Below, piece by piece: positions 1 through 23,826 of a DNA stretch of 23,826 bases (positions within the stretch are counted from its first letter, which is position 1; every line of letters begins with the position of its first letter). The notes under the pieces are model-generated. The model was not told the DNA's origin. It was given only the letters and a program-made list of their open reading frames with translations, and did no database searches. Made by a program: the position numbers and the translations under genes. Source of the stretch: a virus; the IMG/VR virus record IMGVR_UViG_3300008119_000047, positions 1 to 23,826 of that record. The stretch is one strand, 5' to 3'.

Positions 1-224
1 TCTTTACATTTTGGATCTTTCTTGATATCGCAATGTACATGCTCTGGGCCTTTGGCAGCTGGCTTTTTCTCAACTGGCTTTTTATCAGCTGGTTTTTTAT
101 CAGCTGGTTTTTTCTCAGCTGGTTTAGTTACTGCTGGTTTTTTCTCAGTTGGCTTAGTGTCTGCGGCTTGTGCTGAAAAAGATAGTGCTAGTGCAAGTCC
201 TGCAACGAAAATTAGTTTGTTCAT
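1..224 (-). CDS. Secreted Lys/Pro/Ala-rich repeat protein (3' end outside window)
   Basis: The minus-strand frame opens at ATG 224-222 and stays open to the window edge, so the C-terminus is missing. The first ~20 residues (MNKLIFVAGLALALSFSAQA) form a typical signal peptide ending in an AQA cleavage motif, so the product is probably exported by the host Sec system. It is followed by about seven KKPA-type repeats (KKPAEKKPADKKPAD...) and then a short tail with two cysteines (HCDIKKDPKC). I do not recognise a family. It resembles the neighbour at 448-678 in composition and layout, so the two may be divergent duplicates. Low-complexity, positively charged tails of this kind are seen in envelope-associated proteins, but no function can be assigned. 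Confidence 0.7.
   Translation of the reverse strand, partial: MNKLIFVAGLALALSFSAQAADTKPTEKKPAVTKPAEKKPADKKPADKKPVEKKPAAKGPEHVHCDIKKDPKCK
57..160. repeat. Tandem 15-bp coding repeats (KKPA units)
   Basis: On the plus strand the unit cagctggttttttat recurs with small changes about six times with 15-bp spacing. It encodes the KKPA(D/E) repeats of the gene at 1-224 on the other strand. Such near-identical units are prone to copy-number change by slippage. Confidence 0.75.
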
Positions 225-252
225 GATTTAGCTCCTTACCCAATATTTATCC

Positions 253-287
253 AAAAAGAAAGCCCACGGGCTTTATCCATGGGCTTT
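253..287 (-). terminator. Rho-independent terminator
   Basis: On the minus strand an 8-bp stem AAAGCCCA/TGGGCTTT, with a 13-nt loop that itself contains GCCC, is followed by CTTTTT. The stop codon of the frame ending at 273 lies inside the hairpin loop. On the plus strand the same hairpin is also followed by T residues, so it could work in both directions. Confidence 0.7.
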
Positions 288-447
288 TTGATACGCTTTA
301 AGAGCTAATTGCCTAGCTAGCCATAATCTAAATCTTACATAATCTGATAATTCATCTTCAACTATCTTACCAAAAGTTCTGCTTTTTAAATTACGACCAA
401 ACGTGACCTCATCGTCTATTATGAGGTCACTGTCGTTTAAACCAAAA
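273..447 (-). CDS. Small domain protein without a clear start codon (frameshift or degenerate start)
   Basis: This frame reads like real protein: a charged start (DSDLIIDDEVTFGRN), then TFGKIVEDELSDYVRFRLWLAR and a basic C-terminus KAYQKAHG, with the stop inside the terminator at 253-287. The pattern 'v-x-F-G-(x)n-t-F-G-x-I-v-x-x-D-x-x-Y-v-r-f' resembles the small DUF3820-like module found beside phage and bacterial exonucleases (inference). No ATG, GTG or TTG lies in frame after the stop of the 448-678 gene. Upstream, the frame runs as a non-protein-like shadow of that gene. It could be expressed by a +1 shift at the end of the upstream gene (AAG-T-AAT around its stop) or be a remnant. A perfect 10-bp inverted repeat (402-429) lies within its 5' part. 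Confidence 0.45.
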
Positions 448-678
448 TTACTTCGCTGGAGCAGTAGCTGGCTTTGTGTCTGCTTTAGCTGGCTCTTTCT
501 TAGCAGGCTCACTTTTGACAGGCTTCTTTTCGTCCTTCTTAACTTCAGCTTTGGCTGGTGCTGGAGCACTTGCTGTTGCGGCTGGAGCAGCAGGCTTAAC
601 TTCTTCTTTCTTAGCAGGTGCTTGTGCAAATGCTGATACTGCAAACACTGATGCTACTAAAATTGCGATTGATTTCAT
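448..678 (-). CDS. Secreted Lys/Ala/Pro-rich protein, 76 aa
   Basis: The start is ATG 678 with a good Shine-Dalgarno AAAGGAA about 8 nt upstream. Residues 1-19 (MKSIAILVASVFAVSAFAQA) are a clear signal peptide with an AXA-type site. The rest is almost entirely K, A, P, E and V (for example KPAAPAATASAPAPAKAEVKKDEKKP), so it is predicted to be disordered and highly charged. The layout matches the gene at 1-224, which suggests a small family of exported repeat proteins. A role at the host envelope during infection is conceivable but nothing in the sequence shows it. Confidence 0.75.
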   Translation of the reverse strand: MKSIAILVASVFAVSAFAQAPAKKEEVKPAAPAATASAPAPAKAEVKKDEKKPVKSEPAKKEPAKADTKPATAPAK

Positions 679-700
679 TTTAAAGTTTCCTTTAGGTTAA

Positions 701-722
701 TATACAGAAAACTATCTGTATA
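701..722 (-). promoter_or_regulatory. Leader hairpin upstream of the 448-678 gene
   Basis: An 8-bp perfect stem TATACAGA/TCTGTATA with a 6-nt loop lies in the 88-bp gap before the gene at 448-678, about 10 nt upstream of its Shine-Dalgarno. No consensus promoter was found in this gap. The hairpin may stabilise a processed mRNA end or regulate translation (inference). Confidence 0.4.
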
Positions 723-765
723 CATATATAACGCCTTAGACCTCATAGACGTTGACATATATTGG

Positions 766-1605
766 TCAAGTCCACAAACTGTCCCGAGCTTTGATCAATC
801 GAATCATCATTGCTTCATCTTCTTTTTCATAATCGGATTCAATCTTTTGAAGCAACTTATGAGCCTTATCGCTAGCTTTTTTAAGTACAGGATCTTTTTC
901 CCGTCCCCAATTTAGCTTGCCACCGTTGGCAATACGACTTGCTTCGCAGGCCGCGGTCCATCCACTTGCTTCATATGGGTCAGGACGGTTTCGGTAGGTC
1001 ACAGTCCACCATGTGTACAACTCTTTGATTTCTTTTGCACGGATAGCTTGTCCAGTTGGCTTGCCGTAGTCTGGATGATCAGGACCACACCAATCAGTGT
1101 TAGTCAGAGTCATTGCCCAATCTAGATGATCAATACCTGCTTGAGGACAACGCCAAGTGCGCCAACGGAACCAACCACTAGCCCAAAAGGGAGGATCATA
1201 CTTAGCACGAGCTTCTTTATCTCCCCAGGCGATGTGCGACCATGCGGATTCGATTTCGACGAAATCCACCAACTCATTAAATAGGCATGGCAAGAACCGA
1301 TTGCCAACATCGCACCAAGCACCAGGCTTGATATCACGAGTATGAGCGGTAAGAGAATGAGTACGGCTAACCCAGCGATTATTGATGTAATACTTAACAT
1401 CGTAGATCTTTCTAACGGGCCATGTTACAAAATCCTGGATATAGCCTAAGGCCTCTTCAGCTAACCAGTAACGAAAATTGTGCTTCATCTGGGCCGCAGT
1501 GGTCCAGTCGTCCCATTCTTCGCTGGTACCCATACTAAGTTTTTTAGTACCCCGAATCCAATCAGCGAACGGAGTACAACTCCAATAACGTGAATGTTGT
1601 GCCAT
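766..1605 (-). CDS. Conserved-looking Trp-rich phage protein, 279 aa, function unknown
   Basis: The product has an unusually high tryptophan content (more than 20 W in 279 residues, for example FWASGWFRWRTW and LYTWWTVTYRN). Several Cys and His residues are scattered and form no obvious metal site. The N-terminal part (CTPFADWIRG...KLSMGTSEEWDDW) looks soluble, and the C-terminal ~40 residues are a charged helix (KASDKAHKLLQKIESDYEKEDEAMM). No signal peptide or membrane segment is visible. It follows the PGDYG-like gene with a 1-base junction (its start at 1605 shares a base with that gene's stop), so the two are probably translated together. I cannot assign a function. Confidence 0.8.
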   Translation of the reverse strand: MAQHSRYWSCTPFADWIRGTKKLSMGTSEEWDDWTTAAQMKHNFRYWLAEEALGYIQDFVTWPVRKIYDVKYYINNRWVSRTHSLTAHTRDIKPGAWCDVGNRFLPCLFNELVDFVEIESAWSHIAWGDKEARAKYDPPFWASGWFRWRTWRCPQAGIDHLDWAMTLTNTDWCGPDHPDYGKPTGQAIRAKEIKELYTWWTVTYRNRPDPYEASGWTAACEASRIANGGKLNWGREKDPVLKKASDKAHKLLQKIESDYEKEDEAMMIRLIKARDSLWT

Positions 1606-2042
1606 TATACTTTCTCGTATGTTTGTGCAAAAATATCTTTTTTAACTACACCGTAGTCGTTTTCACCATGACGAACAATAACATCTTCGCCTGTATTGTA
1701 GTGTAACTTCTCACCCCATGATGTGTCAACTGATCCAGAATGATCTGCTAGTTTGGCAAACTTAACTATCTTTTTTGGTGTGCAAACACCGTCACCTAGA
1801 TCATCTTTGAGTTCATCAAACTTTTCTGGAGTAATAGGATACTGCTCACCTTTTGGTCCAGTCATAATATAGTAACCCGCAGGATACTTAACTGGACCTT
1901 CAAGTGTATCAATAGTACCAGGTTTGTCAGCAATCTCATAACGCTCTTTAGCAGGACGCTTATAGGTTTTGAACCCGCCATCCTTAAACCAATCGTCAGT
2001 GACCCGCAGACCTTCTACAATATTGATAAATTCTCTAATCAT
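1605..2042 (-). CDS. PGDYG-like protein, 145 aa
   Basis: The C-terminal half contains GENDYGVVKKDIFAQTYE, which matches the conserved core of the small PGDYG family (recognised by motif, not by search). Upstream lie a 'YPAGYYIMTGPKGEQYPI' stretch and a basic VCTPKKIVKFAKLADH segment. The family has no known activity; members are short cytosolic proteins in bacteria and phages. The start ATG at 2042 overlaps the end of the Bax-inhibitor-like gene by 4 bases (ATGA-type coupling). A function in virion or metabolism cannot be read from the sequence. Confidence 0.75.
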   Translation of the reverse strand: MIREFINIVEGLRVTDDWFKDGGFKTYKRPAKERYEIADKPGTIDTLEGPVKYPAGYYIMTGPKGEQYPITPEKFDELKDDLGDGVCTPKKIVKFAKLADHSGSVDTSWGEKLHYNTGEDVIVRHGENDYGVVKKDIFAQTYEKV

Positions 2043-2737
2043 TTTCTATCGCCAAAAAGTTGTAACAAGTTTAGGAACAAGTTGATAAAGTCCATATATA
2101 GTGTCAATGCTCCCGTTACTTCCACAGCCGGATCAGTATCAACACTGACTGCTTCACGAATACGCTGTGTATCATAAGCAGTAAGACCCAAGAAGATGAT
2201 GATTGCTAACGCACTAATAACTGTTGCCATAACAGTACTACCAATAAAGATGTTAACGATACTGGCAATCACAATAGCAATTAATCCAATAAACATGAAC
2301 TGTCCCATGCTCTCCAAACTACGTTTGGTAAAGTAACCGTAAAAGCTCATAGTACCAAACAATATTGCCGCACCCATAAAGGCACTGACGATACTGCCCA
2401 TAGTGAACACAGCAAAGATCATAGCAAAGCTCAATCCCATTAGTGCCGCAAAGCCATGTAAACACAATTGTGCAACTTCTTTACTGGGATTGTTACCCAG
2501 AACATAGCTAATACCAAAAATTGCAACAAGTGGTGCAAAAATCACAATCCACTTTAGTACACCAGTGAAAAAGAATTGTAGCAACTCTGGACTAGTGCCC
2601 ACAAAGTAACTAACAATCATACTAACCAGTACAGCCAGACTCATGTGTCCGTAAACACGGCCCATTGCTTGATTAATTTCACTAGCACTACGGAACGAAA
2701 TAGTTCCGTCACCGCCTGTATAATTTACTCCAAACAT
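2039..2737 (-). CDS. Bax inhibitor-1 / YccA-YbhL family membrane protein, 232 aa
   Basis: Seven hydrophobic segments are visible from about residue 32 to the end. The last part carries the family signature: LTAYDTQRI, then an acidic patch and GALTLYMDFINLFLNLLQLFG, as in BI-1/TMBIM proteins with their conserved Asp residues. Bacterial YccA, a member of this family, modulates the FtsH protease; other members are pH-sensitive Ca2+ leak channels. The start was set at ATG 2737, which has a strong Shine-Dalgarno AAAGGAG seven bases upstream and lies just after the stop of the MazG-like gene. A longer frame to 2785 would overlap that gene. A phage copy could protect against FtsH or membrane stress; that is inference. 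Confidence 0.9.
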   Translation of the reverse strand: MFGVNYTGGDGTISFRSASEINQAMGRVYGHMSLAVLVSMIVSYFVGTSPELLQFFFTGVLKWIVIFAPLVAIFGISYVLGNNPSKEVAQLCLHGFAALMGLSFAMIFAVFTMGSIVSAFMGAAILFGTMSFYGYFTKRSLESMGQFMFIGLIAIVIASIVNIFIGSTVMATVISALAIIIFLGLTAYDTQRIREAVSVDTDPAVEVTGALTLYMDFINLFLNLLQLFGDRK

Positions 2738-2738
2738 A

Positions 2739-3110
2739 TCATTCTCCTTTAATAAATTGCGCCAATTCTGGAGCAGTCCAGCCAATTGGCTTTAGTACTT
2801 TACCATCTTCACGCTTGCGCACAAGTCCGGTATCTTTATCAATCTTGGCAAAGTTTGTACTCATAACTTCTTTCCAAGCACCTTCTGCATCAAATCCGCC
2901 ACTATGGATAGCACCAATAGTGACAACTAGTATGTCTATAAGAGCATCTAATTGTTCAACTCTATCATTATCCAAAAGAGCTTGATCAAACTCTTTTGAT
3001 TCTTCTTCGATTAGGCCCACATACATGAGGTATTGTTGTTGATTATATTTGTCAACACTTTGACCACAGGCCTTCATAAATTTTTCTTGATCTCTAAACG
3101 GGTTTGTCAT
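2739..3110 (-). CDS. MazG-like nucleotide pyrophosphohydrolase, 123 aa
   Basis: An all-alpha protein with the MazG/dUTPase-2 superfamily pattern: EEESKEF (about residues 35-41) provides the first acidic metal site, and DALIDILVVTIGAIHS (about 55-70) the second. It then has EVMSTNFAKID and the KREDGKVLKPIGWTAP tail that is common in phage members. These enzymes hydrolyse NTPs or dNTPs to monophosphate and pyrophosphate and act in nucleotide sanitation. Phage MazG proteins have been proposed to lower (p)ppGpp or to recycle host nucleotides. The start ATG overlaps the DNA ligase stop (TAATG). Length is typical for the phage family. Confidence 0.88.
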   Translation of the reverse strand: MTNPFRDQEKFMKACGQSVDKYNQQQYLMYVGLIEEESKEFDQALLDNDRVEQLDALIDILVVTIGAIHSGGFDAEGAWKEVMSTNFAKIDKDTGLVRKREDGKVLKPIGWTAPELAQFIKGE

Positions 3111-4426
3111 TAAATTTTTTCTCCAATCTCAAATCCTCTAAATCTCAAAAATCGAGGGAAGCGCAAACTATACGTTCCATCTTGATTTTGAGTAACAGCA
3201 TCAGCTCTTACTTCAACAATATTGCCGATAAGAGCATCACGCCCGCCCCAATAAGTATCGCGATTACTGTCTGTAAAGCCACTTCCAACATTGACTTGAA
3301 TTCGTTGTCCATTATCTTCTCCTTCGCACACTAGCGCACCAAGTTTTCCAATATTTCTACCAGTTCCTTCTTCTACTGCTACTACTTCTAGACTAACTTC
3401 AATAAAAGGTTTCAATTTCAGCCATGCAACACTACGCTTACATTCGTATCCAGCTTCTGGATCCTTGATCATAATGCCTTCGTAACCGCCAGCAACCGCC
3501 TGTGCATTAATTTCTTTAAAACGCAACTGTCCTTCAGATGTGGCAAGATCAACATTTTCAAACACCAATGCTTTAACATTGGGCATGGCTTCGTGATTAG
3601 CACTGACCCAATCTTGAAGTGCTTGACTGCGTTTGATTTGTGTGGTTGAGCTTTTACCGTTCTCAAATTCTTCAAGTGTCAATATATCAAACAAGTTAAG
3701 AACAGCGTCTGTACTTTGTACATCACTCTTACGATGCACTTGTTTCATCAAATCTTGGAAGCTGGACGACATAATCTCGCCGTCCAACACCATTGCTTCT
3801 TTAAAGGAATGTGCAACTTTTGCAATTTGTTCCTTAACGTGCGGAAAGTTCACAAGCTCTTTACCGTTGCGTGAAAACTGGTCAATTCGACCATCAGGGT
3901 GAACAATAGTAATAACACGCACACCATCCAGTTTAACTTCAATCAGTTTATTGCCGGCAACTTTGCTTTCATGTCCGTTACTATCATGTGCAAGCTGGCA
4001 ACTAAAAACGGGAATAATATATTTCTTGTGTTCTTTGCCCACTACTTTATTAACTGTAGTTTCGCTGAAACCGGCTCGCATATCCTTAATCAAAATACGA
4101 CGATACCAGCCATTCCATTCTGCTTTTGTAGCTGACTTCATCATGGCTTGAATCATGTCACGTGCTGTATTGCCGGTGACGTTGCGAGTAGTAAAGCCAG
4201 TAAGAGCGAGAGTAAAACTATCCCAAGGTAACCCAGGGCCATCTTCATCTTTTTTCTCCGGGATCTGTTTCAATCCAAATGTAATCATTGAATCAAATGC
4301 CAAGCGGCAACCTTCGAAAAATTCGTCATTACCAGCATCAGCTTGTGCTTGGATAATAGCTTCTTTGTTTAGGCGACTTGGATGAATTTCCAAATCACTA
4401 ATAACGCGGTAGCAAGGATCGCTCAT
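3110..4426 (-). CDS. ATP-dependent DNA ligase (T4 gp30-like), 438 aa
   Basis: Seals nicks in duplex DNA through a lysine-AMP intermediate. Motif I is KLDGVR with the nucleophile Lys165. Motif III is seen in NLFDIL (about 244-249), motif IV in EGIMIKDP (about 316-323), and motif V in WLKLKP (about 335-340). The first ~130 residues form the helical N-terminal DNA-binding part, with TRNVTGNTARDMI and RRILIKDMRAGFS resembling the T4 ligase N-domain. The C-terminal OB domain ends with LRFPRFLRFR. Length is slightly below T4 ligase (487 aa). It is the first gene behind the promoter at 4460-4488 with Shine-Dalgarno TTAGGAA, so it is probably transcribed early by unmodified host polymerase. Confidence 0.95.
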   Translation of the reverse strand: MSDPCYRVISDLEIHPSRLNKEAIIQAQADAGNDEFFEGCRLAFDSMITFGLKQIPEKKDEDGPGLPWDSFTLALTGFTTRNVTGNTARDMIQAMMKSATKAEWNGWYRRILIKDMRAGFSETTVNKVVGKEHKKYIIPVFSCQLAHDSNGHESKVAGNKLIEVKLDGVRVITIVHPDGRIDQFSRNGKELVNFPHVKEQIAKVAHSFKEAMVLDGEIMSSSFQDLMKQVHRKSDVQSTDAVLNLFDILTLEEFENGKSSTTQIKRSQALQDWVSANHEAMPNVKALVFENVDLATSEGQLRFKEINAQAVAGGYEGIMIKDPEAGYECKRSVAWLKLKPFIEVSLEVVAVEEGTGRNIGKLGALVCEGEDNGQRIQVNVGSGFTDSNRDTYWGGRDALIGNIVEVRADAVTQNQDGTYSLRFPRFLRFRGFEIGEKI

Positions 4427-4459
4427 TTGATTTCCTAATTATGTTGTTTATTAGTCTAT

Positions 4460-4488
4460 ATTATAGCAAACAACTACAAGGTTGTCAA
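4460..4488 (-). promoter_or_regulatory. Consensus sigma70 promoter for the ligase operon
   Basis: On the minus strand TTGACA (4488-4483), a 17-bp spacer and TATAAT (4465-4460) match the consensus exactly. The predicted start is near 4453, leaving a short leader with Shine-Dalgarno AGGAA before ATG 4426. The -35 box overlaps the 3' end of the ClpP-like gene. Confidence 0.92.
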
Positions 4489-5072
4489 CCTTTTTCTTGG
4501 AAAATATGATCGGCTACGCCCAATTCGATTAATTCATCAGCAGTCAAATACACATCAGATGCTGGCAAAAGTTTATTTTTAACAGATCGAGTATCCAATC
4601 CGGTTACTTCTTTTAGAATGTTTACCATTCTCATGTTGCAATATTCGGACTCTTTCATTTGAGCTTTGATATCGTGGTACTTGGCATCCATTCCATCAGT
4701 GAATTGATGACACATGATTCCAGTATTTGGAGCAATATAGCGTTCACCATTTTCGCCAGAAGCAAAAATTAAAAAGGCAGCACTCATAATATTACCCATA
4801 CCAATTGTACGTATTTTGTGAGTACTCACCCGCATCACATCTATCAGAGCAAATGCTTGATACAAATCACCGCCACTGCTATTGATATAAAGAGTTAGCA
4901 CTTTTTCTTGTTTTTTATCAAGATTTTCGTAAACAATCCATTTAATAGCTTCACTTATATTAACATCCTCAATTTCGCCCAACAAGAAGTGAACGCCGTT
5001 GTCCAGCAACTTGGTGTTTATGCGATCCTGCGCATTGAATTCGTCGATTTTTTTCACGGGTTTGCCTTCCAT
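4485..5072 (-). CDS. Divergent ClpP-like serine protease, 195 aa
   Basis: A ClpP/crotonase-fold protease. The oxyanion loop is seen in NSSGGD (64-69), Ser97 sits in IMSAAF, His122 in MCHQF, and Asp173 in SDVYLTADE, so a full Ser-His-Asp triad is plausible. The sequence is clearly different from the canonical ClpP at 6226-6846: GMGNIMSAA replaces GQACSMGS, and there is an insert NENGERY-type loop. ClpP subunits form barrel-shaped heptamers; phage copies can act with host ClpX/ClpA, as partners of a second ClpP, or as capsid-maturation proteases. Its location one gene from a second ClpP, with a plus-strand probable structural gene between them, fits the last two options. Confidence 0.88.
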   Translation of the reverse strand: MEGKPVKKIDEFNAQDRINTKLLDNGVHFLLGEIEDVNISEAIKWIVYENLDKKQEKVLTLYINSSGGDLYQAFALIDVMRVSTHKIRTIGMGNIMSAAFLIFASGENGERYIAPNTGIMCHQFTDGMDAKYHDIKAQMKESEYCNMRMVNILKEVTGLDTRSVKNKLLPASDVYLTADELIELGVADHIFQEKG

Positions 5073-5114
5073 AATGTGATATCCAAATATTTAGCGCATA
5101 AGTGAAGCCACTTG

Positions 5115-5122
5115 AATAAATA
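5115..5122 (+). promoter_or_regulatory. Possible T4-like late promoter
   Basis: AATAAATA differs by one base from the T4 late box TATAAATA and lies about 28 bp before the only large plus-strand gene. No -35 element is seen, as expected for a late promoter. Evidence is weak because the box is short and AT-rich. Confidence 0.35.
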
Positions 5123-5149
5123 CTGAATAACCTTTCCAGGGATTAGAAT

Positions 5150-6220
5150 ATGATTGATTTAAGAAAACTAATAGACCATTTAGAACACATTGAGAAAGGT
5201 GGCGAATTCATTCGAGAACTAGATCCTAGAACTGGTCGTATTGTTAGTAAGCCTGTTGTTGAAGGCGAGATTGGCCGTAAAATAGGATCAACCATTGGTG
5301 GAGTGTTTGGAGACAAGGCCGCTAAATTTGGCAGTGACCTGGGCGACAAAGCTGGTGACTTTCTTGACAAGTTCAATCCATTCAGCGGCTCGTCAGACTC
5401 CGACAAATCTGACTCCGACAAATCCAATGCTCCGGGCAAAATTTCAGATTTTTCCAGTGATTCAGGCGATACCAAATTTGAACCTATAAATCCCAACAGT
5501 ATAAAACGTGAACCATATGGTCCAATCGGAAATTATAACGGGCCAGAAATTGATCCAATCAATGATGATCCTGAAGATCCCAAAACATGGCCGCCCGGTG
5601 TTAAGAAAGCACCGGACTTTGGTTACATAGATCCTGCCAACGGCTTGTGGATTCCCACACCGTTCTACGTTAGAGTTCCAGATGGAGACTGGAGAATACC
5701 TCCGGGCAGTCCAGCGTTTCCAAAAGGATATGTCAAAGATTACACACCATTCAAGCAGAAAGAAGCCGCATTGCAGAGAAAAAACGCCATGATCAGTGGC
5801 AGTCTTCTTGAACAAGGCAAGGGTGTTGAACTGCCTGGTGGAGCTCCCAATATACCAGGATACAAACAAGTGGATGTAAAACAATTCAGTAGAGACACGG
5901 GTCACAACATTGGACCTAGAGAAATGAATTGGGTCTATGCTTACAAGTCTGACAAGATGTTCAGTAAGAATATTATTCTAATTGCACCCACACTGTATCC
6001 TAACATGAAAATCAGTATAAAAAGACACTATAAAAATTGGGCTGACGGCTCTGGGGTACGTGAGTATGGAAAAGTAGATGCACCCAACGGCAAAGTGCAT
6101 GTCAGCACTGAACATTTCAATGTGAACGACATGATCTTGTCAGTTGTGATTCATGCCACTGAACCCGATATGGGTGCTAAGATTTTGAATAGTTTGCACG
6201 GATCCCTCAAACCAGCCTAA
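5150..6220 (+). CDS. Probable virion or late protein, 356 aa, function unknown
   Basis: One of only two plus-strand genes. Residues 1-35 are charged helix. Residues 36-75 are a Gly/Ala/Lys-rich stretch (GRKIGSTIGGVFGDKAAKFG) like a glycine-zipper segment. Residues 78-110 are Ser/Asp-rich linker with a repeated SDSDK. The centre is Pro-rich (PKTWPPGVKKAPDFGYIDP...WRIPPGSPAFPKGY). The last ~130 residues look like a folded beta-rich domain (HYKNWADGSGVREYGKVDAPNGKVHVSTEHF). No catalytic motif was recognised. Opposite orientation to the early-type genes and the late-like box upstream suggest late expression and a structural role, which is inference. The start at 5150 has only a weak Shine-Dalgarno (AGGGAT). 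Confidence 0.75.
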   Translation: MIDLRKLIDHLEHIEKGGEFIRELDPRTGRIVSKPVVEGEIGRKIGSTIGGVFGDKAAKFGSDLGDKAGDFLDKFNPFSGSSDSDKSDSDKSNAPGKISDFSSDSGDTKFEPINPNSIKREPYGPIGNYNGPEIDPINDDPEDPKTWPPGVKKAPDFGYIDPANGLWIPTPFYVRVPDGDWRIPPGSPAFPKGYVKDYTPFKQKEAALQRKNAMISGSLLEQGKGVELPGGAPNIPGYKQVDVKQFSRDTGHNIGPREMNWVYAYKSDKMFSKNIILIAPTLYPNMKISIKRHYKNWADGSGVREYGKVDAPNGKVHVSTEHFNVNDMILSVVIHATEPDMGAKILNSLHGSLKPA

Positions 6221-6231
6221 ATTGTTTAGGG
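6216..6231. terminator. Small palindrome between convergent gene ends
   Basis: CCTAAA-TTG-TTTAGG (6 bp stem) sits exactly between the stop of the plus-strand gene (6220) and the stop of clpP (6226). It has no T-run, so termination activity is uncertain. Confidence 0.35.
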
Positions 6232-6846
6232 TCGTTTTTCAATCACTTTATCAGCCAAGCCGTAGGCCACTGCTTCTGCGGCACTCAAAAATGTATCAAA
6301 CTTCATAGCTTCGTACAGCTGAGCATAGGTTTTGCCCGCTGTATTGTGCTTAACATACAGTTCTGTCAAACGCTGATTAATACGTTGACTTTCTTCAAAG
6401 CTACGTTTTGCATCTTCAAACTGAAGTTCTTGAACGTGAACGCTACCACGTGTTCCCGGAGTTCCCGAACTAACACGGTGAATCATAGTACGAGCTTCTG
6501 GAAGCACAAATCGTTTTCCTGGATGTCCGGCCTGTGCTAAGAAACTGCCCATACTACAGGCTTGTCCCATAACATAGGTTGCTACATCTGGTTTTACAAA
6601 TTGCATGGTATCGTAAATAGCAAGGCCAGCAGTAACAGATCCTCCAGGACTATTAATAAAGAAAGTAATGTCTTCATTACCTTGACTCTCCAAGAAGAGC
6701 AACTGCGCCACAATCAAACTGGACGTATGCTCGTTAACATCCGTATCTAACATAACAACACGGTCCTTGAGCAAACGACTATAAATGTCATATGCTCTTT
6801 CGCCCTTGGGCTCACTTTCAATTACCATTGGTACCAAATTAGGCAT
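6226..6846 (-). CDS. clpP: ClpP protease, canonical type, 206 aa
   Basis: A near-canonical ClpP. It has the FFINSPGGSVTAGLAIYDTMQ strand-helix (about 62-82), the active serine Ser98 in GQACSMGSFL, His123 in MIHRVSSG and Asp184 in FDTFLSAAEA. The ERAYDIYSRLLKDRV segment near the N-terminus matches the usual ClpP start (GERAYDIYSRLL), and the length matches bacterial ClpP without a long propeptide. It would form the heptameric proteolytic chamber that works with a Clp unfoldase; no unfoldase gene is visible here, so it would need the host's. The second, divergent ClpP lies 1.2 kb away, as in bacteria with ClpP1/ClpP2 pairs. Confidence 0.95.
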   Translation of the reverse strand: MPNLVPMVIESEPKGERAYDIYSRLLKDRVVMLDTDVNEHTSSLIVAQLLFLESQGNEDITFFINSPGGSVTAGLAIYDTMQFVKPDVATYVMGQACSMGSFLAQAGHPGKRFVLPEARTMIHRVSSGTPGTRGSVHVQELQFEDAKRSFEESQRINQRLTELYVKHNTAGKTYAQLYEAMKFDTFLSAAEAVAYGLADKVIEKRP

Positions 6847-7283
6847 TATTTGTATTCCTTATCTAAATTTACATTTGTTAAACTTGCAACTGTTTGAAAC
6901 TTGTCCCATGCTTTCTTAGCGGCTGGGTTTGATTCTAGTTCACTACTTGGCAGGACAGCCTCTAGCCAAATTTCTGGACGACGCCTTGGATGTGCTCCGA
7001 ACTTGCGTGGCTGATGAAACTTGCCCTGTTCCCAAAGTTCAATACTTACACTACGGAATTGATCTTCATCAGTATAGCCAGCCCATTCAGGATTGCTATG
7101 TCCAAAGAACCCACGGCTGGCAATTGGTGTGCCGCCACCGTAGCCTTGCCAAATTCCCTGCCATTGGTCGTCATTATGCGGATCGAAGTCTGTTCGAGCG
7201 ATAATGACTAGCACATCGTCAATGTCAACTTTGCCGTCAACAATGTCACGAATGCACCTACTATAACTGAGACCAATTTTCAT
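6846..7283 (-). CDS. Conserved phage protein, 145 aa, function unknown
   Basis: The N-terminus MKIGLSYSRCIRDIVDGKVD followed by DVLVIIARTDFDP and QWQGIWQGY is a pattern I associate with a widespread hypothetical protein of T4-like phages (recognised by memory of the family, not searched). The rest is Trp- and Arg-rich (RRRPEIWLEAVLP). It is soluble, with no signal peptide. Its start overlaps nothing, and its stop shares a base with the clpP start (6846). No activity can be inferred. Confidence 0.8.
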   Translation of the reverse strand: MKIGLSYSRCIRDIVDGKVDIDDVLVIIARTDFDPHNDDQWQGIWQGYGGGTPIASRGFFGHSNPEWAGYTDEDQFRSVSIELWEQGKFHQPRKFGAHPRRRPEIWLEAVLPSSELESNPAAKKAWDKFQTVASLTNVNLDKEYK

Positions 7284-7284
7284 T

Positions 7285-7524
7285 TTATCCTCTAATGTTG
7301 GTTTCTATTACTGAAATTTTAGGACCATTGCTGACAAAATCCATACCAGCCATACGACCTTCGTATACTCGGCCATTCCACTTCATGGCAAGTTTTACAC
7401 TTTTGTTTATTATAACATATAATGTGTCTAATTCCTTGAAGTCTTGGACAACTGCTTCTACAACTTTATTGCTTGTAACGTTCTTAACATCACAAACGTC
7501 ACTGTGGCTGCGTATCGTGCTCAC
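7285..7524 (-). CDS. Small phage protein, 79 aa
   Basis: A soluble, beta-rich small protein (VVEAVVQDFKELDTLYVIINKSVKLAMKWNGRVYEGRMAGMDF). The alternating hydrophobic pattern and KWNGRVYEGRMAGMDFVS look like a small barrel. It overlaps the 3' end of the next gene upstream by 26 bases in another frame and is one base pair from the following gene. Function unknown. Confidence 0.65.
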   Translation of the reverse strand: MSTIRSHSDVCDVKNVTSNKVVEAVVQDFKELDTLYVIINKSVKLAMKWNGRVYEGRMAGMDFVSNGPKISVIETNIRG

Positions 7525-7825
7525 TATCTTCTCCGATTGTAATTTTAACTTCTTTCACGCTATCCCAACGGAAACTACGCCATCCCTGTGCTTCAAGATC
7601 ATAAACGGGCATAACTTCTTCGTTTACTTTCTTTTCTTTTTTAGGCTCAGTATCAACTGATTCATTAATTGGTGTAGCTGGAATAAGCGCATCATTTGTA
7701 GTACAAGTCATTTCACGGTCAGTTCCGTCTTTTTTGGTAAAAACAAGTTTTACCTCACCGTCAGCCAATAGTCCTTTAAGCCAAATTTTAAACTCGGCAA
7801 ATTCTTTTTCATTTAAGGTCGTCAT
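7499..7825 (-). CDS. SH3-like barrel protein (DUF2693-type), 108 aa
   Basis: The pattern FKIWLKGLLADGEVKLVFTKKDGTDREMTCT and, after a charged linker, VYDLEAQGWRSFRWDSVKEV matches the small Sm/SH3-barrel phage proteins (DUF2693 / WYL_2-like). In these, a TKKDGxxRxM strand pair and the 'xxGWRSFRWDxV' strand are conserved. The family is common in phages infecting proteobacteria and its function is unknown; WYL-like barrels often bind nucleic acid or nucleotides. The linker (about 55-80) is KKEKK-rich and likely flexible. Confidence 0.78.
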   Translation of the reverse strand: MTTLNEKEFAEFKIWLKGLLADGEVKLVFTKKDGTDREMTCTTNDALIPATPINESVDTEPKKEKKVNEEVMPVYDLEAQGWRSFRWDSVKEVKITIGEDSEHDTQPQ

Positions 7826-7961
7826 GTAGTTTCCGTTTCATTTCTGCATTTTCTTGTTCTATTCTCTCAACATGATCTGCTACCTTATTAAGTAACTCGA
7901 ATGTATTTTGAGCTGTTGTTCGTAGCATTTGTGCTACAGTCATTACTTTTTCTTCTGCCAT
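7809..7961 (-). CDS. Short coiled-coil protein, 50 aa
   Basis: The frame runs ATG 7961 to TGA 7809 and reads MAEEKVMTVAQMLRTTAQNT then a heptad-like helix (FELLNKVADHVERIEQENAEMK) and KRKLHDDLK. GGAG lies nine bases upstream of the ATG. It starts right after the metallophosphoesterase stop and overlaps the next gene by 17 bases, as is usual in this operon. It is probably a small oligomeric helix protein; no function is known. Confidence 0.7.
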   Translation of the reverse strand: MAEEKVMTVAQMLRTTAQNTFELLNKVADHVERIEQENAEMKRKLHDDLK

Positions 7962-7963
7962 TT

Positions 7964-8818
7964 TTAAATCTCCAAAATTTTAGTCTCGTCCCAGCCTGTA
8001 TCTTCGCTGTAACCATCGTTTTCGTAACCACGTGGATTACATACAATACGTGTCTCACCAATCATATAATCAAACGGATGATGGGTGTGACCATGTGTCC
8101 ACAGTTTAATCTGTGGATGATCCAAGATGAACTCACCCAAGTCACTGTGGTATCCACCGTTCATTAAAGTATCATTTGCATACATTGGATGCATACTTTG
8201 AAAACTTGGACTGTGATGTCCTACTACTACACACTTCTTGTCCTTGTGTTCCTCAACAATGAGTTTGATATATCCCAGTGTCTTGTCGTGACGTATAGCA
8301 ACATCCAACGCACTCATAGCGGCATAGTTACGCTTGTCGTTTCGGATGATACGAAAGTCGTTCATCATACCTTCAATGGCATGCATGGTAAGTGGATCAC
8401 GTTTGTTCATGTTAGTCCAAAGTGTACCACCTACAAACACTACATCGTCGATAATTTTAGTATCCTGCTCCAACATATAGATGTTTGGGTACTTGGCAAC
8501 TTCTTCCCGCATGTAATCAATGCCAGCATAGAACTTGCCGTTGTAGAATTCGTGATTGCCCATAATGTAAATTACATGCGGGAACTGAAAACTACAACGT
8601 TTGAAGAAATCACGAAAGCGAGCTACTCGTTGCATCTTACGGCTAAGGTCAGCTAACGCACCATTACTATATGGATTGAAATCAGCCGCATGATGATCGT
8701 GTAGATCCTGGGCAATCATAATATCGCCACCCAAAATCAATACATCGGCACCTTCGTTATTGTTGATAAAACAATCCGAAAATTCCAAATGTAAGTCACT
8801 AACCAATTTAATCTTCAT
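7964..8818 (-). CDS. Calcineurin-like metallophosphoesterase, 284 aa
   Basis: All five metallophosphoesterase blocks are visible: DLH (Asp8, His10), GGD (Asp32), GNHE (Asn88, His89), GHH (about 200-202) and the final GHTHH (about 243-247). These ligate two metal ions and hydrolyse phosphomono- or diesters. Long inserts (residues 36-80 and 100-190) differ from small phosphodiesterases. Substrate cannot be read from sequence; relatives include protein phosphatases, cyclic-nucleotide and nucleic-acid phosphodiesterases. Its start overlaps the stop of the following gene by 11 bases. A second, shorter enzyme of this fold is at 14023-14571. Confidence 0.9.
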   Translation of the reverse strand: MKIKLVSDLHLEFSDCFINNNEGADVLILGGDIMIAQDLHDHHAADFNPYSNGALADLSRKMQRVARFRDFFKRCSFQFPHVIYIMGNHEFYNGKFYAGIDYMREEVAKYPNIYMLEQDTKIIDDVVFVGGTLWTNMNKRDPLTMHAIEGMMNDFRIIRNDKRNYAAMSALDVAIRHDKTLGYIKLIVEEHKDKKCVVVGHHSPSFQSMHPMYANDTLMNGGYHSDLGEFILDHPQIKLWTHGHTHHPFDYMIGETRIVCNPRGYENDGYSEDTGWDETKILEI

Positions 8819-9380
8819 ACTCTTTTGCCGTTATGAACGCTGGTAAATTATCTTTAGTAAGACGACCTGCCTTAAACTCTTCAAGCACATTACGCAATGC
8901 TTCTTCAACAAATTCGTTAAAGGTCATATCCCGATCATGTGCCATCTTCATGTATTTTAACAGATCTTCGTCTGAAAAGTCAACTGGTACTTGCACTCTT
9001 GTGTCATAATCTTCGCCGGCCTTAATAGCCAAACACTTTTGGATAAAGTCATCTACCACATCCAAGTTAACGTAGTCAACATCATCCCATGCTTGGTTAG
9101 CAAGAACACTTTTGTGTTCTGCTTCTTTACGATACTTTTCTTGCTTGTTTTCAGCAATCATTCGATAAGCACGATTGTTGGTATAATCGCACACGCTGAC
9201 TTCATACACCTTTTGGCTCTTGGTACTGAACACAATGCTAAAACTGTATCCGCCTGTACCGTGAACCCCATTCCAACTATCTAGTGAGTAGCTGTTTGGA
9301 CCGTAACAATCCCAACCATAATTGCTGCCCTCGGTGATTTTATAGTCAACCAATTCCATCCATTCTTTCATTGTAATCAT
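8808..9380 (-). CDS. Phage protein with a C-terminal ribbon-helix-helix-like segment, 190 aa
   Basis: The N-terminal part is aromatic-rich with a Gly patch (GWDCYGPNSYSLDSWNGVHGTGGYSFSI). The middle is helical and charged. Residues about 128-165 (VQVPVDFSDEDLLKYMKMAHDRDMTFNEFVEEALRNVL) have the strand-helix-helix layout of MetJ/Arc DNA-binding domains. It may be a DNA-binding regulator, but this rests on pattern only. The start ATG 9380 was chosen because AAAGG lies 7-9 bases upstream; it overlaps the stop of the small membrane protein gene (ATGA). Confidence 0.72.
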   Translation of the reverse strand: MITMKEWMELVDYKITEGSNYGWDCYGPNSYSLDSWNGVHGTGGYSFSIVFSTKSQKVYEVSVCDYTNNRAYRMIAENKQEKYRKEAEHKSVLANQAWDDVDYVNLDVVDDFIQKCLAIKAGEDYDTRVQVPVDFSDEDLLKYMKMAHDRDMTFNEFVEEALRNVLEEFKAGRLTKDNLPAFITAKEYED

Positions 9381-9553
9381 TTGAACACCTTTGAATCAAA
9401 AATAATTGCTGAACCTAGCACAATAAAAAATACGCCATTTAACGTGTCTCCAAATGCTACACTTGCAACACCGTTCAACACATTTATTCCGCCAATAGCA
9501 TATCCGATCGTTATACGGTTACGACCAAACCATTCCATAAATTTTTCCATCAT
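9377..9553 (-). CDS. Small membrane protein, 57-58 aa
   Basis: Begins M(M)EKFMEWFGRNRITIGYAIGG and continues as two hydrophobic stretches (about residues 13-33 and 38-51, GVFFIVLGSAIIF), ending FDSKVFK. ATG at 9553 or 9550 is possible; both overlap the stop of the upstream gene, and the stop codon at 9377-9379 overlaps the start of the next gene (ATGA). This 4-base coupling at both ends supports a real gene. It is probably an inner-membrane protein of unknown role. Confidence 0.72.
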   Translation of the reverse strand: MMEKFMEWFGRNRITIGYAIGGINVLNGVASVAFGDTLNGVFFIVLGSAIIFDSKVFK

Positions 9554-10164
9554 TGCTCGTTTCCTTCTTTGAGTATTTTTTTAAATTCGTATTCTTCCAT
9601 CTCTTTAGCACGTTTGGCTTCACGTGCCTCTTCACATGGTGTGCAATATGTATGCACCCAACCGCCGCCTCGGCGTTCACCTGTGTTGCCACAGCTTTCG
9701 CAAGTGACTCCAGTCATGCTTTCTGCCAATGACACCATACCACTGATATAATCGTCTCCACCTGAGTAGTAAAAACGCAGTGTACCAAACTTTTCTTTAA
9801 CTTGGTCCAAGGTCACTTGTGGAATCGATTCAGGTACAGTTCTAAAGTCACCAGCAACAATTTCCGCCAGTCGTTTTTCTTTGTACTCGTCATTGGGCAA
9901 GGCTTTCATTGTTTCTTCAAACAGCTCAAAATTGCCAGCCTTGGCCTGAGCGGCCATTTCGTTGTATTTGATAGCGCCAATACGCTGTTTCTCTTTCCAA
10001 TCAATGTGATGCTGAATATTGCCCATGAGCTGGTCCAGTATATTGAACCAACCATCACCACATTCAAATCCCCAACACATACAAGTTTCCTGCATGTTCT
10101 TGTTGCGGTTCACCATCATCTTTGGATACTTCTCGCACAACAACTTATCTAGTTCTTGTTTCAT
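9550..10164 (-). CDS. Phage protein with a CxxC...CxxC zinc site, 204 aa
   Basis: Contains MCWGFECGDGWFNILDQL near the N-terminus, then LDQVKEKFGTLRFYYSGGDD and a zinc-finger-like knuckle CESCGNTGERR...YCTPC (about residues 156-177). The 'GTLRFYYSGGDD ... CE-CG' arrangement occurs in a common hypothetical protein of many phages (family recognised by pattern). The last 25 residues are a charged helix (EEAREAKRAKEMEEYEF). Function is unknown; the zinc site may stabilise the fold. It overlaps both neighbouring genes by 4 bases. Confidence 0.8.
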   Translation of the reverse strand: MKQELDKLLCEKYPKMMVNRNKNMQETCMCWGFECGDGWFNILDQLMGNIQHHIDWKEKQRIGAIKYNEMAAQAKAGNFELFEETMKALPNDEYKEKRLAEIVAGDFRTVPESIPQVTLDQVKEKFGTLRFYYSGGDDYISGMVSLAESMTGVTCESCGNTGERRGGGWVHTYCTPCEEAREAKRAKEMEEYEFKKILKEGNEQ

Positions 10165-10415
10165 TTTATCTCATCCGATGTTTCTGGAAAGTGACTGATA
10201 ATCAAATCCAGTGCCGCAATGGTCTGCATGTTAAGGCCCACGTCTTCTGGATGTAGCCAATAACCCGCAGGGTTACTATCGCTCTTTGGATTCTTCTTCC
10301 ATTCACGTAGCTCTTTCTTCAAATATGCACGATAATCTTTTAGGTTAAGGCTGGTGATACGATCCGCAGTTTCACCATCGATCCATTGATACTTTTTGTG
10401 TTTTTCTTTACTCAT
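10161..10415 (-). CDS. Small phage protein, 84 aa
   Basis: A highly charged N-terminal half (MSKEKHKKYQWIDGETADRI...YLKKELREWKKNPKS) is followed by GYWLHPEDVGLNMQTIAALDLIISHF. Predicted soluble and helical. It starts 2 bases after the small gene at 10417 and ends overlapping the next gene. Not recognised. Confidence 0.7.
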   Translation of the reverse strand: MSKEKHKKYQWIDGETADRITSLNLKDYRAYLKKELREWKKNPKSDSNPAGYWLHPEDVGLNMQTIAALDLIISHFPETSDEIK

Positions 10416-10416
10416 T

Positions 10417-10587
10417 TTAATAAGTCTCTTTTACAATCTTGTATTCAGTTGTGGGCCATTTGGCTTTGAATTCTTCAGTCTTAACGTAATCGTTATAGTG
10501 TTTTGCATCAAAAAACATACGATGGAAAACCGTTTTGTGATCCAAGGTAGTTACTGTGAGATAAACTGATTTTGCTTTGCCCGCCAT
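10417..10587 (-). CDS. Small basic protein, 56 aa
   Basis: Reads MAGKAKSVYLTVTTLDHKTV, then FHRMFFDAKHYNDYVKTEEF and ends KIVKETY. The ATG (10587) directly abuts the TAA of the upstream gene (10588), and the stop (10417-10419) is two bases before the next start. This tight packing and protein-like composition support a real gene. It may be a small alpha/beta protein; function unknown. Confidence 0.7.
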   Translation of the reverse strand: MAGKAKSVYLTVTTLDHKTVFHRMFFDAKHYNDYVKTEEFKAKWPTTEYKIVKETY

Positions 10588-11298
10588 TTATTGTGCCGCC
10601 TTTACGTAGTTAAGTCTAGTTACTGCATTCGAATGTTTCCAATGCTTGCTATGGTCTTTTACCTTGCCTTTAATTATAACACAAGGTCCCAACTTTAGAT
10701 CTGCTTGACTAAACCAAGACACCATCTTATTGTCTATTATAGCATCAATGTTCCAAGCGTCAAAGTTTTTTGAACGTTGTGAGTTAATAATTTCACAATC
10801 CTTATCTAGAATTTGTTCACCAATCAAACCCACATATCCGTCATCCAAAGTTTTGACACGTTTTTCAGTTTGATGACGTGCATAGTCTCGTTTGTAAACA
10901 CTGGGGAGGCAAGCAATAAATCCAAATTTATTGGTTGGAGTTTCTGACTTGCTCAACAATGCATTTACTTCAGTTTGGAATTCGTTGTCGCCTTGGATAG
11001 CCGCAAACAGTAATCGACGATAATATTTTTGGATATCGTTAGCCAATTCACGATCATCTAAATTGGTGCAAAGTAATTGGGGTTTAGGGTAACTTTCGTT
11101 ATACTGAGTGTGATCTTCGCCTAACGTGAACAACATTAGCTGACGATTTGGATATTTGTAATACATTACTTTACCGTCAAAAATGTCTCCGTCAGCGTGT
11201 ACTGCCTCTAGATCTTTTTGGTAAGTTTTGTTAACTCGCTGTGCGGCACAAGCTAGTTCTAAAACTGTTTGAAGTGGGAACTCTTTTATCTTGACCAT
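10588..11298 (-). CDS. Phage protein, possibly OB-fold, 236 aa
   Basis: The frame continues to GTG 11301, but ATG 11298 sits better behind a GGAG Shine-Dalgarno. The C-terminal third (VSWFSQADLKLGPCVIIKGKVKDHSKHWKHSNAVTRLNYV) resembles the strands of an OB fold with a 'G-x-V-K-x-H' turn, as in proteins that bind single-stranded nucleic acid. The N-terminal half is helical (LELACAAQRVNKTYQKDLEAV). The OB assignment is inference from pattern; no specific family was recognised. Confidence 0.72.
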   Translation of the reverse strand: MVKIKEFPLQTVLELACAAQRVNKTYQKDLEAVHADGDIFDGKVMYYKYPNRQLMLFTLGEDHTQYNESYPKPQLLCTNLDDRELANDIQKYYRRLLFAAIQGDNEFQTEVNALLSKSETPTNKFGFIACLPSVYKRDYARHQTEKRVKTLDDGYVGLIGEQILDKDCEIINSQRSKNFDAWNIDAIIDNKMVSWFSQADLKLGPCVIIKGKVKDHSKHWKHSNAVTRLNYVKAAQ

Positions 11299-11331
11299 CA
11301 CCGCTCCGTGAAATAATTTAATACTTGTATT

Positions 11332-12006
11332 TTACACGAATACGTGGTCTGTGTCAATCTTTTTAAGTCGGATATAAACCTTTTTGGCAAGGCGTTTTAT
11401 TAGTCCGTCGTCAATATTACCAAAATGGCTAACATATGCATTGAGATTTGGACTTACGTATACATTTTGAATTTTAAAACGACTAAGTGCTGTGAAACGA
11501 TGCATATAATTTAGGGCTCGATATTTGCCTAAAGTTCTGCATAATTCTATGGTGATGGATAACGCATATGCATCCAGTTCATCTGGATCTGCTAGATAGT
11601 TCACGTAGGGTTCTTGCATGTGATTGCTGTAAACAGCATAGTGCCTTTTTACACTTTGACGGCGATGTCTGTATTCGTGTACAACAGCATCAAATAATTG
11701 AACTAAAATATCAGTAACGTGCTTGTGATCCCATGTTTCTGTATTTGCAAAATTGTGATAAAGAAATACTTCTATGGCAGTTTCGTGATTTTTATCATCC
11801 TCTGCGTCATAGTAGGCATTAACGTAGAACTCTTCAGGACCCAAGAATTTTTTACGTTGAGTTTTTAGGGCAATGTCAAAATCGTGTTTTTTAAATTGAC
11901 GACGTGCTTTGGTCATCAAGGCTTTAAATGAAACGGGAAAGTCACAGTCTTTTCTTACGGCCACACATACAGAGTTTGCTCGCTCCAGTATGGTGTTCAT
12001 GTTCAT
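11332..12006 (-). CDS. HExxH metallopeptidase-like phage protein, 224 aa
   Basis: Residues 110-114 are HEYRH in a helix (FDAVVHEYRHRRQSV), the zincin HExxH motif. A downstream DPDELDAYA (about 140-147) could give the third ligand Glu143, as in gluzincins and in the SprT/WSS1-like group. The rest is basic. If active it would cut a peptide or protein in the cytoplasm; no signal peptide is present. It directly follows infA with a 4-base overlap. Whether it acts as a protease cannot be shown from sequence. Confidence 0.75.
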   Translation of the reverse strand: MNMNTILERANSVCVAVRKDCDFPVSFKALMTKARRQFKKHDFDIALKTQRKKFLGPEEFYVNAYYDAEDDKNHETAIEVFLYHNFANTETWDHKHVTDILVQLFDAVVHEYRHRRQSVKRHYAVYSNHMQEPYVNYLADPDELDAYALSITIELCRTLGKYRALNYMHRFTALSRFKIQNVYVSPNLNAYVSHFGNIDDGLIKRLAKKVYIRLKKIDTDHVFV

Positions 12007-12218
12007 AGCCTGTAAGTTACTCTGCCCTTGTTTAAATCATAGGGACTTGTTTCAACGCGAACACGATCGCCCAAGATAACTTTAATTTTGTGTTGCTTGA
12101 GTCTGCCACCCAAATAACAAAGCATTACGTGTTCCATATCATCAATTTTTACTCTAAAAGTATTATTGGGACATACTTCTAAAACCTCACCCGTTAGTTC
12201 AATTAGTTCTTTACTCAT
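12003..12218 (-). CDS. infA: Translation initiation factor IF-1
   Basis: The 71-aa product lines up along its full length with bacterial IF-1. It has ELTGEVLEVCPNNTFRVKID (bacterial: [20 protein letters not shown]), LGGRLKQHKIKVILGDRVRVE ([20 protein letters not shown]) and SPYDLNKGRVTYRL (TPYDLSKGRIVFR). This is the S1-type OB fold that binds the ribosomal A site on the 30S subunit and helps IF-2 and IF-3 select the initiator tRNA. It lies in an operon with an AbrB-like gene (4-base overlap upstream) and an HExxH protein (4-base overlap downstream). A phage copy could compete with or replace host IF-1 late in infection; the initiator-type tRNA at 19221-19296 makes this more plausible. Confidence 0.93.
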   Translation of the reverse strand: MSKELIELTGEVLEVCPNNTFRVKIDDMEHVMLCYLGGRLKQHKIKVILGDRVRVETSPYDLNKGRVTYRL

Positions 12219-12385
12219 ACTTTACTAATGATCATTGCACCATCTTCTACTCGAATATTCACAGTATCGCCTTCTTTCCAGCCTTGTGCTTTACATATTT
12301 CTTCTGGTATTTTAAAAATTACATTGTCTGGATCATCTGGAATATCTTCAAACAATTCTTCAACAGTATAGGTTGTTTTAGTCAT
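12215..12385 (-). CDS. AbrB/MazE-like small protein, 56 aa
   Basis: The C-terminal ~35 residues (VIFKIPEEICKAQGWKEGDT then VNIRVEDGAMIISKV) have the swapped-hairpin AbrB fold pattern 'i-p-e-e-i-c-k-x-x-g-w-k-e-G-D-x-v-x-i-x-x-x-d-g-x-i-i'. Such proteins bind DNA as dimers or act as antitoxins. The start was placed at ATG 12385, just inside the gap after the upstream gene; a longer frame to 12466 would overlap it and shows no Shine-Dalgarno. No toxin partner is adjacent, so a regulator role is more likely than an antitoxin role (inference). Confidence 0.8.
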   Translation of the reverse strand: MTKTTYTVEELFEDIPDDPDNVIFKIPEEICKAQGWKEGDTVNIRVEDGAMIISKV

Positions 12386-12392
12386 AACGTAT

Positions 12393-12788
12393 TTACACAA
12401 AGTCATCGTTGTATGGTACTGGAAACCAGTCCAGCTTGTCAAGGTCGTTGGCAATTTCTTCTGCAACTACACCTTCAGATTGATAACCAGTTCGTTCAAA
12501 ATAGTCGTCATCTTCCTTACCATCATAGCTTAATCCGCCACGCATACCTGAACAATAATAGTCCATGTAGTCTTCACTTTTATTTCTAAGGTCTGCTACA
12601 ATGCCACCTGAGGCTCGCCAGCTGGCAGTCCAATAATTTTCGGCCAGTATAGGCCAAGTGTGACGTTTACACCATTGCATGTTACACCATGCCGCATACA
12701 AGTTTTGAGCATAGCGTCGGTCATCCGCACGAATCTTTGCCATTATTTCAGGGCTGTTTCGGATATCCTCAACTAAATCGTATTTCAT
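12393..12788 (-). CDS. Conserved-looking phage protein, 131 aa
   Basis: Contains AQNLYAAWCNMQWCKRHTWP, then SWRASGGIVADLRNKSEDYMDYYCSG and a C-terminus rich in acidic residues. The order 'YAAlCN..W.......W..SWR.aGgivA.lR....DYmdwYCSG' is found in many phage genomes as a hypothetical protein (recognised by pattern). Soluble; no motif of known activity. Overlaps the following gene by 4 bases. Confidence 0.8.
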   Translation of the reverse strand: MKYDLVEDIRNSPEIMAKIRADDRRYAQNLYAAWCNMQWCKRHTWPILAENYWTASWRASGGIVADLRNKSEDYMDYYCSGMRGGLSYDGKEDDDYFERTGYQSEGVVAEEIANDLDKLDWFPVPYNDDFV

Positions 12789-13126
12789 TCGTTTTTACCA
12801 GCATGCCAATCGCCTTGGAAACAGTGCATCATTTCATGACCAACAGTTCGCATATCTACCTTTGTAGGCACAACTACTACACATTTGTCTTTCCAGAAAA
12901 ATGTACATGCCAACACTCCATAACCGTAACCATTGTTTCCGTACTTACGGCTCAAAGTGTCGCAAGTCTTTTGAATATCTTTTTGATCAACAAACTTTAA
13001 TTCAACTGTGGTCTTATTAGTGATATTCTTGCTCATGTCAAAAATACGTCCACCACTGTTATCAAAACTCCATTGCGCTTGTGCAGTGGATGTCAACATC
13101 ATTAAAACTATTGCAAACTTTTTCAT
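12785..13126 (-). CDS. Secreted HExxH protein, 113 aa
   Basis: A start at ATG 13126 gives a clear signal peptide (MKKFAIVLMMLTSTAQAQ) with AQA before the mature part and AGAGGC upstream as a weak Shine-Dalgarno. A longer frame would run into the tRNA-like RNA at 13157. The mature ~95 residues include CDTLSRKYG, a CTFFWKDKC segment that may form a disulfide, and VGHEMMHCFQGDWH. The last has the zincin HExxH (97-101) plus His108 as a possible third ligand. It is a small exported metallopeptidase-like protein; substrate unknown. A role in host envelope damage is a guess. Confidence 0.78.
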   Translation of the reverse strand: MKKFAIVLMMLTSTAQAQWSFDNSGGRIFDMSKNITNKTTVELKFVDQKDIQKTCDTLSRKYGNNGYGYGVLACTFFWKDKCVVVVPTKVDMRTVGHEMMHCFQGDWHAGKNE

Positions 13127-13156
13127 TCTAGCCTCTGTATGCCTGTGTGTTAAAAA

Positions 13157-13273
13157 TGGTGCGGACGGGAAGATTCGAACTTCCAAGGCATGATAATATC
13201 ACTAGCCATTCCCTACCTGGTTACTTTTTACAGACCCCAAGTAGGAGGTATACCAAATTCCACTCACGTCCAC
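13157..13273 (-). ncRNA. tRNA-like RNA with long hairpin in place of a normal anticodon arm
   Basis: The ends form a 7-bp acceptor stem GUGGACG/CGUCCGC followed by A-CCA. A canonical T-arm (GGAAG-UUCGAAU-CUUCC) and a Leu-like D-arm (GUGGAAUUUGGUAUAC) are present, with a long variable arm (GGC...UGAU-AUU-AUCA..GCC). The anticodon arm is replaced by a 10-bp helix UCCUACUUGG/CCAGGUAGGG with a 16-nt loop; an alternative is UACUU/AAGUA with a 12-nt loop. No 7-base anticodon loop can be formed. A promoter with TATAAT six bases upstream puts +1 on base G1. It could be a defective class II tRNA, a tRNA with a processed insert, or a dedicated tRNA mimic. It is not tmRNA: too short, and no G3:U70. Confidence 0.8.
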
Positions 13274-13279
13274 AATGCT

Positions 13280-13308
13280 ATTATACATTCTATTTAAATA
13301 AAAGTCAA
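13280..13308 (-). promoter_or_regulatory. Sigma70 promoter of the tRNA-like RNA
   Basis: TTGACT (13308-13303), 17-bp spacer, TATAAT (13285-13280). The predicted +1 (7 bases after the -10 box) is 13273, the first base of the RNA, so no 5' processing would be needed. The -35 box lies in the T-run of the terminator of the kinase gene. Confidence 0.88.
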
Positions 13309-13335
13309 AAAAATTGGTGACCCAAGCCACCAATT
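13306..13335 (-). terminator. Rho-independent terminator of the kinase operon
   Basis: AATTGGTG/CACCAATT (8-bp stem, 8-nt loop) followed by TTTTTT on the minus strand, directly after the stop codon of the gene at 13335-13796. Confidence 0.9.
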
Positions 13336-13796
13336 TAAACGTACCAAATTTCTTTGAATCCTTCTTCTTCAGTTGGTTCTTCCCAGCCAGCAATCATACT
13401 GGCAACGACATGATCTGGAATTTCTTTGCCAGGACGATTCATCAATCGACGCATAAGTTCTTTATGCTCAGGCGTCTTAAAAACTACTGCAATATGATAG
13501 TAATCTGGCAGCATGTTAAACTTTCGAGCTCGGCTTGCAAGAGTGGTACTGGTCTGATCCCAAATAATATCTCGACCTGCTTCTCTTGCGGCAACAACTT
13601 CCTTAGCCATCAAATCCACAGCAGTGGGCATGAAATCTGCAAAAACTTCAGAGTAAGTTTTACCCACTTCTTTGGCATAAACTTCTACCCATTTATCAGT
13701 GCTTACACAAACACAAGTTAAAGTCCAAATTTGAGAATCTACCCAAGTGCTTTTTCCCGAGCCAGGAACCCCAATCAATTGATAACATTTATTCAT
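13335..13796 (-). CDS. P-loop kinase, polynucleotide-kinase-like, 153 aa
   Basis: The Walker A motif GVPGSGKST is at residues 9-17. It is followed by a DIIWDQTSTTLASRARKF segment, with Asp as the Walker B or catalytic base, and RRLMNRPGKEIPDHVVASM, an Arg-rich lid like that of T4 polynucleotide kinase (SKRGTKAVPIDVLRSM). Total length matches the kinase half of T4 Pnkp; the phosphatase half is absent. The likely reaction is transfer of ATP phosphate to a 5'-OH of RNA or DNA, or to a nucleotide. In T4 this enzyme takes part in repair of tRNAs cut by host anticodon nucleases; with the large tRNA array nearby, a similar role is plausible but inferred. Confidence 0.85.
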   Translation of the reverse strand: MNKCYQLIGVPGSGKSTWVDSQIWTLTCVCVSTDKWVEVYAKEVGKTYSEVFADFMPTAVDLMAKEVVAAREAGRDIIWDQTSTTLASRARKFNMLPDYYHIAVVFKTPEHKELMRRLMNRPGKEIPDHVVASMIAGWEEPTEEEGFKEIWYV

Positions 13797-14026
13797 GGTT
13801 GAAAATTATCCCTTCCTTTGGTATGCTTACTAATTTCGACAATAGTTGCTTGTAGCATTTGAATTTCCATTGCAGCCTCTTCTAGAAGGTTAGCAATCTT
13901 ATCAGGCTTACCTTCTACTACTGCTAATCTTCCCGGAATCTGCCTACGTATTTCTGCTCGTTTGTACAAGCGGAACACTAGGCTTTGTTCTGCTACTGGT
14001 AAATGGCTTTCATCCTCGCATCTCAT
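13793..14026 (-). CDS. Small phage protein, 77 aa
   Basis: Charged and helical: RAEIRRQIPGRLAVVEGKPDK and IANLLEEAAMEIQMLQATIVEI look like two helices with a coiled-coil tendency. It overlaps both neighbours by 4 bases (ATGA), so it is translated as part of the kinase/phosphoesterase operon. Not recognised. Confidence 0.7.
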   Translation of the reverse strand: MRCEDESHLPVAEQSLVFRLYKRAEIRRQIPGRLAVVEGKPDKIANLLEEAAMEIQMLQATIVEISKHTKGRDNFQP

Positions 14027-14571
14027 ACATGATGTCCTTTTACTTCGTTGTTTTTGATACTGCCGATGGCACGTTCCATAGACATTACAATTTCGCCTGT
14101 AGAGTCAAACCCCACATCCTTGGCTCGATACTTTTCCAAGCCACTGGCATTGCCATGTAAATGTCCGTGAAACTGCAAGCTACCTCTGTGCATTTGATCC
14201 CACTCGCTAATTGGATAGTGAAACATGACGATCTTGTGACCATCATAGTTGATATCCAAATACTTGTGGATTTCTTCAAACTCATTTTGAAAACTCACAT
14301 CCTTGACCAACTTGCGGTCATGGTTGCCTTCTACCAATATCTTACGACCATTCAATCGACGCATGATCTTTGCCGCATCACTTGCCGAACAAAAAGCCAC
14401 GTCGCCCAAGATGTAGACCAAATCATCACGGCCTACTCTTTCATTCCATTCTGTAATCATGCCTTCAGTCATGTACTTTACATCGTTGTTGAATCTTGCC
14501 CTTGTTACAGGGCAAAATTTCATAATGTTAGCATGACCAAAGTGCAAGTCACTTGTGATCCATGTTTTCAT
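14023..14571 (-). CDS. Calcineurin-like metallophosphoesterase, 182 aa
   Basis: Small YfcE-like phosphoesterase with DLHFGH (Asp8, His10), GDVAF (Asp57), EGNHD (82-85), MFHYP and FHGHLHG. This is the complete set of metal ligands for a two-metal site. The start was placed at ATG 14571, which follows GGGAGAAT at the right distance; the frame extends upstream only as overlap with the preceding gene. Phage proteins of this type with 'DLHFGHxNI' are common and uncharacterised; cyclic phosphodiester or nucleotide substrates are possible. Different from the longer paralogue at 7964-8818. Confidence 0.9.
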   Translation of the reverse strand: MKTWITSDLHFGHANIMKFCPVTRARFNNDVKYMTEGMITEWNERVGRDDLVYILGDVAFCSASDAAKIMRRLNGRKILVEGNHDRKLVKDVSFQNEFEEIHKYLDINYDGHKIVMFHYPISEWDQMHRGSLQFHGHLHGNASGLEKYRAKDVGFDSTGEIVMSMERAIGSIKNNEVKGHHV

Positions 14572-14572
14572 T

Positions 14573-14770
14573 TTATTCTCCCGCAAACTCGCGGACCCAT
14601 TCAAATTGTGTTTCGCTGGCTTTTACCCACTTGATGTGATCTCGTTTACGCATTGGCTTATCGAAATCAAAGCAGACCAAAATCCAGCCCTTGTCTTGTG
14701 AAAATTGTACAGTCTCAGTAACCCGAACGATCTGTACAATCTTATCTTTAAATTTTGCTACAATCATCAT
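14573..14770 (-). CDS. Small phage protein, 65 aa
   Basis: The start at ATG 14770 has a strong Shine-Dalgarno AAAGGAG and a typical gap. The frame upstream of it overlaps the next gene and is not protein-like. The product MMIVAKFKDKIVQIVRVTET...GWILVCFDFDKPMRKRDHIKW is beta-rich and basic, perhaps a small barrel. Not recognised. Confidence 0.72.
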   Translation of the reverse strand: MMIVAKFKDKIVQIVRVTETVQFSQDKGWILVCFDFDKPMRKRDHIKWVKASETQFEWVREFAGE

Positions 14771-14780
14771 ACTGACTCCT

Positions 14781-15065
14781 TTACATGGACCAGTATGACT
14801 CCGAAGCTGGATTGCAACACCAAGGAGTGTCGCGATCAATTTGGACGTCTTTACCGGTCATCAAATTTTTAACTGTTACTGTTGTTGGATGAAACTCAAT
14901 TCGAAAACCCAATCTTGTAGGATAAAGTTCGTATTGCAATTCACGCACTTCGCGCTTCATTTCTGCTTCATCGCGATGTTGCCAAACTGTAGTTGAAACA
15001 AGACGTTCACCACTTTTGGTACGCTTGTCTGCTTTGTAGATGTACATGGTATGATTTTGTTTCAT
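14781..15065 (-). CDS. Small phage protein, 94 aa
   Basis: First gene behind the promoter at 15098-15126, with Shine-Dalgarno CAGGAG. It begins MKQNHTMYIYKADKRTKSGE and contains VWQHRDEAEMKREVRELQYELYP, TVTVKNLMTGKDVQID and a Trp-Cys-Cys tail (TPWCCNPASESYW). The 'IYKADKRTKSGERLVSTTVW' opening recurs in phage hypothetical proteins (pattern memory). Predicted soluble alpha/beta. Function unknown; early expression likely. Confidence 0.75.
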   Translation of the reverse strand: MKQNHTMYIYKADKRTKSGERLVSTTVWQHRDEAEMKREVRELQYELYPTRLGFRIEFHPTTVTVKNLMTGKDVQIDRDTPWCCNPASESYWSM

Positions 15066-15097
15066 TTTCTACTCCTGTTTTGTTAGTGTATGTGTAT

Positions 15098-15126
15098 ATT
15101 ATACAGTCAAAAACTAGACTTGTCAA
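15098..15126 (-). promoter_or_regulatory. Consensus sigma70 promoter
   Basis: TTGACA (15126-15121), 17-bp spacer, TATAAT (15103-15098). The predicted +1 near 15091 leaves a 25-nt leader with CAGGAG before the ATG at 15065. Confidence 0.92.
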
Positions 15127-15154
15127 CTAGAGAATACGATGATAAGTGTTGTTT

Positions 15155-15622
15155 TTATGCAACAGGTTTAAACGTTCGCCAGTCATCAATATTGGGTTTT
15201 TCATCTGCGTCATACGTCCAGCCCAGTACCTTCATCATGCGATGCTTGACTAGCAAGTTTGGACTACGAAACCTCTCTGTGTCATTGAATCCCATCATGA
15301 CTCCAACTTCACAAACCGCACCCGATCTACAAATACCAGCATAGCAATGAACAACAACATTCATACGATTTTCCAATGCGTGTTGTAGCAAGCGAACAAG
15401 CTCTGCGGCCTGCTCATGACTACACTTCATTGCTTCATCATCAACATGGTCGTTTTCTTCTACATCAAGGAACTCAAAGTTGTGACGCTCTTTGAACTGA
15501 TGCTTGGCTTCAGGACGCCAGCTGGCTGGATCCACAATGCTAATCAGCATACTGTTTGGGCCAGCATCGTGATGAAATCCAATAGGGATATCACTTGCGG
15601 CTACATTTTCAATCCATGGCAT
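15155..15622 (-). CDS. Tyrosine / dual-specificity protein phosphatase-like, 155 aa
   Basis: The signature loop HCYAGICRSG (His92, Cys93, Arg99) fits the HCx5R active site of cysteine-based phosphatases. An acidic segment VEENDHVDDEA around residues 54-64 could hold the general acid. MPWIENVAASDIPIGF is the first strand-loop. Substrate could be phosphotyrosine, phosphoserine or an RNA 5' end. The start at ATG 15622 overlaps the upstream stop (TAATG) and has GGAGAA six to ten bases before; a longer frame would overlap. Related phage proteins ('HCxAGxCRSG') are common in large phages. Confidence 0.85.
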   Translation of the reverse strand: MPWIENVAASDIPIGFHHDAGPNSMLISIVDPASWRPEAKHQFKERHNFEFLDVEENDHVDDEAMKCSHEQAAELVRLLQHALENRMNVVVHCYAGICRSGAVCEVGVMMGFNDTERFRSPNLLVKHRMMKVLGWTYDADEKPNIDDWRTFKPVA

Positions 15623-15867
15623 TATCTTCTCCGTGTTGCACCAATACGTGATGCTTTGTTCCAATCATAAGCGACACCATCTGGACACTTACCGTCCTCT
15701 ACGCTGTCAACTCCAAATTTACCAACTACTTCAAATTCACCACCTCTAATGGTGACAAAGTAGTCCAATGTCTTAGCCCAATTCATCGCTGGTGTTAAGC
15801 CATCAAATTCTTTATCACAAACAACATTGCTTGTGTCCTTCCATATTACATTATATATTTTTTTCAT
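15622..15867 (-). CDS. Small phage protein, 81 aa, leaderless mRNA predicted
   Basis: The start ATG at 15867 begins exactly seven bases after the end of a TATAAT box, so the transcript should begin at the A of the ATG and carry no leader or Shine-Dalgarno. The product MKKIYNVIWKDTSNVVCDKE then FDGLTPAMNWAKTLDYFVTI ends with basic residues. It is translationally coupled to the phosphatase by TAATG. The fold is unknown. Confidence 0.75.
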   Translation of the reverse strand: MKKIYNVIWKDTSNVVCDKEFDGLTPAMNWAKTLDYFVTIRGGEFEVVGKFGVDSVEDGKCPDGVAYDWNKASRIGATRRR

Positions 15868-15873
15868 ACCACT

Positions 15874-15902
15874 ATTATACAATCAAAAACAAATTTAGTC
15901 AA
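15874..15902 (-). promoter_or_regulatory. Sigma70 promoter with leaderless start
   Basis: TTGACT (15902-15897), 17-bp spacer, TATAAT (15879-15874), then six bases and the ATG at 15867. A 9-bp hairpin (GTTGTTGTA..ACAACAAC) lies just upstream of the -35 box. Confidence 0.88.
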
Positions 15903-15935
15903 CGAATTGGTTGTTGTATTTTTACAACAACACAC

Positions 15936-15964
15936 CTAAAAAAATAGCACCCGAAGGTGCTATT
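15936..15964 (-). terminator. Rho-independent terminator after the Ro-like gene
   Basis: AATAGCACC-TTCG-GGTGCTATT, a 9-bp stem with a stable UUCG loop, followed by TTTTTTT on the minus strand. It lies 16 bp after the stop of the gene at 15980. Confidence 0.95.
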
Positions 15965-15979
15965 CAAAAACAATGTTTT

Positions 15980-17386
15980 TTAGATATCGTAGCGTGGGAC
16001 CATTACAGTCTTAAGCATGATACCTTCTGGAGTGAATTGGTCCATATCCGCTGACAGCAGTGCTGTCATGATGCTTGGGCTAAATCCACTTACCAATGCG
16101 GCACCACTCTTGTCTGCCTTAACAGGCACATTGTCTGAACTGTTTAGGTTCCAGAAAACAATTTGTGGCACAACATAGCCAGCAGTTTCAAACTTGCGTT
16201 CGATCATTTCCATTGCGCTGTCGTCGAAACGGGCGCATTGGTTAAACTGCATGTCTGACAAGATCAGCAACATCTTTGGCATGTCGCTTGCTGGTACTGA
16301 ACCCTTAACTGCAACGCTTAGGATCTTGTCCATAGCGGCATGCAAGTTAGTGCTCATTTCCCAATCACTCTTAGACATTTGGGTTACCTTGTCAACAATG
16401 TTACCCTTTAGAGTAACAAGTTGTGGCTTGCTGGAGAAAGTCAAGAATGTGTCCTTGAACACACCCTTGTTCTTATCAGCCAAGTACAAGCCTAGGCCAA
16501 CCGCAACATCCAAACAACGAACAGTCGAACCCGGAACAGATGTTGTCATCGAACCAGATACGTCAACTAGAGGCAGGATACTTGCGTCACCTACGTAGTT
16601 AGGCAGAGCGTCCCATTGTGCGATCACATGGTCAATTTCTGTCTTGTTCAGCTTGTTGTAGCTGTGAGCGATTCCCTTCAGTACGTCATGTGGGAAGATT
16701 GCGCTGGCGTTAACCTTGACAGTCTTATCACCACTTACCAACTTGGCCACATACTCAGCAAATGCTGGTGTGTGACGGTTGAATGCCTTCTTGTAGTTGC
16801 GAGCAGCTACAGAAGGAACGTGACTGAAATTGATGTTATCCCAATCTCCTGCACACATTTGGGTTTCAACAACCTTTGTAAGAGTAACAAGACTCTTACG
16901 ATATTGCTTTGGAGTCATGCCAAAGAAGGCACGAACTTCAGCGGCAATTTGACCCTTACGAGGAGTCCACTTTGCAGCCAAACCGTTCTTAGCACGTAGG
17001 GCATCACCCAACATGGTATAAGCGGCTGACTTCAGGTCAGGGTTAGAGAAGACAAAGATGTCATCCCAACGACCAACTTCTGGAATCTTCTTTAGAAGAG
17101 CCAAAGCGGCGTCTGGGTCACGCTTTTCTAGATGTACTAGAATATCGCGGAACAATTGACGTTCGCCTGCGCCACCGCGGACATCACGTGCCCATTGTGC
17201 GATGCGTAGTGCTACATCAGAGTTTTCTACGTAGGCGGCTGTGAAGTCGCCTGTGATGTCCTTACCACGGCTTGCGCCGATCTTGTAGAACAAGTCAACT
17301 GTAGCCTTGGCTGTTGACTTACGAGCCTTCATACCGTTTGCGGTACGGGCTTCTTGATTTGCTACTGCATTTACAAATGCGTTCAT
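15980..17386 (-). CDS. Ro60/TROVE-like (DUF2828-type) vWA-domain protein, 468 aa
   Basis: The first ~260 residues are helical repeats with the block RDVRGGAGERQLFRDIL (about 68-83) and KKIPEVGRWDDIFVF (about 99-113). This matches the 'RdxRGGxGeR...P.yGrwdDL' pattern shared by TROVE and DUF2828 proteins. The C-terminal part is a von Willebrand A domain with a complete MIDAS motif DVSGS (275-279) and a later LILSDMQF aspartate. Ro60 is a ring that binds the 3' ends of misfolded RNA and Y RNAs; in bacteria it can be tethered by Y RNA to exoribonuclease. Shine-Dalgarno AAAGGAAATATC precedes ATG 17386. Long leader and tRNA-mimic RNAs nearby support an RNA-binding role. DUF2828 versus true Ro60 cannot be decided by eye. 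Confidence 0.85.
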   Translation of the reverse strand: MNAFVNAVANQEARTANGMKARKSTAKATVDLFYKIGASRGKDITGDFTAAYVENSDVALRIAQWARDVRGGAGERQLFRDILVHLEKRDPDAALALLKKIPEVGRWDDIFVFSNPDLKSAAYTMLGDALRAKNGLAAKWTPRKGQIAAEVRAFFGMTPKQYRKSLVTLTKVVETQMCAGDWDNINFSHVPSVAARNYKKAFNRHTPAFAEYVAKLVSGDKTVKVNASAIFPHDVLKGIAHSYNKLNKTEIDHVIAQWDALPNYVGDASILPLVDVSGSMTTSVPGSTVRCLDVAVGLGLYLADKNKGVFKDTFLTFSSKPQLVTLKGNIVDKVTQMSKSDWEMSTNLHAAMDKILSVAVKGSVPASDMPKMLLILSDMQFNQCARFDDSAMEMIERKFETAGYVVPQIVFWNLNSSDNVPVKADKSGAALVSGFSPSIMTALLSADMDQFTPEGIMLKTVMVPRYDI

Positions 17387-17389
17387 GAT

Positions 17390-17890
17390 ATTTCCTTTAC
17401 AGAATGTGTTTTTTCTTTTATAGCGAAAAAGTTAAAGTTGCTGTTAACATTCTAAATTTAACAGGATGATCGTGCCAATTTGTTTAGTATTCTGGTCTGG
17501 CCAATTACGGCACCCAGACCCTATCAACATTCATGTTGCCTATTACATATTCTTCTGTATGTAAATCATATTCCAGATTCTCTGGACCTATCTATTCTAT
17601 CAGTGTCTATTTCTAGAAAGCATTTCTGCCTGTCCTCCGACCACCTTCTATAGCATTAAGATGTAGTTTAAATTGCTGTAGTCATCCTATGACTAACAGG
17701 ATCGTTGTTGACTGCTTTTATTTTACTCAGGCCATCACTCTGAGCTTGTTGGTTTGTTTCAATAGTTCCCCTTCAATGCTCGGTGGTTTTACGCACTCTG
17801 CTCCAGTTAACTACCACAGTGACCAACGGTTCATAGTATATGAATGTTGCTGTACCGATCCTAAAACTCTTTAGCATTGTTACTTGCTAT
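17390..17890 (-). ncRNA. Long structured leader or ncRNA upstream of the Ro-like gene
   Basis: About 500 nt without a plausible CDS. The transcript from the promoter at 17897-17925 would contain a run of hairpins: a 7-bp TAGTCAT/ATGACTA (17678-17694), a 7-bp GGTCTGG/CCAGACC (17494-17520), CTCAG/CTGAG and CAACA/TGTTG. Two copies of a ~42-nt unit are present (17665-17705 and 17430-17473). Each has ACGATC..CCTGTTA near one end and ACAGCAA-TTTAAACT-like sequence at the other; a third ACAGCAACATT copy lies near 17843. No T-loop is present, so it lacks the tRNA module seen in the array RNAs. It may be a riboregulator of the Ro-like gene or a separate RNA. Confidence 0.55.
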
Positions 17891-17896
17891 ACGACT

Positions 17897-17925
17897 ATTA
17901 TAGTTGATCTACAATAGTTTGTCAT
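17897..17925 (-). promoter_or_regulatory. Sigma70 promoter for the leader and Ro-like gene
   Basis: ATGACA (one mismatch from TTGACA; 17925-17920), 17-bp spacer, TATAAT (17902-17897). The predicted +1 is near 17890, about 500 nt before the ATG of the Ro-like gene. Confidence 0.8.
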
Positions 17926-17953
17926 TATATTTTGGCTAAACTGCTAAAATATA
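17926..17953 (-). terminator. Hairpin closing the tRNA array
   Basis: TATATTTTAGC-AGTTTA-GCCAAAATATA (11-bp stem, one mismatch) directly follows the CCA of tRNA-Cys, the last tRNA of the array. No clear T-run follows, so it may be a processing or stability hairpin. Confidence 0.4.
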
Positions 17954-17956
17954 TTT

Positions 17957-18033
17957 TGGAGTGGGTGACAGGACTCGAACCTGCATAAAACGGATTTGCA
18001 ATCCGGGGCCTAACCATTCAGCGGCACACCCAC
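17957..18033 (-). tRNA. tRNA-Cys (GCA)
   Basis: Perfect 7-bp acceptor GUGGGUG/CACCCAC, U73 and encoded CCA. Anticodon loop UUGCAAA gives GCA. T-loop UUCGAGU. U73 is the usual Cys discriminator. Confidence 0.95.
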
Positions 18034-18038
18034 ATATT

Positions 18039-18113
18039 TGGTACCTGGTCACGGTTTCGAACCGCGGACCTTCGCCGTGTAAAGGCGTTGCTCTACCCCT
18101 GAGCTAACCAGGC
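18039..18113 (-). tRNA. tRNA-Val (UAC)
   Basis: Acceptor GCCUGGU/ACCAGGU with a G1:U72 pair, A73, CCA encoded. Anticodon loop UUUACAC gives UAC. D-arm GCUCAGGGGUAGAGC is canonical. Confidence 0.95.
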
Positions 18114-18119
18114 AAATTC

Positions 18120-18350
18120 TTATCTTAATTTATTTAAATATGCATTTGCATCAACTTTACCTTCTTGTATTTCAAGAAGTGCTGACACGATAGGTAACAT
18201 TGTGTAGTTGCCATTTTTAACTGCTTCACGTTTGATTTCACGTGCTCGAGCAGCTGCCACTAGAACTAATTGAAATCTATTTTGATTTGTAAGTTTAACA
18301 CATTTATCTGTGTCAATCTCTGGACCTCGACTTGAGTATCGTGTAGCCAT
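18120..18350 (-). CDS. rpoZ: RNA polymerase omega subunit
   Basis: The 76-aa product contains the omega core: NQNRFQLVLVAAARAREIK (bacterial: IGNRFDLVLVAARRARQMQ), then MLPIVSALLEIQEGKVDANA (TVIALREIEEGLI). Omega wraps the C-terminal tail of beta' and helps assembly of bacterial RNA polymerase. The N-terminal MATRYSSRGPEIDTDKCVKL replaces the usual ARVTVQDCVEK. It has its own promoter (18373-18401) and a strong Shine-Dalgarno TTAGGAG eight bases before ATG 18350. It is embedded between tRNA genes. A phage omega could exchange with the host sub-unit and change ppGpp sensitivity or promoter choice; that is inference. Confidence 0.88.
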   Translation of the reverse strand: MATRYSSRGPEIDTDKCVKLTNQNRFQLVLVAAARAREIKREAVKNGNYTMLPIVSALLEIQEGKVDANAYLNKLR

Positions 18351-18372
18351 GTTATCTCCTAAGTAAGTAACT

Positions 18373-18401
18373 ATTATAACAAACTACTTGTACTACGTCA
18401 A
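18373..18401 (-). promoter_or_regulatory. Sigma70 promoter for rpoZ
   Basis: TTGACG (18401-18396), 17-bp spacer, TATAAT (18378-18373). The predicted +1 near 18366 gives a short leader with TTAGGAG for rpoZ and would also transcribe the Val and Cys tRNAs. Confidence 0.88.
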
Positions 18402-18407
18402 GTATTT

Positions 18408-18499
18408 TGGTACCAGCGGAGGGAATCGAACCCTCTCAAGAACGCTAATCTGGCGCTAAAAGGTTTATAAAACCTCTCTGACTACCAAGTCTCGCTGGC
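18408..18499 (-). tRNA. Class II tRNA with apparent UAU anticodon, identity uncertain
   Basis: Acceptor GCCAGCG/CGCUGGU with A73 and CCA, T-loop UUCGAUU, and a long variable arm (AGCG..CGUU) typical of Leu/Ser/Tyr tRNAs. The 7-base loop UUUAUAA would give UAU (Ile AUA codon), which does not fit a class II tRNA. The D-arm is a short GACU-UGGU-AGUC and position 8 is not U. It may be a degenerate or recoded tRNA. Confidence 0.75.
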
Positions 18500-18505
18500 A
18501 GTAAG

Positions 18506-18579
18506 TGGAGCGGGGTAAGAGAATCGAACTCTCAGCATTAGCTTGGAAGGCTAAGGTATTACCACTATACGAACCCCGC
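18506..18579 (-). tRNA. tRNA-Gly (UCC)
   Basis: Perfect acceptor GCGGGGU/ACCCCGC, U73, CCA. Loop CUUCCAA gives UCC (codon GGA). Confidence 0.95.
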
Positions 18580-18585
18580 ATATTT

Positions 18586-18756
18586 TTATTTTATTTCTCG
18601 ACCAGCTAAGTCTGCTTTACCTGTTTCGTAAAGTTCCTTACGCTGTGCAAATTCTTCTTCTGTTAGTCCATGCCAGCCACAACATTTGCCAGTTGGGCTA
18701 CGTCCGCACCCGCATCGACCAAATTCTTTTTCGTTTTCTTTTACTCTAACTTGCAT
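18586..18756 (-). CDS. Cys-rich small protein, CDGSH-like, 56 aa
   Basis: The frame begins MQVRVKENEKEFGRCGCGRS, continues PTGKCCGWHGLTEEEFAQRK and ends DLAGREIK. The block CGCGRS-PTGK-CCGWH keeps the three Cys and one His of CDGSH iron-sulfur domains (C-x-C-x2-S...C-x-G-x-H), with one residue fewer before the third Cys. It could bind a 2Fe-2S cluster or zinc. Shine-Dalgarno is weak (AGGAAAT). It lies between two tRNA genes with no promoter of its own seen. Confidence 0.65.
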   Translation of the reverse strand: MQVRVKENEKEFGRCGCGRSPTGKCCGWHGLTEEEFAQRKELYETGKADLAGREIK

Positions 18757-18772
18757 CTCTATTTCCTAAAAT

Positions 18773-18848
18773 TGGTGGAGGATACAGGGATCGAACCTGC
18801 GACCTATTGCTTGCAAAGCAACCGCTCTCCCAACTGAGCTAATCCCCC
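18773..18848 (-). tRNA. tRNA-Ala (UGC)
   Basis: Acceptor GGGGGAU/AUCCUCC with the G3:U70 wobble that defines alanine identity, A73 and CCA. Loop UUUGCAA gives UGC. Confidence 0.96.
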
Positions 18849-18849
18849 A

Positions 18850-18926
18850 TGGTCGGAGTACAAGGATTCGAACCTTGGACCCCCTGGTCCCAAACCAGGT
18901 GCGCTACCAGACTGCGCCACACTCCG
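18850..18926 (-). tRNA. tRNA-Pro (UGG)
   Basis: Acceptor CGGAGUG/UACUCCG, A73, CCA. Loop UUUGGGA gives UGG. Only one base from the preceding tRNA-Ala. Confidence 0.95.
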
Positions 18927-18928
18927 AA

Positions 18929-19114
18929 TTAAACTTTTTTATCTATATTGTTACCAGTATCATTTTGTTTTACTGTTCCGGTTTTATCATAGAGATATCT
19001 TTCTGTTTCAATGTATTGTTTTTGTGTTACAGGATCTTCCACAGTCCTATAGACCGTTTTACGATAACGGTCACTAACCATATCCCAAACATTACGTACA
19101 GAGGTTACTATCAT
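18929..19114 (-). CDS. Small phage protein, 61 aa
   Basis: From ATG 19114 the product is MIVTSVRNVWDMVSDRYRKT, then VYRTVEDPVTQKQYIETERYLYDKTG and a hydrophilic tail. A longer frame to 19183 only translates the tRNA-Thr and is rejected. Tyr- and Arg-rich and soluble; not recognised. It fills the gap between tRNA-Thr and tRNA-Pro. Confidence 0.6.
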   Translation of the reverse strand: MIVTSVRNVWDMVSDRYRKTVYRTVEDPVTQKQYIETERYLYDKTGTVKQNDTGNNIDKKV

Positions 19115-19122
19115 AAAGTCCT

Positions 19123-19197
19123 TGGTGCCGGTTGTCGGGATTGAACTGACGACCTCCCGCTTACAAGGCGGATGCTCTACCACTGAGCTAAACCGGC
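19123..19197 (-). tRNA. tRNA-Thr (UGU)
   Basis: Perfect acceptor GCCGGUU/AACCGGC, A73, CCA. Loop CUUGUAA gives UGU. T-loop UUCAAUC. Confidence 0.94.
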
Positions 19198-19220
19198 ATA
19201 AACTTACTTATTACACTAAC

Positions 19221-19296
19221 TGGTTGCGGGACTTGGATTCGAACCAAGGATGGCAAAGGCTTATGAGACCTCGCTAGTGACCAGACCTTCCCCGCG
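19221..19296 (-). tRNA. Initiator-type tRNA-fMet (CAU)
   Basis: The 5' strand CGCGGGG equals that of E. coli initiator tRNA, and the 3' side is UCCCGCA-ACCA. C1:A72 is therefore unpaired, the main identity element for formylation and start-site use. Loop CUCAUAA gives CAU. Anticodon stem GAGGU/GCCUU keeps two of the three initiator G:C pairs; the third is U:G. The D-arm is irregular (no U8). Total 76 nt with CCA. Confidence 0.85.
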
Positions 19297-19300
19297 ATAA

Positions 19301-19411
19301 CTTTAATCAAACACACTTTACACTTTTCTCAACGGTGGTGTGTAGTCCTTACAACCCAAACTATGTTTAGGCAAAATGTATTTGATTAAAGTGTCTAGCT
19401 ACCTACACCAC
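19301..19411 (-). ncRNA. Pseudoknotted RNA between fMet and truncated Asn tRNAs
   Basis: A 14-bp helix pairs 19301-19314 with 19378-19391. Its only mismatch on the plus strand becomes a G:U wobble on the minus strand. A second helix pairs 19335-19345 with 19403-19411 (9 bp, 2-nt bulge) and crosses the first, giving an H-type pseudoknot. A 7-bp hairpin CCUAAAC-AUA-GUUUGGG lies inside and also needs the minus-strand wobble. No coding potential. Confidence 0.55.
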
Positions 19412-19498
19412 ATAGGCCCTAAACTGAGCTGTTACTCTGTCCACGTATTTTTCTATTTAGACGGGTTAGCGTTCCTGCCTTTGTGATTTCTCAAGTCG

Positions 19499-19551
19499 CC
19501 ACGGACCAAAAGATTAACAGTCTTCTACTCTACCAACTGAGCTACTGCGGA
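19499..19551 (-). pseudogene. Truncated tRNA-Asn (GUU), 5' two thirds only
   Basis: UCCGCAG-UA-D-arm (GCUCAGUUGGUAGAGU)-anticodon arm GAAGA-CUGUUAA-UCUUU-variable UGGUC-CGUGG is a perfect tRNA-Asn up to the 5' strand of the T-stem. The T-loop and 3' acceptor are missing; unrelated structured sequence follows (19412-19498 and the pseudoknot RNA). No matching 3' half was found in the window. Confidence 0.75.
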
Positions 19552-19558
19552 ATAGTTC

Positions 19559-19786
19559 TTACTCTGCGCTTGGTGTTGCGCTATTACTTGTTGTTACATA
19601 TGATGCAGTGCCTTGTGGTCGCTTGTCATTGCGGTCACGTGTCTTAACAACTACTCTACTGCACAATTCTGCATCAATCATTGCACGTTTCCACTGTCCG
19701 TGAGCATGTGCGTCTTTCCATTTAGATAATGCTAAACTTGCTTTTGTCATGCTACTCATCTTATATGTACTAGTTGGTTTCATCAT
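19559..19786 (-). CDS. Small phage protein, 75 aa
   Basis: The product MMKPTSTYKMSSMTKASLAL, then SKWKDAHAHGQWKRAMIDAELCSRVV, has a basic helix followed by a Ser/Thr-rich tail. The start may be ATG 19786 or 19783; a weak AAAGG lies upstream. The 'ALSKWKDAHxHGQWKRAMIDAE' block recurs in phage proteins of unknown role (pattern memory). Located between tRNA-Ser(GCU) and the truncated tRNA-Asn. Confidence 0.65.
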   Translation of the reverse strand: MMKPTSTYKMSSMTKASLALSKWKDAHAHGQWKRAMIDAELCSRVVVKTRDRNDKRPQGTASYVTTSNSATPSAE

Positions 19787-19807
19787 ATTTTACCTTTTTA
19801 AAAATAA

Positions 19808-19895
19808 TGGCGGAGCATGTAGGAATCGAACCTACTCACCCATTGCTGAATGACAGATTAGCAATCTGTTGCCTTAACCGGTCGGCCAATGCTCC
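19808..19895 (-). tRNA. tRNA-Ser (GCU)
   Basis: Class II tRNA with a long variable arm. Perfect acceptor GGAGCAU/AUGCUCC, G73 (serine type), CCA. Loop UUGCUAA gives GCU. Confidence 0.95.
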
Positions 19896-20045
19896 ATAAA
19901 AAATTTGTCTATCGTCACATACTATCCAAGGCATGCGCTGAGTCCGGCATGGAGCCAGACTTGCTACGGGCTTCAGGTACAGTAATAAGCGACTTGGTTA
20001 GCTCACTACTCACATATGGATAACCGTACACACATAAACAAAACT
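19896..20045 (-). other. Spacer with a possible 32-codon ORF and stable hairpins
   Basis: A GTG-started minus frame (VSSELTKSLITVPEARSKSG then SMPDSAHALDSM) could be a mini-gene, but there is no clear Shine-Dalgarno. The sequence also forms a 7-bp hairpin GTCTGGC/GCCGGAC. No T-loop or tRNA was found. Confidence 0.3.
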
Positions 20046-20135
20046 TGGCGGAAACGGTGAGATTCGAACTCACGGTGCCTTTCGACACGACAGTTTTCAA
20101 GACTGTTGCAATAAACCGGACTCTGCCACATTTCC
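20046..20135 (-). tRNA. tRNA-Ser (UGA)
   Basis: Class II. Acceptor GGAAAUG/CGUUUCC, G73, CCA. Loop CUUGAAA gives UGA. Long variable arm CGUGUCGAAAGGCACC. Confidence 0.95.
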
Positions 20136-20140
20136 TAATT

Positions 20141-20225
20141 TGGTGGAGTATCCTGGGATCGAACCAGGCGTGCCCGAAGGCGGCGGATTTACAGTCCACT
20201 GCATCACCATTGATGCTTCTACTCC
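20141..20225 (-). tRNA. tRNA-Tyr (GUA)
   Basis: Class II. Acceptor GGAGUAG/AUACUCC (last pair G:A mismatched), A73, CCA. Loop CUGUAAA gives GUA. Variable arm GCCGCCUUCGGGCACGC. Confidence 0.92.
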
Positions 20226-20232
20226 ATATACT

Positions 20233-20315
20233 TGGTGCCCCAAGAGAGACTCGAACTCTCACGCACTAGGCACTGGCTTCTAAGACCAGCGTGTCTACCA
20301 TTCCACCATCGGGGC
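20233..20315 (-). tRNA. tRNA-Leu (UAG)
   Basis: Class II. Acceptor GCCCCGA/UUGGGGC, A73, CCA. Loop CUUAGAA gives UAG. D-arm with the Leu-type GGUAGACAC. Confidence 0.95.
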
Positions 20316-20319
20316 ATAA

Positions 20320-20396
20320 CATATTAAAACACACTAGGGGCTATGCCACCTTACGATTCCAGAATTCTCGGATGTTGCCTAATGTGTTTTAATATG
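20320..20396 (-). ncRNA. Long-stem hairpin RNA filling the Glu-Leu tRNA spacer
   Basis: 17 consecutive base pairs join 20380-20396 (CATATTAAAACACATTA) to 20320-20336, with a single wobble that is possible only on the minus strand. They enclose 43 nt with a palindromic AGAATTCT. The helix begins in the CCA of tRNA-Glu and ends 5 nt before tRNA-Leu(UAG). It could be a ncRNA or a processing signal for the array. Confidence 0.6.
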
Positions 20397-20470
20397 GTAC
20401 TCGGTAGGGGAATCGAACCCCTCTTCCCGCCGTGAAAGGGCGGTGTCCTAGACCGATAGACGAACCGAGC
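20395..20470 (-). tRNA. tRNA-Glu (UUC)
   Basis: Acceptor GCUCGGU/ACCGAGU, A73, CCA. Loop CUUUCAC gives UUC. First tRNA behind the promoter at 20506-20534. Confidence 0.95.
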
Positions 20471-20505
20471 ATATTAACTTTTAAATTTTTAATGAACAAG
20501 TATCT

Positions 20506-20534
20506 ATTATAACATCACTTAAGAGCAATGTCAA
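20506..20534 (-). promoter_or_regulatory. Consensus sigma70 promoter inside the tRNA array
   Basis: TTGACA (20534-20529), 17-bp spacer, TATAAT (20511-20506). The predicted +1 near 20499 gives a transcript starting 29 nt before tRNA-Glu. Confidence 0.92.
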
Positions 20535-20538
20535 TAGA

Positions 20539-20904
20539 TTAAAATAATACAATGATTAAAAACAAATAACAAATTTGGTGAGCCATTTGATCTAAACCCA
20601 AATGATTCCAAAATGCTTTAGTGGTAATATCTCTATTACCCCAATTCATTTTTGCCCAATCAATGTGATAGTGTAATACACCATCTACAGCGGCTGCTAC
20701 TATGATCCAAAATACTGAAAGTTCTACGTAAAAACTTGCTACGGACAATGCTGCCAATGTACCGATTACATGTTCTAAACTGTGACTGATTCCTATACGA
20801 TTTCCGTATATGCCTTTGCCTTTTATCTGTGCATCACTTTGCAAAACAAAGTCTACAATCCAATGTTTTACCTGTAACCAAATTAGAACAATTAATATTT
20901 CCAT
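20539..20904 (-). CDS. DUF3307-type small membrane protein, leaderless mRNA predicted, 121 aa
   Basis: The start is ATG 20904, seven bases after TATAAT, so the mRNA should be leaderless; the longer frame from 20928 would lie inside the promoter. MEILIVLIWLQVKHWIVDFV and LQSDAQIKGK, then SHSLEHVIGTLAAL and later membrane segments, match DUF3307 proteins ('HxxxDFxLQ...H...H'). Three to four hydrophobic helices are seen, with His residues at the second and fourth. The family is found in bacteria and phages and has no assigned activity. The stop lies just before the promoter at 20506-20534. Confidence 0.85.
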   Translation of the reverse strand: MEILIVLIWLQVKHWIVDFVLQSDAQIKGKGIYGNRIGISHSLEHVIGTLAALSVASFYVELSVFWIIVAAAVDGVLHYHIDWAKMNWGNRDITTKAFWNHLGLDQMAHQICYLFLIIVLF

Positions 20905-20910
20905 AGTGCA

Positions 20911-20939
20911 ATTATATAGTGATTTCAACTGTTTGTCAA
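20911..20939 (-). promoter_or_regulatory. Consensus sigma70 promoter, leaderless start
   Basis: TTGACA (20939-20934), 17-bp spacer, TATAAT (20916-20911), then TGCACT and ATG. The +1 is predicted on the A of the ATG at 20904. Confidence 0.92.
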
Positions 20940-20958
20940 CAGTCTATTGAAAATATTT

Positions 20959-21033
20959 TGGCCGGGCTTGAGAGGATCGAACTCCCACCCTCGGTTTCGA
21001 AGACCGAGATGATATCCATTTCACCAAAGCCCG
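20959..21033 (-). tRNA. tRNA-Arg (UCG)
   Basis: Perfect acceptor CGGGCUU/AAGCCCG, G73, CCA. Loop CUUCGAA gives UCG (codon CGA). Confidence 0.94.
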
Positions 21034-21037
21034 TAAT

Positions 21038-21112
21038 TGGTCCCGTTAACAGGAATCGAACCTGTATCTAATTCTTAGGAGGAACTCGTTCTATCCATTG
21101 AACTATAACGAG
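21038..21112 (-). tRNA. tRNA-Arg (CCU)
   Basis: Acceptor CUCGUUA/UAACGGG with one wobble, A73, CCA. Loop CUCCUAA gives CCU (codon AGG). Confidence 0.93.
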
Positions 21113-21364
21113 TATCATGAGTAAAGGACTTGAGAGATTTTGGTTTAGACTCGATGAGTCCCAAGGCATCCCAAGTGTTAATAGCACTTGCTCTACTAGT
21201 CTAGCCTAACATGGAGCCTATTGTCCCTCAACATTGTACGCTATTAACGCCGCCGTCATTTTGAAACAAGCAATACATCTATGATGTAATATGCACTAAC
21301 TTTCCACATCAGTACAATTCCTTTTACGGTCGCTTAATAAGCCTTAGTCCCTTACTAATGATAC
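21112..21364 (-). ncRNA. ~250-nt structured RNA with paired ends
   Basis: A 19-bp terminal helix (17 of 19 identical as inverted repeat) pairs 21112-21130 with 21346-21364. Inside are TACATC-ATA-GATGTA, CAAGTG-CTATTAA-CACTTG, GACTC-ATC-GAGTC and a 7-bp ATTGTAC/GTACAAT pair. The 7-nt loop CTATTAA is exactly complementary to TTAATAG upstream, which would make a pseudoknot or kissing contact. No ORF and no tRNA parts. Confidence 0.6.
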
Positions 21365-21371
21365 TAAATTC

Positions 21372-21457
21372 TGGTGCGAGTACCCGGGATCGAACCGGGA
21401 CACCTTGCGGCGAGAGATTTTAAGTCTCTTGTGTCTACCAAATTTCACCATACTCGC
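21372..21457 (-). tRNA. tRNA-Leu (UAA)
   Basis: Class II. Perfect acceptor GCGAGUA/UACUCGC, A73, CCA. Loop CUUAAAA gives UAA. Variable arm CGCCGCAAGGUG. Confidence 0.95.
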
Positions 21458-21475
21458 ATTTGCTTAACAGTCCTT

Positions 21476-21481
21476 ATTATA
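21476..21481 (-). promoter_or_regulatory. Possible -10 box before tRNA-Leu(UAA)
   Basis: A perfect TATAAT lies 19-24 bp before tRNA-Leu(UAA), but the sequence 17 bp upstream (TAGGCT) is a poor -35 box. An activator or extended promoter would be needed. Confidence 0.35.
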
Positions 21482-21536
21482 CAATACTTTCTAACTTTAG
21501 CCTATGCATATCGGTAATATGCTACAAAATTAAATT

Positions 21537-21613
21537 TGGTACCCCACCCCCGACTCGAACGGGGAACACACTCCTTTTGAGAGAGCCGCGTCTACCAATT
21601 GCGCCAGTGGGGC
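21537..21613 (-). tRNA. tRNA-Leu-like (CAA), short variable loop
   Basis: Acceptor GCCCCAC/GUGGGGU, A73, CCA. Loop CUCAAAA gives CAA (codon UUG). The D-arm is Leu-type (AAUUGGUAGACGC), but the variable loop is only 5 nt, unlike normal class II Leu tRNAs. Amino-acid identity is therefore uncertain. Confidence 0.8.
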
Positions 21614-21631
21614 AATAGAACGTTAACATAG

Positions 21632-21639
21632 ATTAAATA
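21632..21639 (+). promoter_or_regulatory. Possible late-type promoter box
   Basis: ATTAAATA on the plus strand just before the ATG at 21644 resembles the T4 late box with two mismatches. It would give an almost leaderless transcript. Weak evidence. Confidence 0.25.
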
Positions 21640-21643
21640 CTGT

Positions 21644-21865
21644 ATGAAAAAAATTAATCTATTTTTTAGTTTGTCTCCAGCCCCAATATTTTTATTAGGG
21701 GCTGTATTAAGTTATTTCTACACGCACAACATCTGTGGTGGTTTTTTCTTAGAAATGCCAATAATGTGGTTAGTTATGAGTTTGGCACACATCAGCCCGT
21801 GGCTCATGTGGTGGCAACAAAGAAAATTTCAAAGATTCCAAACTTTGCCTGACAAACAACAGTGA
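21644..21865 (+). CDS. Small two-helix membrane protein, 73 aa
   Basis: A plus-strand gene within a minus-strand array. MKKINLFFSLSPAPIFLLGA through VLSYFYTH (about 8-28) and FFLEMPIMWLVMSLAHISPW (about 34-53) are two membrane helices, followed by a basic tail WWQQRKFQRFQ. It ends convergent with, and overlapping by 37 bases, the gene at 21829-22080. No Shine-Dalgarno is seen. It is like small phage inner-membrane proteins, possibly lysis or superinfection related, but that is a guess. Confidence 0.65.
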   Translation: MKKINLFFSLSPAPIFLLGAVLSYFYTHNICGGFFLEMPIMWLVMSLAHISPWLMWWQQRKFQRFQTLPDKQQ

Positions 21866-22080
21866 TAGTGTCCATCTAGTACTGACAAGATAGACTTGTA
21901 CAAATCCCAAAGTCTGTCAGGATACTGTTCGTAATATCCATCATCAATATATCCTATGTCGTGTGCCTTTACAGTTCCAAACGGTCCTTCTATGTACATA
22001 TTAGTAACTGCGCCATGATCAGAATTGCCTAATATTTCTTGGGCAAAGTTTAAATTTTTATCAATAGGATACCAGTTCAT
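21829..22080 (-). CDS. Small phage protein, 83 aa
   Basis: From ATG 22080 the product is MNWYPIDKNLNFAQEILGNS, then MYIEGPFGTVKAHDIGYIDDG and YYEQYPDRLWDLYKSILSVLDGHYHCC. The upstream extension of this frame translates tRNA-Arg(UCU) and is rejected. Tyr- and acidic-rich and soluble; the C-terminal GHYHCC could bind a metal. Not recognised. Confidence 0.62.
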   Translation of the reverse strand: MNWYPIDKNLNFAQEILGNSDHGAVTNMYIEGPFGTVKAHDIGYIDDGYYEQYPDRLWDLYKSILSVLDGHYHCCLSGKVWNL

Positions 22081-22097
22081 ACAAGTATTTAATCTAG

Positions 22098-22172
22098 TGG
22101 TACCGCTTAGTGGAATCGAACCACTATTCACACTTTAGAAGAATGTTGTCCTATCCATTGAACGAAAGCGGT
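22098..22172 (-). tRNA. tRNA-Arg (UCU)
   Basis: Perfect acceptor ACCGCUU/AAGCGGU, A73, CCA. Loop CUUCUAA gives UCU (codon AGA). Confidence 0.94.
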
Positions 22173-22173
22173 A

Positions 22174-22247
22174 TGGTGCTCCTACGTAGAATCGAACTAC
22201 GATTACTCACATACCAAGCGAGTGTTCTACCATTAAACTATAAGAGC
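22174..22247 (-). tRNA. tRNA-Thr (GGU)
   Basis: Acceptor GCUCUUA/UAGGAGC, A73, CCA. Loop UUGGUAU gives GGU (codon ACC). Confidence 0.93.
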
Positions 22248-22255
22248 ATATTGTT

Positions 22256-22330
22256 TGGTGCCTCTGTATGGAATCGAACCACAATCCCCGGCTTCGTAGA
22301 CCAGTGTATTATCCATTATACTACAGAGGC
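22256..22330 (-). tRNA. tRNA-Arg (ACG)
   Basis: Perfect acceptor GCCUCUG/CAGAGGC, A73, CCA. Loop CUACGAA gives ACG, so it needs host TadA to make inosine at position 34. Confidence 0.93.
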
Positions 22331-22336
22331 AAAATT

Positions 22337-22410
22337 TGGTAGTTCCTAAAAGAATTGAACTTTTGTCTGCGCGATGTCAACGCACTGTTCTACCATTAAA
22401 CTAAGGAACT
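22337..22410 (-). tRNA. tRNA-Val (GAC)
   Basis: Perfect acceptor AGUUCCU/AGGAACU, A73, CCA. Loop UUGACAU gives GAC (codon GUC). Confidence 0.92.
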
Positions 22411-22415
22411 GTATT

Positions 22416-22491
22416 TGGGGTGCCTTACCGGTATCGATCCGGTACTACCGCTTTCACAGAGCAGGGTGCAGGCCACTACACTAAAGACACC
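22416..22491 (-). tRNA. tRNA-His (GUG)
   Basis: Eight-base-pair acceptor GGUGUCUU/AAGGCACC with the extra G-1 opposite C73, the histidine identity pair. Loop CUGUGAA gives GUG. CCA encoded. Confidence 0.95.
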
Positions 22492-22496
22492 ATAGC

Positions 22497-22570
22497 TGGC
22501 AGGCGGACTAGGGATCGAACCTAGGCTAACAGAGTCAAAGTCTGTTGTGCTACCATTACACAATCCGCCA
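22497..22570 (-). tRNA. tRNA-Gln (UUG)
   Basis: Acceptor UGGCGGA/UCCGCCU with an open first pair (U1:U72), as the weak 1:72 pair of Gln tRNAs, G73, CCA. Loop CUUUGAC gives UUG. Confidence 0.92.
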
Positions 22571-22581
22571 ACAAAATAAAC

Positions 22582-22693
22582 AGGATAGAATTTAACATAG
22601 TGCTACCGTTACACCAAACCTTGCGGCTACGGAGTCGAACCGTTCCTTTTCTTTTCAAGAGAAGTGAGTTATAATTTTTGCTGTTACTATCCT
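22582..22693 (-). ncRNA. Y RNA-like circularly permuted tRNA mimic (element 1)
   Basis: On the minus strand the ends pair over 7 bp (AGGATAG/CTATCCT) plus 5 bp (TAACA/TGTTA). After a purine/U-rich region with a TTCT..AGAA hairpin come, in order: a T-arm ACGG-UUCGACU-CCGU (22643-22629), immediately an acceptor-like stem AGCC-GCAA-GGUU capped by a GNRA loop (22628-22617), the linker UG (equivalent to U8, R9), and a D-arm GUGU-AACGGUA-GCAC (22614-22600). This is the order of a tRNA opened at the anticodon and closed at the acceptor, the plan of YrlA-type bacterial Y RNAs. There is no CCA, no anticodon and no ORF. It lies between tRNA-Thr and tRNA-Gln. Confidence 0.8.
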
Positions 22694-22697
22694 TAAC

Positions 22698-22771
22698 TGG
22701 TGCCCCATGACAGAATCGAACTGCCGTAACCTGATTACAAAACAGGTGTAATACCATTATACTAAAAGGGC
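22698..22771 (-). tRNA. tRNA-Thr (UGU), second copy
   Basis: Acceptor GCCCUUU/AUGGGGC with one wobble and one U:U mismatch, A73, CCA. Loop UUUGUAA gives UGU, same as the tRNA at 19123-19197. The last anticodon-stem pair is U:U. It is quite different in sequence from the first copy, so not a recent duplicate. Confidence 0.82.
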
Positions 22772-22776
22772 GTAAT

Positions 22777-22850
22777 TGGAGCGGGTAGCGAGAATCGAAC
22801 TCGCGAATAAACCTTGGCAAGGTTTCAGGTTACCATTACATCATACCCGC
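22777..22850 (-). tRNA. tRNA-Gly (GCC)
   Basis: Perfect acceptor GCGGGUA/UACCCGC, U73, CCA. Loop UUGCCAA gives GCC. Confidence 0.95.
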
Positions 22851-22856
22851 ATATTG

Positions 22857-22930
22857 TGGCGTACCTCCAGAGACTCGAACTCCGACGAACAGTTTTGGAG
22901 ACTGTCATGCTGCCATTACATTAGAGATAC
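22857..22930 (-). tRNA. tRNA-Trp (CCA)
   Basis: Acceptor GUAUCUC/GAGGUAC, G73 (Trp type), CCA. Loop CUCCAAA gives CCA (codon UGG). Confidence 0.94.
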
Positions 22931-22937
22931 ATATTCT

Positions 22938-23014
<77 letters not shown>

Positions 23015-23037
23015 ATTAAACTATTTACAACTTATTT

Positions 23038-23112
23038 TGGTGGTAACGGTGAGATTCGAACTCACACCGGGCGCCGTATGAAGGCGGTGCACAACCATTA
23101 TGCTACGTTACC
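23038..23112 (-). tRNA. tRNA-Met elongator (CAU), or Ile2
   Basis: Perfect acceptor GGUAACG/CGUUACC, A73, CCA. Loop UUCAUAC gives CAU. The first pair is G:C, so it is not an initiator. If C34 were modified to lysidine by host TilS it would read AUA (Ile); sequence alone does not decide. Confidence 0.9.
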
Positions 23113-23181
23113 ATATGGAAACATTCTATCTTAGCCATCAAGAGGCATTGCGTTATACGTCTTTAGAATGTTTTCATATGG
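23111..23181 (-). ncRNA. 18-bp long-stem hairpin filling the Lys-Met tRNA spacer
   Basis: 23164-23181 pairs with 23111-23128 over 18 positions with one mismatch. The helix starts in the CCA of tRNA-Lys(UUU) and ends in the first bases of tRNA-Met. A 35-nt loop holds a small UCUU/AAGA hairpin with a 7-nt loop. Layout matches the spacer hairpin at 20320-20396. Confidence 0.55.
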
Positions 23182-23253
23182 TAGGGGCACAGGGACTCGA
23201 ACCCTGATAGACCGGTTAAAAGCCGGCTATTCTAGCCTTTGAATTATACCCCC
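23179..23253 (-). tRNA. tRNA-Lys (UUU)
   Basis: Acceptor GGGGGUA/UGCCCCU (G1:U72 and one more wobble), A73, CCA. Loop CUUUUAA gives UUU. Confidence 0.93.
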
Positions 23254-23256
23254 ATA

Positions 23257-23332
23257 TGGTCCCTGCTGTGAGATTCGAACTCACACCTCATTGATTAAGA
23301 GTCAAGTGCGCTACCATTAACGCTAAACAGGG
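23257..23332 (-). tRNA. tRNA-Lys (CUU)
   Basis: Acceptor CCCUGUU/AGCAGGG, A73, CCA. Loop CUCUUAA gives CUU (codon AAG). Confidence 0.92.
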
Positions 23333-23392
23333 TTGTACGTATTAATTGATTTTACGTGCCAACCCTAGACCATACGGGGATCTAGAGTGACA

Positions 23393-23413
23393 CTAACGTT
23401 TAGTACGTTTCAT
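23393..23413 (-). CDS. Six-codon mini-ORF (MKRTKR) with a strong ribosome-binding site
   Basis: AAAGGAG lies 6 bases upstream of ATG 23413. The frame MKRTKR stops at TAG 23393. The ATG overlaps the TGA of the frame at 23410 (ATGA). It is followed by a CTAGA/TCTAG hairpin. It could be a leader peptide or a chance ORF. Confidence 0.3.
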   Translation of the reverse strand: MKRTKR

Positions 23414-23556
23414 GCCGTTCTCCTTTGTTGAATTAGTACAAGTTGTTCACCGCACAACTTGTAAGGCGGGGGTCTGTTGAATTTGTAAGTAGTTGCCCCA
23501 TCGTTATAGCAACCATTCACCCGTGTAATAAACTCGAGCGGGACTCGGTACGTCAC
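23410..23556 (-). CDS. Possible small protein between tRNA mimic and mini-ORF
   Basis: A minus frame with possible GTG start at 23556 reads VTYRVPLEFITRVNGCYNDG and ends LVLIQQRRTA; it looks protein-like (Tyr-rich, mixed). The best Shine-Dalgarno (AAAGGAGA, 23585-23578) lies too far upstream for this GTG, but fits a CTG at 23572. The frame further upstream only translates the tRNA mimic. Uncertain. Confidence 0.3.
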   Translation of the reverse strand: MTYRVPLEFITRVNGCYNDGATTYKFNRPPPYKLCGEQLVLIQQRRTA

Positions 23557-23670
23557 TTGGGATTCATCCAGTTTGTCTCCTTTACAGACCTCCGCCGTTC
23601 CCGGCAGGTGGGAGTTGAACCCAAAACCTTCTACTATACAATACCTTCGAAGAATACTGAATAGCGTGAC
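23552..23670 (-). ncRNA. Y RNA-like circularly permuted tRNA mimic (element 2)
   Basis: Same plan as element 1. On the minus strand GTCAC and ATTCAG near the 5' end pair with GTGAC and CTGGAT near the 3' end. Between them lie a T-arm UGGG-UUCAACU-CCCA (23623-23609), an acceptor-like 6-bp helix CUGCCG-GGAA-CGGCGG with GNRA loop (23607-23592), the linker AG, and a D-arm GUCU-GUAAAGG-AGAC (23589-23575). There is no CCA and no anticodon arm. The terminal helix is less regular than in element 1. The AAAGGAGA in the D-arm could also act as a ribosome-binding site for the small frame downstream. Confidence 0.68.
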
Positions 23671-23695
23671 TTCACTTGCTGACACTTACAAAACT

Positions 23696-23771
23696 TGGTG
23701 CTACCTCCAGGGATCGAACCTGGTTCAACGGTTCTTCAGACCGCCGCTATGACCACATCAGCTAAAGTAGC
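23696..23771 (-). tRNA. tRNA-Phe (GAA)
   Basis: Acceptor GCUACUU/AGGUAGC, A73, CCA. Loop CUGAAGA gives GAA. First tRNA of the array in transcription order within this window. Confidence 0.94.
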
Positions 23772-23826
23772 AAATAAAACAGGATGTATTTTTACGGTTT
23801 TGATTAAAAGTCAAATGTATAATTTT

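Follow-up and report, generated by a model that had tools for sequence, protein, structure and literature searches.

The determinants of formylation and P-site selection in bacterial initiator tRNAs have been listed, those of formylation comprising the lack of a strong 1:72 pair, G2:C71 and C3:G70 as well as A11:U24 (PMC7949028), and within the 3GC element (29-31:39-41) the pairs 29:41 and 30:40 receive A-minor contacts from G1338 and A1339 of 16S rRNA (PMC7005279). Initiator tRNAs encoded by phages are already known, since phage T5 carries a gene annotated as "initiator tRNA fMet" with U1:U72, U31.G39 and a D arm of normal length. The tRNA(CAU) considered here, encoded at 19221-19296 on the minus strand in the DNA of a freshwater phage, is a structural variant of this known kind: like the T5 molecule it is a phage-encoded initiator with U31.G39 and a non-pairing 1:72 (U:U in T5), but T5 retains U8 and a full-length D arm. 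The window (the whole stretch analysed) is the entire IMG/VR record of 23,826 bases, and therefore probably represents part of a larger virus.

The E. coli metY/metZ tRNA-fMet shares with the window tRNA C1xA72, G2:C71, C3:G70, the CUCAUAA loop, G29:C41, G30:C40, the T arm and the encoded CCA. An earlier note, made from the sequence, had equated the ends of the two molecules (CGCGGGG and CCCGCA-ACCA), and these do agree, position 66 being U here and C in E. coli. The likeness does not extend to the whole molecule, as the window tRNA has A8 instead of U8, no A11:U24, a vestigial D arm with a 2-bp stem, a 7-bp bulged anticodon stem and U31.G39; none of this abnormal core (A8, the two stems, U31.G39) appeared in the earlier note.

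Two other systems are close in part. The unconventional tRNA-fMet of Mycoplasma (AU/GC/GU stem) is likewise an initiator with a departed 3GC element, although its 31:39 pair is G.U and not U.G, and the case is described by its anticodon-stem pairs only (PMC10568206). Type I mitochondrial tRNA-Ser(UCN) and M. alvus tRNA-Pyl combine a 0-1 nt connector between acceptor and D stems with a small D loop and an elongated anticodon stem, which in tRNA-Pyl has a single 3'-side bulge (PMC7609411). The window tRNA resembles them in its 1-nt connector and its 7-bp bulged stem (established by covariation), a likeness of architecture for which no homology is claimed: those tRNAs have Ser or Pyl identity, are not initiators and are not phage-encoded, and a longer variable region is retained in the phage family described below (family A). 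In the literature covered, no description of D-arm-reduced initiator tRNAs in phages was found.

Structure of the tRNA and its genomic setting

The features used in the analysis are as follows.

19221-19296, minus strand: initiator-type tRNA(CAU), compact-core phage class (family A), called as CAU by ARAGORN at exactly these coordinates
19290-19296, minus strand: acceptor 5' strand CGCGGGG, with C1 unpaired with A72
19276-19288, minus strand: vestigial D arm, preceded by A8 as sole connector, with a 2-bp stem (A9:U21 and G10:C20) and GG in the loop, from pair changes in relatives
19253-19274, minus strand: extended anticodon arm of 7 bp with one bulged U and loop CUCAUAA, from covariation
19263-19265, minus strand: anticodon CAU
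19232-19248, minus strand: canonical T arm, CUUGG UUCGAAU CCAAG
19225-19231, minus strand: acceptor 3' strand TCCCGCA, including A72
19221-19224, minus strand: A73 and encoded CCA
23038-23112, minus strand: second tRNA(CAU), acceptor fully paired, elongator Met or Ile2 class
17957-23771, minus strand: dense phage tRNA cluster, with 29 ARAGORN genes and some visible to Rfam alone
12003-12218, minus strand: translation initiation factor IF-1 (PF01176, 1.1e-19)
15980-17386: Ro/TROVE-like DUF2828/DUF7788 gene
4485-5072 and 6226-6846: two ClpP-like genes

The ARAGORN call and the sequence confirmed C1 opposite A72 and the CAU anticodon, both reported by the earlier note, which was also right in placing in the same genome a separate CAU tRNA with a paired end (paired at 1:72) and an IF-1 gene. 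The initiator-type gene begins CGCGGGG A AGGTCTGGTCACT A GCGAGGT CTCATAA and continues GCCTTTGC CATC CTTGG TTCGAAT CCAAG TCCCGCA ACCA. Its core consists of A8, then A9 G10 GUCUGGUCA C20 U21, then A22, directly followed by the anticodon stem, whose 7 bp join 23-29 to 37-44 with a single U bulged out and enclose CUCAUAA; four connecting nucleotides then lead to a normal T arm and acceptor. In standard numbering, U31.G39 is the closing pair of the anticodon loop. A long gapped pattern for this tRNA gave one match in the record, and its reversed control gave none.

Several other genes of the cluster are also of note. tRNA-Ile(UAU) (18408-18499, minus strand) has 92 nt, a 1-nt connector, a 3-bp D stem, a 6-bp anticodon stem and a long variable arm; its top Rfam match is tRNA-Sec, under the cut-off, and it is conserved in 52 loci. 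A tRNA-Asn-like gene (19440-19560, minus strand), normal in its 5' half but abnormal in its 3' half, scores 28 bits, slightly under the RF00005 cut-off, and portions of it match 87 related loci. tRNA-Tyr(GUA) (20144-20225, minus strand) was assigned by eye, being reported by Rfam (33.6 bits) and not by ARAGORN. An omega-like RNA polymerase subunit of the Rpb6 family (18120-18350, minus strand) also lies within the cluster.

Conserved RNAs of other kinds are interspersed. Immediately upstream of the initiator-type tRNA, a long-stem RNA (19297-19400, minus strand; 31 related loci, 20 aligned) has a conserved core AAGGAC..CACACCRCCGT..GAAAAGTG and a variable outer stem; an initiator is not always adjacent to it. 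A second conserved long hairpin (20316-20394, minus strand) was found in 9 loci with the core GGCAACA..GTAAGRTGGCAT, and a third (23113-23178) in 2 loci only. The RNA at 22575-22697 (minus strand, 14 related loci) folds into a tRNA-like body: a GCAA/GAAA tetraloop caps the acceptor, and the D, T and anticodon-like arms are enclosed by an outer stem (GGATAG/CTATCC). It looks like a Y RNA of the YrlA type and shares its cluster with the Ro/TROVE-like gene, whose DUF2828 protein has relatives in 326 viral stretches; the Rfam YrlA model does not call it (E only about 2).

Conservation of the compact core and of initiator identity

Relatives were counted in public contigs, of which many are fragments and some near-duplicates; distinct sequences are given where so stated. 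A pattern with the anticodon region only and no acceptor bases found 59 viral stretches, and a broader pattern at least 120. Over 60 distinct family A sequences, 24:43 has the highest mutual information of any pair in the molecule (C:G 29, A:U 20, U:A 7, G:C 3); 23:44 and 25:42 also covary, and the extension columns are 97-98% paired. Columns of the D stem likewise change as pairs, 9:21 from G:C to A:U and 10:20 from G:C to U:A. A sequence identical to that of the window tRNA is present in two other phage contigs (L228, L254).

A second family (family B; 92 and 107 viral stretches in two scans) comprises 71-nt RNAs that lack a D stem and have an invariant TCAGG..A where the D arm would be; the pairs of its anticodon-stem extension (20:41, 21:40, 22:39) are 98-100% paired with several pair types. 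The paired substitutions in the extended anticodon, acceptor and D stems of relatives indicate that the compact architecture is selected and not decayed. Covariation was used for the stem extension instead of isolated folding of the anticodon region, which was dropped as proof because bacterial initiators also give 8 pairs. An RNAfold 3-bp D stem (10:21, 11:20, 12:19) was also dropped, the covarying columns being 9:21 and 10:20.

For the acceptor determinants, 1:72 was judged solely from scans naming no acceptor bases, as A72 was forced in the others. These scans gave 73 distinct relatives (25 of family A and 48 of family B), all with G:C at 2:71 and C:G at 3:70. Position 1:72 was C:A in 37, U:A in 14, A:U in 11, U:U in 5, A:A in 4 and C:U in 2, and never G:C or C:G. 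The pairs 4:69, 6:67 and 7:66 vary, with pairing nearly always retained. The window tRNA itself has no strong 1:72 pair (C:A), G2:C71, C3:G70 and CAU in the loop CUCAUAA; A11:U24 is missing, the D stem having only 2 bp, and the 3GC element is incomplete, with G:C at 29:41 and 30:40 and U.G at 31:39. Of the two main P-site features, the window tRNA retains the 1:72 mismatch and two thirds of the 3GC element.

Limnohabitans phage DC31, which is in culture, has a gene of family B (AGCGGGT ATTCAGGGTATCCA CAAGT CTCATAA GCTCT GTGCA GAAGTTTCGAGTACTTC ACCCGCT TCCA) between annotated tRNA-Pro and tRNA-Tyr genes; this gene is unannotated and missed by ARAGORN. Because its 1:72 pair is A:U, the rule common to families A and B is a weak pair at 1:72 rather than a mismatch. 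Some relatives combine U:A or A:U at 1:72 with U73, which would weaken initiator identity. In the initiator-type tRNAs of Vibrio phages CZ01 and D484 (L559, L560), U1 faces A72, position 73 is U and the 3' strand of the acceptor seems to contain a bulged A.

When loci of 10 or more tRNAs are taken as clusters, 37 of the 39 in the clade include an initiator-type tRNA, compact in 11 and with a canonical core in 26, so that initiator identity persists although the core varies. Seven viral loci (L217, L470, L509, L547, L548, L016, L042) each encode two initiator-type tRNAs that differ from one another; five of these loci combine a compact tRNA with one whose core has canonical length. Judged from sequence, the initiator type of the window tRNA is well supported, because the weak 1:72, G2:C71, C3:G70 and the CAU loop survive turnover of the acceptor stem and 37 of the 39 clusters keep such a tRNA.

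Bacterial initiators were collected with a pattern blind to the core. All 121 have U8 and A11:U24, 120 have G31:C39, and 18-20 nt separate the acceptor from the anticodon stem; a reduced D arm with a lengthened anticodon arm was not found in this sample. G29:C41 occurs in only 85 of the 121, so the 3GC element is not strictly universal. Applied to viral loci with 3 or more tRNAs close by, the same pattern gave U31.G39 in 22 of 45; position 8 is not U in 13 of 45, and the acceptor-to-anticodon spacing falls to 14 nt. The viral and bacterial sets differ (Fisher, p=3e-15 for U31.G39 and p=1e-8 for position 8), these values being descriptive as the rows are not phylogenetically independent. The cluster group excludes single host-type initiators near contig ends, which are probably bacterial copies lying at the ends of prophages. 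The frequency of U31.G39 was taken from these 22 of 45 loci, the pattern being blind to 31:39; the count of 95/101 in compact tRNAs was not used as evidence, since most scans named those bases. A scan of 398 Pseudomonadota genomes gave no U31.G39 initiator (the four matches of the pattern had no T arm by eye and were counted as chance), and a C39 pattern matched in 304 of the same genomes.

Related versions of the compact tRNA occur in hundreds of viral contigs and are frequently overlooked by gene finders. An RF00005 search of the window reported neighbouring tRNAs and did not report the 19221-19296 gene at the gathering threshold or at E<=5. A bacterial-initiator covariance model gave it 41 bits, sixth among the tRNAs of the window and behind several elongators, a low score that we attribute to its D arm. 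Initiator-type CAU tRNAs are also present in other cultured phages, labelled tRNA-Met or unannotated. Phage initiator tRNAs are under-counted, because ARAGORN misses the checked family B genes and some checked family A genes, and Rfam misses the window gene.

Proposed role and competing explanations

The preferred reading, to which we give a probability of about 0.72, is that the phage encodes an initiator-type tRNA, compacted in its core, that would supply initiator tRNA during infection. The CAU loop serves MetRS, and the D-loop GG and the T loop serve the elbow. The window tRNA keeps these elements together with the acceptor features of a formylation substrate, G29:C41 and G30:C40, but no longer has U8, A11:U24 or the 4-bp D stem. 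Host MetRS would charge the compact tRNA, host Fmt would formylate it and IF2 would deliver it to the 30S P site. Phage mRNAs would thus obtain initiator tRNA during infection while the rest of the cluster supplies elongator tRNAs, and initiation may be sustained while the phage depends on its own tRNA set. By analogy with tRNA-Pyl and the type I mitochondrial tRNA-Ser, the L shape is probably preserved by compensation, a short D arm going with a long anticodon stem. Several points count against this reading: A11:U24, an aid to formylation, is gone; the third 3GC pair is U.G, and poor growth is described for an E. coli strain whose initiator has the AU/GC/GU stem (PMC10568206); the compact fold is rejected in part by both ARAGORN and Rfam. 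The relatives with U:A or A:U at 1:72 and U73, and the low rank under the bacterial-initiator covariance model, weigh on the same side.

A possible, though improbable, reason for the existence of this tRNA, not an alternative to its identity, is replacement of host tRNA-fMet cut by VapC-type anticodon nucleases, with C39 changed to G, G31 to U and the remodelled stem resisting the toxin. Enteric VapC cleaves tRNA-fMet between A38 and C39 (PMC4105405); the change at 39 adjoins this cut, and nuclease escape is therefore a testable reason. The occurrence of U31.G39 in 22 of the 45 viral loci, against none of the 121 bacterial initiators and none of the 398 Pseudomonadota genomes, and its presence in T5 tRNA-fMet agree with escape, and evasion of anticodon nucleases has been put forward for phage tRNAs in an eLife study (PMC10264068). 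However, the loop CUCAUAA itself is unaltered, U31.G39 could reflect relaxed selection on a pair without ribosome contact, and the eLife study states that in S. flexneri phages generally avoided encoding tRNA-fMet.

Dedicated control of initiation, in which the phage IF-1 and the tRNA would form a private route favouring phage mRNAs and U31.G39 would alter the 3GC checkpoint, is quite unlikely. IF-1 is present in the window and in the five largest records of the clade (at least 167 kb), but none was detected in further records, of 208 and 235 kb, from phages that have initiator-type tRNAs, and the pairs gripped by 16S rRNA, 29:41 and 30:40, are intact; the link between IF-1 and the initiator tRNA, which the earlier note took to point to control of initiation, is one of co-occurrence only. 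A non-translational RNA (a decoy, a primer or a Y-RNA-like tRNA mimic) is very improbable: the Y-RNA-like and other non-tRNA elements of the cluster and the Ro/TROVE-like gene would fit it, whereas translation, unlike a decoy, needs what is present here: an unbroken anticodon loop, an encoded CCA, the GG, the T loop and the exact determinants of formylation. There is little to recommend an elongator Met or Ile2 tRNA, to which the CAU anticodon and the U:A or A:U at 1:72 of some relatives could point, since the window tRNA and most relatives have a mismatch at 1:72, and clusters of the clade usually encode a separate CAU tRNA with full pairing as well. That the gene is decaying or a pseudo-tRNA can be practically dismissed, for despite the missing RF00005 match, the vestigial D arm and a few relatives without encoded CCA or with damaged D arms, paired acceptor, anticodon and D-stem substitutions run through 60 (family A) and 55 (family B) distinct sequences, and the same sequence recurs in the two phage contigs mentioned above.

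Beyond the preferred reading of a compact phage initiator, we consider it rather doubtful that a minimal initiator tRNA has arisen several times in phages, down to the D-stem-less 71-nt form, keeping only the formylation, MetRS and P-site contacts and thereby escaping host nucleases or quality control directed at the canonical core of tRNA-fMet. If so, phage proteins would start even when the host initiator tRNA is destroyed. The compact tRNAs offer a natural experiment on the rules of formylation and P-site selection, that is, on which initiator parts are discardable in a bacterial-type system: U8, A11:U24 and the D stem are apparently dispensable, and the weak 1:72, G2:C71, C3:G70 and G30:C40 are held. 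The cultured pair formed by Limnohabitans phage DC31 and strain DCL3 renders the question testable.

Follow-up and report, generated by a model that had tools for sequence, protein, structure and literature searches.

Bacterial Y RNAs of the YrlA type (RF02553; Salmonella and relatives) carry a T-arm, an acceptor hairpin and a D-arm, in this order, inside a helix formed by the RNA ends, and a Ro60-family partner is encoded nearby. For Salmonella YrlA and the Deinococcus Y RNA, Rsr is reported to sit on the end stem and PNPase to be able to attach to the remainder of the RNA; YrlA also serves as a substrate of tRNA-modifying enzymes (PMC8394870; PMC4726728). One further proposal is that YrlA could act as a competitive inhibitor of an anticodon nuclease (PMC7790460). 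Y RNAs of mycobacteriophages have been reported as well (Chen 2014, as cited in PMC12282133). tRNA-like Y RNAs, including phage ones, are in this sense already known, and what purpose bacterial Y RNAs and Ro proteins serve has long been an open question. Circularly permuted tRNA genes occur in red algae and some archaea, and tmRNA keeps an acceptor with CCA.

We analyzed a 23,826-nt stretch of viral DNA (IMG/VR record IMGVR_UViG_3300008119_000047, positions 1 to 23,826; hereafter the window), in which an initial annotation had proposed a phage Y RNA, similar to those of the YrlA type, at 22582-22693. Our reading, to which we give a probability of roughly 0.8, is that this is a Y-type RNA that displays a tRNA body on a phage Ro protein; Ro binding, modification, function in infection and stable expression are all inferred. 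The Y-type part of the proposal is thus supported as the best reading, whereas membership in the Rfam YrlA family is not, because there is no match at the locus and the end-helix motif differs.

The RNA at 22582-22693 and its homologues

The RNA is organized as follows.

22582-22693, minus strand: permuted-tRNA RNA of about 112 nt, consisting of a docking helix and an enclosed rotated tRNA body (direct reading, minimum free energy fold, homologues)
22687-22693, minus strand: 5' strand of the docking helix, AGGAUAG, 7 bp (a helix class with 15 different sequences elsewhere)
22678-22684, minus strand: conserved strand ACAGCAA, 2 nt (UA) past the stem (183 distinct elements at the same offset)
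22649-22663, minus strand: anticodon-type stem-loop UUCU-CUUGAAA-AGAA with a 7-nt loop, U33 and purine 37 (A-U to U-A covariation)
22644-22648, minus strand: AAGGA, 5 nt in the place of the variable loop (direct reading)
22629-22643, minus strand: T-arm ACGG-UUCGACU-CCGU (A-U to G-C covariation)
22617-22628, minus strand: acceptor stub AGCC-GCAA-GGUU, 4 bp, capped by a GNRA tetraloop, without CCA (reading and homologues)
22600-22614, minus strand: D-arm GUGU-AACGGUA-GCAC, with UG before it (reading and homologues)
22582-22588, minus strand: 3' strand of the docking helix, CUAUCCU, then GUUU (direct reading)

The T-arm, the acceptor-like stem with its GCAA loop, the UG, the D-arm and the enclosing end helix had all been called by the initial annotation, and each can be read on the minus strand from 22693 to 22582. 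The same annotation had described a tRNA opened at the anticodon arm. The rotation holds; the opening, however, lies between the D-arm and the anticodon arm, and the anticodon hairpin, which had been missed, is kept. In anticodon-type numbering its loop CUUGAAA reads C32-U33-UGA-A37-A38, and since a hairpin with a 7-nt loop, C32, U33, purine 37 and A38 is followed by 5 nt and a T-arm, these parts are the anticodon arm and variable loop of a full rotated tRNA. The window RNA is therefore a whole tRNA body, rotated and opened between the D-arm and the anticodon arm.

All described helices are present in the minimum free energy fold (-25.6 kcal/mol). The energy itself is unremarkable (z = -1.35; 19 of 200 shuffles are as good), and significance therefore rests on the homologues. 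ARAGORN calls no tRNA at 22582-22693, and Rfam, searched with both gathering and permissive thresholds, gives no match beyond chance at this locus even at E<=10; the Y RNA and YrlA covariance models, which had been suggested as a check, are included in this result, and the 69-bit cut-off of RF02553 is not reached. The RNA meets the criterion for a permuted tRNA (rotated arms including the anticodon arm) and the Y RNA criterion of 5' and 3' ends paired in a conserved end helix. It does not meet that of a normal-order cloverleaf with a 7-bp acceptor (tRNA, RF00005) or that of processable acceptor ends (a 5' end plus CCA), as its 4-bp stem is capped by GCAA/GAAA. A rotated arm order is common to the window RNA and the permuted tRNA genes of algae and archaea; unlike these, it has no processable acceptor end, is opened between the D-arm and the anticodon arm, and is fused to a presumed protein-docking helix. 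As in tmRNA, a tRNA body (a partial one in tmRNA) is embedded in another RNA, but no tag reading frame is present here.

Homologues came from viral contigs searched with a DNA pattern in which a T-arm is closely followed by a D-arm, and from the loci around relatives of the Ro-like protein described below. The pattern also caught tandem ordinary tRNAs in the viral contigs, and only matches enclosed by a docking helix were therefore used. Each of the 23 proposed pairs is standard in all 14 distinct homologues, so that the 322 pair cells fit to 100%, compared with 38-48% when the partners are slid by 1-3 columns. Changes on both sides of a pair occur in the T-stem (A-U to G-C) and in the anticodon-type stem (A-U to U-A), in five sequences each, so that the covariation support called for by the initial annotation is in hand. 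The acceptor tetraloop in the homologues is GCAA or GAAA, and the 7-nt anticodon-type loop of the relatives is CUGUAAA or CUGAAAA. At L053:550, L057 and L103, a second tRNA-like RNA with a T-arm, a D-arm and hardly any acceptor stem lies about 120 nt upstream of the window-type RNA.

The position of the RNA between two tRNA genes and its ordinary fold energy would also fit a mere spacer in the tRNA array, or an intermediate of its processing, that is functionless by itself. Such a fragment does not account for a sequence conserved with compensatory changes, or for a docking module that also occurs outside tRNA arrays, next to Ro genes and in bacteria, and we regard this explanation as extremely improbable.

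The presumed docking module and its cargoes

The recurrence of the enclosing helix as a module is, together with the anticodon hairpin, an addition to the initial annotation. In related loci a 7-bp stem strand, two nucleotides and NCAGCAA on one side, and the complementary stem strand followed by GU on the other, surround quite different interiors. Exact 7-bp stems with the motif are found in 183 distinct sequences at the 2-nt offset and in only 0-3 at each other offset from -3 to 8. Thirty-nine permuted motifs give 21 hits in total against the 183 of the real motif (the permuted-motif sum of 204 includes the real one). Fifteen different stem sequences occur among the elements, and the docking helix itself therefore covaries. 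The window contains at least six docking elements: five complete ones, of which one is less certain (200 dinucleotide shuffles give 0.015 on average), and one cut by the window end. Apart from the RNA at 22582-22693, these are the following.

17698-17862, minus strand: docking element 1 upstream of the Ro-like gene, stem AGGAUCG, 165 nt, interior not obviously tRNA-like
17463-17688, minus strand: docking element 2 upstream of the Ro-like gene, stem AGGAUGA, 226 nt
17401-17453, minus strand: docking element 3, stem AGAAUGU, 53 nt, in the 5' leader of the Ro-like gene, with a 7-nt hairpin loop UCGCUAU
23459-23691, minus strand: probable docking element, stem UUGUAAG, 233 nt, with a T-arm; the least typical and less certain
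23781-23826, minus strand: 3' part of a docking element cut by the window end, with UUUGA-CUUUUAA-UCAAA, a tRNA-Lys(UUU)-type anticodon stem-loop (complete form in L131)

At related loci (L171) the UCAGCAAG strand, as in the element at 23459-23691, sits on a closed hairpin. Rfam holds no family for the docking elements of 13 phage and bacterial loci, and the signature is absent from Rfam 15. Nothing relevant on a TROVE-linked RNA motif came up in the literature searched, where DUF2828, one of the Pfam families of the Ro-like protein, was named in plant papers only. As far as our tools show, the ACAGCAA module, the anticodon arm in a rotated tRNA, the lone anticodon stem-loops and the tRNA insertions are new, although a prior partial description is not excluded.

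Elsewhere, docking elements hold permuted tRNAs, lone anticodon stem-loops or T-arms. A 5-bp hairpin with a 7-nt loop is found in 72 of 121 nonredundant short interiors, compared with 14.5 in shuffles that kept base composition only, and other loop sizes give 15-35. Some of these 72 hairpins are T-arms; 31 have a pyrimidine-U-NNN-purine loop, a pattern with a frequency of 4.8% in shuffles. The anticodon-type triplets of the short elements are diverse, UUU being the commonest. Docking helices also enclose a T-arm, acceptor and D-arm together, in 25 distinct combinations whose acceptor stems reach up to 9 bp; compensatory changes are found across these docked tRNA modules in the T, acceptor and D stems as well as in the docking helices.

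The docking helix also takes another form, that of a GNNA-capped hairpin inserted between the D-arm and the anticodon loop of otherwise intact tRNAs. The insertion of about 26 nt (stem, GNNA, stem, 4 nt, CAGCAA) is found in phages and Lachnospiraceae, with 29 cases at one exact geometry, 0-1 at others and none for 29 permuted motifs. The tRNA genes with this inserted docking hairpin include the following.

L212:6895-7140: Cronobacter phage S13
L210:9590-9860: Synechococcus phage BUCT-ZZ01
L131:4732, L240, L264 and L284: further loci; the insertion-type tRNA at L284:3675 is without any anticodon arm

This form is a circular permutant of the window RNA, and the presence of both permutations suggests a route by which such a tRNA mimic could arise.

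Cronobacter phage S13 also has a docking helix around a rotated tRNA-Tyr (L212:7154-7290) with a 7-bp acceptor, a discriminator A, CCA and a 7-nt linker, which might be a real permuted tRNA gene. Since the arm order of the window RNA is likewise a rotation of a tRNA, and the helix is the same, the window RNA could be taken for a circularly permuted tRNA gene whose transcript matures into a working tRNA. Its acceptor, however, is 4 bp long and closed by GCAA, without CCA or discriminator. With a closed 4-bp acceptor and a tetraloop conserved as GCAA/GAAA, no mature acceptor end can be made, and we hold a working tRNA to be highly unlikely here. A docking element on a Lokiarchaeota contig (L237:3751-3870) contains a T-arm, an acceptor plus ACCA, a linker and a D-arm, that is, a rotated tRNA with CCA.

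The Ro-like gene and its linkage to the module

The initial annotation had also noted a Ro-like gene 5 kb away on the same strand; the distance is 5.2 kb, and the Ro60 fold is recovered by Foldseek.

15980-17386, minus strand: Ro-like gene, 468 aa, Pfam DUF2828 and DUF7788, PHROG 850 'RNA-binding protein' (Ro60/TROVE fold)

The Pfam TROVE sequence profile is not hit by this protein at E<=0.001, only DUF2828 and DUF7788 being found, and a profile match to TROVE chains is weak (E 0.04). An AlphaFold model from a 33-sequence alignment, from which phage-collection proteins were left out, reached a pLDDT of 82.5; a single-sequence model (pLDDT 40.6) was discarded. Foldseek with the former gave three significant PDB matches, namely a TROVE domain (9kop, E 2.5e-8), the Ro60 of Thermus phage phiLo (9l5y, 6.2e-8) and a Ro60/La complex (9nfa, 2.7e-6), with modest TM-scores of 0.52-0.56. 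As judged from the predicted structure, the protein has the Ro60/TROVE fold, a helical-repeat ring plus a vWA domain, and with fold and families taken together the Y RNA criterion of a Ro60-family protein in the same genome is met. The phiLo protein is, like that of the window, a phage-encoded Ro60 fold, at about 17% identity. A relative of the Ro-like protein is found in 682 phage records.

These data bear on whether the RNA is simply an ordinary YrlA RNA (RF02553), the partner of a canonical TROVE Rsr. The order of T-arm, acceptor and D-arm is common to both, and another RNA from this phage group, enclosed by the same docking helix, does match RF02553 (31.4 bits, E = 1.8e-5 in the short stretch searched). 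That related RNA is, however, far below the 69-bit cut-off, and the Rfam model is blind to the window RNA. The end helix reads NN-ACAGCAA where the YrlA consensus has AUGC, so that the YrlA-type sequence criterion is not met; the window RNA has an anticodon hairpin in addition; several RNAs occur per genome, unlike in YrlA; and the Pfam TROVE profile is not hit. We therefore consider an ordinary YrlA RNA very unlikely.

The module is closely tied to Ro-like genes. In the window, three docking elements lie in tandem directly upstream of the gene. Across viral Ro loci, all 274 copies of the strict motif are on the Ro strand (274/274), and a looser motif gives 269 copies on the Ro strand against 6 opposite. 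A copy lies within 1 kb upstream of the Ro start at 79 of the 81 viral loci with enough upstream sequence, at 40 of them within 60 nt. Many of the viral loci are closely related, and these counts are not independent. Among 80 cellular Ro loci, found independently by protein alignment, 53 bacterial or archaeal ones hold 78 distinct copies on the Ro strand, with one copy opposite. A pattern search without protein input was still enriched for Ro loci (Fisher p = 9e-10); its loci were picked by tRNA-like sequence, and we take this value as supportive rather than as independent proof.

Many copies with variable interiors and palindromic ends could also indicate a hairpin or recombination site that acts at the DNA level, such as an attC-like or mobile repeat. 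The exclusive strand match of the strict motif to Ro genes, the compensatory evolution of the interior tRNA stems, the U33/purine-37 loop signature and the leader copy that adjoins a ribosome-binding site all speak for an RNA instead, and we find a DNA site hardly tenable.

Docking copies lie near the Ro-like gene in cultured phages of Synechococcus, Cronobacter, Listeria, Mycobacterium, Aeromonas, Enterococcus, Campylobacter and Salmonella. Three tandem copies precede the gene in Synechococcus phage BUCT-ZZ01 and Listeria phage 20422-1, and seven do so in Aeromonas phage LAh_9; copies in Enterococcus EFDG1, Campylobacter Los1 and Salmonella phage Meda were also found, some with small changes at the 3' end. 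Mycobacterium phage DuncansLeg has three copies downstream of its Ro-like gene, one with a tRNA body and phage-encoded as in the window, but with an acceptor hairpin of 7 bp and docking stems that start with UGGAC. A strict docking copy near the gene is absent from some DUF2828 phage loci (GAP32, OC). At the phiLo locus, which encodes a canonical TROVE phage Ro60, there is a single atypical match about 2 kb off and no typical docking element beside the gene; the link to Ro proteins in general is therefore unproven.

The leader element at 17401-17453 ends 14 nt before the ATG of the Ro-like gene, directly before AAAGGA, and is found in the same place in many relatives. This position before the ribosome-binding site suggests autoregulation of translation by the Ro protein.

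In Listeria phage CKA15, a homologue of the Ro-like protein was found by mass spectrometry in purified particles, with the authors' caution that not all proteins so detected need be particle-associated, and strong noncoding transcription was seen near the gene (PMC12282133). We considered the most transcribed noncoding stretch of CKA15 (26,236-26,727), the only one for which coordinates have been published, as expression of the docking array and rejected it, as there is no overlap with the array at about 25,256-25,554. The same stretch in Listeria phage 20422-1 (L214:2489-2980) contains no docking element and has no Rfam match at curated cut-offs.

Proposed function and surroundings

The Ro-like protein encoded at 15980-17386 very probably binds the docking helix, an inference from genomic linkage only, without binding data. 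We propose that the protein would hold the docking module and leave the tRNA body as the exposed effector part, so that the ribonucleoprotein may present tRNA shapes that cannot be charged or translated. Such a particle could serve as a tether, in which a tRNA-handling enzyme is tied to the Ro ring as YrlA reportedly ties PNPase to Rsr, or as bait, a decoy for host enzymes that attack tRNAs during infection. We consider the two models about equally likely; the lone, varied anticodon stem-loops of the array favor a target that reads anticodons. The leader copy before the Shine-Dalgarno sequence would probably let Ro limit its own translation.

A broader reading, to which we give even odds, is that the module is a general and uncatalogued docking tag of DUF2828-type Ro proteins in phages, bacteria and archaea, which displays rotated tRNAs, single stem-loops of differing anticodons, T-arms and GNNA-hairpin tRNAs to bait, sense or recruit enzymes that attack or handle tRNAs; genuine permuted tRNA genes may be among the carriers, the S13 tRNA-Tyr being one candidate. 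The tRNA-derived interiors point to tRNA-directed conflict or quality control. Because a simple signature locates probable RNA partners, and often more than one in a genome, next to the Ro-like genes of cultured phages and bacteria, the question of what Y RNAs and Ro proteins do becomes directly testable.

Several other features of the window were observed. Rfam sees two tRNAs that ARAGORN missed (17960-18033 and 20144-20225, minus strand), and a 92-nt tRNA at 18408-18499 (minus strand), called as Ile(UAU), stands out by the unusual length of its variable region. Long imperfect inverted repeats with arms of 20-22 nt, unrelated to the docking module, stand between tRNA genes at 20317-20399, 23109-23183 and 19300-19392. 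By eye, the open reading frames at 4485-5072 and 6226-6846 (minus strand) have the look of ClpP-type proteases.
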